A stretch of 44,276 bases of DNA from a virus. Made by a program: the position numbers and the translations under genes. Of the stretch, positions 1 to 44,276 are shown piece by piece (position 1 is the first letter of the stretch; every line of letters starts with the position of its first letter). The stretch covers positions 1 to 44,276 of the IMG/VR virus record IMGVR_UViG_3300021057_000172; one strand, given 5' to 3'. The notes below the pieces were generated by a model, which had not been told where the DNA came from, did no database searches, and was given only the letters and a program-made list of their open reading frames with translations.

Positions 1-1
1 T

Positions 2-127
2 GACAACCAAAGAAGACTACAACAAAAATAAGGATGAATAGGAATTTAATGTTTAGCCTTTTTCTTTTTAGTCTTTACTGGTTTTGGATTGTACTTTTCG
101 TCTAGCCATTGGTGCATTTTGGCGAGA
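2..127. repeat. Terminal direct repeat, left copy
   Basis: These 126 bases recur without mismatch at 44151-44276. Base 1 (t) differs from base 44150 (a). The copy contains the C-terminal end of the 77-residue protein gene and the first codons of the lipoprotein transglycosylase gene, whose remainder lies at the right end. A single exact end overlap of this size is typical of a circular contig closed by a k-mer assembler, so it is read as the closing overlap of a circular molecule of about 44.15 kb, not as a biological duplication. Confidence 0.95.
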
Positions 128-279
128 GTCTCAAATACATACTGATAGCCAGAGTATTTTAAAATGTATCCGTTTTGAACCTTGTTCACTGTATATTCTG
201 AAGCTTGTCCAAATTCTGAGAAAACAAGTCTTCCGTCTAAAACATTTCCTGTTGTTGTTACTGTTACATAGTCATTCAT
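46..279 (-). CDS. Small hypothetical protein with lysine-rich tail (77 aa)
   Basis: I do not recognise this family. The ATG at 279 has a clear Shine-Dalgarno (AAGGAG about 6 bases upstream). The first 60 residues alternate in a beta-rich pattern and the last dozen are almost all Lys (KTKKKKAKH), suggesting nucleic-acid or membrane-surface contact. It sits between the M15 endolysin and the lipoprotein transglycosylase at the end of the late operon. Its TAA stop overlaps the putative ATT start of the transglycosylase by one base (ATTAA), implying translational coupling. A lysis accessory role is possible from position only. Confidence 0.75.
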   Translation of the reverse strand: MNDYVTVTTTGNVLDGRLVFSEFGQASEYTVNKVQNGYILKYSGYQYVFETLAKMHQWLDEKYNPKPVKTKKKKAKH

Positions 280-288
280 ATTCTCTCC

Positions 289-672
289 TTAGGTTAATCG
301 TCTTATTTGAACGTGAAAGTGATCCCCGTGACCACTGTTATGAAATACGACAAGAAGCGGTTCCCCTGCCGTTGTTACCGCCGCTACGTCCTTGTACTTA
401 TTATTAAAATGAAGTTGAAACTCACCAATGATTTCAGCAGGCCAAGCCCTAGATGACAAATCAACCGCCCGCCCTTCTCTGTGTGTAGCAGATACACGAC
501 CAAGCTTTTGATCCTCTTCTATAGTGGTCACCGCTTCAGTTATAAAGAGGGGCACCTTTTTATCAACCGTCCAGCGCCACATTTCAACCAAGATTTCTTT
601 TAGCTTTTGGTGTAGTCCTTCTGAGCGTTGATAAACTAAATCAGTCTTAAAGCAGACCTCTGGTATTTTCAA
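289..672 (-). CDS. Endolysin, M15 (VanY-like) D-Ala/L-Ala peptidase
   Basis: This protein of 127 residues carries the zinc-peptidase signature of family M15: S61-x-x-H64-x-x-G67-x-A69-x-D71 and the second motif H118-F-H120, preceded by G116-D117. H64, D71 and H120 would bind the zinc. Such enzymes cut peptide crosslinks in peptidoglycan and serve as phage endolysins (A500/T5-like peptidases are family relatives). There is no signal peptide, so export would need a holin or membrane damage. The start is TTG at 672, in a TTGA overlap with the stop of the upstream methyltransferase, with AAGGCGG just before it. It lies at the distal end of the late operon, separated from the other lysis candidates at 6.8-8.2 kb by the sugar cassette. 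Confidence 0.9.
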   Translation of the reverse strand: MKIPEVCFKTDLVYQRSEGLHQKLKEILVEMWRWTVDKKVPLFITEAVTTIEEDQKLGRVSATHREGRAVDLSSRAWPAEIIGEFQLHFNNKYKDVAAVTTAGEPLLVVFHNSGHGDHFHVQIRRLT

Positions 673-1988
673 GATGCCGCCTTAACCTGAGCTTGCAATT
701 CAGACTCGGTAGGAATGCACGCAGCATATTCAAAAATTCTGTCTGTCGCTTCTGACTGAGACTGAAGAGAAACATTTCGCAAATGCTTTGCCACGCTAAT
801 GGCTTGTGCAAAATAGTGTGACTCCTCTTCAAAGCTTCTCATGCGACCGGCTTGAATTGCCATCTCGCGATAAATATAAATTAACTGTGATAAAGACGTT
901 GGGGTTTCAGGCTTTTGCTGTAGAGCTATCTCGCAATACTTAAGAGCTTCTTCCCATTTGTTTGCCCGCATAGCCAGGTCAGTAGCCATCACAGAAATAT
1001 CATAACAGCCAGGACATGCCCTTTGAGCCGGTTCAATCACATGCTCTTTAATGTATTCCCAGCCTTTTTCAAAAACCTGCTTTCTTGTCATCTCAAGTTT
1101 ATTCACATGAGCAACTGGGAAATCGGGAAAGGCCGCGATTGCCTCTTCATATTTGCCAGCATCGTAAAGTGTCTTGGCGTTTTTAATTGCCATCATCTTA
1201 GCTTTGATTTCTTCAGGATTTTCAAACTCTACAGCCTCATTCATTAGAGCGTCGTTGCGCTTGCAAAGATAAGTTGAATCATAGAGCACATGGTCTTGCT
1301 TAACGATTTCAAGCCCTGCCTTCTTTAATAGCCCTTCAAAGTGTTTTCGAGTCCACACGTTAATGTGGTTAGGGTCATAGTAATAATCCATGCTAAATCC
1401 GGTCGCGCCAAAGTTGTGCATACGGGTAAACCAAATAGGCACGCTGATATATAAATAGCCAGTCTCTTTTAGGCAAAGAGCATACCGTCTAAGCTCTTTA
1501 TCAGCATCAAGCTGATGTTCGGCGACCTTATAGCTCATGATCAGGTCATAGGTTTTTGTGTCGTCAAAGTCTTCAGTTAGCTTGATGTTGTATTCATGCT
1601 GAGCAACTCGGCGAAAAGAGGTTGTTAACTCTGTGCCTTCTACTTGCGCGCCAGGCACGCGCGCGCGAAGCCATGCTAGCGCCATACCAAAAGCTGCTCC
1701 GATTTCTGTGATCTGAGGTTTTAGTCCTTTCGTTTTCCACTCCTCAAACACACTTCCTAAAAAAGCCTCATGAAAATGAAGCTTGCGCTGACCTGTGAAT
1801 ACATTAGCATGTGTTGGGGGCTGTCTATAGTTCTTGCGGTAGTGCTCTAAGATTGCTTCTTTAGATTGCCATTTTGAAGGGTAGCTCGTGAACCCGCAAT
1901 TGGTGCATATGTGCATCCCCGCTGGCTTGTTTCTTACGTGATCGACATTTTCCCATTTGTCAGTACTGTTACAGACGATACATCTCAA
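669..1988 (-). CDS. SAM-dependent methyltransferase with N-terminal Cys4 zinc site and C-terminal TPR-like helices
   Basis: The 439-residue protein has three parts. Residues 1-35 hold C3-x2-C6 and C28-x2-C31, a rubredoxin-like zinc site. Residues of about 90-245 form a class I methyltransferase of the Methyltransf_23 type (EIGAAFG glycine motif near 96-102, then a YKVAEHQLD post-motif and an LKETGYLYISVP segment). The last 150 residues look like TPR helices (EEALKYCEIALQQKP). A zinc-binding head on a Methyltransf_23 core is typical of sugar C- or O-methyltransferases of deoxysugar and surface-polysaccharide loci. The start is TTG with GAGGAG six bases upstream, four bases after the DAHP-synthase-like gene. 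Inference: it methylates the product of the neighbouring sugar cassette. The acceptor could also be a protein or lipid carrier. Confidence 0.85.
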   Translation of the reverse strand: MRCIVCNSTDKWENVDHVRNKPAGMHICTNCGFTSYPSKWQSKEAILEHYRKNYRQPPTHANVFTGQRKLHFHEAFLGSVFEEWKTKGLKPQITEIGAAFGMALAWLRARVPGAQVEGTELTTSFRRVAQHEYNIKLTEDFDDTKTYDLIMSYKVAEHQLDADKELRRYALCLKETGYLYISVPIWFTRMHNFGATGFSMDYYYDPNHINVWTRKHFEGLLKKAGLEIVKQDHVLYDSTYLCKRNDALMNEAVEFENPEEIKAKMMAIKNAKTLYDAGKYEEAIAAFPDFPVAHVNKLEMTRKQVFEKGWEYIKEHVIEPAQRACPGCYDISVMATDLAMRANKWEEALKYCEIALQQKPETPTSLSQLIYIYREMAIQAGRMRSFEEESHYFAQAISVAKHLRNVSLQSQSEATDRIFEYAACIPTESELQAQVKAAS

Positions 1989-1991
1989 GGG

Positions 1992-2813
1992 TTACTCCTC
2001 TGATAAAACATTTTTAACTTGGAAAACTTTTTTCATTAGATTCTTATAGTCAACGTAACCAATTGCCTGGTCGCTATCAGACCAACTTTGTGTTGGATCT
2101 GGATGCGTCTCAACCAAGATGCCATCAGCACCAGCGGCTATACCAGCTAGAGTCATTGGAGCAACAAGGTCACGCCTACCTGTCCCGTGTGAGCCATCAA
2201 CAATAACAGGGATATTAGTAATTTTTTGAACTGCCGGGATCATGCTAATAGATAGATCCCAGCGCACATGATTCAAATGAGTTGATGACCCACGCTCAAT
2301 TAAATAAAGCTCTTTTACACCGCCGGTTAGCACGTGCTCGGCAGCTCCAAGCCACTCATCAATCGTTGAGCCTGGATGGCGCTTTAGAAAGACTGGCTTT
2401 CCATACTTTCCAAGTTTTCGCAAAAGAGTATAGTTTTGCATTTGCCGACAGCCGACTTGGAAACAGTCTGCATATTTATTGCATAAATCTAGCGCCTCAT
2501 CGGTGTAATCTAGAATTTCAATGATGTTAGAAAGCCTGTTTGCTTTAGCCGCTTGGTAGTAAGCCTCTAACAACTTCTCATCGACCAATCCGAAAACATG
2601 TCCTGGATAAGTGCCAGCTCGAAACACTCCCCCGCGCAGGTGAGTAGCACCATGAATTTTAACAAAGCTTGCAACATCCTTGATCTGACTTTCTGATTCT
2701 ACGGAGCAGGGACCCGAGATAACCACAAAATCATTCTTAGGTGGAATGTAAGCTACAACCTTCGGATAGTTGGGCTTAGGCCCCCATTGTCTTCGAAGAG
2801 CAAACTCATTCAT
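1992..2813 (-). CDS. DAHP synthase-family aldolase (class I beta / KDO8P-synthase-like)
   Basis: This 273-residue protein belongs to the class I PEP-condensing aldolases: GPCSVES at 34-40, QVGCRQMQN at 119-127, KPVFLKR at 139-145, [13 protein letters not shown] at 205-217 and VETHPDP at 234-240. The expected metal ligands are present: C36, H209, E235 and an Asp at 246 or 248. In canonical DAHP synthases the RGG segment is followed by KPRTS, which grips erythrose-4-phosphate; here it is FRAGTYPG (64-71). The catalytic core is therefore kept but the aldose pocket differs. It lacks any regulatory ACT or chorismate-mutase domain. TAATG coupling joins it to the gene upstream. Either it makes DAHP to feed aromatic synthesis, or (my preference, given a cytidylyltransferase neighbour) it makes another 2-keto-3-deoxy sugar acid. 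Confidence 0.9.
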
Positions 2814-3178
2814 TAAAAACTGCTGTTTTTTAAAAAGTCTTGTAATTCTTGATCTCGCTTTCTTTTCACACTCAACCAGTCCGGGTGTTCTTTTGCCCTC
2901 AATGGGTCATCACCAGGAAGCGGGTGTTTAAGTCTAATAATAGCTTTGGCTGTTTTTTCTAAAGAGCGGGTCAGCCTACAAAACCAAATGACCATGTTTT
3001 CGTCAGACAATTTTTTGGCGGTCGCCTGAGTCATGCCAACTTGAATCTGATACTTAACCCTAGCTAGGCCGTTGATATCTTTCCTGGCCAAATGATCATT
3101 GAGCATTTTGTTCCACGCCTTTGAGTTTCCAGTGGCGTAGAGCTTTACTAGGTCAATACCCTCTTCTTTTCTTTTCAC
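2813..3178 (-). CDS. Hypothetical basic helical protein (121 aa)
   Basis: I do not recognise this family. It is rich in Lys/Arg and predicted helical, with no export signal. The GTG at 3178 is preferred because it makes a GTGA overlap with the upstream stop and has AGAGG at proper spacing; an in-frame GTG at 3184 overlaps the Shine-Dalgarno itself. It is translationally coupled on both sides, between the cytidylyltransferase/glycosyltransferase and the DAHP-synthase-like gene, so it probably belongs to the same cassette. No function can be assigned. Confidence 0.75.
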
Positions 3179-4479
3179 GCGCACCTCTTCTCAATTTCCG
3201 ATTTGATCTTGGCGCGGCGTTTTTTATTTGTTTTAGACATTGAGTCCGGGCGTTGCGTATAAAAGAAAATGGGCTTATTTAAGTAACCAATTTCAAGTTG
3301 TTCCTTAGCCCTTAAGAAGAAATCAAGGCCCTCATAGCCCCTTAGTCCATCCGTGAATTTTATGTGATTAATTGCAGCTTTGTTAAATATTGCTCCGCCA
3401 ACATGGTGCTTTTCTGATCCATCTTGAATCTTATTAAAATTTCCAAAGTAGTTATCTGGATAAATAACATCATGGCGAGACTGTTCAATTTTCTGAAGCA
3501 TCTCATGCATGGCCGTGATCGATACTAAGAAGTCATCAGCATCAAGGCGCATGATATAGCTACCCTTGGCCTCTTTAAGTGCTATGTTTGAAGAGCTGGC
3601 TAGGCCAAGATTTTTCTGATTCTTAATCCAACGAGTGTTTGGATATTTTGTGCAAAACTTAGCTATCTTTTCAAGAGTGGTATCAGTAGAGCAATCATCG
3701 ATGATAATATATTCGATGTCTTTAAATTTGTACTGTTTAGCCACACTCTCCATACAGCGTTCAATAAATTGTTCGGCGTTGTAAGCGCATGTGTACATGG
3801 TGAGCTTTGGAAGGTTGTTAACGGCCTTTAGCTCTGGATTGGTGTTGAGATATTTGACCACGTCTTCTAATTGGCAGTCAGGTCCCAGCGTGCTCATTAA
3901 AACATCCATCATTTGAACGTCTTGAGGGTAGTCAATTAAGAGCCTGTGTGTGACATTAGGGTGACGTGGATTGAATTCTGAAATGTTGCTAGTGACAGAT
4001 TTAATAGCATAGCCAATGAATTCAACATTGGAATATTTTTCAGCAGCGGTTTTAAGTGCGTCGATTGAGATAACTTCAAACCCGCTTCCAGCTACAAACT
4101 TTGATGAGTAGACATAGTCAAAGCCGCCCTTAATCATGTGATCGACTGCAGGTCTTAGGTCACCGTAGTTTACAAAGATTTTGTCATGGCTGATTCTAAT
4201 AATTTGCTTGAGGTTAAAATGATCAGCTACTTTAAACATTCTTTTTAAAGGGTCATTCCACTCTGGCGAACCTACAATTTTTACATTCTTATATTTTGTT
4301 AAAAAGTAATATCTGTCCTCAAATTGGTCATCCGGTACAGCGATATAAATTGGCAAATTAGAAGGCACCAACCGCTTTATTAAATGCTCAATGATTGGCG
4401 CGCCACAGATTGGAATCATGCACTTGCCTGGAAGGCGACTAGAGTCTAAGCGTGAACAAATGACGATGCCTGCGCTCAC
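3175..4479 (-). CDS. Fusion: SpsF-like CMP-sugar cytidylyltransferase + GT2 glycosyltransferase
   Basis: Two domains are visible in 434 residues. Residues 1-220 resemble acylneuraminate/KDO cytidylyltransferases of the SpsF type: the nucleotide-binding signature R10-LDSSRLPGK at 11-19 and the GAPIIEHLIKRL helix. Residues 224-434 are a GT-A family 2 glycosyltransferase: TMYTCAYNAEQFIERCMESV at the start, IIIDDCSTD near 258-266, and the DxD-type metal motif RLDADD at 311-316. This suggests one polypeptide that activates a sugar (CMP-linked if SpsF-like) and another activity that transfers a sugar. The GTG start overlaps the upstream stop (GTGA) and has GAGG upstream. It is followed directly by the DAHP-synthase-family aldolase. 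The true nucleotide could be other than CMP; the cytidylyltransferase half is divergent (RISHDK where RITADC is usual). Confidence 0.9.
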   Translation of the reverse strand: MSAGIVICSRLDSSRLPGKCMIPICGAPIIEHLIKRLVPSNLPIYIAVPDDQFEDRYYFLTKYKNVKIVGSPEWNDPLKRMFKVADHFNLKQIIRISHDKIFVNYGDLRPAVDHMIKGGFDYVYSSKFVAGSGFEVISIDALKTAAEKYSNVEFIGYAIKSVTSNISEFNPRHPNVTHRLLIDYPQDVQMMDVLMSTLGPDCQLEDVVKYLNTNPELKAVNNLPKLTMYTCAYNAEQFIERCMESVAKQYKFKDIEYIIIDDCSTDTTLEKIAKFCTKYPNTRWIKNQKNLGLASSSNIALKEAKGSYIMRLDADDFLVSITAMHEMLQKIEQSRHDVIYPDNYFGNFNKIQDGSEKHHVGGAIFNKAAINHIKFTDGLRGYEGLDFFLRAKEQLEIGYLNKPIFFYTQRPDSMSKTNKKRRAKIKSEIEKRCA

Positions 4480-4664
4480 TTGAACACCTCGCTCAACTCA
4501 TCCTCGATCTTTGAAAAGTTCTTTCTCTTTTCCAAGTAGGCAACACAGATTGTTAAACAATCAAACAGATGAACAACAGTCGGGTCAGACACTCGCTGAG
4601 ACTCAATGTCGTCGGCAATTTTGCTCATGTTGTATTCAAAGAGAGAGATTTTTTCAGTTTCCAT
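4476..4664 (-). CDS. Small hypothetical protein (62 aa)
   Basis: I do not recognise it. It is acidic and helical, with an N-terminal METEKISLFEYN segment. The ATG has GAGAG about 7 bases upstream. It overlaps the zinc-binding protein gene by 11 bases at its start and the fusion glycosyltransferase by GTGA at its end, so it is part of the cassette operon. It could be a small carrier or chaperone-like helical protein, but no Ser of an acyl-carrier motif is seen. Confidence 0.65.
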   Translation of the reverse strand: METEKISLFEYNMSKIADDIESQRVSDPTVVHLFDCLTICVAYLEKRKNFSKIEDELSEVFK

Positions 4665-4890
4665 CTACACACTCTCTTTTAAAAGTCTGAAATGCTTCAG
4701 GAGGATTGGACTTATTTCCACTTACAAAATAATCAAAAACCACATGGCATTGATTGCACGTTTTGGCTAAGTGATAGTTTTTCCAGACATCATACTCGGC
4801 GTCTGGATCAAAATAATGTGGAGAGGGTTCTTTCGATAAAGCCACTAGAGTCCCACATTTACATGCTATCAAAGTTTTTATGATCCCCAT
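4654..4890 (-). CDS. Small Cys-motif (zinc-ribbon-like) protein (78 aa)
   Basis: The protein has C10-x-C12 and C44-x2-C47 separated by about 30 residues, a spacing compatible with a zinc ribbon, plus one unpaired Cys near the C-terminus. It overlaps the radical SAM gene by 13 bases and the next gene by 11, so all three are probably translated together. The function is unknown; a role as partner or metal-site protein for the radical SAM enzyme is only a guess from position. Confidence 0.65.
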   Translation of the reverse strand: MGIIKTLIACKCGTLVALSKEPSPHYFDPDAEYDVWKNYHLAKTCNQCHVVFDYFVSGNKSNPPEAFQTFKRECVDGN

Positions 4891-5831
4891 GGATGCTTAT
4901 ATCCCTTGTAAGATTCAAAGCTTGAGCATGTTTTGCATGGATCAAGCTCAAAAGCCTTGCCGTCCTTTAAATCTTTGCGAAGAGTTTTTGCGTTCACAGA
5001 ATTAAAAATCTGTTTAACTGTTTGATGATTAATGTCGCCAATGGCTAGCTTCTCGCCGATGTCTACACAGCAAGGGAAAGCCTTGCCGGTCCAGTTAAAT
5101 ATGATTCTTGCGTGCGCTTGAATGCACGATTGCCTTTGGGATGAATCACGTTTACGATTTTCTAAGGCCTGAAGGTCTGCGTTTACCCTTCCCCCGACCA
5201 TGTCACGGATAGAAACTTCCGCTTCAGGCCAACGCTTTTTTGCCTGGCCATAGATGTCCTCATCCTTATTTAGCTTTGTTCTTACCGCTTGAATAACTAT
5301 CTCGGTATTTTTTCTCTTTGGGTGATTATAGAAAATGTCTATGTTTTTCATGGCTAGGGCGTGAATGCTGCCAGCACGTTGCTTTTCCATTACCTCAGGA
5401 ATGAAAGAATCAAAGCTAACTTTAACCTTAGTTTGATTGCAGAGCCCTAAGAAAATATCGTCTCTATGAGAATCGAATTTGAAGTTTGAATTTGTAAGCC
5501 TATCAATGAATGTTGAGCCGTATGCCATGCCCTTGGCGTACTTAGTTATGTTATAAAAGTTTGGATTAAGTGTGCTTTCACCCTTCCAATTAAACTTTAG
5601 TGAATTAACGCCAAGGTGCGCGCACTGATGAATAATGTTAAGTGCCGTCGGATATGTCATCACGCCCATTTTAAATGGCAGATGCTTTTTATCGGCGTGA
5701 TAGCAATAGCCACAAGCCTGGTTACAAGCCGACGCTAGTTCTAAAGAGACATCGACAGGGACTTCTAATGGTAGGTGTTTTGCGAATCTATATTTAAGAC
5801 GATATAAGAAATATTTTAAGTCAGTGTTCAC
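4878..5831 (-). CDS. Radical SAM enzyme with SPASM-like C-terminal Cys motifs
   Basis: The 317-residue protein has the radical SAM cluster signature C36-x3-C40-x2-C43 (SACNQACGYCYHAD), followed by a GESTLNPN segment that fits the glycine-rich SAM site. Near residues 235-260 and 297-305 are further cysteines (FPCCVD, DPCKTCSS), as in SPASM/twitch domains that hold an auxiliary Fe-S cluster. Such enzymes modify peptides or small molecules, including sugars (epimerisation, dehydrogenation). The start is GTG; AAGG lies too close (one base) to be an ideal ribosome site, so the start is less sure. It is the first gene after an 84-base gap that holds a possible promoter, and heads the sugar cassette. 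Confidence 0.88.
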   Translation of the reverse strand: MNTDLKYFLYRLKYRFAKHLPLEVPVDVSLELASACNQACGYCYHADKKHLPFKMGVMTYPTALNIIHQCAHLGVNSLKFNWKGESTLNPNFYNITKYAKGMAYGSTFIDRLTNSNFKFDSHRDDIFLGLCNQTKVKVSFDSFIPEVMEKQRAGSIHALAMKNIDIFYNHPKRKNTEIVIQAVRTKLNKDEDIYGQAKKRWPEAEVSIRDMVGGRVNADLQALENRKRDSSQRQSCIQAHARIIFNWTGKAFPCCVDIGEKLAIGDINHQTVKQIFNSVNAKTLRKDLKDGKAFELDPCKTCSSFESYKGYKHPWGS

Positions 5832-5907
5832 GCCTTAAGCTTTTGATAGACAAGTCTACCTAGTCAAAAACATTGAACAAGTATCCAAAAAGTATATTTT
5901 TCTGGCA

Positions 5908-5935
5908 ATTATAGTTTATAGCTCATAAGCATAAA
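5908..5935 (-). promoter_or_regulatory. Possible internal promoter ahead of the radical SAM/sugar cassette
   Basis: On the minus strand a perfect TATAAT (5913-5908) lies just after the fibre stop codon, with a weak -35 TTTATG (5935-5930) at 16 bases. The leader downstream (5901-5832) carries a short dyad TAGAC-AA-GTCTA at 5847-5858. This is the only intergenic gap of note in the late operon between the tail genes and the cassette, so separate control of the cassette is plausible. The -35 matches consensus at only three positions. Confidence 0.35.
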
Positions 5936-6824
5936 TGCGCCCAACAAAGTTAGCCGTAACTGTTCCAGCTGTGGAAGTACTTGTTATAACTGATGATGCA
6001 AAGAAATTGTGCGTCCCAGCCGTCAGTGCAACGATTGTGAAAGCAGAGATATTTGCCCGCATCTTTGTGTCAAGGGCAGTAGCGTTTATCACACCAGCTG
6101 TGAACCCATACATTTCATAAGCAACTGGAATTTGTATAGCCCTCGAGGTTGTAGTGTGTTGATCATAAAAAACGTTAATTGAGGCTTGTATTTCAATTGA
6201 GGTAGACGTGCTACCAGTTACCTGTCCGTAGCATTGTCCGTTTGCACCTGGTCCTATGCCTATAAAAATTGGGCGTCCACTTGACACGATTGTGCATGTG
6301 GACCCAGATATAAGTGTGTCACTTGATCCAATTGTAAAATGAGACGTAGAAAATGCAGCGCCCTGAGCTACATATCCCTCTGCCGCAGAAGTCGTTAGCC
6401 CCGTTGCCTGTCTCTTGCCTAACGAAACTGAATTGGCCTTAAGGTAAGCACCGTTAAATCCATTCTCATCAATCTGAGCTGTCAATGTTCCAGCGACATA
6501 GAAAGAATGTTTTCCATATGCTGTGCTAGTTCCAGCGACGCTGTAAAAAAGCTCTGGGTTACTTCCAGCAGTTCCACCATAGATTCTTAGCTCGTTTCCT
6601 GTGGAGGTGTTTGACAGGATATCTAAGCGCCTTGTGTACAGTGTAGACCAGTAATATTCAGTTGAGCCAAGATCATACGTATTGTGAGCAGAGGTCGCAG
6701 TGTTCGGATGAATAGGAATAATGTGGCCGCGCAAGACATCAAAGTTATTGTTTACTTGAGCCGCGCGCGCCTTGGTGTTTGCAGTAAAATTAAAGAACGA
6801 GGTTATTGTTGCACTACTAGGCAT
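5916..6824 (-). CDS. Tail fibre / receptor-binding protein, paralogue B
   Basis: The 302-residue protein shares its first about 60 residues with the protein encoded at 8233-9327 (MPSSATIT..F.FTA, AEVNNNF.V.RGHIIP, TYDLG). This region should be the virion anchor. The rest diverges completely and ends in a beta-rich domain of about 140 residues (from about 165) with repeated Ser/Thr strands and GTHNFFAS, TAGTVTANFVG motifs like a C1q/TNF-type trimeric head. It therefore probably binds host receptors. The ATG overlaps the preceding gene by 8 bases. It could be an alternative tip used with, or instead of, the paralogue. Confidence 0.8.
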   Translation of the reverse strand: MPSSATITSFFNFTANTKARAAQVNNNFDVLRGHIIPIHPNTATSAHNTYDLGSTEYYWSTLYTRRLDILSNTSTGNELRIYGGTAGSNPELFYSVAGTSTAYGKHSFYVAGTLTAQIDENGFNGAYLKANSVSLGKRQATGLTTSAAEGYVAQGAAFSTSHFTIGSSDTLISGSTCTIVSSGRPIFIGIGPGANGQCYGQVTGSTSTSIEIQASINVFYDQHTTTSRAIQIPVAYEMYGFTAGVINATALDTKMRANISAFTIVALTAGTHNFFASSVITSTSTAGTVTANFVGRIYAYEL

Positions 6825-7344
6825 GGGTCACCTCTTTTTCCATAAGATTTTTAAGACCGTAGTCTAAAAGCTGGTCGATAAATTGCTTGGGGTTATTAAA
6901 ATCAGCATTGCCTGAAATCGGAAGCGACGTGTATTTGGTGCAAGATAGAGAGGTTATTTCAGAGCAAATTAATTCAGAGTCGTTATCATCAACGAACTTT
7001 TGTAGCCACTTTCCGATAACTGGGATGAAACCTACAAACTGACTCTCTGAGTAATCCTTGCCAAGATTGCCCTCTAAGAACCCTAGAAAGCGCTCAGGAT
7101 GTACGCGCAAAAACGGTGTGATATCAAATTTATGTCGATAGAAGTGCGTCTGTAAAAAGCTAAGTTCTAACTCCTCATGAAATCCCTTTTTGCCAGTGGC
7201 ATGGTAGATGAGATTTGGCTTAGAATCGTTTTCAAAATCAATTATATGACCAACGTGAGAATAGTTAGCGCCGATTCTATTCATTATGATTCTAGATTTT
7301 TTATCAACCACAAGTTCGCTTGAGGAAAAATAATATATTCTCAA
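6817..7344 (-). CDS. Permuted papain-like (YiiX/NlpC-P60-type) cysteine hydrolase
   Basis: With the TTG start at 7344 the protein has 175 residues. It contains the order typical of permuted NlpC/P60 folds: an early S29-H30-V31-G32-H33 motif, IYHATG at 46-51, and a late SELICSEI with C127. In this family Cys and His form the catalytic pair that cuts amide or thioester bonds in peptidoglycan or lipids. The TTG is preferred to an upstream GTG at 7359 because it forms a TTGA overlap with the lipoprotein stop and has GGGGG at proper spacing. It lies in the lysis group, so a wall- or envelope-degrading role is likely. Confidence 0.7.
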   Translation of the reverse strand: MRIYYFSSSELVVDKKSRIIMNRIGANYSHVGHIIDFENDSKPNLIYHATGKKGFHEELELSFLQTHFYRHKFDITPFLRVHPERFLGFLEGNLGKDYSESQFVGFIPVIGKWLQKFVDDNDSELICSEITSLSCTKYTSLPISGNADFNNPKQFIDQLLDYGLKNLMEKEVTHA

Positions 7345-7631
7345 TTTTCCCCCGTACACATTTTGGCTTGGTATTCTTTAAGAGCAGTTATGTCAGACGG
7401 CGGTAGAGCATAGAAGCCATTACACTTTTCAAAAGGTAGCCACTCCTCTGGCTCATCAGAAAACTGAATCTGACAGGCATTTTCTTGAGACACAACTTTA
7501 AAGCGCCCGCATTTCCACTTCTGCTCTTTCTTATCAAAGGCAATAATGTGAGGGCTTAGCTTGGGAAACTGAGCACAATTAATCAGGCCTATTGCCATTA
7601 AGATGGTTGCCAGCGGCTTTGCCAATTTCAT
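7341..7631 (-). CDS. Small lipoprotein, possible outer-membrane spanin (Rz1-like)
   Basis: Starting at ATG 7631 (GGGGG about 6 bases upstream) the 96-residue product begins MKLAKPLATILMAIGLINCA, a lipoprotein signal with lipobox LINC and lipidated C19. The mature part has four more cysteines, which could form disulfides in the periplasm. The gene starts inside the preceding small gene (7579-7782) in another frame, the nested arrangement common for Rz/Rz1 spanin pairs. It is longer and less proline-rich than typical Rz1, so spanin identity is inferred from topology and position. Confidence 0.7.
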   Translation of the reverse strand: MKLAKPLATILMAIGLINCAQFPKLSPHIIAFDKKEQKWKCGRFKVVSQENACQIQFSDEPEEWLPFEKCNGFYALPPSDITALKEYQAKMCTGEN

Positions 7632-7782
7632 CCAAGTCCCCCGATTGTATTGCATCTTGCAATTTTTCTTCATTCTCTTTGCCGATATTCTCGGCCTTCT
7701 CTCCGGCGACTTCTCGCTGAATCAACCACGCAAGCTTGCCAGCTAACCATTCAAGAAGCCACGCGAAGAGTTTTTTGCCCAT
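7579..7782 (-). CDS. Small protein with N-terminal amphipathic/hydrophobic helix, lysis group
   Basis: The 67-residue protein starts with a Trp/Leu-rich segment of about 20 residues (LFAWLLEWLAGKLAWLI) followed by a charged helical tail. The hydrophobic part is short and interrupted by Glu and Lys, so it is more likely amphipathic and membrane-associated than a full transmembrane span. It could be a pinholin-like or lysis-regulating protein. It overlaps the lipoprotein gene by 53 bases. The ribosome site is weak (AGG about 9 bases away). Confidence 0.6.
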   Translation of the reverse strand: MGKKLFAWLLEWLAGKLAWLIQREVAGEKAENIGKENEEKLQDAIQSGDLDEIGKAAGNHLNGNRPD

Positions 7783-7783
7783 G

Positions 7784-7999
7784 TTACTTACCTAATGCTT
7801 TTTCAAGAATTGGCTTAACCCAGCCTGGCAGGTCCGATTTTTCTAAAAGCTTTCCAGCTAGTTCTTGAATCAACTCACCCTTGTCAGCCTCAAGAACAAG
7901 CTTGAGCGATAGGGATTGCTTTTGGTCTTTGTCTAGGTCTAAACCAACTGGCAATTCTACTTTGACGATTTCGCCGTCTACTTTGATATCTGGTTTCAT
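7784..7999 (-). CDS. Hypothetical acidic protein (71 aa)
   Basis: I do not recognise it. It has a short beta start (DGEIVKVELPVGLDL) and a helical remainder. The ATG is well supported by AAAGGAG seven bases upstream. It is flanked by the TM-coiled-coil gene and the amphipathic small gene, one base apart from each neighbour, so it belongs to the lysis group by position only. Confidence 0.7.
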   Translation of the reverse strand: MKPDIKVDGEIVKVELPVGLDLDKDQKQSLSLKLVLEADKGELIQELAGKLLEKSDLPGWVKPILEKALGK

Positions 8000-8000
8000 T

Positions 8001-8231
8001 TTATCTCCTTTGCCTTATTAGGCGTTCTTCAATTCTTATCGTTCGTTCGTTTATTTCTTTGAGCAAAACACTTTGACGAGAAATCCGGTCATCCTGCTCG
8101 CCGTTCTTTTTCTCGGCGCCTTCTGCTATTGAGCGCGTGCCAGAAATATAAATAACGGTTACAACTAGAGCCGGTATTGCTATTGCGACTGCGAATATTG
8201 GGATTGTGGTTTTGTCGTTTATTGTTGCCAT
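8001..8231 (-). CDS. Single-TM protein with coiled coil (holin or inner-membrane spanin candidate)
   Basis: From ATG 8231 the 76-residue product has one hydrophobic span at about residues 10-30 (IPIFAVAIAIPALVVTVIYI) and then a charged coiled coil (RISRQSVLLKEINERTIRIEERL) to the end. This N-in/C-out single-span plus coiled coil is the layout of Rz-type inner spanins and of some class III or XhlA-like holins. ATG 8231 follows the fibre stop with GGGG 7 bases upstream; an in-frame ATG at 8243 would lie inside the fibre gene. With the lipoprotein at 7341-7631 it could form a spanin pair. Confidence 0.75.
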   Translation of the reverse strand: MATINDKTTIPIFAVAIAIPALVVTVIYISGTRSIAEGAEKKNGEQDDRISRQSVLLKEINERTIRIEERLIRQRR

Positions 8232-8232
8232 C

Positions 8233-9327
8233 TTAGACCCCATCCCAGTTTGCCATTCGAGCTCTGACTACAAATGTGAAGCCAATTTTACTGCTAAATG
8301 GAAAGTGGGCGCTTCCCTGAAGGTTGTACGCCCCAAACGCAGAAATAGCGCCAACCCTAAAGTGCGTAGTGCTGTATGCAAACAGTGAAACTGGACCTCG
8401 AGCCCCGCCATTGACTGCCGCATGACCGTAACCTATGTATGCATCTTGGGCCTCTGATTGATCAAGGTTTGTTAGTGTGCCAGTGTAAACCGCTTGAGAT
8501 GAATCAAAGGCCATTCCGCTAGGAAGTTGGTACAAATAGTCACCAGATCCTGCAAGTCCGCCAGTTGTTCCATCAAATCTATAATACACTTCGCCGATCT
8601 GACCAAGCTTGATCCATTGAACCGAATCGGTCGTGGCCGATGATTTTGTTGGAGCTGTCGTTGTAGCGGTTACGCTGATGACACCGGCATCTGTAAGAAT
8701 GTGTGGTTCATGACGTCGATGGGGTATCCAATTAGAACTATCAGACAACAGCTGAATGCTTTCATTCTTAATAGCTAAGGTTGTATAGGTAGACTGGTAG
8801 TAAACATAAATAATATTACTTAATGAGGCGTCCGTTTTCTTCACTTCGATTATTGCGCCGGACGCTCCTGTGGGAGAGTATGTTGTAACAGTAAAGCTTG
8901 CGCCGCTAGCTAAAATCACGTCATCGGACGTGCTTGCCGTGTAGGTTGATGTCGCAAGCACCACGTTTAAATCACCCGTGCTCGGCTCCATACTGCTTTC
9001 AACACCCGATGAATTCTTCTTATAAAGAAGACCATCATCTTTAAAATAAAGCTGGGAGTAACCGCTGGAAGGCGTCGCCGGAACACTGCTGGCGGTATTG
9101 TTGTACATGGTATTATAAAGATTATGAACACCACGCCATGAATGTCCTGCGGCCCCTAAGTCATAAGTGTGGCTCGGTGAGCTTGCCGCAGTGGGGTCCA
9201 CTGGAATAATGTGGCCTCTAAAGACACTAAAATTATTATTTACCTCGGCACTCTTAATAATCTTTGGCGCGTTTGGAGTTGTCGCCGTGAAACTATAAAA
9301 AGCCGTAATCGTTGCCGAACTAGGCAT
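8233..9327 (-). CDS. Tail fibre / receptor-binding protein, paralogue A
   Basis: This 364-residue protein begins like the 5916-6824 product (MPSSATIT.FY.FTATT, SAEVNNNFSVFRGHIIPVDP, HTYDLG) and then diverges. Residues of about 75-200 contain a small domain with FTVTTYSPTGASGAIIEVKKT, found in many phage fibres just after the anchor. The C-terminus is beta-rich. It directly follows the 468-residue tail protein by TAATG coupling with GGGAGG upstream, the usual place for the main fibre. Host receptor binding is inferred. Confidence 0.82.
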   Translation of the reverse strand: MPSSATITAFYSFTATTPNAPKIIKSAEVNNNFSVFRGHIIPVDPTAASSPSHTYDLGAAGHSWRGVHNLYNTMYNNTASSVPATPSSGYSQLYFKDDGLLYKKNSSGVESSMEPSTGDLNVVLATSTYTASTSDDVILASGASFTVTTYSPTGASGAIIEVKKTDASLSNIIYVYYQSTYTTLAIKNESIQLLSDSSNWIPHRRHEPHILTDAGVISVTATTTAPTKSSATTDSVQWIKLGQIGEVYYRFDGTTGGLAGSGDYLYQLPSGMAFDSSQAVYTGTLTNLDQSEAQDAYIGYGHAAVNGGARGPVSLFAYSTTHFRVGAISAFGAYNLQGSAHFPFSSKIGFTFVVRARMANWDGV

Positions 9328-10733
9328 TAGACCTCCCTCGCAACATATTTGTTTTGTAAGCTATCCAAATCCATTTCGATAGATAAAAACCGATACTCAT
9401 CACCTTCTAGAATAATTGCATCACCCTTTGAGTTATCAAAAATAAGAGCCTGAATGTTTGAAGTTGTGGTGTCATCATCCCAGTAATTTTGATCCCAAAG
9501 AGACTCTTCTTTAAATTCAGTAGGGTCATATGTAATTGAAAAACGGTCGATGATTTCTAGATGCGGTATAAAACTAGTGGTGATTTCTATTTCATTTTTT
9601 AATGCTGAAACATCGTTGAAAATTGTTGTGGCAATTGTCGAAGCTGTCGCAGTATCAGGAATTAAAAGGTTTTGTGTTTCATACGTTCTAAGGCCCAAGA
9701 CCCATGCACTACTAGCTGGCGAAACTGTGTAAGACCCCTGGTTTACAACGTAGCTTGTGACTGTGTCTTCACGTTCAAATTTAACCTTTACCCGTGAATA
9801 GTATTTAGTAAGCTTAGGTCCATACTGTGGAACCGTTCTAATAGTCTGGCCAAATTCGCCACTAAAAGAGCCTGCGCCATGAAACTCAAAATTAAGATCG
9901 GTGCTTGCGGGCGAGCGAGATACAAATTTAAATTTGCCGTCACCAGTAACGTAGGGAATAAAGTTTTCTGCCTCGGAAAGCTTTTCAATGATTTCCCAAA
10001 CACTTGAGTCGAAAACACCTTCTGCTGTGGAGGTGTTTAAATCAGCATAAACTTGAGCCGTTGTGCTAATATCCCAATAAGTAATTGTGTTGCCAAAAAA
10101 TGGTCTAAATAAAAAACCACCAGCGCCGTCTGTTTGATCCCTAAGCATAGTTACAAACTGACTTGCGGTTAGTCCCGTCGAAGTCCAGCCAGTCAAATTT
10201 CTAGCCGGGTATTCTTCAAAGATAGAAGTCAGAGGCTTGATATTAAAATTTATTTGGTTGTTATCAGAAAGAGGAATGTCTCCAGATAAGATGCCTGTGA
10301 AAACTGCGGCCTCAGCATCCCAGCAGGAGTCATCCCTATCCCATTCGGCCTCATCCCAGAGGGTGTTTCCGATGTATTGTTCATTTCGCCAAACGCCGTA
10401 GTCATTTTTGTAGCGCCGGTAAAAGCCAGCTTCTATTCTAAATAAGGTTCTTTGCTGATTTAAGTAACCCTTCCACTGGCTTGAATCACTTGTGTGTGGG
10501 TTATACCTTCCGTCTTCATTGTTAACGGTTAGCTTAAGTGTGCCGAAGGTAAACTTATTTCGTCTAACAGCGTCGGCTTGCTTAATGATTTTTCCGAATG
10601 ATTTAACATCTCCAGTTATCTCAAACCAGCCATCCTCATAGTCAGCAGTCTGGGAATTCCTTCGCTTAATATAAGCACGTCTGAAAACATCGGTGCGGGC
10701 AGCTTTGATAAGGTCATGAACTCTTACCGTCAT
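9327..10733 (-). CDS. Tail hub / baseplate-like tail protein (468 aa)
   Basis: The protein resembles siphovirus tail proteins found after the tape measure: an N-terminal segment (VRVHDLIKAARTDVFRRAYIKRR), a beta-rich body and a conserved-looking YAREV end. No enzyme motif is seen. Its place between the putative distal-tail protein and the first fibre suggests a hub or fibre-attachment role. The ATG makes an ATGA overlap with the upstream stop. Exact assignment (hub versus minor tail protein) is uncertain. Confidence 0.75.
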   Translation of the reverse strand: MTVRVHDLIKAARTDVFRRAYIKRRNSQTADYEDGWFEITGDVKSFGKIIKQADAVRRNKFTFGTLKLTVNNEDGRYNPHTSDSSQWKGYLNQQRTLFRIEAGFYRRYKNDYGVWRNEQYIGNTLWDEAEWDRDDSCWDAEAAVFTGILSGDIPLSDNNQINFNIKPLTSIFEEYPARNLTGWTSTGLTASQFVTMLRDQTDGAGGFLFRPFFGNTITYWDISTTAQVYADLNTSTAEGVFDSSVWEIIEKLSEAENFIPYVTGDGKFKFVSRSPASTDLNFEFHGAGSFSGEFGQTIRTVPQYGPKLTKYYSRVKVKFEREDTVTSYVVNQGSYTVSPASSAWVLGLRTYETQNLLIPDTATASTIATTIFNDVSALKNEIEITTSFIPHLEIIDRFSITYDPTEFKEESLWDQNYWDDDTTTSNIQALIFDNSKGDAIILEGDEYRFLSIEMDLDSLQNKYVAREV

Positions 10734-11503
10734 CCAGCGGACTCCCGAAGTTTAATTTTTCCTGAGAAGCCTGACGTTGATGCGTTGTCAGAATATTCTA
10801 GAAAGCTAAAATCACCTTCCCAGACAGAATCAAAAATGACGCCATCCCAGCCGGTCGTAGTGCCAAAGGGGCAAAATACAAATGTGTTTTGAAGTTCATA
10901 AATGTCCTTCAAATTGTCCCTGTCAGTTTCACTCAAATAGTCTAAGGAAATATCAAGAGCGAATTTTTTCCGAATGTTGTGAATGCGAGTTCCGCCATCT
11001 GACATTTTGTGGACAACCTGCTTAGATTCAATTTTTGGTTTATATCCACCAGCTTCTGGTAGTCGCGATAGAGTGTAGTAAGTGTCTGAAATAATAAGAT
11101 TACCAAGACGCTTTTCTTGGTTTGCAGTCTGGGTTGTCTTCATGTCGATTGTTATTGAGCTGGCTTGAACTGTGCTAAATTTAAAATATAGGTTTTCTTG
11201 GGTGTTTGTAGAATAATTGGAAGTTGTTGTGTTTGCATTTAGAAGTGTAAAAGTGCTTGCCGTGGAGCCGTTATAAAAAACTGTGAATGATTTTATGTTG
11301 GTATCAAGTAACGCAATTCGTGAAATGCTTGTGGTATTGTCAAACGTGATTGTAATAGTTGAGATCGTGGCATCGTTATTAAGGCCATCAGAGAAGTACT
11401 GAAAGTACACGTCTGGGTTAAAGAGGTTTGCAACGGTTGTCGTATTAGAGTTAACCGTTATCATGGTCGTGGTGTTAATGATGTTAGGAGTTAGAAAATC
11501 CAT
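10730..11503 (-). CDS. Putative distal tail / minor tail protein (about 257 aa)
   Basis: The first about 150 residues are Thr/Asn-rich and beta-stranded, as in carbohydrate-binding jelly-roll modules, and the C-terminal 110 residues (KFALDISLDYLSETDRDNLKD, TGWDGVIFDSVWEGDF) resemble tail proteins that bind the tube end. ATG 11503 is preferred because it overlaps the tape-measure stop as TGATG and has GGGG seven bases upstream; a TTG at 11506 is the alternative. It sits just after the tape measure, the usual distal-tail position. Confidence 0.72.
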   Translation of the reverse strand: MDFLTPNIINTTTMITVNSNTTTVANLFNPDVYFQYFSDGLNNDATISTITITFDNTTSISRIALLDTNIKSFTVFYNGSTASTFTLLNANTTTSNYSTNTQENLYFKFSTVQASSITIDMKTTQTANQEKRLGNLIISDTYYTLSRLPEAGGYKPKIESKQVVHKMSDGGTRIHNIRKKFALDISLDYLSETDRDNLKDIYELQNTFVFCPFGTTTGWDGVIFDSVWEGDFSFLEYSDNASTSGFSGKIKLRESAG

Positions 11504-13278
11504 CAAGATACCCCTGAGTCAAAAGCTACACTCTCACCATTTTGTCTAAGCTTTAGAAGGTTTCTATCTACCGCGCGCGCAAGCTCATAGGCGCTTGCCT
11601 CATCACCCAAGAGACCGCCATTAACAATGATTGTAATTCCCCCGCCGCCCATGCCAAACTCGCCAGCTCGGTCTAAGGGAATGACTGCCTCATCTTGTCC
11701 GCCCTCACCGATTGTTGCTTGAATACCGCCAGGGCGTGCTTTCACGATACCACCCTCAGCCAGTGGAATGCCTGCTACTTTAGCGGCTTGTGCTGCCATT
11801 GCTGCGCCCACAAGGCCAGCCGCTGCATAGTTAAATGGAGGTGGAAATGCTGACAGTGCGCGACCTACAGCTACGGGTGTATCAATAGCAATCTGAGTAA
11901 GAGCTGCGGCTTTTCCGATAGAGGCAAGGGTTTGGTTGTTAGAAGTTTGAAGCGTGGCAATTTTAGAAAATGTTGCTTGCCTGTCAGCAAGAGTTTTTTT
12001 ATCCAGCTCTTCATTAAACTTGTCTTTATCAAGCTTGGCTTTTTTATCTAAGAGGTCATACTTCTCACGCAATAGCTTAAGCTTTTCTTCTTTATCAGTT
12101 TCAGCACGAAGCTTTTCTTCATTCCATTGAATCTGTAAGGCTAACTTTTCCTCTTCTGTGGCAGTGTCAAAAGCAATGTCCTGCTCTTTTTTAGCAATCT
12201 TTGCTTCCATGTCGGTGACGAGTTCTTGCTGAGCCGCTTGGGTTTTAATTTCTTGTTTGCGCTGAAGACTAGTGCGAAGGTCATTTTCTTCCTTAGCCAG
12301 GAGCAGTGCTTTGTTGTCTGCTGCGGCTTGATCAATAGCGGCCATGGCATCGGCAGCCGCTTGAGTTCTTTGAACTCCTGCCTCCTTAATTCCATCATAA
12401 CCATTGGCAACAATTTCCTTAATGCTACCAAATCTACCAGCCATTGCGGCCTCTGTCGCAGCGACGGCAGTGCCTAGACCAATTCCAATTGTATCACCCA
12501 GGAAGGCAATCATGTTTGCTAACGTCGAAGCCACCTTGGAGGCAAAATTAAAAATGGTTACTAGCGTTTCAACTGTCGAACCAGCATTGGTTGCATCACC
12601 CGCAAGTTTCGTTAGGTGATTGGCAAAGAGAATAACGATAGGAGCTACCCGCGCGCCAATCTCTTCAAAAAGCTCATTGAACGTGTTTACAAGCAGCTTA
12701 AGAGCGCCCATTCCATTTGTGGCAGCGGCGGCCTGACCTCCGAACTTTCCATTTAACCCATCAATGACTTGGGCCATTTTATCAGCACTTGAGGCTGAAG
12801 CATTTACCTCAATGCCGTATCTTGTGAGAGCGTTTGTAGATGTACCTATTGATTTGCCTACAACCTCGGCAGCACTTGCTAGGTCCATCTTCTGGGCCGT
12901 AGCGAAGTCCATTATACTTTGAGTAAGCTCTTTTGTGATTTCTATTTGACCGATCTGTTGTTGTAGGGCCGCTTGTGCTGAGGTTATTTGGTCATCAGAG
13001 AACGTACTAACTCTAGCTAGGGCGTCTGCCTGCTCTTTATATCTTTGTGCGAGCTCACGGGAGTATATCCCGTTGTTTACCATAGCCTGGGTTAAGGCAT
13101 TGGTGGCCTCTTCACCTTGTTGAAATTCAGCTACGGACTTAATTAAAACAGCAGACAGGCCAGCGAAAACACCGGCGGCAACCTCGGACAGCTTCTCAAA
13201 AGCCTTTCCGATTTGTTCGACCTTCTCTTCTCCGGTCGACTTAATCTTAAGCCATAACTCAGCTACTTTATTTGCCAA
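11503..13278 (-). CDS. Tail tape measure protein (591 aa)
   Basis: It is a long helical protein with an Ala-rich N-terminal TP901-type region (SVAEFQQGEEATNALTQAM, QITSAQAALQQQ), central hydrophobic segments (residues of about 210-280), a long charged coiled coil (about 340-440) and a C-terminal Gly-rich part with LAEGGIVKARPGG and GEGGQDEAVIPLDR, both typical of tape measures. At about 1.5 Angstrom per residue it predicts a tail near 90 nm. The TTG start follows directly on the stop of the GT frameshift product (TAG TTG) with GGAGG upstream. Confidence 0.93.
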   Translation of the reverse strand: MANKVAELWLKIKSTGEEKVEQIGKAFEKLSEVAAGVFAGLSAVLIKSVAEFQQGEEATNALTQAMVNNGIYSRELAQRYKEQADALARVSTFSDDQITSAQAALQQQIGQIEITKELTQSIMDFATAQKMDLASAAEVVGKSIGTSTNALTRYGIEVNASASSADKMAQVIDGLNGKFGGQAAAATNGMGALKLLVNTFNELFEEIGARVAPIVILFANHLTKLAGDATNAGSTVETLVTIFNFASKVASTLANMIAFLGDTIGIGLGTAVAATEAAMAGRFGSIKEIVANGYDGIKEAGVQRTQAAADAMAAIDQAAADNKALLLAKEENDLRTSLQRKQEIKTQAAQQELVTDMEAKIAKKEQDIAFDTATEEEKLALQIQWNEEKLRAETDKEEKLKLLREKYDLLDKKAKLDKDKFNEELDKKTLADRQATFSKIATLQTSNNQTLASIGKAAALTQIAIDTPVAVGRALSAFPPPFNYAAAGLVGAAMAAQAAKVAGIPLAEGGIVKARPGGIQATIGEGGQDEAVIPLDRAGEFGMGGGGITIIVNGGLLGDEASAYELARAVDRNLLKLRQNGESVAFDSGVS

Positions 13279-13862
13279 CTAGCGCCCTCCGTGGCGTTTT
13301 GTCTTTGCTTCTCTAATGGCCTTTTCGTTGGCCTTTATCTCAGCTTCAAGTCCTACATTTGAACTCAACAAATCAAACTGAAATGCGTCCAAATCAGATT
13401 TCAAAAATTCACTCGGTCTTACACCATAACGTCTTGCCAAAAAGTCTATTTGGGCAAGCCTTTCGCGAGAGACGTAATTTGTTGATACTTTTTTTTTCCA
13501 TAGGTGAAAGACATTATCTCTTCATGTAACTTTTCTACTGTCGTCCAAATGGCGAAGAGATCTTCGACGAAAATTCCTTCGCCTTCTTTTTTGAACGTCA
13601 ATCTGGGGGAAACGACGCCAGCTACCAACACTTGAGAAAAGTATTCCTTTAATTTTTTTTCCGACGCCTTTCTTTCACTTGCATCGTTCTGCGTCTTATA
13701 TACTGCGTAATTCTGATCTAAAATGTTCGAGCCATCGACAAAGTTAAGAGGGCTTATTTTGCGAATGACAAACCGAACCCCCTCAATGCGGACAGTTTTT
13801 GTTTCATTAAGGGCATCTTTTATAGAGCGCCCAATTAACATCCACTTAATCCACTTAAGCAT
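13279..13862 (-). CDS. Tail assembly chaperone GT, made by -1 frameshift
   Basis: A run of nine A residues on the coding strand (13497-13489) lets ribosomes slip from the G frame into a second open frame that continues for 69 codons from GTA at 13488 to TAG at 13279, directly before the tape-measure start. The product would have 125 G residues plus 69, total 194. The extension (for example DFLARRYGVRPSEF, then LEAEIKANEKAIREAK) is the acidic/basic helical tail typical of T domains that bind the tape measure. The frame has no start of its own and is otherwise unexplained. The layout matches the lambda G/GT system. Confidence 0.85.
13446..13862 (-). CDS. Tail assembly chaperone G
   Basis: This is the unshifted product of 138 residues, placed between the tail tube and tape-measure genes as in lambda gpG. 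It contains a FVIRKISPLNFVDGSNIL segment and a long helical middle. It ends GKKKYQQITSLAKGLPK just after the slippery A tract. The ATG overlaps the tail-tube gene by 8 bases. Chaperones of this type are needed to build the tail tube round the tape measure and are absent from virions. Confidence 0.82.
   Translation of the reverse strand: MLKWIKWMLIGRSIKDALNETKTVRIEGVRFVIRKISPLNFVDGSNILDQNYAVYKTQNDASERKASEKKLKEYFSQVLVAGVVSPRLTFKKEGEGIFVEDLFAIWTTVEKLHEEIMSFTYGKKKYQQITSLAKGLPK
13488..13494 (-). promoter_or_regulatory. Slippery heptamer for -1 ribosomal frameshift (A AAA AAG)
   Basis: In the G reading frame the codons are GGA AAA AAA AAG TAT, so A-AAA-AAG is correctly phased for -1 slippage. About 29 bases downstream is an inverted repeat CTTGCC...GGCAAG with a 14-base loop; this is farther than usual for a stimulator, so the long A tract itself may be the main driver. 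Confidence 0.82.
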
Positions 13863-14904
13863 ATGAACTCGTTAAGTTGTTCACGAGCGCGCGTAGTGCG
13901 TACCCGCTAGAAGTAGGATCTCTAAGAACCAAGAATGAAACTTCAGAAGTTAGAAACTCATTAGGTCCGCCAATCTCTGGGTCTCCTGCGTCTGATACCT
14001 CAACCCATGGCATAGTAAGTTTGATGCCCTCTTTAACTGCAGAGCCCGTCAAAGTGTCGCCTTGAAATTCTAGCTCTGCTACTAAGCGAGTTCCGTTTTT
14101 CATAGCGTCGATTGCAGTTGTGGTATCAAAGCGAATTGTTGCCTTCAGCTCAATCTGAGCAAGTCCTGGGGGTAATACCGCCAGAGTGTCAGAGCCGATT
14201 CTGCGAGAACTTGCGTCAGCTTTAAGATTATTCTTAAGAACCAACTCAACACTTTGAACATGCCAAAATGAAGTTGTGGTCAATGCCCCTGTGGAAGTTT
14301 CCACACTAAAGCGACCATTTACAAAGCTTAAAGGAATCTGTGTTGAGGTAGACAGTGAGCTTGAAACGTCGTTAGTAGAGTTTGACCAATCCTTACCGAT
14401 CAAACCAAAGTTCATAACTAGCGGCTCATCAATCTCTGCTGTGATTGCTAACTCATTAACCCGAAGACCTGAGTATTCAACAATCTTTGCACTTGCTGAG
14501 TCACCTTTTCGCATGTTGATCGAAAGGCTTGAGTAGGTCTGATCAAAGTTAGCAATGTTAATTGTGTGAGAAAAAGCTCCACCACCAGCAGTCTCGCCCG
14601 TGGCCGTTGCGGAAGTTACTGGACCTCCACCAAAGGCGTTAATGAGAAGGTAGTTTGCAGCTAGGCTTCGCGGAGAGTAGTAGCACTCAATCTCACCTTC
14701 CACAGTCCGACCAAGACCCAGAGAATTAGAATTGGTCCTGCTTGTTTGAATCTCTTCAAGAATCTTTCTTTCTTTCATTCCCTTTAAAGAGGCAGATAGA
14801 AAGTTAAGTCCTGCGGTGCCGGTTACATAGGTGCCGTATGTTGTCTCTCTTCCAATGGCTAAGTAACTTAAACCATTGATAAGTGCGCCTTGTCCTACAG
14901 CCAT
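13855..14904 (-). CDS. Major tail tube protein (349 aa)
   Basis: The N-terminal pattern GLSYLAIGRETTYGTYVTGTAGLNFLSASLK is that of siphovirus major tail proteins (tail tube, beta-sandwich). It lies directly before the G/GT chaperone, the expected order. The ATG has AAGGAG upstream. At about 350 residues it is larger than a minimal tube protein (about 150-250), so it may carry an extra surface domain, which could be the target of the DUF115 glycosyltransferase encoded just upstream; that last point is inference. Confidence 0.82.
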   Translation of the reverse strand: MAVGQGALINGLSYLAIGRETTYGTYVTGTAGLNFLSASLKGMKERKILEEIQTSRTNSNSLGLGRTVEGEIECYYSPRSLAANYLLINAFGGGPVTSATATGETAGGGAFSHTINIANFDQTYSSLSINMRKGDSASAKIVEYSGLRVNELAITAEIDEPLVMNFGLIGKDWSNSTNDVSSSLSTSTQIPLSFVNGRFSVETSTGALTTTSFWHVQSVELVLKNNLKADASSRRIGSDTLAVLPPGLAQIELKATIRFDTTTAIDAMKNGTRLVAELEFQGDTLTGSAVKEGIKLTMPWVEVSDAGDPEIGGPNEFLTSEVSFLVLRDPTSSGYALRALVNNLTSSYA

Positions 14905-14917
14905 TGTTTATTACTCC

Positions 14918-15904
14918 TTATACTGATTGAGCAAATGCATGGGTGTGATCCACGTAAATGCCCTTTAATAATTTTTCGATTTGTGCTTTTTTATTTAAAA
15001 TTTCTTTAAGTTGAGCGACCTGTTTTCGCACTGTCACTGCGTCCTCAGGCTTATGCTTGTACTGAATTTGCTCGGCTAAATTTCCAAAATACTTAGACCT
15101 TAAAATAGTCTTTTTGGTGCAATTAACCACAGGCAAATCAAATGTGGTTATGTATGTGGTTAGCCACTGCGCTGAAAATGCCAGATTGCCAGAGGTATAA
15201 GCCCAATCACCGTCGAGTGTTGTGATATAGGCATGGCGCATGTAGTTTGATTTTAGACCGCCGTCTGAATCAAAGGCGTAGTACTTACCATTGGCGCGCC
15301 AAGAATAATCGTAACCAATGAGTAAGATTTTGTCATAGCCAAAGAAGTTTCTTTTACCATCGTTATCACTTTGAGTAAGCAGAATGACCATGGCGTTAGA
15401 AACATTGGTACCGGCTGGGATAAAATTCTTACAGCCAGATATTTTCGAGAATTCTAGGTGAGAATTAATAATGTCTTTATTGATAAAGAAATAGATGTCT
15501 TTCCAGTTGCCGTTTTTAGTCCACTTAGGGTTTGCACAGACATTAACAAAGGCAATCGTGTCTTTTAGTTGATCCTTGTACTTTTCCATGTACTTTTCAT
15601 AGTCCACATTAGCGTCGCAAACCACGCAGTAAGTAGGCGTGATGCCGTTTTCAAGCAAGTGTCCTAGAGTCTTATCACAGCAAAGAATGTCAACATTGTG
15701 CTGATAGAGCTTAATAGTCTCGATATGTTCTTCAAACGAAAAGCCATTTGCTACACAAAGAACGGCCCGCCCAATGCCTTTATTCTCAAAATCAGAGAAT
15801 GGCTTCATTGGGAATTTCGAATGCTCAGCCGCTTGCGCGCGCCACTGCTCAGCCCATTGCCCGTAGGCCGCCTCACTCTGCATTCTAATTTGTTCTGCCT
15901 TCAT
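14918..15904 (-). CDS. DUF115 / Maf-type (motility accessory factor) glycosyltransferase
   Basis: The 328-residue protein has the DUF115 core: GRAVLCVANGFSFEEHIETIK near 45-65, a DILCCDKTLGHLLENGITPTYCV segment at about 72-95 where the family has the ALNRALKHGIKPDYVV signature, and IPAGTNVSNAMVILL followed by KILLIGYDYSW. Family members (Maf) transfer CMP-activated nonulosonic acids to flagellin; others are 6-hydroxymethylpterin diphosphokinases (MptE). In a phage, with a cytidylyltransferase and a sugar-acid aldolase elsewhere in the genome, the glycosyltransferase role is favoured. It is set inside the tail operon between the tail terminator fusion and the tail tube gene, with GGGGAG at its ATG. 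Confidence 0.82.
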   Translation of the reverse strand: MKAEQIRMQSEAAYGQWAEQWRAQAAEHSKFPMKPFSDFENKGIGRAVLCVANGFSFEEHIETIKLYQHNVDILCCDKTLGHLLENGITPTYCVVCDANVDYEKYMEKYKDQLKDTIAFVNVCANPKWTKNGNWKDIYFFINKDIINSHLEFSKISGCKNFIPAGTNVSNAMVILLTQSDNDGKRNFFGYDKILLIGYDYSWRANGKYYAFDSDGGLKSNYMRHAYITTLDGDWAYTSGNLAFSAQWLTTYITTFDLPVVNCTKKTILRSKYFGNLAEQIQYKHKPEDAVTVRKQVAQLKEILNKKAQIEKLLKGIYVDHTHAFAQSV

Positions 15905-15914
15905 ATCTACTCCC

Positions 15915-17342
15915 CTAGTAAAAAAGCTTAGCGTTAAGCTTTAGTATTCCAGCGCGTAGATGAGTCCGTTCATCAAGCATCCGGTCGTAATATTCGACAC
16001 TCTCCGGTATCGACCATTTAATCGAAGAACCAAAACTTGAGGGAATATAAGACCTCAAGGCTAGCTCTATGTTTTCCATTAATAAGTGAATTTCCTTGTC
16101 GGCTGGGTCCTCATCAATCGATGAGAAGTTGTCATTCCAAACGATGCCGACAATATCTAATTTCACATTGCCTTCGCGCTTGGCGTTCATCTGCCTTGCT
16201 GCAATGTCCTCAGATTCAATTTCTTTTGCTGTGATGTAGGCAGTTACTAGCGGAAATAAGCTTGCCTGCTGCTTAATGGTGTTAGGGTTTACCTTAAGAA
16301 CTCGCTTCACCCTAGTTGTCATGCCGCTACTTAAATCAATAGGAGTGGCCGTTGTGGTGTTAGCACTTTCAAGCACAGTCTGAATTCGTTCTAAAATGTC
16401 GTTTAGATCTACTGTGCCAGCAGCACCACTTCCAGGGGCAATGCCAACTAATGTGCCTGTGATTGTTGTGCTGTTAATAACGTATGAAACACCACTTGCG
16501 ACGTTCGAAGCACCGGGGTCAGTTGATAAAAGCGTTCCAGTTATAGACACACCGGCAAACGTATAGCCGATAGCGCTCTTTACATTTGAGGCACCTGGAT
16601 TAGAGTAAACTGAGCCATCAAGGTTAGATACGTTTACAAGTGAAGTTCTACTTGCCCCGTTTAAAGAACCATTGCCGCTAACAAGAGCGACATTTGTAGG
16701 ATCAATAACAGAATCCCAAATGACAATCTCATCAATCGAAGCTCCATTAAAGTTAATTTGTTGTGTACCATTTCCTAGTGAAATATCTGTCCAGTAATTC
16801 GTTGACCAACTCGATGACAACGCTGCCGACGGCGTTACTGATCCAAGTAGAGTGGCGTCAATATACACCTTGGCAGCGCTCGCACTATTGGTGCCGTCCC
16901 AGGCAAACACAACGTCATACCAAGAGGTTGATGTTGGCGACCATGCTCCAAAATTTGAAGCATTTAGGCAAAGAGTTCCAGCTTCATTTGTTGCCGTAGC
17001 TACCACGTTTCCAGCAGTATTATGCGAAAGCTCTATGCGACCAATACGCCCACTATTCCCGGTCAAGAAAGGCGAAAGAGGACGTGCCGCCGAAGGTGAG
17101 CCGCTGTATCCAGGCTTTACTCTTAACAGTAAAGACATCGCTCTACCGTTTGGAGTATTGTTAACGCCTGGCCAGTAGACTGGCTTTACAGAGTTATTAG
17201 CTGAGGCAACGTAAACACTTCCAGACAATGAAGTGCCATCAGCAGTGACGGTCATTAATCCATTAGGGACAATGCCGGTCTTTCCACCGTTAGAGTAGTA
17301 AGCATCAAAGCTGTTACCGCGAACGGCAAAAACTACTGCCAA
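15915..17342 (-). CDS. Fusion of LamG-like lectin domain, PG-repeat linker and tail-terminator-like domain
   Basis: Residues of about 60-215 look like a LamG/concanavalin-type jelly roll (SLLLRVKPGYSGSP, SWYDVVFAWDGT, NGASIDEIVIWDSVID). Two tandem repeats follow at 248-271 and 275-298, each of the form PGASNV..G..Y....ITGTL. Residues of about 310-475 (LNDILERIQTVLESANTT, HLLMENIELALRSYIP, DERTHLRAGILKLNAKLFY) resemble tail completion/terminator proteins, which cap the tube. This position, between the gpG-like protein and the tail tube gene, is where a terminator belongs. The lectin domain would therefore decorate the head-tail joint. Start TTG directly follows the upstream TAG, with GAGGAGG before it. 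Confidence 0.78.
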   Translation of the reverse strand: MAVVFAVRGNSFDAYYSNGGKTGIVPNGLMTVTADGTSLSGSVYVASANNSVKPVYWPGVNNTPNGRAMSLLLRVKPGYSGSPSAARPLSPFLTGNSGRIGRIELSHNTAGNVVATATNEAGTLCLNASNFGAWSPTSTSWYDVVFAWDGTNSASAAKVYIDATLLGSVTPSAALSSSWSTNYWTDISLGNGTQQINFNGASIDEIVIWDSVIDPTNVALVSGNGSLNGASRTSLVNVSNLDGSVYSNPGASNVKSAIGYTFAGVSITGTLLSTDPGASNVASGVSYVINSTTITGTLVGIAPGSGAAGTVDLNDILERIQTVLESANTTTATPIDLSSGMTTRVKRVLKVNPNTIKQQASLFPLVTAYITAKEIESEDIAARQMNAKREGNVKLDIVGIVWNDNFSSIDEDPADKEIHLLMENIELALRSYIPSSFGSSIKWSIPESVEYYDRMLDERTHLRAGILKLNAKLFY

Positions 17343-17819
17343 CTAGATACCCTCCTCTAACATAAATTGCAGCGTTTGTACGCTTGCCTTTTCCATTGCC
17401 TTATCTGATAGCCACATAAAATCACGCTGAGGAAGTTTGCCGTCACCCTCGTTGTGCCCCCACGCATACGGGAAATTAGATTTTGTTTTAGCGTCGTTAA
17501 ACCAGTTAAAACCCTTAGATTTAATCTTGTAACTTTCAGGCTTAAAATTCTGCTTTAATCTTGCGGGAGACCTTTGTAGAATTTTTCCGTTAGCATCACC
17601 TCGTCTTTTCATGTGCTCAGCATAGATACTAGACCATGCAGGCCATGCGCCTTTTTCGCCCTTTTCTTGTTCGAAGTGATCCATAACGTCGCCATAAACA
17701 ATGGCTGATAAAAGACCGACATACTTTTTCTTGCCGTCTTTAACTTCGGACAATTTTTTATCGAGGTTCTTAAAGAACTTTTTAACCTCTTTATCATCAA
17801 ACGAAGCCTCAAAAGACAT
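17343..17819 (-). CDS. Mu gpG-like virion morphogenesis / tail completion protein
   Basis: The 158-residue protein matches the Phage_tail_S / Mu gpG type: an N-terminal helix, central W-P-A-W-S-S segment (GAWPAWSSIYAEHMKRRG), LQRSPARLK, and a C-terminal QRDFMWLSDKAMEK, where family members have R-PFLGLS. It acts in head-tail joining or tail completion. The ATG overlaps the preceding stop as TAATG. Neighbours on both sides are connector genes, supporting this call. Confidence 0.82.
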   Translation of the reverse strand: MSFEASFDDKEVKKFFKNLDKKLSEVKDGKKKYVGLLSAIVYGDVMDHFEQEKGEKGAWPAWSSIYAEHMKRRGDANGKILQRSPARLKQNFKPESYKIKSKGFNWFNDAKTKSNFPYAWGHNEGDGKLPQRDFMWLSDKAMEKASVQTLQFMLEEGI

Positions 17820-18304
17820 TAGTCACGCTCCGTTTCAATATCATCTAGCTTATCTGCATCGATAACCCAGTTAAGTTCATCGTCTTCATTAAATGTCGGC
17901 GTATAGTTTTCTGTGCCGCCAAGAACCCTATATGCAGTATTACTCATGTCCGCGATAACACTTCCGGCTGTGTTAATAAGATCAGCCTTATAATCGCGAA
18001 TGAGTTCTAAGTTCTTGATGACTTGATCAATATATTTTTGCCCGCGCTCATCAGCATCGGACCCACCTCTAGACATATTCTTGTACATGTAGCCAACGGC
18101 TAATTGATTGCAGAGTGATTTAAGTAGAGGCGGAACAGCAGTTGACGTGCTAAATACAGACACGTCATACCGCTTTGATATGTATTTGTTTATTTCGTTT
18201 TCGGCATCAGTAATCAACTCAGTAGCTAAAGACGTAGTTAATGAATCGAAAGTTGTTCCGATCATTCTCGTCGCTAGACTTGTGGTTGTTGCATAAGTGC
18301 CGAT
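17819..18304 (-). CDS. Mu gp36-like (DUF1320) head-tail adaptor, putative ATC start
   Basis: The core (ELITDAENEINKYISKRYDV, then LCNQLAVGYMYK) fits the DUF1320 family of head-tail connectors. The only ATG (18265) lacks a ribosome site, and in this family the N-terminus reads YAT..dL..R. Upstream in frame the sequence encodes GTYATTTSLATRM, just this motif. The first possible codon after the upstream stop with a proper ribosome site (AAGGAG, 5 bases) is ATC at 18304, giving 161 residues. An ATC start is rare, so the short form (148 residues from 18265) remains an alternative. Confidence 0.72.
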   Translation of the reverse strand: MGTYATTTSLATRMIGTTFDSLTTSLATELITDAENEINKYISKRYDVSVFSTSTAVPPLLKSLCNQLAVGYMYKNMSRGGSDADERGQKYIDQVIKNLELIRDYKADLINTAGSVIADMSNTAYRVLGGTENYTPTFNEDDELNWVIDADKLDDIETERD

Positions 18305-18306
18305 AA

Positions 18307-18684
18307 CTACTCCTTACTTGCCTTTTTCTTACTAAGGCTCTTGCTGTAGAGGTCTGCCATTTCTGCAACTTCTTTAGATAACATCTCTTTTATTTGCAGC
18401 TCAGATCCCTCTAGCCATTGCCCAGCTTCTTTCCAGTCTTCAATAGCTATTTTAAGGCCATCAACATGGGTCTTCTTGCTGATGTTTCCTATATAGGACT
18501 TGTAAACGCCATTATGCTTAACCATGGCGCGCAGGACTTTCTTTCCATTTAGAAAGAAGAAAACCTTTTGAAACTTTTTAGCGAGTTTCTCAGCCTCGGC
18601 CTTTTGCTTAGCAATCTTCTTTGAATGCTTAAGCTTTTTAAGGTCTTCAGCGTCTCTGATATTCACATTTTCTAACTCACTCAT
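18307..18684 (-). CDS. Small basic head-region protein (125 aa)
   Basis: I do not recognise it. It is Lys-rich and helical (long KKLKHSKKIAKQKAEAEKLA tract near residues 15-35) with a C-terminal KKKASKE. ATG 18684 has GGAGG at 4 bases; longer in-frame starts do not. It lies between the major capsid and the connector genes, a place where many phages encode head completion or small capsid-associated proteins. Confidence 0.7.
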   Translation of the reverse strand: MSELENVNIRDAEDLKKLKHSKKIAKQKAEAEKLAKKFQKVFFFLNGKKVLRAMVKHNGVYKSYIGNISKKTHVDGLKIAIEDWKEAGQWLEGSELQIKEMLSKEVAEMADLYSKSLSKKKASKE

Positions 18685-18735
18685 AAAACCTCCATTTGGG
18701 AAGCCGCCCATGTGAGTGCATGAGCGGCCAGGTTA

Positions 18736-19641
18736 TTAAATAATATCTTTGATCAGGTAGCCGGTAAGAGACGCAACAACTTGAGGCTTGAATTTGATTT
18801 CAACCTCGTAAGCTTTTGCATTTCTTTCCTCATCAAACCAACTTCGAACACGTGGCTTGCTGCTCATAAATGTGTAACCACAGCTAGGAGCTTTTAGACC
18901 TGGAGATGATGGCTTCCATCCGACGAAAGAAACGTCTCCATAGAAGTTAGAGATAACAGGTGCCAAACCTTGATCAGCTGTATCTTGTACAGCAGTTGGT
19001 ACGTGCATTTCTGCAAGACCAAAAAGCGCAGCAATCATTTTCTCGGAAACTTCGCTAGAGGTGTACTTTACGCGGTCAAGGATAGACACATGGTTCTTAG
19101 CTGCAACAAATCCGTCGCGTGGCAAGATACCAAAATTAGGTGACTTACCAGAGTTAGCAATGATTGTTGAAGCTGCCGTGTCATACACAGGGACCGGGTC
19201 AGACACGGTCGTGTTAGCGTTGAAGGCGTTTGTTGAAGCAAGCGAAACATTCAATGACCAATTGCTAGTTGTGAACAAGTTAGCAACTGAGAGTTCGATT
19301 CGACGATAAATAGCGTCTGTCAAATTCTCGACAGTATCTACAGCGAGTGAACCTTGGTCGTTGTTTTGCTCCTCATCCACACCAACATAATCCTTAAGAG
19401 CATGTTGCTCCAAAGAATATGAAGAGAATGAAAATTCAAAACCGAATTCTCGCGCAACACCCTTAGGCGCACGCTTAGTCTCGGGCACTTTAAACACACG
19501 GTCATAAACACGATACTTGTCATCATCTTTAGTAACCATGAGCTGTGGAAATACCTTGTCCCAGATATATTCTGAGTTTTTGTATTGCACAGACGCATTT
19601 TGAATAAGCTGGGGAACGTGTAATTGATTCTTTAATGGCAT
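18736..19641 (-). CDS. Major capsid protein (301 aa)
   Basis: Size, position (after protease/scaffold and decoration genes) and features such as YIWDKVFPQLMVTKDDDKYRVYDR, TDAIYRRIELSVANLFTTS and a C-terminal VRSWFDEERNAKAYEVEIKF fit a HK97-fold major capsid protein of the kind found with Mu-like portal/MuF heads. A YEVEI.FKPQVV stretch near the end recalls the capsid axial domain strands. The ATG has GGGGGA upstream. No N-terminal scaffold domain is present; the scaffold is supplied by the nested gene at 20058-20609. Confidence 0.85.
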   Translation of the reverse strand: MPLKNQLHVPQLIQNASVQYKNSEYIWDKVFPQLMVTKDDDKYRVYDRVFKVPETKRAPKGVAREFGFEFSFSSYSLEQHALKDYVGVDEEQNNDQGSLAVDTVENLTDAIYRRIELSVANLFTTSNWSLNVSLASTNAFNANTTVSDPVPVYDTAASTIIANSGKSPNFGILPRDGFVAAKNHVSILDRVKYTSSEVSEKMIAALFGLAEMHVPTAVQDTADQGLAPVISNFYGDVSFVGWKPSSPGLKAPSCGYTFMSSKPRVRSWFDEERNAKAYEVEIKFKPQVVASLTGYLIKDII

Positions 19642-19653
19642 ATTCTATCCCCC

Positions 19654-20055
19654 TTACACATTTCTCGCGAAACCAGGCATGATCAAAACGTCTGCAATTG
19701 TTCCGGTAGCATCTACCTTAGGACCAATTAGTACGCCGATGTAAGCACTGGAAAGCGTTAAAGATGTTGTGGTGTTTGCGATTGTTCCGAAGGCAATCCC
19801 GCGACCGCTTGAATCAGCGCCGACAAGTTGTCCAGATACGCAAGTGTCATTGAAATATAGCTTTGCGATACGGCCAGGGCCAGCCACAGGAATTGAAGCT
19901 GTCGTGTCTAGAACTGTATCGAGCGTAATACCAATATATGGTCGTAAATCATTCTCAGGGTACGCCACTGTATTTGCGGAGCTTGAAAGGGCTGTAACAA
20001 CCCGGTAAGCGGCAAGTGTGGCGGCCACTTTAAATGAAAGTGGTGCAATACTCAT
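19654..20055 (-). CDS. Capsid decoration/stabilising protein-like (133 aa)
   Basis: It is a beta-rich small protein starting MSIAPLSFKVAATLAAYRVVT and containing PENDLRPYIGITLDT and GPGRIAKLYFNDTCVSGQLV, like DUF2190-type head proteins that trimerise on the capsid surface. It lies between the protease/scaffold and the capsid gene, the normal position for such proteins. TAAGGAG precedes the ATG. Confidence 0.75.
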   Translation of the reverse strand: MSIAPLSFKVAATLAAYRVVTALSSSANTVAYPENDLRPYIGITLDTVLDTTASIPVAGPGRIAKLYFNDTCVSGQLVGADSSGRGIAFGTIANTTTSLTLSSAYIGVLIGPKVDATGTIADVLIMPGFARNV

Positions 20056-20057
20056 AT

Positions 20058-20609
20058 TTACTCCTTAGATTTCTTAGCTTGTTCGTTTAGGATTGCTTTC
20101 GCAGCTTGGCCATAAGAGCACTTGTGCTCAGCCATGTACTTGCGAACTTTTTCCTCTTGTTCTTTTTCATCAGCCTTGTAATTCTTCTTTTCGCCCTCTT
20201 CAGAACTTTCATCGAAGTTAACATCTAGAGAGGCTTTATGAAGTTTAAGGACTTCCTTCAAAAGAGCTTGTTTAGTAACGGTTTCTTCCTTTTCATCTTT
20301 TTTGATTTTGTATTCTTTCTTCTCAGGGCCAAGAAGCTCAGTAACAAAAGTCTTCATTGAGGGGGCAATGAGCTTTTCACTTTCAAGCTCTGTTACAAAC
20401 TTCTCAAGCTCAGCTTTTTCGGCTTGTGCCTTAAGCTCATTCTCGCGCTTTTCGGCATCAGCCTTGAATTTTTTAAGCGTCTCAATTTCCTTTGCAGACT
20501 CTTCTTGTTTTGCTGTGAATTCTTTAAGTTGCTGTTCTTTTAGATCAGCCGCTTCCTTGGCTTGCTTAAGCTCTAGCTCAAGCTTGATTTCTGCCTCTGT
20601 CTTAGACAT
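20058..20609 (-). CDS. Nested in-frame scaffold protein (internal start)
   Basis: Codon 170 of the protease gene is an ATG (20609) preceded by AAAGGA at 8 bases. Initiation there gives a 183-residue protein, MSKTEAEIKLELELKQAKEA onward, which is nearly all coiled coil. Mu makes its scaffold Z in this way from within gene I. The internal ribosome site is the evidence; expression is inferred. Confidence 0.65.
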   Translation of the reverse strand: MSKTEAEIKLELELKQAKEAADLKEQQLKEFTAKQEESAKEIETLKKFKADAEKRENELKAQAEKAELEKFVTELESEKLIAPSMKTFVTELLGPEKKEYKIKKDEKEETVTKQALLKEVLKLHKASLDVNFDESSEEGEKKNYKADEKEQEEKVRKYMAEHKCSYGQAAKAILNEQAKKSKE

Positions 20610-21116
20610 TGTCATTTCCTTTCGTGGAAAAGTTTGGTTATTAAATTCGATAGCTTCATAAACTTTTAGTTCGTCAAATTCTGACTTTGAGTACATCGCA
20701 AGAATGTCGTTAAGATTGCCAACGCCTGGCATATCGGCACCAAGAAGTGCTACTGCGCCAAGGGCGCGCTTATAGATTTTGTTGTTAACCTTAAGATTCC
20801 AAAAGATCTCAGCAGAGACCTTTTTATAGGCGCCCGCTGTAACTAGCTGATAAACCTTTTTAGGGACATCAACTAGGTCAGCCATCAGCTTTTCGCCTTT
20901 GATGTAGAGCTTATCAACATAGCCAGCAGCAGGCAGACCGTCTTTTTGTAGCAGGGATTGCTTCTTATCGTGGCCAAGTTTTACATGTGGGTTGATGCCC
21001 GTCTTGGCCTCATTGTGGGCGGTGACCATTTCCTGAAGGTCGTCCATGGTGTATTCATCACCATTCCATGTGCCCTTAGAGAAAATCTCAACGCCGGGAA
21101 TATTATATTTTTCCAT
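20058..21116 (-). CDS. Mu gpI-like prohead protease with C-terminal scaffold
   Basis: Residues 1-150 form the protease: MEKYNIPGVEIFSKGTWNGD, HVKLGHDKK with H49, and KKVSAEIFWN with S101, matching the Mu gpI / assemblin-like pattern of catalytic His and Ser. Residues 170-352 are a long charged coiled coil (LKQAKEAADLKEQQLKEF) that serves as scaffold. Proteolytic release of the scaffold is expected as in Mu. TAATG couples it to the portal-MuF gene. Confidence 0.85.
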   Translation of the reverse strand: MEKYNIPGVEIFSKGTWNGDEYTMDDLQEMVTAHNEAKTGINPHVKLGHDKKQSLLQKDGLPAAGYVDKLYIKGEKLMADLVDVPKKVYQLVTAGAYKKVSAEIFWNLKVNNKIYKRALGAVALLGADMPGVGNLNDILAMYSKSEFDELKVYEAIEFNNQTFPRKEMTMSKTEAEIKLELELKQAKEAADLKEQQLKEFTAKQEESAKEIETLKKFKADAEKRENELKAQAEKAELEKFVTELESEKLIAPSMKTFVTELLGPEKKEYKIKKDEKEETVTKQALLKEVLKLHKASLDVNFDESSEEGEKKNYKADEKEQEEKVRKYMAEHKCSYGQAAKAILNEQAKKSKE

Positions 21117-23326
21117 TATTTTACCGCAAACCCTTCCCCTACGTTTTCCTCGATGAACTTCTGAGGAGACATCCCTTTAATGCTTTCGGTTTCCTTGAAA
21201 GCTTCATACTTAGTGATAGGGATTAACGTAGATCGACAGTTAAAGTGCATTGGCGGGATTGGCTGCTCACCTGATTTAAAAATCTTGCCATGGAGACCAC
21301 GACAAATTTCTGACGTGCGGTCATCAAGAATTGCTGAGTACTGGTAAGCTGCAACCACGCCTGAATCTTCGAAAAATTCTAAACGGCCCTTGTTAAGCAC
21401 TTCCGTGTGCTTAGTCCTTGCGAATCTCTCCAAAGAACTGCGGGCCAAGCTCTTCCCTGAGTCGTCTAGAACGTCAATTACAGAGGCAAGTGATCTGCCA
21501 TCTTTAATTGCGGCTACTAATTCGTTTCTAACTTTTTGCAAAATCTTGTATTCGTAGTCGCCAACATAGGCGAATGTTTCAGCCTCTAGCACCTCTAAGA
21601 ACTTCTCAGAAGTAATCGGCGCTCTAAACTCAGACTTATAAAGCTCTGCTTGGGCTTGAGTCTGTCCATCTTTGTAGATACCCATAAAGCTAGACTTTAA
21701 GGCCTGCTTAAGTGCCTTTAGATCCTTCAGTTTAAGGTCATCAATTCGCTCAACTTTTTGAGAGGTGAGAATTTTCTTTTTCTCAATCTGATCGTACAGG
21801 TCAGCAAACTGCTTTCTGATTAAGCCCTCAACCTCATCCTTGATGGATTGATCATAGTCATCAAGCTTGTTAGCAATAGCCTTGAAATCTACCTTCTTGT
21901 AGTAGTCCCCCGGGACCTGGTCGAAGATTTTTCCGAATTCTGCTTTTTTGTTTGCTTCTGCCTTTGGCGCTTTTTCGGCAGCGTCTTTCTCGTCGCCTTT
22001 ATTCTTTGCCACATTGGGCTCTTCTTTAGGCAAGGCCCCTGGCATTCCGTTTGGCATTTGTCCGGGCAATAACGGATTCGGTTGAGGTTCTTCAATTTGT
22101 ATCTCACCTTCAGGAAACTTAACCAGCTTTCTAAAGTGGTTGATTTCCTCATCGTTAGGCTTAAATACTTTTGCCTTAATGGCCTCAAGCCATGTCTTGG
22201 CAAACTCTGTGGCTTGAGTGTCATCAATTGGTTTAAACTTAAATTTCGGATAAGCCTCTTGAAAGCCAAAGTTATAAACAACTAACGGCTTAACTAAATG
22301 AGTGTTAACAATAAATTCTAAGGACGCGCGTGCTCGCGCAATATGCATAAGGAAAATTGAGATTTGATCTTTTCCTAATGCATGAGACCCACCGCCAGTC
22401 TCTCCACCACTAAAGCCCAAAAGGTCAGGAATAAATAAAGCACGACCAATAAACATATTAAAAATGTTAATAGCCTTGTGATATGCCTCTCCGTTTGTTT
22501 TCGACTCTAGAAACTCAACCTCTAATTCCTTTGGAATGGTGATTGAGGTTTTGCTTTGAAAGTTTTTAATAATATTGTGAATCTTGGTAACGGCAGATTC
22601 AGGTGCATCTTTATGATAGCGAGCGACTGGAATTGGCTTGGCTGCACTCTCTAAGTATATGGCGTAATAGCGAATGACTTGGCGCTTAGCAAACCAAGCA
22701 TTATAGGCAGCGCGAAGGTCGCTCAAGCCATAAGGATTTTGAAACTTGCGATTATTCACGTAGTGAATTAGCGCTTTAGGATTAATATCAACAAAGCCAT
22801 CAGAGGTGTTTTGCTGATACTTGGTAACATTTCCCTTATCATCTTGATGAATGAGCCAAGAGTTTGGGTGACGGGTTCTAAGGGCTTTTAGTCTAAGTTT
22901 ACCCTCATCATTAACCTTAAAAATCTTTTCAGTGAGAGAAAATCCAAACTCATGCGCTGATAAAATTTCCTCCAGATACTCTGAAAAAGGAACTTCACAC
23001 TCATCACCAAAGGCACACTCCAGATCCTTAACAATTTCTTCTTGCGCCTCATCCTCTGAAATTATTGTGTGCCCTGATCCAATGATTAAATCTTTTTTAA
23101 GATTAGAACATACGCTGATTTGGTCATCCTTGAGCATGTCCTCATAAATCGCGTAATCACCAGTTTTCTGCCAAAGATCATCTGGGTTGTATGGAGTTTT
23201 GTATGAATCTGGAACTAGGGGGGATTTAAAATATGATGCTTCAGCACTTCCGGTATAGACCTCGGAAATTAGGTTTTCACTATTGGAGCTTTTAGGATCA
23301 ACCGTTTTTTGTTGTAGCTCTGCCAT
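21116..23326 (-). CDS. Portal protein fused to MuF head-morphogenesis domain
   Basis: The first about 430 residues match Mu gp29-type portals (DUF935): SYKTPYNPDDLWQKTGDYAIYEDML, QISVCSNLKKDLIIGSGH, and the FHYVNNRKFQNPYGLSDLR-like tail-end motif at about 188-205. After a Pro/Lys-rich linker (about 430-480) comes a MuF domain whose motif is intact near the end: DDRTSEIC (668-675), GLHGKIF, PPMHFNCRSTLIP. MuF proteins are minor head proteins, often fused in this way, and can carry toxins; none is seen here. It should form the 12-fold portal. ATG has GAGGGG upstream. Confidence 0.9.
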   Translation of the reverse strand: MAELQQKTVDPKSSNSENLISEVYTGSAEASYFKSPLVPDSYKTPYNPDDLWQKTGDYAIYEDMLKDDQISVCSNLKKDLIIGSGHTIISEDEAQEEIVKDLECAFGDECEVPFSEYLEEILSAHEFGFSLTEKIFKVNDEGKLRLKALRTRHPNSWLIHQDDKGNVTKYQQNTSDGFVDINPKALIHYVNNRKFQNPYGLSDLRAAYNAWFAKRQVIRYYAIYLESAAKPIPVARYHKDAPESAVTKIHNIIKNFQSKTSITIPKELEVEFLESKTNGEAYHKAINIFNMFIGRALFIPDLLGFSGGETGGGSHALGKDQISIFLMHIARARASLEFIVNTHLVKPLVVYNFGFQEAYPKFKFKPIDDTQATEFAKTWLEAIKAKVFKPNDEEINHFRKLVKFPEGEIQIEEPQPNPLLPGQMPNGMPGALPKEEPNVAKNKGDEKDAAEKAPKAEANKKAEFGKIFDQVPGDYYKKVDFKAIANKLDDYDQSIKDEVEGLIRKQFADLYDQIEKKKILTSQKVERIDDLKLKDLKALKQALKSSFMGIYKDGQTQAQAELYKSEFRAPITSEKFLEVLEAETFAYVGDYEYKILQKVRNELVAAIKDGRSLASVIDVLDDSGKSLARSSLERFARTKHTEVLNKGRLEFFEDSGVVAAYQYSAILDDRTSEICRGLHGKIFKSGEQPIPPMHFNCRSTLIPITKYEAFKETESIKGMSPQKFIEENVGEGFAVK

Positions 23327-23339
23327 GCCCCTCTGTGCT

Positions 23340-24848
23340 TCATAGTAATATTTTCTTTTCTATTGAGTCGTAGAGATCAAGATTGCTGCCCGATAAACAC
23401 AATTGAAGAGCTATTGAGGTCGCCACAACAAAGTCGTCGTGCTTATTGTCAGCAGCTTCTATTTTTCCGCCGTTATTAATAAGCGTCAAACATTCGGACA
23501 AAATATACTTTTCGGATACATTTAGGTGTCTATTTTCAACTGCATCAATGAAGGCGTTGATCATAATTGGCCTTGTCACTGCGTCGGTAACCCAGCCAGG
23601 TCGCAGGTCTTTTTCGCCACTCTCTTTGTTAGTAACTCTGTGGAAAAGACTAGGATATTTTAAATACTCTTCTAACTTTAAAAGAACAGCATGTCCGTGA
23701 TTGTTTCTCTCAACGGCTAATTCAGGTAAGCGTCCTTGTGATCCTTGAAACTTTCGGCAAAATTCATCTAGTTTTTCTGCAAACTCTGACGGCTTCCATT
23801 TATTAGAGTTGATAACTCCGACAACTTTTAAGTTCTTAGCATCAATCATGACTCCCACAGAAGAATCGCCGCCAACGCCTTCTGCTGTATCTGCTCCGCA
23901 GACATAGCGTGCGTGCTTATCTACCGAATCATAAAGACGCATCCAACCGTTATCAAAAATAGGTGCCTGCGCTTTATCCATGAGGTCTTTAACGACAAAC
24001 AAATCCATGACAGCTTGTCCAGAGGCTAAGAAACATGTTCGGTCATCCTCAGGATATTCCTGCTCAAAGGTAACTCGCACCTTATCGTGCACAGACGCCT
24101 TAAGCTCAGCGCGCTTATGGCGGCGAAATGCTATTTGTTCGTTGTCGATCTTGAGATTAAAAAGCCTAAGAGCTTTACCTATAAACTCAACTTCCTCATC
24201 AGTAAGCTGCATGTTTTTAGGCGCTGGCATCCTGTACTGTGGAAACATAAACCAAGGGAAAAACAGTTTTTCATATGGCTGGTCAGGATCATTCCACATT
24301 TCATAAAAGAAATTGCCCATGCCATTTGGAGTGGTCTCAATATCAACTTCCCCGTTTAGGGGCACTGCTTGTAGTGTTGCTTTAAGTCGGGAACTATCCT
24401 TCATAAACGCGGCTTCAGATACATGTAGAATCTGGGCCGTATCACCACGCACCTCTAGGTCGCAATAGATACGAGAGTTTATCTCAGGGAAGTACATTTC
24501 AAACTTAGAGCCTCCACCACGGTCTAACACTGGCTTTATATCATCAGGCATAAACTTGTATGCGCGCGTAGGTATGCGAAAAAGCTTTTCAATGGCGTCT
24601 TTTTCATGAGCAATGATGGCGCATGTGGTGTTTGGCCTGAAAATAGTTTTATCAAACTTAGTTATTAGCCTCTCGGTAGAGACGCCTATCTGACGAGATT
24701 TCAGAATCATGCGGCGTTTAGATGGGCACGCTGCAATTATTCTTTGAGCAATGTTGCGCTTTAATTTAATGCGCTGACCATTTTTATCTACAATCTGATA
24801 GAGGTTTTCAACCCGCCAATTTGGGTCAAGAATCTTGGCTGTGTTCAA
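23340..24848 (-). CDS. terL: Terminase large subunit
   Basis: The 502-residue ATPase/nuclease has a Walker A-like K50-SRQIGVST, Walker B ILHVSE at 140-145 and coupling motif TTPNG at 172-176. The RNase H-like nuclease residues are D320 (CGADTAEG), E380 (LAVERNNHG) and D471/D472 (KHDDFVVATS). It packages DNA into proheads with the small subunit. The TTG start overlaps the preceding 78-residue gene by 23 bases; its ribosome site (GGA at about 9) is weak, suggesting coupling. This set fits a Terminase_6-type, headful or cos use cannot be decided from sequence. Confidence 0.93.
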   Translation of the reverse strand: MNTAKILDPNWRVENLYQIVDKNGQRIKLKRNIAQRIIAACPSKRRMILKSRQIGVSTERLITKFDKTIFRPNTTCAIIAHEKDAIEKLFRIPTRAYKFMPDDIKPVLDRGGGSKFEMYFPEINSRIYCDLEVRGDTAQILHVSEAAFMKDSSRLKATLQAVPLNGEVDIETTPNGMGNFFYEMWNDPDQPYEKLFFPWFMFPQYRMPAPKNMQLTDEEVEFIGKALRLFNLKIDNEQIAFRRHKRAELKASVHDKVRVTFEQEYPEDDRTCFLASGQAVMDLFVVKDLMDKAQAPIFDNGWMRLYDSVDKHARYVCGADTAEGVGGDSSVGVMIDAKNLKVVGVINSNKWKPSEFAEKLDEFCRKFQGSQGRLPELAVERNNHGHAVLLKLEEYLKYPSLFHRVTNKESGEKDLRPGWVTDAVTRPIMINAFIDAVENRHLNVSEKYILSECLTLINNGGKIEAADNKHDDFVVATSIALQLCLSGSNLDLYDSIEKKILL

Positions 24849-25062
24849 ATAGACAATCCGTTATAGCAATGGCCTCTAAACAAATAATTTCATGATCAGT
24901 TTTCCCAGGATATTTATCAGTTAAACTTTTTGGCATTCGCTGCATGAGAGAATTAGCAAGACACGCTGTCATATGAAAGAGAAGGTAGTCATAACGACTC
25001 ATCCCTGGGTCTTCAAGCTTAGCGCCCGGGGCTGTGGTAACCGGGAAGGCTGGTTTGTTCAC
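24826..25062 (-). CDS. Hypothetical small phage protein (78 aa), PAFPV...GM motif
   Basis: It begins MNKPAFPVTTAPG and contains GMSRYDYLLFHMTA. Phage proteins with PAFPV followed by GMTLRDYFAA-like segments are common in early or packaging regions and have no known role; the 38740-39009 product has a similar LTKREYFAAMAMQG segment. The GTG start overlaps the stop of the 40-residue gene as GTGA. Confidence 0.7.
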   Translation of the reverse strand: MNKPAFPVTTAPGAKLEDPGMSRYDYLLFHMTACLANSLMQRMPKSLTDKYPGKTDHEIICLEAIAITDCLFEHSQDS

Positions 25063-25181
25063 TTAATAGCCCGAAAGTCAGTCACAATACGCCAGCCAAC
25101 AATCTCTTTGCCATTCATTGTAGGGACCCAGCGCTTAGCGGCCTCAAGACTTTTCCTTGTCCTTTTTTGCTTCTTTCTCAT
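25059..25181 (-). CDS. Very small basic protein (40 aa) between terminase genes
   Basis: ATG 25181 opens a frame of 40 codons, MRKKQKRTRKSLEAAKRW then PTMNGKEIVGWRIVTDFR, ending at 25059. It overlaps the small terminase gene by 38 bases and the next gene by GTGA. AAAGG lies close to the ATG (2-3 bases), a little tight. Its conserved-looking second half and the exact GTGA junction make it likely real. The role is unknown. Confidence 0.6.
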   Translation of the reverse strand: MRKKQKRTRKSLEAAKRWVPTMNGKEIVGWRIVTDFRAIK

Positions 25182-25578
25182 TGCCTTTGTAATCATAAGC
25201 ACCTTCTATTTGTGGAGAGTCGCCATTTTCTATCTCTTCGATAAGTTTGGTTAACTGAAAGTGAATGCTTCCACGGTTGTTTAAATCGATTTCTTCTTTA
25301 GGCTTTCCGATAACTCGGTTTAGTACCTCTTCGGTTGAGCCTGATAGCATTTGCCGAGCTAACATTTTTCTAATCATGGGCTGATCATTGTCGTGCGCTG
25401 AAATTTGCTCTAACTCTGATTCAGACATTGCCCACAAATATTTAAACTCATCTAAAAGCATTTGCTTAGAAGCCTGACGCCATTCGCGTTGTTCAAGTGT
25501 GAGCTTTGGCCGCCCATTAGGATTGCCCGTCTGACCTGGCTTCCACTTCTTAACTGGCCAGTCAGGACGCTTTGGCAT
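25144..25578 (-). CDS. Terminase small subunit candidate (DUF5681-type)
   Basis: The N-terminus has WKPGQTGNPNGRPKLT, the signature of DUF5681 proteins, which are DNA-binding small terminase-like proteins beside terL. The rest is helical with a charged Lys/Glu tail (KEAKKDKEK). It should recognise phage DNA and load the large subunit. It overlaps the sigma-like gene by 17 bases. Ribosome site is GGGA at about 9 bases. Confidence 0.78.
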   Translation of the reverse strand: MPKRPDWPVKKWKPGQTGNPNGRPKLTLEQREWRQASKQMLLDEFKYLWAMSESELEQISAHDNDQPMIRKMLARQMLSGSTEEVLNRVIGKPKEEIDLNNRGSIHFQLTKLIEEIENGDSPQIEGAYDYKGNEKEAKKDKEKS

Positions 25579-26071
25579 TTGAAATTCCCTGCATTCTAAC
25601 TAGTGATGCGCTTATGATTTGGCTGACTCGGCTTTCATCAATATCAAAAATCTCTGCAAGCTCACGGTTTGTAAAACCCCATATCATTGAAAGTTTGACG
25701 ATGGCTTTTTCACGTTGGCCATCAAGCTTTGACATGAGCTTAGTAGTGTCGATTCTTGCGTCTAGGCTTTTCCTTGGGTCATAGGAAGCGGCCTTGATAA
25801 GCTTATCTTGTTGTTTCCATCCAAGAACACTCTGATCATAAACCCTAGTTTCAGAGGACTTGTTGCGCTTATCTCCAAATCTCTCTCTCAAGTAGTCACA
25901 CACATGCCAAAATAGATGCAGTATGTTTCCACGCTCTAAGGCTTTTTGAAACGTACCGTTGACCATATCGTCTAACTCCGCAGATGAAATGCCAATGCTT
26001 GCGCCATAACGCTTAATCGTTCTTTGAAGGACTTTGATTTCATCGTCTGAGAGTGAGGAGATGGGTTTCAA
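25562..26071 (-). CDS. Sigma factor-like protein (region 4 helix-turn-helix)
   Basis: The 169-residue protein is a small sigma-70-like factor. The last about 55 residues (LDGQREKAIVKLSMIWGFTN, then RELAEIFDIDESRVSQII) are a region-4 helix-turn-helix that would read a -35 element. The N-terminal part (TIKRYGASIGISSAELDDMV, KALERGNILHLFWHVCDYLR) could be region 2. It is placed directly before the terminase genes, so it probably directs host RNA polymerase to late promoters. The TTG start overlaps the methyltransferase stop as TTGA. It could also be a Ogr-like or anti-termination regulator that borrows a sigma HTH. Confidence 0.75.
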   Translation of the reverse strand: MKPISSLSDDEIKVLQRTIKRYGASIGISSAELDDMVNGTFQKALERGNILHLFWHVCDYLRERFGDKRNKSSETRVYDQSVLGWKQQDKLIKAASYDPRKSLDARIDTTKLMSKLDGQREKAIVKLSMIWGFTNRELAEIFDIDESRVSQIISASLVRMQGISNAKAS

Positions 26072-27075
26072 GCCGCAATTCTCCTCTCAGCGATTTTGAC
26101 ATATTCTTCATTCATTTCGATGCCGATGAATTTAAAGCCAAGGTTTTTACAGGCCACACCTGTACTGCCTGAGCCCATGAAGGGATCAAGGACGGTGCCG
26201 TTTGGTGGAGTGACTAGCTTGATGAGGTATTCCATGAGCTTCACGGGTTTGACGGTGGGATGGACATTACCTTCGCCACGCTCGCGCTTTGAAGCCTTGG
26301 CGACATAGAAGAAACGGGAGGCTCCTATCTTATCGTCGCCATACCTATGATCGGCCATGCGTTCTCTGCTTCCATGTTCGGCTATACCAAAGTCACCAAT
26401 ATGCTTTTGCCTTGGCCTGGCTTTTCCAGCAGAGTGAATTCCACCAGCAATACTCTGCTCGTCCAGCAATTTTGCGGCTTCTTCATCAAAGAGCACGTTC
26501 GCTGGCCAGCGGCCTAGAGCAGGCGTGACTGAGCCTTTACCGCCGTTGCCCCAACCAGCAACTGCGCCTTGCGATGAGTTGCCCGATCCGCTCGGCGTGC
26601 GCTCGCCATCGGCGAGTCCAATCCTGCTCACATCAATATTCAGCCCGCCAACTCCCCACTTCAGCACATTCTCAGCAACAGTGAGACCTTTCTCCAGAGG
26701 CTTGCGAGCTAAACATATCGGCTCGTTAGCTGGCTTTAGAGCTGTACCCCAGCCCTTGAAATCGCCCTCTTTGATGTTGTGAGATTTTGGGAATCCTTGC
26801 CCGTACAGCCAAGCAAGTTGGTCTCTAATCTCAAATCCAGCATCTTCAATTCTAACAACACCTCTGTGATAAGTGCGCGTGCCAAAGAAAGCGAGCAGGT
26901 GTCCACCTGGCTTCAATACTCGTAAAGCCTCACGCCAAATTTCAGTTGATGGGACGTCATAGTCCCATTTCTTACCCATAAAGCTAAGGCCATACGGCGG
27001 ATCTGTCACAATCGCATCCACGCTATTGTCCGCAAGCTCTTTCATTCTGATTAGGCAGTCGCCGTGGAGGATCAT
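26068..27075 (-). CDS. DNA (adenine-N6 or cytosine-N4) methyltransferase, beta class
   Basis: The DPPYGLSF motif IV at residues 25-32 lies near the N-terminus and the SAM-binding FMGSGST motif I at 299-305 lies near the C-terminus, which is the beta order. The C-terminal VLDPFMGSGSTGVA and GIEMNEEYVKIAERR are typical. The target domain (about 130-230) is long. No restriction partner is adjacent, so it is an orphan methylase, probably for protection from host restriction or regulation. ATGA overlap with the upstream gene. Confidence 0.92.
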   Translation of the reverse strand: MILHGDCLIRMKELADNSVDAIVTDPPYGLSFMGKKWDYDVPSTEIWREALRVLKPGGHLLAFFGTRTYHRGVVRIEDAGFEIRDQLAWLYGQGFPKSHNIKEGDFKGWGTALKPANEPICLARKPLEKGLTVAENVLKWGVGGLNIDVSRIGLADGERTPSGSGNSSQGAVAGWGNGGKGSVTPALGRWPANVLFDEEAAKLLDEQSIAGGIHSAGKARPRQKHIGDFGIAEHGSRERMADHRYGDDKIGASRFFYVAKASKRERGEGNVHPTVKPVKLMEYLIKLVTPPNGTVLDPFMGSGSTGVACKNLGFKFIGIEMNEEYVKIAERRIAA

Positions 27076-27278
27076 GAATTCCCCTTATCCAAGAAATGCC
27101 CCATCTTTTCTCTACGTAATCGAATTAGCTTTGCCGCATAACGGGCATTCATAAGATTAACCACGGGCACAGAAGTCCCCAATTTCTGAGCAACTTCCAA
27201 GGGCGTGAACCCTTGCGACATATACGCAAAGACCTCATGGTCTTTTCCAAAGGGCACTGTCAGCACTTCAGAGTGCAT
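27072..27278 (-). CDS. Small helix-turn-helix-like protein (68 aa)
   Basis: The segment FTPLEVAQKLGTSVPVVNLMNAR fits a helix-turn-helix (residues of about 24-46), followed by a basic stretch KLIRLRREK. It overlaps the LuxR-type gene by 11 bases and the methyltransferase by ATGA. It is presumably a DNA-binding accessory regulator. No closer family is recognised. Confidence 0.62.
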   Translation of the reverse strand: MHSEVLTVPFGKDHEVFAYMSQGFTPLEVAQKLGTSVPVVNLMNARYAAKLIRLRREKMGHFLDKGNS

Positions 27279-27618
27279 TATTCACCATTGCCATAAGTTG
27301 TACACGGGACTTAACTTTGCACTTCTTAAAAATATTGGTGAAATGAAACTTAACCGTTTTCTCAGTAACGAAGAGAAGGTCGCCAATTTCCTTATTGGTA
27401 AGTCCCTTATTACAAAAAAGCTCAGCCACTCGATATTCACCAGGGCTTAATCCGTGCTTTGCAAATAGCTTTCTTAAAGAGATGTTGCCGTCTATGCGCT
27501 CCTGGACAAGGTTTGCTGCCTCTTCTTTTATAAGCTTTCTCAGCGTTTGACGCTCTTGAGGGGTTAATTCTTGATTAGGTACAAGCGGCTCAATGCCTGG
27601 GGGAAGGGCGGTGTGCAT
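27268..27618 (-). CDS. LuxR/FixJ-type transcription regulator
   Basis: The C-terminal half is a LuxR (GerE) helix-turn-helix: LSPGEYRVAELFCNKGLTNK, then EIGDLLFVTEKTVKFHFTN and IFKKCKVKSRVQLMAMV. The N-terminal part is short (about 50 residues, helical), with no receiver or autoinducer-binding domain, so it is a stand-alone DNA-binding regulator. ATG 27618 has AAGGA at 5-6 bases; the longer in-frame ATG at 27708 has no ribosome site. It heads the whole late operon, suggesting a late-gene activator or a sensor of lysogen state. Family knowledge: GerE-like domains activate transcription at dyad sites. Confidence 0.85.
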   Translation of the reverse strand: MHTALPPGIEPLVPNQELTPQERQTLRKLIKEEAANLVQERIDGNISLRKLFAKHGLSPGEYRVAELFCNKGLTNKEIGDLLFVTEKTVKFHFTNIFKKCKVKSRVQLMAMVNNAL

Positions 27619-27756
27619 CGGTTTCCTTAAATACTGTGAGAGGGTTTTAAATAAGTTCATGGCATAATTTAAGCAACTCACACAGGTTCTATAAAGCGCA
27701 GACTCCATTTTTACATTTTGGAGTACAAAACGTATCTCTTGCGGATATAATTTTTT
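27619..27756. promoter_or_regulatory. Divergent regulatory region between late operon and rightward island
   Basis: This gap holds a dyad ACTCCA-N11-TGGAGT (27702-27724) and the left arm of CGTATCT...AGATACG (27731-27737 and 27781-27787). On the plus strand TATAAT (27746-27751) ends five bases before ATG 27757. On the minus strand TTGCTT-17-TATTTA lies just ahead of the LuxR-type gene. The late operon start and rightward island start probably both lie here; -35 elements are weak, as expected for activated promoters. Confidence 0.5.
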
Positions 27757-28059
27757 ATGTTGAAAATGACAGCAATGTATAGATACGATTTATACATGAA
27801 ATTTAATATTGACGAACTTATACCCCAAAACTTGTCCGGAAAAGTGCAATTTCGAGTCACAAAAAACGAAGAAAAAAGATTTTCTAGTTTAAAAAAGAGA
27901 CTCGCAAAGGTAAGCCCTCATGGACGCATCTCTCACTTTGCAAGAAAATATGTTATCCAAATGATGGATGATCTTGAAATCATTGTGAAAGAAGCAGAAG
28001 AACAAGGACAAAAAAATGCAGTTTCAAGCGGCTTTGACCTCCCAAGAGGCGCTGCCTAG
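27757..28059 (+). CDS. Ribbon-helix-helix-like DNA-binding protein, rightward
   Basis: The segment GKVQFRVTKNEEKRFSSL followed by ISHFARKYVIQMMDDLEI looks like an RHH fold (one strand, two helices) as in MobC/CopG-type proteins. It resembles the product at 38293-38724 in the same places. No Shine-Dalgarno is seen for any start; TATAAT ends five bases before ATG 27757, so the message could be leaderless. ATGs at 27766, 27775 and 27796 are alternatives. Likely a regulator. Confidence 0.7.
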   Translation: MLKMTAMYRYDLYMKFNIDELIPQNLSGKVQFRVTKNEEKRFSSLKKRLAKVSPHGRISHFARKYVIQMMDDLEIIVKEAEEQGQKNAVSSGFDLPRGAA

Positions 28060-28060
28060 A

Positions 28061-28237
28061 TTACTGTTTTTTTTCTGATTTGTCGGCTGATTTTGGGTTC
28101 ATTTTCACCGACTCAAGCTTTCGCTGAAGTCTTGCATCGACCTGTTCAAAGAGTAAGTTTAAGCGCTCCCAATTGTTCATTTTCTTAACGTCTTTGAGCG
28201 GAAACTTCTTATCAGAATTTTTCTTTTTAGTAGCCAT
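28061..28237 (-). CDS. Small basic protein (58 aa), convergent with the RHH gene
   Basis: ATG 28237 opens 58 codons starting MATKKKNSDKKFPLKDVKKM and ending in Ser/Lys-rich residues; the middle (NNWERLNLLFEQVDARLQRK) is helical. It fills a gap between two rightward genes in the opposite direction. The ribosome site is poor (AGG about 11 bases away), so expression is less certain. Confidence 0.45.
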   Translation of the reverse strand: MATKKKNSDKKFPLKDVKKMNNWERLNLLFEQVDARLQRKLESVKMNPKSADKSEKKQ

Positions 28238-28297
28238 TAACGTGCTTACCTAATGAACACCTGACATTAAGTCACCAGATATTTATTATTTAAGAAT

Positions 28298-29086
28298 ATG
28301 TCAGAAAATAAACCGCGCATTATTTTGTGGGATTTAGAGACGCTTCCAAACTTGCTTGAGGCTTTAAAGATTTGGCCAGGGATAAGTAACTATCCAGGGC
28401 TGTCTTTAAAGGCCACTATTAACACAATTATTTGCGCTGGCTGGAAGGTTCTAGGCGAAAAAGAAACTCACTGTATAAGCGCCTGGGACTTTAAAACGCG
28501 CTGGAAGAGAAACGTGAACGACGACTACATGGTTTGCAAAGAGCTCTACAAAGTTCTTAAAGATGCTGATGCTATCGTCACTCATAACGGCAAAAGGTTT
28601 GACCTACCATTTCTAAAAACCCGCTTAGAAAAACATAACCTGCCAACTCTACCTAAGACTTTGCGCCACATAGACACATGCTCGGTCTCTAAACAAAACC
28701 TCTCACCTTTTAATAACCGCCTAAACACTCTGGGAGAGCAGTTTGTTGGCGAAGAAAAAATGGGGCATGAAGGCTGGCCAATGTGGGTGAAGGTTTGGCA
28801 TAGAGACGCTGTCGCTCAAGAAAATATGAAACAATACTGTATGCAAGACGTGCGGCTGTTAGAAAAAATATATCTCAAGCTTAGAAAGCATTCTGATAAG
28901 GTTCCTAATCACGCTCTTTTTGGTGATAACATTCACAAGAATTGTCCCAATTGTGGAAGCGTTTCAATAACGAAAGAGGGCCTGCGTCCTGCTGGCAAGA
29001 TTCTTCGGCAGCGCTGGCTTTGCAAATCGTGTGGCACCTATTCATATGAGAAAGTTAAACAAGAAAAACCAAGGCTTGCGGTGTGA
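28298..29086 (+). CDS. DEDDy 3'-5' exonuclease with C-terminal zinc ribbon
   Basis: The RNase H-like exonuclease core (YprB/DnaQ type) has all four acidic residues and the Tyr: D12-x-E14 (LWDLET), D102 (GKRFDLPFL) and Y180-x3-D184 (YCMQD). Residues of about 216-250 hold C-x2-C ... C-x2-C (NCPNCG, LCKSCG), a zinc ribbon for DNA or RNA binding. Likely it processes single strands during replication/recombination or degrades host nucleic acid. It lacks a Shine-Dalgarno, and TATTAT lies 8 bases before the ATG, so it may also be leaderless. Confidence 0.85.
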   Translation: MSENKPRIILWDLETLPNLLEALKIWPGISNYPGLSLKATINTIICAGWKVLGEKETHCISAWDFKTRWKRNVNDDYMVCKELYKVLKDADAIVTHNGKRFDLPFLKTRLEKHNLPTLPKTLRHIDTCSVSKQNLSPFNNRLNTLGEQFVGEEKMGHEGWPMWVKVWHRDAVAQENMKQYCMQDVRLLEKIYLKLRKHSDKVPNHALFGDNIHKNCPNCGSVSITKEGLRPAGKILRQRWLCKSCGTYSYEKVKQEKPRLAV

Positions 29087-29289
29087 TATGTCCTATCTGC
29101 ATGGGCTGGATGCTTGAAACTACTAAAGGCATTCGTCGTTGCAGTACTTGTCGCTACACAATTAAAACAAGGCGAGTGCGTCGGCGCATGCAAGGTTCTA
29201 AACTACGACGGCGGTCACTTAAACCAAAAACAAGAGTGCGTGTGCGAGACAAACATGGGGCCGCTGCAAGAGTTTCTAAAAGGCTATAG
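29083..29289 (+). CDS. Small zinc-ribbon protein (68 aa), overlaps next gene
   Basis: The GTG start makes a GTGA overlap with the exonuclease stop, with AAGG at 6-7 bases. It begins MICPICMGWM and continues RRCSTCRYTI, a Cys4 zinc ribbon in about 25 residues, then turns very basic (RRVRRRMQGSKLRRRSLK). The basic part is encoded by the same DNA as the secreted protein at 29114-29374 in another frame, so its composition may be forced by that overlap. It may be truly dual coding. Confidence 0.5.
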   Translation: MICPICMGWMLETTKGIRRCSTCRYTIKTRRVRRRMQGSKLRRRSLKPKTRVRVRDKHGAAARVSKRL

Positions 29290-29374
29290 GCAGCGAAGAG
29301 TTGTGAATGAAGAGCCGGTGTTGACGGTTACTATTCCTGAGAAAAAAGAGCCATACGAGTTCCCGACCTATTGA
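29114..29374 (+). CDS. Small secreted or membrane-associated Cys-rich protein (86 aa)
   Basis: The start TTG 29114 gives MKLLKAFVVAVLVATQLKQG, a signal-peptide-like segment, followed by paired cysteines (GECVGACK, ECVCETN) that could form disulfides in the periplasm. The gene overlaps the zinc-ribbon gene over most of the latter. A ribosome site is weak. It is the last rightward gene and ends 40 bases before a convergent gene. Confidence 0.55.
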   Translation: MKLLKAFVVAVLVATQLKQGECVGACKVLNYDGGHLNQKQECVCETNMGPLQEFLKGYRQRRVVNEEPVLTVTIPEKKEPYEFPTY

Positions 29375-29413
29375 CCTAAATCAGGTTCATATCGACTAAA
29401 ATTTAGTTCGTTG

Positions 29414-29737
29414 TTAGGGGACGCGTTTCCAATGGCCAAGGGCGACTAAAGCCGCAACGCAAATGTCTTCACACTTATCTTGAATTAATGGAATCGGTTG
29501 AAATTTATGAAGCACCTCACTCATTTGATAACTCGGAAGTTGCTCTGTAAAGCGCTCCCAAATTGCTTCGCCCATTTCCTCCATGGCATCAATAACTAGC
29601 TGAGAATCACCTGGGTTTGTTGAGTAGTGCGGAACATACCTATGAACGCCGTCGATAACTGACTTACCTTCCTTATCAACTTCGCGCTTGAAAACATGCT
29701 GTTCAATTAAAAAGTCTAATGGCCTACCAGCTTGCAT
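29414..29737 (-). CDS. Phage ABA-sandwich domain protein (107 aa)
   Basis: From ATG 29737 (GGAGG three bases upstream) it begins MQAGRPLDFLIEQHVFKREV and contains VPHYSTNPGDSQLVIDAMEE. These match phage ABA-sandwich proteins, which read AGRELDALVAEKV and PxYSTD...A..VV.KM. The family is widespread in phages with no known function. It is the last gene of the early operon. Confidence 0.75.
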   Translation of the reverse strand: MQAGRPLDFLIEQHVFKREVDKEGKSVIDGVHRYVPHYSTNPGDSQLVIDAMEEMGEAIWERFTEQLPSYQMSEVLHKFQPIPLIQDKCEDICVAALVALGHWKRVP

Positions 29738-29791
29738 GAGCCTCCAAACCAAGCGACCCCTGTTCAATTACGTTGTTGGGGCCGCTGTCAT

Positions 29792-29926
29792 TTACTTACG
29801 TGATTTTGTTTTTGTTGTCTTGCGTTTTTTGCTGGTCTTTTTTGTGGCCACAGTGGACTCCTTTCTTTTGTCATGCGTTGATGGATCTAAAATGTAATGG
29901 TCATTGCGTGCTTGTGCCTGGGTCAC
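29792..29926 (-). CDS. Very small Lys/Thr-rich protein (44 aa)
   Basis: GTG 29926 forms a GTGA overlap with the upstream stop and has GAGGGG before it. The product begins MTQAQARNDHYILDPSTHDK and ends in a basic tail of alternating Lys and Thr. An internal GTG (29851) with a very good AAAGGAG would make a 19-residue basic peptide from the same frame. Role unknown; basic peptides of this kind often bind nucleic acid. Confidence 0.55.
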   Translation of the reverse strand: MTQAQARNDHYILDPSTHDKRKESTVATKKTSKKRKTTKTKSRK

Positions 29927-30270
29927 ACGATCCCCTCTCGTTCGATCATATCTGCGAGTTGCTCCATTTGTTTGGAGCTCGCTTCTCTGAGCGCCCACAA
30001 AATCTGCTCCTTAGTTACACCCTTACGAATTGGCTCGATGAGCAGCAGGCGAGCTTGATGCGTATGTTCCTTATTTCCAGGACTGCCGATTACAAAAGCA
30101 TAGTCTCGCTGTAATTCTTTGCTGATGTTGTCAGATTTAAACCCGACCACAGGCGCTTGCTCAAGCATTGCCTCAACGTCGCGAGCAGGTATCATATAAT
30201 CAACAACATCAATCTCAGGATACTGGCTAATAATCGTCAACCCCGCAGCTTCACATAGTTTGTATTTCAC
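29923..30270 (-). CDS. Hypothetical early protein (115 aa)
   Basis: I do not recognise it. It is mixed alpha/beta (MKYKLCEAAGLTIISQYPEI, then DYAFVIGSPGNKEHTHQARL) and ends in a helix (SKQMEQLADMIEREGIV). Its GTG forms a GTGA overlap with the gene upstream. Possibly a host take-over protein, from position only. Confidence 0.65.
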   Translation of the reverse strand: MKYKLCEAAGLTIISQYPEIDVVDYMIPARDVEAMLEQAPVVGFKSDNISKELQRDYAFVIGSPGNKEHTHQARLLLIEPIRKGVTKEQILWALREASSKQMEQLADMIEREGIV

Positions 30271-30518
30271 AACTTCTCCCTTTGAAGGCCTGCCTTCATT
30301 ATCTCCAGCGCTTTTATAAAGCGATCTATATCATCAGTAGATATGCGGAGATGCCCGCTTCTCATATTGTCGAGCTTCCATTTTTTATTACTGATCACAA
30401 CTCCAATAGGCTTATAAGTGCTGTAATCTTTGCCTCTTATTTCCTTTGTCCACTCGTCAAGCTCATAGCCTTCGAAGTCGTCTCCTGTTTTTATTGGCGA
30501 CAAAAAAAGATTGCTCAC
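30267..30518 (-). CDS. Hypothetical early protein (83 aa)
   Basis: I do not recognise it. It contains YKPIGVVISNKKWKLD and ends in an amphipathic helix (DDIDRFIKALEIMKAGLQRE). It is chained by GTGA overlaps to both neighbours. No motif is seen. Confidence 0.65.
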   Translation of the reverse strand: MSNLFLSPIKTGDDFEGYELDEWTKEIRGKDYSTYKPIGVVISNKKWKLDNMRSGHLRISTDDIDRFIKALEIMKAGLQREKL

Positions 30519-30676
30519 TCATCCTCCTGCATATGCATTCTTCCCCCGTTAAATTTGATTTCAGTTTTCAAACGCCCTCGCTCGCGTGCAATTTCTTTAA
30601 AATCCATTATGGTCGTGACCAATGAGGAGTGCGCTCCAGTTTGGTCACTTAATACAGCTCTGTCGTCATTTATCAT
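30515..30676 (-). CDS. Small hypothetical early protein (about 53 aa)
   Basis: The frame has three possible starts: ATG 30727 with no ribosome site, ATG 30688 with none, and ATG 30676 with TGGAAA about 8 bases upstream; the last is chosen (MINDDRAVLSDQ onward). It overlaps the Cys-rich upstream gene by 11 bases and the next gene as GTGA. No family is recognised. Confidence 0.5.
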   Translation of the reverse strand: MINDDRAVLSDQTGAHSSLVTTIMDFKEIARERGRLKTEIKFNGGRMHMQEDE

Positions 30677-30968
30677 GATAATTTCCATTACATACTTGAG
30701 TTTGCGCTTGAGCCAATTCAGGTTCATAAATCACTGGGCTAATTGTACATCCGTAAATCTTTTTAGTTTCCTCATCGGTTGATGTCCTGAATTTATCTCC
30801 ACCGCACAGTTGACATTTATAATCATGGGGCTCTCCGTCTCCATAGAGACTTTGTGTTTTTTTGTCCTGCTTATTAAACCACGCTACAAATTCTGCGCTT
30901 TCCTTTACCGCATATTCCTTAGTGACAGCGAAAGAAATCCAATTGCATTTAATGCAGGTGACATTCAT
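30666..30968 (-). CDS. Zinc-finger-like early protein (100 aa)
   Basis: C5-x2-C8 near the N-terminus (VTCIKCNW) and C52-x2-C55 (YKCQLCGG) form a probable zinc site; the second pair is followed by DKFRTSTDEETKK. AGG lies 7 bases before the ATG. It begins after a 59-base gap (30969-31027) that holds nothing obvious. Function unknown. Confidence 0.65.
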   Translation of the reverse strand: MNVTCIKCNWISFAVTKEYAVKESAEFVAWFNKQDKKTQSLYGDGEPHDYKCQLCGGDKFRTSTDEETKKIYGCTISPVIYEPELAQAQTQVCNGNYHDK

Positions 30969-31027
30969 AACTCAGCCTCGCTCTTTGTAGTTATTCCGAT
31001 AAACGCATAATCGATTTAAGAGAATAA

Positions 31028-31501
31028 TCACCCGCCCGTTTTTTCGTCTGCCGATAATTCGGTCAGGCCAGCCTCTCGCTTAGCTTCTAACCAGTGCTCA
31101 TGATCTTCCTGTGTCGTGATGATTGAATCAGCTTTCTGCACGAGATCGCGAAGGCGCTGGATGATCTCACCGCGCTCGTGAAAGTCTCGCTCAATGATGC
31201 TGACTAGAGACTTCAACTTCTCATTTTCGCGATAAAGATCCATTGCCTTAGAGTTACAAAGCTCAACCGGCGAGTCGCAGTTAAGGCATGTGCCTATTCG
31301 CGCTTTGTCCACTTTATCCTTGAGGGCAACATTCTCGGCTCTGAGTCGGTCGTTGTCGCTTCTGACAATCTCATGTAGGTATCCTGGAAGGTTATCGCCC
31401 AACTCTTTTAATTCCAGATTCTCCTTGGTGACGGCTTCGAGCTGGGAGCGGAGTTCGGCAAACGGATCGGGCAGTTCTTCTCCTGGATTTATTACTGTCA
31501 C
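31028..31501 (-). CDS. Coiled-coil early protein with Cys pair (157 aa)
   Basis: From GTG 31501 (GTGA overlap with the upstream stop, AAGGAG before it) the product is nearly all heptad-like helix (LRSQLEAVTKENLELKELGD, then NDRLRAENVALKDKVDKARI), broken by CLNCDSPVELC around residues 70-82, a possible metal clasp. A longer in-frame start is rejected because it lies within the neighbour. Function unknown. Confidence 0.68.
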   Translation of the reverse strand: MTVINPGEELPDPFAELRSQLEAVTKENLELKELGDNLPGYLHEIVRSDNDRLRAENVALKDKVDKARIGTCLNCDSPVELCNSKAMDLYRENEKLKSLVSIIERDFHERGEIIQRLRDLVQKADSIITTQEDHEHWLEAKREAGLTELSADEKTGG

Positions 31502-31728
31502 ACGTTCTCCTTGGTAGAATATCGGTTGTTCAAGATAGCGTCGATCCCAACAATCTCTAGTAGGTTTCGCTCTAAGCCCTGCGCTGACTCTTCTGCCCAA
31601 TCACGCAACCACTGAATGTTTCTCTCGGCAGCATCGATATAAGTTTCGTTATCTTGCTTTTGCATACAGTCGAAGCTTGTAGCATTTTTATACTTAGCTT
31701 CGAAAATCTTGAATTGTTTTTCTGTCAC
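31498..31728 (-). CDS. Hypothetical early protein (76 aa)
   Basis: I do not recognise it. It is helical, with NIQWLRDWAEESAQGLERNL in the middle. It joins both neighbours by GTGA overlaps, so it belongs to the same translationally coupled chain. Confidence 0.65.
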   Translation of the reverse strand: MTEKQFKIFEAKYKNATSFDCMQKQDNETYIDAAERNIQWLRDWAEESAQGLERNLLEIVGIDAILNNRYSTKENV

Positions 31729-32081
31729 ACGCCTCCCAAAGCCGCGCGTGCGCGTTCCCCATCATCGATAACCGCTGTCTCTATCAAATCGTTTTTGAAA
31801 GTCGGTCGCTCTAGATGTTTGCCGTCTGCGTAGAATTCTAGTGCCTCAATAAGTAGGCTGTTACGTTTCTTCTCAGATAAAAATGCTTCTGTATATTCTT
31901 TAAGGTTGGCGAGAACAGAGTCGTGGCGCTGGCGTTCCCACGCCAACTCCGTCTTGCCCTTCTCAAGCTCAGCCTGGAGCGCGAGGTAGGCTTGCTCATC
32001 AACGTAATGTTTTCCCCTGAAGGCGCGACTATCCTGACAAGCTATTTCGATCCAGCTATAAACTCTCGGCTTTTCACTCAC
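31725..32081 (-). CDS. Phage early protein with C-terminal ALEFYADGKHLERP motif (118 aa)
   Basis: The second half contains LIEALEFYADGKHLERPTF and ETAVIDDGERARAALGG, a motif pair very common at the C-terminus of small phage proteins with no assigned role. The first half is helical. GTG 32081 is favoured over TTG 32087 for Shine-Dalgarno spacing; both lie within the upstream gene end. Confidence 0.7.
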   Translation of the reverse strand: MSEKPRVYSWIEIACQDSRAFRGKHYVDEQAYLALQAELEKGKTELAWERQRHDSVLANLKEYTEAFLSEKKRNSLLIEALEFYADGKHLERPTFKNDLIETAVIDDGERARAALGGV

Positions 32082-32331
32082 ACCCAATCTCTCCTTCGTC
32101 TTTAGCGAGTTTATCCATCATAAGAAAAAACTGACCAGCAATATGGTACGGGTCTGATGGCAATGCACAGAGAGCCCTTGCTCGCTCACGAACTACGCTA
32201 TCTGGCTGCCCGCTAGTTAATGCAGAAGTCAGTTCCATGTTTGCTCTTGCTCTTTCCAAAAGAGCTTCACCAATTTCCTTAGACGTCATGAAATGATCAA
32301 ATGCTACTTGAAATGATTTTCTGCGTTTCAC
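32074..32331 (-). CDS. Hypothetical early protein (85 aa)
   Basis: I do not recognise it. It is helical, rich in Arg and Ala (ALLERARANMELTSALTS). The GTG has GGGGA about 4 bases upstream. The end overlaps the next gene by 8 bases. Confidence 0.62.
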   Translation of the reverse strand: MKRRKSFQVAFDHFMTSKEIGEALLERARANMELTSALTSGQPDSVVRERARALCALPSDPYHIAGQFFLMMDKLAKDEGEIGCE

Positions 32332-32357
32332 TCAATCCCCTTTCGTGCCTTTGCGGT

Positions 32358-32561
32358 TTATCGTTTTGGATTTTCTTTCGCCATGATGAAAGTTGGTTTT
32401 GCGTTGAAACCGTTGCCATCAATGTGGCTGATCCCAACGCAAATAAAATTCCAGCCGTTTTTTACTAGCGCACTGGCTTCCGCGTCTGAATAGACCGTTT
32501 TAACTTCCTGGTAGTCCAATGTTTCGTTTCCTGGTTTTTTGACCTTTACTCTTGTTGCCAT
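32358..32561 (-). CDS. Hypothetical early protein (67 aa)
   Basis: It begins MATRVKVKKPGNETLDYQEV and contains ASALVKNGWNFICVGISH; a short alpha/beta protein. GGAGAG precedes the ATG at 4-5 bases. It overlaps the end of the previous gene by 16 bases. No family is recognised. Confidence 0.65.
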   Translation of the reverse strand: MATRVKVKKPGNETLDYQEVKTVYSDAEASALVKNGWNFICVGISHIDGNGFNAKPTFIMAKENPKR

Positions 32562-32818
32562 TTTCTCTCCTTCTCTTGAGTGCCTTTGCGGCGGTTAAGC
32601 TTCTCGATATTGTTTATCCACTCACGAAGCTTCAAAAGCTTCCGCATAGAGTCGTTATCGATAGCGCCAAGATACTGACCGTCATGATCAAGCCGGATAT
32701 AAGCGTTCTTAAATGAGTCATCCCCATCGAGAATCAAAGCCATTTCCAAAGTGCCATTTGCCGATTCAAATTTAATTCTTCCAGCGATCCCCCTGAGCTT
32801 GGGCTTGGCGTGTTTCAT
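32546..32818 (-). CDS. Hypothetical early protein (90 aa)
   Basis: From ATG 32818 (ATGA overlap, GGGG five bases upstream) the product has a beta half (GRIKFESANGTLEMALILDG, YIRLDHDGQYLGAI) and a helical C-terminus (LKLREWINNIEKLNRRK). The GTG two codons earlier is less likely. Function unknown. Confidence 0.68.
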   Translation of the reverse strand: MKHAKPKLRGIAGRIKFESANGTLEMALILDGDDSFKNAYIRLDHDGQYLGAIDNDSMRKLLKLREWINNIEKLNRRKGTQEKERKWQQE

Positions 32819-33078
32819 AGCCACCCCAAAAATTCACATGGAAAGCAGTAATCATTTAAAAGCGTTTCATATTCCCACTGAGAAGAAAACCATTGAGCTT
32901 CACCAAAAAACTCTTGGCTGCACATTTCGGATGAGCCCCACATTGGAGCAATTATGGGCGAAGGGTAAACAACTCTGAGGTTGATATCAGTTTCGCTATG
33001 AACAACGGCCCACAAGCTAGGACGCTTTTTCAACTGAGCAATAGTTGGCTTACGTTTGAGCTTGGGCTTGCGGGTCAT
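32815..33078 (-). CDS. Hypothetical early protein, paralogue 1 of an EF(L/V)GWL family (87 aa)
   Basis: It contains LKKRPSLWAVVHSETD, LRVVYPSP and ends LLNDYCFPCEFLGWL. The product at 34352-34576 has matching KKASLWFWQSN, LHIVYPGG and YLNDYFNNFEFVGWL, so the two are paralogues in one early operon. ATG overlaps the previous stop (ATGA). Function unknown. Confidence 0.7.
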   Translation of the reverse strand: MTRKPKLKRKPTIAQLKKRPSLWAVVHSETDINLRVVYPSPIIAPMWGSSEMCSQEFFGEAQWFSSQWEYETLLNDYCFPCEFLGWL

Positions 33079-33218
33079 AGGGCACCAATCACAATCCAGC
33101 CCATCTCAATGCCGTATTCAATCGTTGACCAAACTACTTCATTCGGCTCCCAGTTTTGTTTTCCTGGAATCCAAATTCCTATCTCATCCATTCGCGGGTG
33201 ATACATTACGAGAGTCAC
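33075..33218 (-). CDS. Small hypothetical early protein (47 aa)
   Basis: GTG 33218 makes a GTGA overlap with the upstream stop and has GGGAGG four bases before it; the upstream part of the frame (to 33269) is shadow. The product MTLVMYHPRMDEIGIWIPGK then WEPNEVVWSTIEYGIEMG is a compact beta-rich protein. Function unknown. Confidence 0.6.
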   Translation of the reverse strand: MTLVMYHPRMDEIGIWIPGKQNWEPNEVVWSTIEYGIEMGWIVIGAL

Positions 33219-33421
33219 AGTCCCTCCCACATTGCGCGTTCCATCGATGACATTCCACAAACGGAGCAAGTAACGCTTCCACCAGAGCAGCCGACTTTTT
33301 CAGCTTCGTCTCTGTCTTGAGTTACGCCGCCATCGCGAGTGAAATAAACAACCGGCCCATCGTCATCGCACTTGTGACTTCTATCTGGACCGCAAATGAA
33401 AACAGTTGCTTCGTCAGCCAT
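33215..33421 (-). CDS. Cys-rich early protein (68 aa)
   Basis: ATG 33421 has AGGAGGGGG directly upstream. Cysteines at CGPDRSHKC and VGCSGGSVTCSVC give a five-Cys pattern with a His, probably a zinc site. The end is chained to the next gene by GTGA. Function unknown. Confidence 0.62.
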   Translation of the reverse strand: MADEATVFICGPDRSHKCDDDGPVVYFTRDGGVTQDRDEAEKVGCSGGSVTCSVCGMSSMERAMWEGL

Positions 33422-33842
33422 TCCCCCTCCTCTCGCGCCATGAGGCGAGGGCTTGGTCGAGCTCTTGGAGAATTGATCCAAGCGGTTTCCCCGTCAGCAT
33501 GCAGTCGCGAAACTTATCTGACTTCTCCGCAAGCTGGTCGGCCAAGGCCTTCTCGTCCTCATACATGTCAGCCTTCTGCGCTAGCCCGTCATAAGTGCGA
33601 AGCTGTGCATCTTTGAGCACGCGCACTTGTGCCTTCAGCATGTTGTATTCATCAACGCTGCCTTGATATGGAGTGCGCGAGTCATTCAATCGTGAATTCA
33701 GATGCTCGATATCTTCGAGCGCTTCAGCTAGCTCTTTTTCTTTATCCTCGAATAAATTTCTGATCTGCTCTTCAGCAGCAACTCTGGCTTCATATGAGGG
33801 GTCAAGTTTCATTTCTAAGAGTAGTGTTTTTAGGTCACTCAT
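33414..33842 (-). CDS. Coiled-coil early protein (142 aa)
   Basis: From ATG 33842 (ATGA overlap, GGGGAGG upstream) it starts MSDLKTLLLEMKLDPSYEAR and is dominated by heptads (EQIRNLFEDKEKELAEALED). It may be a structural or regulatory partner. No catalytic motif is visible. Confidence 0.65.
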   Translation of the reverse strand: MSDLKTLLLEMKLDPSYEARVAAEEQIRNLFEDKEKELAEALEDIEHLNSRLNDSRTPYQGSVDEYNMLKAQVRVLKDAQLRTYDGLAQKADMYEDEKALADQLAEKSDKFRDCMLTGKPLGSILQELDQALASWRERRGNG

Positions 33843-33946
33843 ACATTCCTCCCCACAAAAGCCACACACACTTGCATGCACCAGTGAACAGCTAGCACGG
33901 CTGAGAAGTAGAAAAGGAAACGGAAGGTGACGGCGATCTTATTCAT
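33839..33946 (-). CDS. Tiny single-span membrane protein (35 aa)
   Basis: ATG 33946 gives MNKIAVTFRFLFYFSAVLAV then HWCMQVCVAFVGRNV, one hydrophobic span. Both ends form ATGA overlaps with neighbours and GAGG lies 7 bases before the start, which strongly supports it. Possibly an exclusion or host-membrane effector; unproven. Confidence 0.6.
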   Translation of the reverse strand: MNKIAVTFRFLFYFSAVLAVHWCMQVCVAFVGRNV

Positions 33947-34167
33947 GGCTTCACCTCGAAGGCTGCACAAGAGAAAGTTTGTAGCTTATCAAACATAAAC
34001 CCGCTGCCTAATTTGTAGCAGTACTTAGGCGCGTGAAACTCCCAGTATTTACAACTTATACACTTGCGCTTATCTCCCCACGATTGCAGTTCTTCATTTA
34101 TGTGTTTGATGGAAATGAATTCTAGATCCTTTTCCTCAAATTTCGGAACTCCGTTAACTGTTTTCAC
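33943..34167 (-). CDS. Cys-containing early protein (74 aa)
   Basis: GTG 34167 makes a GTGA overlap and has AAGGGGG upstream. The second half has KCISCKYWEFHAPKYCYKLG and FSCAAFEV, four or five cysteines fitting a zinc site (FxC...C type). The upstream extension of the frame is rejected as shadow of the neighbour. Function unknown. Confidence 0.62.
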   Translation of the reverse strand: MKTVNGVPKFEEKDLEFISIKHINEELQSWGDKRKCISCKYWEFHAPKYCYKLGSGFMFDKLQTFSCAAFEVKP

Positions 34168-34355
34168 GACGCCCCCTTCACAAGCTCCACGCGCAACGGC
34201 GGAAGGTTGTTTGTGCTGAGCTTTCTGCGCCAGTCCCTTTGCGCCTGCTTTGCGCATGGCTTGCAATTGTACTGGTAGCCATCACCATGCACATGCGAGC
34301 GCTTGTAGAATTCTGAGAACGGCTTGGTCTGGTTACATTGGCGGCAGGTTTTCAT
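34164..34355 (-). CDS. Small zinc-binding protein of CxxC...F..FYKR type (63 aa)
   Basis: The start MKTCRQCNQTKPFSEFYKR and the later YNCKPCAKQAQRDW match a widespread phage zinc-binding motif (CRQC, then CKPC) seen near HNH-type proteins. ATG 34355 makes an ATGA overlap. No HNH catalytic residues follow, so it is not called a nuclease. Confidence 0.7.
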   Translation of the reverse strand: MKTCRQCNQTKPFSEFYKRSHVHGDGYQYNCKPCAKQAQRDWRRKLSTNNLPPLRVELVKGAS

Positions 34356-34576
34356 AACCAACCTACAAATTCAAAATTGTTGAAATAGTCGTTTAGATAA
34401 TCGGCCTTTACAAAGGCAGTTCTTACCCATTCGTCCGGCAAGTTGTGGCTAGTATTATTGCATATTGTTAGTCCTCCAGGATAAACAATATGCAATTCAG
34501 TTGTTTGGCCAGAGTTGCTTTGCCAAAACCATAGGCTTGCCTTTTTATTCATCTGATTTAAAGTTGGTTGTTTCAT
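34352..34576 (-). CDS. Hypothetical early protein, paralogue 2 of an EF(L/V)GWL family (74 aa)
   Basis: See the product at 32815-33078: shared LWFW, LHIVYPGG and EFVGWL segments. ATG has AAGGAGGGGG just upstream and makes an ATGA overlap with the gene before. Function unknown. Confidence 0.7.
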   Translation of the reverse strand: MKQPTLNQMNKKASLWFWQSNSGQTTELHIVYPGGLTICNNTSHNLPDEWVRTAFVKADYLNDYFNNFEFVGWL

Positions 34577-34734
34577 GCCCCCTCCTTCTTGAAAACCGCG
34601 TCGAGTAACGACTTAGCCCCGAATTCCTTCAGGGCCTTGTCTAACCCCTCGTCTGACCGGTTTGCTTTGATTTCTTTCCATTCTTTGATGACTTGTTCTT
34701 CTGCCTTGGTAAGTTTTCGAGGAATTTTCTTCAT
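34573..34734 (-). CDS. Small charged helical protein (53 aa)
   Basis: The frame MKKIPRKLTKAEEQVIKEWK, then EIKANRSDEGLDKALKEF is joined by ATGA at both ends to the replisome-organiser-like gene and the paralogue-2 gene. Two ATGA overlaps make it very likely real though short. It could be a DNA-binding helix-turn-helix, unproven. Confidence 0.68.
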   Translation of the reverse strand: MKKIPRKLTKAEEQVIKEWKEIKANRSDEGLDKALKEFGAKSLLDAVFKKEGA

Positions 34735-35438
34735 GCGCCCTCTTTCGCTTCAGATTGGTCTATAATCGATTCGCGTTCTTGTTTGGCTTCCCACATGGCT
34801 TTGATCAATTTCGATAAGCCACGGACCTCGTATGCGTTTTTCTTAAGGGTCCTGACGTACTTCAGGCCACCGATCAAATCGAGGTATTCACAGCGTTGCT
34901 TTCCAAGCCATTCTTTCGCTTCCGCATTTTGCGATGTATCGAAAAGGCGACATGCTGTGAAACACAGTTCGGCTTCAAGCAACCAATCCGTATCCGGTGA
35001 ATTCAAATCAAAATTTTTCTTATTATTGTATTTATCTTTATCTGTATCTGTATCTAAGCGCGATTCGTTCGCGCCACGATCACGCCGCGGTCGTGGTTTT
35101 TTTGAATCGTAGTCCAACCATTCCAATAGGATAGGCATTTTTATTTTTATGAAAGCGCCATCAACGTGAAACTCAAGTAAGCCGAAGGTGGCACATTCGT
35201 GCAACAAACGTGACACATTGGTGGCACTAAGGCGTAACGTATCCCTCACCGTGCGGGAGTGAAAAGTGAAGCAACAATCATCGATTGTGACCTCACGGTC
35301 GGTCGGTTTTTCAAGCTTTTCAACGCACATTTCCACAAGCCACCAGTATGCACATGGTCCTTTGTGACCCATGGTTTCATAAAGATGCTCCATCGATTTG
35401 CCACGATTATTGTCGGCGAAGTGTTTGAACCATTTCAT
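34731..35438 (-). CDS. Replisome organiser-like protein (235 aa)
   Basis: From ATG 35438 (ATGA overlap) it starts MKWFKHFADNNRGKSMEHLY and continues GPCAYWWLVEMCVEKLEK, which is the winged-helix start of phage replisome organisers (DnaD/DUF4373-like initiators). A basic linker (KKPRPRRDRGANESRLDTD) follows and a helical C-terminus that could recruit a helicase loader. It is the best candidate for the replication initiator; no helicase, primase or polymerase gene is present. Confidence 0.72.
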   Translation of the reverse strand: MKWFKHFADNNRGKSMEHLYETMGHKGPCAYWWLVEMCVEKLEKPTDREVTIDDCCFTFHSRTVRDTLRLSATNVSRLLHECATFGLLEFHVDGAFIKIKMPILLEWLDYDSKKPRPRRDRGANESRLDTDTDKDKYNNKKNFDLNSPDTDWLLEAELCFTACRLFDTSQNAEAKEWLGKQRCEYLDLIGGLKYVRTLKKNAYEVRGLSKLIKAMWEAKQERESIIDQSEAKEGA

Positions 35439-36037
35439 ATCCAAACATCCCCAAAGCCAGCCATGATTTCTTCAGCGCAAGCAACGGCGTCCGAAAAGAT
35501 TTCGGAGCCAGTGAAGTGGATGACTCGCCCATGTCCACTTAAGTAGCGGTCTCGTTTTTTATCATTGGCCGCTTGCTTCTTAGTCTTTTCATGAAAGTCA
35601 TGGCCATCGCATTCTAGTATTACAAAGCGCCGACAGGTTTCATAAGTTGTCCTATTGAAGTATTTTGAAGTGATAAAAAAATCGACTCGGTAGGGCCCAA
35701 TCTCATACTGAGGTCGTATGATAAGTTCCTTATCAACTGTTCGTTTTCTTAATTCTGGGTCATCAGTGCTGATTTTATCGAATTCAAGTGTCCCCTTATA
35801 AATCAAAGCCGCTGCCATCATTTGTTCGATTGGGGACTCTGCTTTTTCCATTAACTCAACGCCTACAGCCATGTTTTTGCAAACAGCCTTTCGGGCTAAG
35901 GCATTGAAGGCTATGAAAGCCAATGGGTTCATTTTCTCTAAAAACTTAGGGTCTAGAATAAGAGCGGTATCTTCTTTTTGTGGATACATGCTCTTTATAA
36001 AAGCCCTTATGTTAAGTTCGCTAACGGTGTTTTCCAT
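35435..36037 (-). CDS. PD-(D/E)XK nuclease of DUF559/VSR-like type
   Basis: The sequence has an ESPIEQ helix (E71), YRVDFFI with D119, then VILECDGHDFHEKTKKQ with E142 and D144 and a nearby Lys, and a final GHGRVIHFTGSEIF. These fit the DUF559-type endonuclease core. It directly precedes the replication initiator and follows the attP region. It may nick or cut DNA in replication, recombination or host DNA degradation. The ATG has AAAGGA at 7 bases. Confidence 0.78.
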   Translation of the reverse strand: MENTVSELNIRAFIKSMYPQKEDTALILDPKFLEKMNPLAFIAFNALARKAVCKNMAVGVELMEKAESPIEQMMAAALIYKGTLEFDKISTDDPELRKRTVDKELIIRPQYEIGPYRVDFFITSKYFNRTTYETCRRFVILECDGHDFHEKTKKQAANDKKRDRYLSGHGRVIHFTGSEIFSDAVACAEEIMAGFGDVWI

Positions 36038-36120
36038 GCTGATTTCCTTTTGTTGTGGTCGGTGGTGTGGTAGTATATGAATTAAGGATGCTGAGAATGT
36101 GAGCAGGTTGAGAAATCAAC

Positions 36121-36180
36121 TTTCCCCACGTTTTCCCCACGAACTGCGGCCAAGTGCGACCCAACTGGGACAAACTGGGC
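36121..36180. repeat. Short direct repeats beside attP (possible integrase arm sites)
   Basis: TTTCCCCACG occurs at 36121-36130 and 36132-36141. AACTGGGA and AACTGGGC occur at 36163-36170 and 36173-36180. They lie within 100 bases of the tRNA half, where arm-type sites for an integrase are expected. Binding is not shown. Confidence 0.4.
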
Positions 36181-36215
36181 CAAGGTAAGTTGTCAGCTAA
36201 ATTGAGGTAAGTATA

Positions 36216-36268
36216 TGGTGACCCCACCCCGACTTGAACGGGGATCGACGGTTTAGGAAACCACTGAT
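36216..36268 (-). other. Putative attP core: 3' half of a tRNA-Arg(CCU) gene
   Basis: Reading the minus strand from about 36264 to 36216 gives an anticodon arm with CCT (stem 36264-36260/36252-36248, loop TTCCTAA), a 4-base variable region, a T arm CCCCG-TTCAAGT-CGGGG and an acceptor half TGGGGTC-A-CCA. The 5' half of a tRNA is absent. This is a truncated tRNA fragment, typical of phage attP cores that rebuild the host tRNA gene after integration. It ends 36 bases beyond the integrase stop codon. Confidence 0.85.
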
Positions 36269-36303
36269 GCTTAACTTCTAGGGCTTTGTCTTGTTTAATG
36301 ATA

Positions 36304-37422
36304 TCAAACATTTGAGCCCTCTTTATTGTTCTTAGATGGCTTCTTTTCCCCATCACTTCCCCAATTAAGACCAGCTAACTGAGGTACTTTTATCAATTCT
36401 TCTAAGCCTCTTAATTGATCAACTGTGAGTTTTGCATAGATGTCTTTTTGTACTTTTGACGATGATCCAAACATCTTTTCTCTCTGTGCGTCAGTGAATC
36501 TAGTATCAACGACAGCAAGCCCCTCAATCGTCGCTCGAAGGTCATGCAAAGTGAAATCACGCTTTAAGCCAGACGCAACTCTAATTCTCTCAAACTGGTC
36601 ACCATAACCGCCATCTGACATCGGCCTAAGAATACTTCTTTGATTTGGAAACACCCACTTAGATTTTGAAGTAGCCTTTCTCTTCACTAAAAGCTCTTTA
36701 ACCAAAGAATTCAAAGGAACGACCCTTGGCTTTCCGGTCTTGGTGTCTTCTTCCTCTAAGGTATAGGCGTCATTTTCAAAGTCGATACGAGTCCACTCCG
36801 CATTGGTAATTTCGCCGCCTCGTAAGCCCATAGTGAGCGCCATTAAAATAATTAAAGGAGTTCCACCTCGATGTTTAAACACCTCAGTTAAAAACTGGGT
36901 TATTTCTTGTTCAGTTAGATTGATACGAGCTTTTCTCTTTCGCTTTTTAAGTTCTAGCTCTGGTAGGAATTTAATGTACTTCTTTTTTTTGCACCACTTT
37001 AGGAAGTGAGCTAACACCTTACGGTGATTAGTCGGGTCCATGTCTTTCTTAGCTCTAAGATATTTAGTCCAAAGGTCATCATCGATTTCGCTTAGTTTGT
37101 AGCGACCGAAATAAGGCTTTAAATGGAGTCCAATAAGTGACCGGCATTCAATCAGTGTGGACTCTCTAATGTCTTCAAGTCGAAATTCCTCTTCGCGGTC
37201 AGCAATGTAATCTGGAAATATTGTACTTGCTAAAAGCTTGTGGCCAGAGCCACCCTTTTCTTCGATCTTTTGCAAAAGAATGCGCTTAGCTTCTTTAGCT
37301 TGAAAATATGTCTCAGCATCAAGACGAATTTCTTCGCGGCGTTTATCCACCGTGCCTCGAAAATAAAATGCTTCCCCAATTTGAAATATTTCTGGGTCTT
37401 TTGTCCGAGTACGTTTAGGCAC
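36304..37422 (-). CDS. int: Tyrosine recombinase / phage integrase
   Basis: From GTG 37422 (GGGGAA about 8 bases upstream; in the end of the excisionase candidate) the product has 372 residues. The catalytic domain shows R in GLRGGEITNAEW, H-x-x-R in TLHDLRATIEGL, and Y in KDIYAKLT. The residue two before the usual GH.S motif is altered: GSSSKVQKDIY where most family members have a His (or Trp), so the third active-site residue is not conserved. An arm-binding-like N-terminus and core-binding domain (HFLKWCKKKKYIKFLP) are present. It should integrate the phage at the tRNA-Arg gene. Confidence 0.92.
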   Translation of the reverse strand: MPKRTRTKDPEIFQIGEAFYFRGTVDKRREEIRLDAETYFQAKEAKRILLQKIEEKGGSGHKLLASTIFPDYIADREEEFRLEDIRESTLIECRSLIGLHLKPYFGRYKLSEIDDDLWTKYLRAKKDMDPTNHRKVLAHFLKWCKKKKYIKFLPELELKKRKRKARINLTEQEITQFLTEVFKHRGGTPLIILMALTMGLRGGEITNAEWTRIDFENDAYTLEEEDTKTGKPRVVPLNSLVKELLVKRKATSKSKWVFPNQRSILRPMSDGGYGDQFERIRVASGLKRDFTLHDLRATIEGLAVVDTRFTDAQREKMFGSSSKVQKDIYAKLTVDQLRGLEELIKVPQLAGLNWGSDGEKKPSKNNKEGSNV

Positions 37423-37615
37423 TTTTCTTTTCCCCAAAGACGGCCTCAAGCTCTTTTGGATCATAGAGTGCTTTGTTGCCGCGTCCATAGTTGTTGATCT
37501 TTTTTAACTTAGTATATTTATAAAGCGTGCTGACAGAAATCCAATCATAACCCTCAATACCGCGTAAGTGGTTGATAAATTCTATCGCTTGCTTTGCATC
37601 TAACCTTTTCTTCAT
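37415..37615 (-). CDS. Putative excisionase / MerR-type HTH (66 aa)
   Basis: From ATG 37615 (GGGAGT about 6 bases upstream) the product has WISVSTLYKYTKLKKI and RGNKALYDPKELEAVF, which fit an excisionase/HTH_17 winged helix that binds at attachment sites. It overlaps the integrase start by 8 bases and is translated just before it. An alternative is a small regulator of the integrase operon. Confidence 0.7.
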   Translation of the reverse strand: MKKRLDAKQAIEFINHLRGIEGYDWISVSTLYKYTKLKKINNYGRGNKALYDPKELEAVFGEKKSA

Positions 37616-37671
37616 ACCCACTCCCACATTCACCCGCCCGCATCTGGGAAAAGACTTGGGCGGGGAATGAA

Positions 37672-38049
37672 TTATTGCGATAACGTTCCTTTAGCTTTGG
37701 CCACAACCGTATGGCCTATCATTTCTTTCATTTTATGAAATTCGGTTGGATCAGTATAAATGTCCACATTCCAAACCGGTTCGCCGTCTTTAAACTGTAA
37801 TGAGAATGATCCTGCCTTCGAACCTTTTTGCTTCATTAGAATAAGCTGACTCATTATTTTAACAACTAAAATCAATTCCTCCTCGGAACCCTTTAGGGCA
37901 ATGGCATTAACAATCTTTACAGCCTTCAAATATTCGTCCGGCTCATCAAAGTCGAAATACTTATCGTTCACAGTTTCAAAAACCTTCTGAAACTCTTCTG
38001 ACTTTTTATCGAGTGAGTTAAACCAACTCTTAAATTTATTTAGCTCCAC
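37672..38049 (-). CDS. Hypothetical early protein (125 aa)
   Basis: From GTG 38049 (GGGGAGGGG upstream) the product has LNKFKSWFNSLDKKSEEFQK, an acidic YFDFDEPDEYLKAVKIV and a helical middle. It overlaps the XRE-type gene by 14 bases. I do not recognise it. Confidence 0.62.
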   Translation of the reverse strand: MELNKFKSWFNSLDKKSEEFQKVFETVNDKYFDFDEPDEYLKAVKIVNAIALKGSEEELILVVKIMSQLILMKQKGSKAGSFSLQFKDGEPVWNVDIYTDPTEFHKMKEMIGHTVVAKAKGTLSQ

Positions 38050-38296
38050 GCTTCCCCTCCCCAATTTCATGCTTCATCTTTTTCTCGTATTCATCTTTGA
38101 GCTGCTTCACTATGCTCTTTTCATCCAAGCCAAGAATGACGATGAGCTTTCCCAGCACTGGCAGCGGTATTTTGCTTTTGCCAGCTTCCATGAGGCAGAC
38201 GAACATGCTTGAGTCATAGCCAAGCTTTTTTGCTAGCTCTAGCTGAGTCATGGGCTTGGCTTCGCGGGCTTGGCGGATGTAGGTGGAGAGGGTCAT
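38036..38296 (-). CDS. XRE-family helix-turn-helix regulator (86 aa)
   Basis: Residues of about 4-56 (LSTYIRQAREAKPMTQLELA, KKLGYDSSMFVCLMEAGKSK) form a XRE-type helix-turn-helix. The rest is Lys-rich. ATGA overlap with the upstream RHH-like gene. Likely an early-gene regulator or a copy-control protein. Confidence 0.85.
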   Translation of the reverse strand: MTLSTYIRQAREAKPMTQLELAKKLGYDSSMFVCLMEAGKSKIPLPVLGKLIVILGLDEKSIVKQLKDEYEKKMKHEIGEGKRGAK

Positions 38297-38724
38297 GTAT
38301 CATCCATAATTAACTTAAGCCTAAATCCACGATCAACGAGTGACTTTGCATAGAGTTTTCCATTTCCAGAAATAAGAGATTTAAGCATTTTAATTTCTCT
38401 GTTTTTGAAATCGCTATCAGGCAAAGCAGATAGTTTTTCTAATGCCCTTTCAATAACAGGTGATGCTCTTTGAATAGTAACAATGTCGTCAATATGGATA
38501 GGAATCTTTGGAAAGGTTTCTTCAAGGTCATCCATTGCCTGAGAGATATACTTTCTAAAAGCCTCATAAAATGCACGACGCCGATCAATCGTTGTATACA
38601 GCGCGCACAAATAATGAAACCTCGCTTCGTCTCTTAAATTAAAAACCAGTTGGATTTTTCCGCGCTTCAAGCCGCTGTCATTTTCCTCAATAAACTTTTG
38701 TAAGTTTTTGTAATTTAAACTCAT
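38293..38724 (-). CDS. RHH-like DNA-binding protein, paralogue of 27757-28059
   Basis: GKIQLVFNLRDEARFHYL and FYEAFRKYISQAMDDLEE match the 27757-28059 product (GKVQFRVTKNEEKRFSSL ... HFARKYVIQMMDDLEI) at the same spacing. The C-terminal half (about 70 residues) is extra. Probably a regulator. Upstream gap 38725-38739 has a ribosome site only. Confidence 0.68.
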   Translation of the reverse strand: MSLNYKNLQKFIEENDSGLKRGKIQLVFNLRDEARFHYLCALYTTIDRRRAFYEAFRKYISQAMDDLEETFPKIPIHIDDIVTIQRASPVIERALEKLSALPDSDFKNREIKMLKSLISGNGKLYAKSLVDRGFRLKLIMDDT

Positions 38725-38739
38725 CCATCCCCCGCGTGG

Positions 38740-39009
38740 TTATTCTTTTTCTTTGTTAAGCGCTTCAATCAGAGCGTCGGCGTATCTGACGGCAAACGCA
38801 GAAGTGTTTTTGACCATGTTCGCAACTGCCACAGTATCTTTTTCAGCATCTCCAGATGAACCCACCTGAGAAAGAGGACCGCCGATAATCCCCTGCATCG
38901 CCATCGCTGCGAAATACTCGCGCTTGGTGAGGCCCCACTGTTCAACCCTTGTATCCATAGCAAGAGGGACAATAATTGGATTAACTGATTCTCTCGGGTC
39001 AGTAGCCAT
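38740..39009 (-). CDS. Small phage protein with LTKREYFAAMAMQG motif (89 aa)
   Basis: The segment GLTKREYFAAMAMQGIIGGP is common in phage early proteins without known role. The rest is helical. ATG follows the stop of the next gene directly, with GGAGGGGG upstream. Confidence 0.72.
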   Translation of the reverse strand: MATDPRESVNPIIVPLAMDTRVEQWGLTKREYFAAMAMQGIIGGPLSQVGSSGDAEKDTVAVANMVKNTSAFAVRYADALIEALNKEKE

Positions 39010-39306
39010 TCACGCCCCCTCCGGCAAGTCTTCGGGTTCACGCTCAGCATTTCTGCGCTCTTCAAAATCCTTGTCGGCTTTCTCTGAAAGCATGTCCTCA
39101 AGCTTTCTCATGAGGTGTGGGTTTTTCAGGTAAGCTTGCGTAGTGTTGATATCAATGCCAGCTAGCTCAGAATGCTCTAACACCACAAGCGAGTCTTTAA
39201 CGATGCGATAAACACCTGAGCCAATTAGGCAAGGCGGCCTGATAACCTCAAGTTCTGCTCGCACCACGTAGAAATCATGCTCAATTTCTGCGACTATGAT
39301 TTTCAT
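39010..39306 (-). CDS. Hypothetical early protein (98 aa)
   Basis: I do not recognise it. The N-terminal half is beta-rich (KIIVAEIEHDFYVVRAELEV) and the C-terminal half is acidic helical (LMRKLEDMLSEKADKDFEER). ATGA overlap with the exonuclease gene. It may act with the recombination set from position. Confidence 0.65.
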   Translation of the reverse strand: MKIIVAEIEHDFYVVRAELEVIRPPCLIGSGVYRIVKDSLVVLEHSELAGIDINTTQAYLKNPHLMRKLEDMLSEKADKDFEERRNAEREPEDLPEGA

Positions 39307-40085
39307 TCTGCACCTACTGTTAAACGCAAAGACTTGGCGGACTTAGTTACCAAAACACGCCCACAACGAACACGGCTGTGTCCGCCAAGTTCAATTACTT
39401 TTGCTTTCATATTATCTAATTCACCTTTTTTAAGAGTGTCTTTCTTGGCCAAAATCTCTTCGCAAATGCGCTTTATCTTTTCATCATCAACGACTTTGGT
39501 ATCCATGGCTGTTAATGGTGGAGGAGTGTTTGATTGAACCAAGGCCCAGAATTTCAGGGCCTCACAAATCAAGTGAGCCTGATAGTCGATGTTTGGCTTA
39601 ACTTCAACCAGAGCATCAACTTTGATTTCAGGATTCTTGTCGTAGAAACTAAAGTAATCAAGCTCATCTGCACCAGTCGCAGCGAGCTGATATTGAACCT
39701 GTGGCTCGTAATGATCTGGAACCTTATTTTCTAGGGCTGTAAGATGAGAATCAATGCCTGGGCATTTAATTTCTAGAATCTTTTTGCAATCAGGCCTGCG
39801 AATTCCATCAAGAGATACTCGCACAATTTCATAACTTGGATGAATTGCAATTCCTGGCGGCATGTCTTCAAGGCTCACCAGTTCATAACGAGCACGCGCC
39901 TTTACCTCAAGCTCACTGCCTCTTTGTGTGGCGTAGTTACCAGCAAACCCAGTGCTTTTTCCCGTCTTTTCTAGCCAAACTTGATAAGGCGTTGAATATG
40001 GAGACACTCCAATAATTGCAGCGATGTCACTCGCTCCAATTCCTTTGCGTCTCCATTCTAACCACTCAGGTGTTCCTTGAATCAT
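39303..40085 (-). CDS. YqaJ-type viral recombinase exonuclease
   Basis: From ATG 40085 (TTGAGG about 6 bases upstream) the 260-residue product shows the lambda-exonuclease/YqaJ core: WRRKGIGASDIAAIIG at the start, RGSELE, D93 in VSLDGI, and E105-I-K107 in LEIKCPG. It digests 5' ends of duplex DNA to give 3' tails for annealing. A longer ATG (40115) lies within the ssDNA-binding-like gene. Next to the ssDNA-binding-like and Sak4-like genes it forms a complete homologous recombination set. Confidence 0.9.
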   Translation of the reverse strand: MIQGTPEWLEWRRKGIGASDIAAIIGVSPYSTPYQVWLEKTGKSTGFAGNYATQRGSELEVKARARYELVSLEDMPPGIAIHPSYEIVRVSLDGIRRPDCKKILEIKCPGIDSHLTALENKVPDHYEPQVQYQLAATGADELDYFSFYDKNPEIKVDALVEVKPNIDYQAHLICEALKFWALVQSNTPPPLTAMDTKVVDDEKIKRICEEILAKKDTLKKGELDNMKAKVIELGGHSRVRCGRVLVTKSAKSLRLTVGAE

Positions 40086-40092
40086 ATCAACC

Positions 40093-40524
40093 TCAAAAAG
40101 GGATTTCAGAATCATCAGTCAAATTAAGCTTTTGTCGTGCTGCCATCACAGCACCTTCAAGCGCTGACAACTTAGACTTAGCCATGTCTTGAGGAATTAC
40201 ATTTCTAATGGAATTAAGGGGGTTAACCCATTTAACTTTGTTTTTCTCAACGTTCTTGTCATCTTTTTCAACTGCTACAACGATTGAAACTTCTTTGCCG
40301 ATTTCAAGCGGTCCTGCTGGATTGTTTCCTTGAAGCCCGCAAGTCAAAAGAGACTTAAGAGTGTGTGGCAAAGCTTTCTCTGAAAAAGAGCCATACCAAG
40401 TTAGCGTATGCTGACCGCCTTCTGCTTCAAAGGCAAAAGTGATAACCGCTTGTGGGTCCCCTTTGCTTGTTTCGCTGATAGCGTGATTTAAAAGTGTTGC
40501 TTTGTAAGTTCCTGCTTTAACCAT
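40093..40524 (-). CDS. ssDNA-binding-like protein (143 aa)
   Basis: The fold looks like an OB-type beta barrel: YKATLLNHAISETSKGDPQA, VITFAFEAEGGQHTLTWYGS, KEVSIVVAVEKDD, and an acidic DDSEIPF tail, as in SSB proteins. It lies between the exonuclease and Sak4-like genes, where phages encode their SSB. ATG has GGGGAG at 4 bases. Confidence 0.72.
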   Translation of the reverse strand: MVKAGTYKATLLNHAISETSKGDPQAVITFAFEAEGGQHTLTWYGSFSEKALPHTLKSLLTCGLQGNNPAGPLEIGKEVSIVVAVEKDDKNVEKNKVKWVNPLNSIRNVIPQDMAKSKLSALEGAVMAARQKLNLTDDSEIPF

Positions 40525-40533
40525 GGTCTCCCC

Positions 40534-41430
40534 TTATGCCACATATTTCATGAGGCGGTTTTTTACTTCTTTTAGTTTTGTTGGATTGGTTTTGAACTTT
40601 TCAATTTGCTCAGCTACCGATTTCTTAAGAGAGGCATCTAGCTTTTCGGACATTGATTTAATGTCGTTAATAAGCTCATCGGTGTTTGCATCTGGCTTCT
40701 GTGCGCAAGCTTCCATGAAGGCGTCATATGAAAGTGGAAGCTCTAAAGGTAAATCAAGGCGGTTTTTGGCATCAAATCCCGGACGCCATTGTGTGTACAT
40801 CACACGCTGGCCATCACCGAATGCCTTTGTTTTTCCTTTTTCTGTGGTGGTGAAAACCTTGTAAGTCGCATAGAAAACATTGTCTGAAAGGTCGCGAATG
40901 ATTGCTGCCATTTTATCATTACAGCGCATGATCACGCGGTCATAACTTTGGTTAGTTGCTGGGTCTGTATGTTGCTTAACTTGAGTGTGAGCAACAAGAA
41001 TCGAGGTCATGCCTTTTCTTTGAAGGGCTTGAAGGTCGAGCATAATTTCACGCATGATTTCGCGTGCTCTTACATAGCCCTTACCGAAGCCGCTTTCATA
41101 CTTTTCAATTGAATCAACGTTGCCTTCTTTGCAGATTGAAACGTGAACCAAGCTTTCAAGCGCCTCGACTGAGTCGATAACAAAAGTCTTATATGAATGA
41201 TTGGAAGTCTTAAGTTCTGAAAGCAGGTTTCTAAAAGATTGAAGGTCGGTAATTTTGTCAGGACCGATGCGGTTTGTTTCGATATGAAGTGATCCATTTT
41301 CCAAGTCCGCAATTAAAGCGTCTGGAAATGAAACCGCCCACGTTGTTTTGCCAACGCCGTTGTTTCCTGCTATCGTATGAATTTGTGGGCCGATCTGTTT
41401 GCCCGTACTGACCATTGATAAAAGACTCAT
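40534..41430 (-). CDS. Sak4-like RecA-fold ATPase (AAA_24), strand-annealing set
   Basis: Walker A AGNNGVGKTT at 21-30 and Walker B TFVIDSVEALE with D86 are intact, followed by TSILVAHTQVKQHTDP (switch region) in the middle. It has no N-terminal DNA-binding RecA parts, as in Sak4. Such proteins anneal or pair strands with a partner SSB. The gene order Sak4-SSB-YqaJ supports this. The start overlaps a 36-codon gene as ATGA. Confidence 0.85.
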   Translation of the reverse strand: MSLLSMVSTGKQIGPQIHTIAGNNGVGKTTWAVSFPDALIADLENGSLHIETNRIGPDKITDLQSFRNLLSELKTSNHSYKTFVIDSVEALESLVHVSICKEGNVDSIEKYESGFGKGYVRAREIMREIMLDLQALQRKGMTSILVAHTQVKQHTDPATNQSYDRVIMRCNDKMAAIIRDLSDNVFYATYKVFTTTEKGKTKAFGDGQRVMYTQWRPGFDAKNRLDLPLELPLSYDAFMEACAQKPDANTDELINDIKSMSEKLDASLKKSVAEQIEKFKTNPTKLKEVKNRLMKYVA

Positions 41431-41537
41431 AATATCTCCCTTAAAATTCTCTCCATAGCCTCAGCCAACCCATGGAAACCTTGAATACGCATAGACTGAA
41501 TCGCACCGTGCATTCGTTTGATTTGGTCGTGGGTCAT
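41427..41537 (-). CDS. Very small helical protein (36 aa)
   Basis: ATG 41537 gives MTHDQIKRMHGAIQSMRIQG, then FHGLAEAMERILREIL, and ends with an ATGA overlap to the Sak4-like gene. AAGGA lies about 10 bases upstream. It is probably the first translated gene after the attenuator-like hairpin. Confidence 0.58.
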   Translation of the reverse strand: MTHDQIKRMHGAIQSMRIQGFHGLAEAMERILREIL

Positions 41538-41571
41538 GAAATTTTTTCCTTTCGAGACAATAAAATTCCTT

Positions 41572-41588
41572 CACTCTAAAAAAGAGTG
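41572..41588 (-). terminator. Hairpin between Cro-like gene and recombination genes
   Basis: CACTCT and AGAGTG form a 6-base stem with a 5-base A/T loop. In the leftward direction it is followed by an A/T-rich AAGGAATTTTATTG, not a pure T run. It may be an early terminator/attenuator as in lambda tL1 or just an mRNA hairpin. Confidence 0.4.
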
Positions 41589-41625
41589 TTGGATGACAAT
41601 TCAAAATCAGTGTTAAGTCTTTACT

Positions 41626-41847
41626 TCAGGATGCTTTCACATCCAGCGTGAGACCGTCCTTGGACATTTCCTCCAGCAGGATCACAGACAACCATTGGCG
41701 TGGCTGACTGAAATACCTGCCGGTGCACAATTTTTCTGATGTAGTGACAGCTACATCACGGGCGACCAATCGTTTGATCGCTTCCTTTTGGCCTATCTGC
41801 TTGGCCCAGCTTTCTGCTTTTCTGACAAGCTCATTTCGTCGCTTCAT
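41626..41847 (-). CDS. Cro-like early repressor (73 aa)
   Basis: The likely start is ATG 41847 (MKRRNELVRKAESWAKQIGQ). The middle EAIKRLVARDVAVTTSEKLC fits a Cro-like helix-turn-helix (residues of about 20-40). An in-frame TTG at 41883 is rejected because its bases TTGACA form the -35 box of the promoter at 41855-41883. The ATG then lies about at the transcription start, so the message would be leaderless. It faces the repressor gene across operators. Confidence 0.75.
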   Translation of the reverse strand: MKRRNELVRKAESWAKQIGQKEAIKRLVARDVAVTTSEKLCTGRYFSQPRQWLSVILLEEMSKDGLTLDVKAS

Positions 41848-41854
41848 ACATAAG

Positions 41855-41883
41855 ACTTTACGTATTTTGATAATTTTTGTCAA
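41855..41883 (-). promoter_or_regulatory. Leftward early promoter (TTGACA-17-TAAAGT)
   Basis: The consensus -35 TTGACA (41883-41878) and -10 TAAAGT (41860-41855) are separated by 17 bases. It would drive the Cro-like gene and perhaps the whole early operon. One operator half site (41859-41867) lies over the -10 region, explaining control by the repressor. Confidence 0.75.
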
Positions 41884-41918
41884 CTATTATTTTACGTATT
41901 TAGGTAAAGAAATACGTA
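41859..41918. promoter_or_regulatory. Operators: TACGTATTT half sites in the repressor/Cro switch
   Basis: TACGTATTT occurs at 41859-41867 and 41893-41901. The second pairs with AAATACGTA (41910-41918) as a perfect 9-base inverted repeat with an 8-base spacer. The first copy covers the leftward -10 box; the AAATACGTA copy covers the candidate -10 TACAAT (41917-41922) for the repressor. This is a cI/Cro-like switch layout. Confidence 0.75.
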
Positions 41919-41952
41919 CAATTTAGGGATAGCATGGTTTCAGAGGTAACTA

Positions 41953-42318
41953 TTGAAAACGGCTAAGAAAAGGGAAGAAACTCCCCTAGCTAGAAATCTC
42001 AAATCGAGACGTGCGGCGCTCGGTTATAATAGTGCTGAGAAGTTCGCTGAAGCAGCAGGGATGCCATATCCGTCCTATCGAGGACTTGAACAAAGTATTT
42101 CTCAGGGTTCCCGCATAACCCTTGAACCTATAGCCAAGGCACTAAGATGCACCATTGATGACCTTCTCTCGGAAAACACGACCGAAAATCCAGCCGAGAA
42201 AGAAATCCTATTTTTCCGAGTCGTTAATAGCCTCGGGCGCCTCAATGAGGAACAACTTAGGAACCTCATTAATTTTATCAATAGGATGGAAAACCCCGCC
42301 CCCATCGACAACAATTAG
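41953..42318 (+). CDS. XRE-family phage repressor (121 aa)
   Basis: The TTG start has AGAGGT at 5 bases. Residues of about 9-70 (RNLKSRRAALGYNSAEKFAE, SRITLEPIAKALRCTIDDLL) are a XRE-type helix-turn-helix. The rest (about 50 residues) is a short helical dimerisation part with no peptidase domain, so it is not LexA-like cleavable; induction must work in another way. Divergent from the Cro-like gene across the operators. Confidence 0.85.
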   Translation: MKTAKKREETPLARNLKSRRAALGYNSAEKFAEAAGMPYPSYRGLEQSISQGSRITLEPIAKALRCTIDDLLSENTTENPAEKEILFFRVVNSLGRLNEEQLRNLINFINRMENPAPIDNN

Positions 42319-42541
42319 GTCTGTTTCCTTGATTGCCTGCAATTCCTGGAATGCCTTCACTAAATATGTCTCAAGCCGCTCGACACGATTCACACCAACT
42401 CCCACTGTTTCAACATGAGCCGCGCTAACTACCCGAAATTAAAAAGAAAGCAAGTTAGTTTATTTTTCACAACATTAACAATAAAGCTTTTACATGCTTA
42501 TGCCGAACAGCAAAGGTGCGAAAAACATAGCGAGGCTTTTT

Positions 42542-43162
42542 ATGAATTTTATTGTTACGTTCTTAATGGGATCTTTACTTATTGGATGTGCGAGCGCCCC
42601 TTCAAAGCGAGTTATCACTCCTGACATGCTTTCAGGCACACCAACCAAAGATGCTGAGAAATTAAAAGAGTCTCTCACTGTCGGCACTTACCAAGGCACC
42701 GCAGGCTATAGCGCCGAGGTTATGCTTTTCACAGAGCCAGTATTGATTGCAATGAATGAAGCTAAAGGAAAAGCCAATCTTGACTCACAAGACAAGATTA
42801 AAAAAGAAACCGCAAAAGACGTTGAAGAGCTAACTAAAAAGAAAACGTGTTTCCTCGTTAAGGTTCACACCTACGACCTTCAGCGTTCTAAGTTTACTAA
42901 CTGGGTTGGGAAAGTAACTGATATCAAAAATGAAGTTTATGATATCACTTTTCTAAACACCTATGGTTACAACTCAATCCCAGAATATTTCACAGACATG
43001 CAAGGTCGAACTTGGCATAATATTTCTGTAGGATGCTCAAAGAAAATTGACACCTCAAAATCGTTTAGCATTCACTTGGTTCCACAGATTAAGAACAACA
43101 AGGGGAATGACGAAAGCTCAAAGCTAGATTTCGTTATTAACGACAAAGTGGCGGCAAATTAG
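42542..43162 (+). CDS. Lipoprotein (206 aa), putative lysogenic conversion gene
   Basis: From ATG 42542 (GCGAGG at about 6 bases) the start MNFIVTFLMGSLLIGCASAP is a lipoprotein signal with lipobox LIGC and lipidated C16. The mature region has an acidic/Lys-rich linker (KGKANLDSQDKIKKETAKDV) and a beta-rich part. It follows the repressor in the rightward direction, with a 223-base gap, so it may be expressed in lysogens. Superinfection exclusion or surface change is a guess. Confidence 0.75.
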   Translation: MNFIVTFLMGSLLIGCASAPSKRVITPDMLSGTPTKDAEKLKESLTVGTYQGTAGYSAEVMLFTEPVLIAMNEAKGKANLDSQDKIKKETAKDVEELTKKKTCFLVKVHTYDLQRSKFTNWVGKVTDIKNEVYDITFLNTYGYNSIPEYFTDMQGRTWHNISVGCSKKIDTSKSFSIHLVPQIKNNKGNDESSKLDFVINDKVAAN

Positions 43163-43163
43163 T

Positions 43164-43607
43164 ATGGCAATCAAACTACGACAGGACGAAAGTGTTCATT
43201 GTGTGGCTAATTTTCATTGGTCGTCATATTTGTGGCCAGGACTGTGGGCATTATTAATAGGGCTGCCATCACTAGCTGGTACTGTAATTGAAGGCAGTAA
43301 CATTGTTATGCCAGCCATAGGCTTCGCGCCAATTCTTTACGTCTGGCTAAGAAATAAAACAAAATCTTACGTTGTGACGAATCAGCGTCTTTACGTCGAA
43401 GAGGGCATTCTGTCTAAGTCGAAAATTGATATCCCATTTAATAAAATTAATGACATAACATTCAATCAGGGGATCATTCAAAGATTACTAGGATCTGGAA
43501 GTGTTGCTGTTATGACCGGGAATGATAAGCCTACTAAGTTGACCAATCTTGATAAACCAGAGGATTTTCGAGAGGCTCTAGTTACTATTTCGCACAAAAA
43601 GAACTAA
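43164..43607 (+). CDS. Bacterial PH-domain (YdbT/DUF304-like) membrane protein (147 aa)
   Basis: An N-terminal soluble stretch is followed by two hydrophobic spans (about 21-42 and 46-61). Then comes a bPH2 domain: YVVTNQRLYVEEGILSKSKI, DIPFNKINDITFNQG, LLGSGSVAVMTGND. The residue pattern T-N-Q-R-L and the GxxxRxxGxG type are those of bacterial PH domains. It begins one base after the lipoprotein stop, so the two form a unit. Its end overlaps the convergent transglycosylase gene. Confidence 0.82.
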   Translation: MAIKLRQDESVHCVANFHWSSYLWPGLWALLIGLPSLAGTVIEGSNIVMPAIGFAPILYVWLRNKTKSYVVTNQRLYVEEGILSKSKIDIPFNKINDITFNQGIIQRLLGSGSVAVMTGNDKPTKLTNLDKPEDFREALVTISHKKN

Positions 43608-44199
43608 CCTTGTCCACTATACTGGACACTTTTGAGTAGCGACCTGATTCTCTAAGAACTGACCAGTAGTGGCCAGTCTGCAATACAATCTTGCCACGCT
43701 TTTGAATCTGATTAGCCAAGATACGCATTCCACAATCCAAGTTATTAAACGGATTTAAGATAGTTTTCTTTGGGTCATCAACATGCAAGTCCTTATCTTT
43801 AGCCCAATCAAATTTACAATAAGGCGCCCACTGGCTGTCTTGGTAGCTTAGCTGTAAAAGCCCCTCTGAATATACGGGCAGTCCTGTAATTGGGTCCGTG
43901 CCCATCGTGCTTTCATTGTACCTAGTTAGCGGTGACCAACTGCTTTCATAAAAAGAAATCCATTTAATAAGTTCAACCCACACGGCGATTTTTTTAGTCC
44001 TATCTAGTTTCCCTATATTAGGGCAAAAAAGACCTAAATCAGAAGCTTTCTCGTAAACAGGAAATAGCTCTTTATCGATCAGTTCATAGGCAAACTTTGA
44101 CCAAGACTCTTGCCATTGGCTACTTGAGTCTTCTTTAACTGGCGTAGATAGACAACCAAAGAAGACTACAACAAAAATAAGGATGAATAGGAATTTAAT
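43585..44199 (-). CDS. Lipoprotein lytic transglycosylase, putative ATT start, spans the circular junction
   Basis: The frame runs from 43585 up to 44199; its 5' end is repeated as bases 2-50 at the left end. In frame it reads IKFLFILIFVVVFFGCLSTP: one Lys, a hydrophobic run and a lipobox (FFGC, C16). No ATG, GTG or TTG exists between the nearest upstream in-frame stop and this segment; ATT (44199-44197) with AAAAAGG about 6 bases upstream is the best start, giving 204 residues. The body is an SLT-type transglycosylase: FYESSWSP with catalytic E85, SEGLLQLSYQDS and NPFNNLDCGMRILANQI. The internal GTG at 43983 would drop the signal. It is the last late gene. Confidence 0.82.
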   Translation of the reverse strand: MKFLFILIFVVVFFGCLSTPVKEDSSSQWQESWSKFAYELIDKELFPVYEKASDLGLFCPNIGKLDRTKKIAVWVELIKWISFYESSWSPLTRYNESTMGTDPITGLPVYSEGLLQLSYQDSQWAPYCKFDWAKDKDLHVDDPKKTILNPFNNLDCGMRILANQIQKRGKIVLQTGHYWSVLRESGRYSKVSSIVDKVSSFCAK

Positions 44200-44276
44200 G
44201 TTTAGCCTTTTTCTTTTTAGTCTTTACTGGTTTTGGATTGTACTTTTCGTCTAGCCATTGGTGCATTTTGGCGAGA
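44151..44276. repeat. Terminal direct repeat, right copy (overlap with 2-127)
   Basis: Same 126 bases as 2-127. It includes the last 27 codons plus stop of the 77-residue gene (44195-44276, partial here) and the first codons of the transglycosylase. Unit genome length is therefore about 44150 bases. Confidence 0.95.

Follow-up and report, generated by a model that had tools for sequence, protein, structure and literature searches.

A phage aldolase with the DAHP synthase fold and an altered acceptor motif exchanges with NeuB in one gene slot and is a probable ulosonate synthase

Analysis of a phage-derived stretch of DNA suggests that one of its genes probably encodes a 3-deoxy-2-ulosonic acid synthase with the fold of type Ibeta DAHP synthases (DAHPS), whose product would be CMP-activated and put on a phage protein. 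The stretch, hereafter the window, is a virus record from IMG/VR (44,276 bases) and encodes a terminase, a portal, a tail tube, fibre-like proteins and an integrase; no tRNA that could hint at the host was found in it. The gene (1992..2813, minus strand) is an intact open reading frame (ORF) with an ATG start, encodes a 273-aa aldolase and matches Pfam DAHP_synth_1 (E 2.4e-45). A preliminary description had reported a preserved metal site beside an altered motif for erythrose-4-phosphate (E4P), and both hold: GPCSVES (residues 34-40), H209, E235 and the terminal Asp, D246, are all there, and FRAGTYPG takes the place of KPRTS at residues 64-71 (codons at 2601..2624, minus strand; the earlier coordinates were right). 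It had also called the enzyme short and devoid of a feedback domain, which is true, yet ordinary: the P. furiosus chain has 262 aa and Aro1A 272 aa (PMC6362186), both with KPRT.

In Aro1A, a characterised type Ibeta DAHPS, the metal ligands are C36, H206, E232 and D243, PEP is contacted by R60, K65, Q116, R120, K141 and R171, and E4P by R67, T68 and D243 (PMC6362186). Alignment of the phage aldolase to P. furiosus DAHPS showed that it retains C36, R60, T68, Q119, R123, K144, R174, H209, E235 and D246, and that motif positions K60, P61, R62, T63 and S64 of the archaeal enzyme correspond to R65, A66, G67, T68 and Y69. As the metal residues and most PEP residues are kept while R65 stands for the Lys and G67 for the Arg, the PEP and metal chemistry looks intact and the grip on the sugar phosphate looks lost. 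In principle, R65 could take the role of the Lys, with E4P bound in another way.

RAGT(Y/F)P was present, and KPRT(S), the motif for E4P and PEP, absent, in all 24 phage sequences that cover the site, from the window and 23 other contigs (20 aligned homologues, three more, and L019); the 23 other contigs rule out that RAGTYP is an oddity of a single sequence. Across the 20 aligned homologues, which are 45-70% identical to the window protein, R65, A66, G67, T68 and P70 are invariant. The Lys of KPRTS contacts PEP in characterised enzymes (PMC6362186), and its replacement might point to a catalytically dead or regulatory relative. We regard this as highly improbable, given 40 invariant columns over the same 20 sequences, with C36, H209 and E235 invariant and D246 present wherever that residue is covered. 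Among cellular relatives, 32 of 33 have K-x-R-T; the remaining row is very divergent. In the tree, the phage sequences form one clade on a long stem (support 100/100) with every cellular row outside. Two peptide patterns run against 84,980 species genomes, an approach that would miss distant members, yielded 31 relatives, none with RAGT. Two cellular DAHPS relatives from Bacteriovoracaceae (L050 and L057) are of the short form, have KMRT for KPRT and sit on a long branch of their own; the exact motif pattern was found in none of 369 genomes of Bdellovibrionota, the phylum of L050. Plasmid matches beginning at residue 8, from Fusobacterium and Subdoligranulum, proved to be KPRTS enzymes of the ordinary kind. 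Twelve GenBank phage records contain homologues, all below 45% identity, and a search of the open-access literature found no phage DAHPS, no phage NeuB/Maf module and nothing like the phage aldolase.

We compared the aldolase with the models of the established families. It scored 245.5 bits against the DAHPS equivalog (NCBIfam TIGR01361), below the cut-off of 267.75; 57.8 bits against the KDO8P synthase (KDO8PS) equivalog (TIGR01362), far below the cut-off of 314; and 12.4 bits against NeuB (Pfam PF03102), below the cut-off of 22.1. The comparison with DAHP and KDO8P synthase structures that the preliminary description proposed was run on a structure model (pLDDT 87.6), and type Ibeta DAHPS came out best (Z 32-36), followed by KDO8PS of the same superfamily (Z ~30). 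Loop 65-74, which carries the altered motif, is the sole stretch of the model with a pLDDT below 50, and we therefore make no claim about its shape. With type Ibeta DAHPS (P. furiosus 1zco, T. maritima 1rzm and Aro1A of PMC6362186) the phage enzyme shares the (beta/alpha)8 barrel with its Cys, His, Glu and Asp metal site, most PEP residues and the short form without a regulatory domain, but it differs from them by RAGTY(P) for KPRTS, a score below the cut-off, membership of a phage clade and a place in a glycan cassette. Since it lacks the DAHPS motif and scores below the cut-offs of all three families (DAHPS, KDO8PS and NeuB), it is best named a DAHPS-fold ulosonate synthase, a name that leaves the acceptor unspecified. 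KDO8P synthases also retain a Lys/Arg phosphate motif, which the phage enzyme lacks; for this reason, and because of its low KDO8PS equivalog score, arabinose-5-P seems a less favoured acceptor.

The closeness in sequence and fold to type Ibeta DAHPS, together with a PHROG match to the family phospho-2-dehydro-3-deoxyheptonate aldolase, could instead mean that the enzyme is a true DAHPS whose motif has drifted, and that its gene is an auxiliary metabolic gene boosting the aromatic pathway of the host. We consider this decidedly unlikely: the residues lost are those for E4P, the change is fixed across the phage clade, whose members are 45-70% identical to the window protein, the score misses the equivalog cut-off, NeuB takes the same slot in sister phages (see below), and no other aromatic-pathway genes were found in the window.

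The aldolase is the fourth of five genes in a cassette on the minus strand. It is preceded by a radical SAM/SPASM protein (4878..5831), whose nearest solved structure is BtrN, a sugar-type dehydrogenase (C-terminal part only), by a CTP-transferase of the KdsB/NeuA/SpsF type fused to a GT2 glycosyltransferase (3175..4479), and by a small conserved protein of 123 aa and no known family (2813..3184), which overlaps the aldolase by one base. The fifth gene, a Methyltransf_23 domain with a C-terminal TPR-like part (669..1988), starts three bases past the aldolase end. This order is kept in nearly all sister contigs, and in most of them the cassette lies downstream of a fibre-like tail protein gene, fibreB in the window (5916..6824, minus strand). 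The CTP-transferase domain is closest to KdsB and cytidylyltransferases, and enzymes of the KdsB/NeuA kind convert 3-deoxy-2-ulosonic acids into CMP sugars. CMP sugars are not known as substrates of GT2 enzymes, so the fused GT2 domain may add another sugar. In L028, the fusion is split into two separate genes and the order is changed, inside a glycan gene island. This phage-like island around the split cassette, seen in L028, L090 and L091 (57 kb contig), contains PfkB kinases, a nucleotidyltransferase, GmhA-like and epimerase ORFs and many glycosyltransferases.

Sister phages that have the cassette without the aldolase carry an ORF of 222-254 aa in its exact place. These ORFs are NeuB by Pfam PF03102 (E 2e-12 to 2e-21), and their relatives in the PDB are sialic and pseudaminic acid synthases. 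For a census of the slot, we used the CTP-transferase/GT2 fusion as the seed, which gave 44 loci in which the fusion is complete (L223-L266); five of them break off before the end of the slot. In the 39 intact loci, counted as contigs rather than independent events and including some near-duplicates, the slot held a DAHPS-fold enzyme in 22, NeuB in 15, both in one and neither in one. Fifteen of the 22 DAHPS-fold occupants are of the RAGTYP kind (one of these SAGTYP), and seven are more distant, with other motifs that mostly lack the Lys and Arg of KPRTS, L264/L265 (KYRS) being the exception. Five distant slot enzymes, L254:8347-9084, L255:5383-6147, L258:8502-9398, L261:8173-8916 and L266:9015-9821, among which the acceptor motifs MGGT, LGGT, GGGT, RMEGT and KPLT occur, are further candidate specificities.

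The census locus with both genes is L017 (the same contig as L235), where a NeuB-like gene (5827-6510, plus strand) adjoins the aldolase. Two histidines of NeuB are metal ligands, and both are replaced in this copy (GYKDK/EKNI versus GYSDH/EKHF), an apparent case of decay after takeover by the aldolase. That NeuB lost its histidines here, with the aldolase beside it, also speaks against a dead or regulatory aldolase. Strict mutual exclusion of the two genes is ruled out by L013, a contig outside the census, in which an intact NeuB-like gene (6325-7005) and an intact RAGTYP aldolase gene (6995-7810) lie next to each other on the plus strand; the two therefore need not be simple equivalents. Among these related phages, shared ancestry explains part of the linkage, and the co-occurrences cannot be counted as independent; this objection applies least to the slot swap and the decayed NeuB. 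Like the synthases of sialic, legionaminic and pseudaminic acids, the aldolase fills this slot of the cassette, beside a CTP-transferase of the CMP-sugar type, and it presumably shares their PEP condensation chemistry, but its score against PF03102 places it on a different branch of the superfamily. The aldolase may thus work like NeuB, but it is not a NeuB.

A Maf-like protein is encoded elsewhere in the window (14918..15904, minus strand). It matches PF01973 with 62.1 bits (cut-off 34.6; E 7.3e-17), a family to which part of Maf also belongs; Maf puts nonulosonic acids on flagellin. Against the full-length Maf/PseD equivalog of NCBIfam, it gives a weak match of 24.9 bits, short of the cut-off of 670. 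Its structure model (pLDDT 93) superimposes on Maf 5mu5 with Z 21.8 and an rmsd of 2.9 over 238 residues; also close is the pterin kinase MptE (Z 16.2), followed by SteA (~11) and CMP-sialic-acid sialyltransferases (~10). The Maf-like protein is present in 21 of the 24 aldolase records; it is missing from L028 and from two records that are fragments. Its gene neighbours one of about 320-350 codons, in the window the adjoining tail tube gene (Phage_tube_2; 13855..14904, minus strand). Among Maf-bearing contigs longer than 33 kb without the aldolase, six of seven have the CTP-transferase and NeuB. In IMG/VR, 118 stretches encode relatives of the Maf-like gene of the window. The phage module has the logic of the Maf flagellin glycosyltransferase systems (NeuB/PseI, CMP-transferase and Maf), with an ulosonate synthase, a CTP-transferase and a Maf-fold protein, but it is phage-borne, lies beside tail genes, uses a DAHPS-fold synthase and adds the radical SAM protein, the GT2 fusion and the methyltransferase-TPR protein.

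The preliminary description suggested that the acceptor substrate has changed. We regard this as the best explanation, backed independently by the motif change across the whole clade, the CTP-transferase encoded next door, the Maf-like protein and the finding that sister phages have a NeuB-type gene in this slot. We propose that the aldolase would do the job of NeuB and condense PEP with an aldose that is not E4P, giving a 3-deoxy-2-ulosonic acid. The acceptor would most likely be an unphosphorylated, hexosamine-type sugar, as for NeuB enzymes, because the phosphate-binding Arg is lost, NeuB is the substitute and the window has no recognisable phosphatase. The neighbouring CTP-transferase would activate the product to a CMP-ulosonate, the radical SAM enzyme and the methyltransferase would perhaps tailor the sugar, and the Maf-like protein would attach it to one of the phage's own proteins, probably a tail protein; by position, the tail tube or a fibre are the natural suspects. 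More tentatively, and with rather less than even confidence, we suggest the full version of this scheme, in which a DAHPS-derived enzyme independently became an ulosonate synthase for unphosphorylated acceptors and displaced NeuB, and the Maf-like transferase puts a new radical-SAM-modified, methylated ulosonate on the tail tube or fibre.

A different sugar phosphate as the acceptor, such as a pentose- or heptose-phosphate, with a host phosphatase trimming the ulosonate before CMP activation, would fit KDO8PS as the nearest other family, the retained T68 and the kinases, nucleotidyltransferase and GmhA-like ORF of the L028 island. This seems unlikely, since all RAGTYP members have Gly for the Arg of the phosphate motif, the NeuB-type replacement suggests an unphosphorylated acceptor, and no phosphatase was found in the cassette or window. 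As no HAD-type phosphatase was found in the window, an unphosphorylated product offers the simpler route to CMP activation.

If the proposed synthase function is correct, evolution would have reached sialic-acid-like sugars a second time, starting from a fold of the aromatic pathway, and the newcomer would be caught here while exchanging with the classical enzyme within one gene slot; this phage group would then use a cytoplasmic, Maf-like pathway to coat one of its structural proteins with an acidic sugar. The swap of NeuB and aldolase renders the substrate question directly testable. Annotation by family name would label such genes as DAHP synthase auxiliary metabolic genes, which would be misleading. 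Two further genes were seen in passing: a DNA methylase of the N6_N4_Mtase family at 26068-27075 of the window (E 1.1e-39), and, in the region L010:9077-10858 (L001:8077-9858, minus strand), a 593-aa ORF that resembles a protein of the UDP-glucose dehydrogenase type with an intein-like stretch inserted in it.
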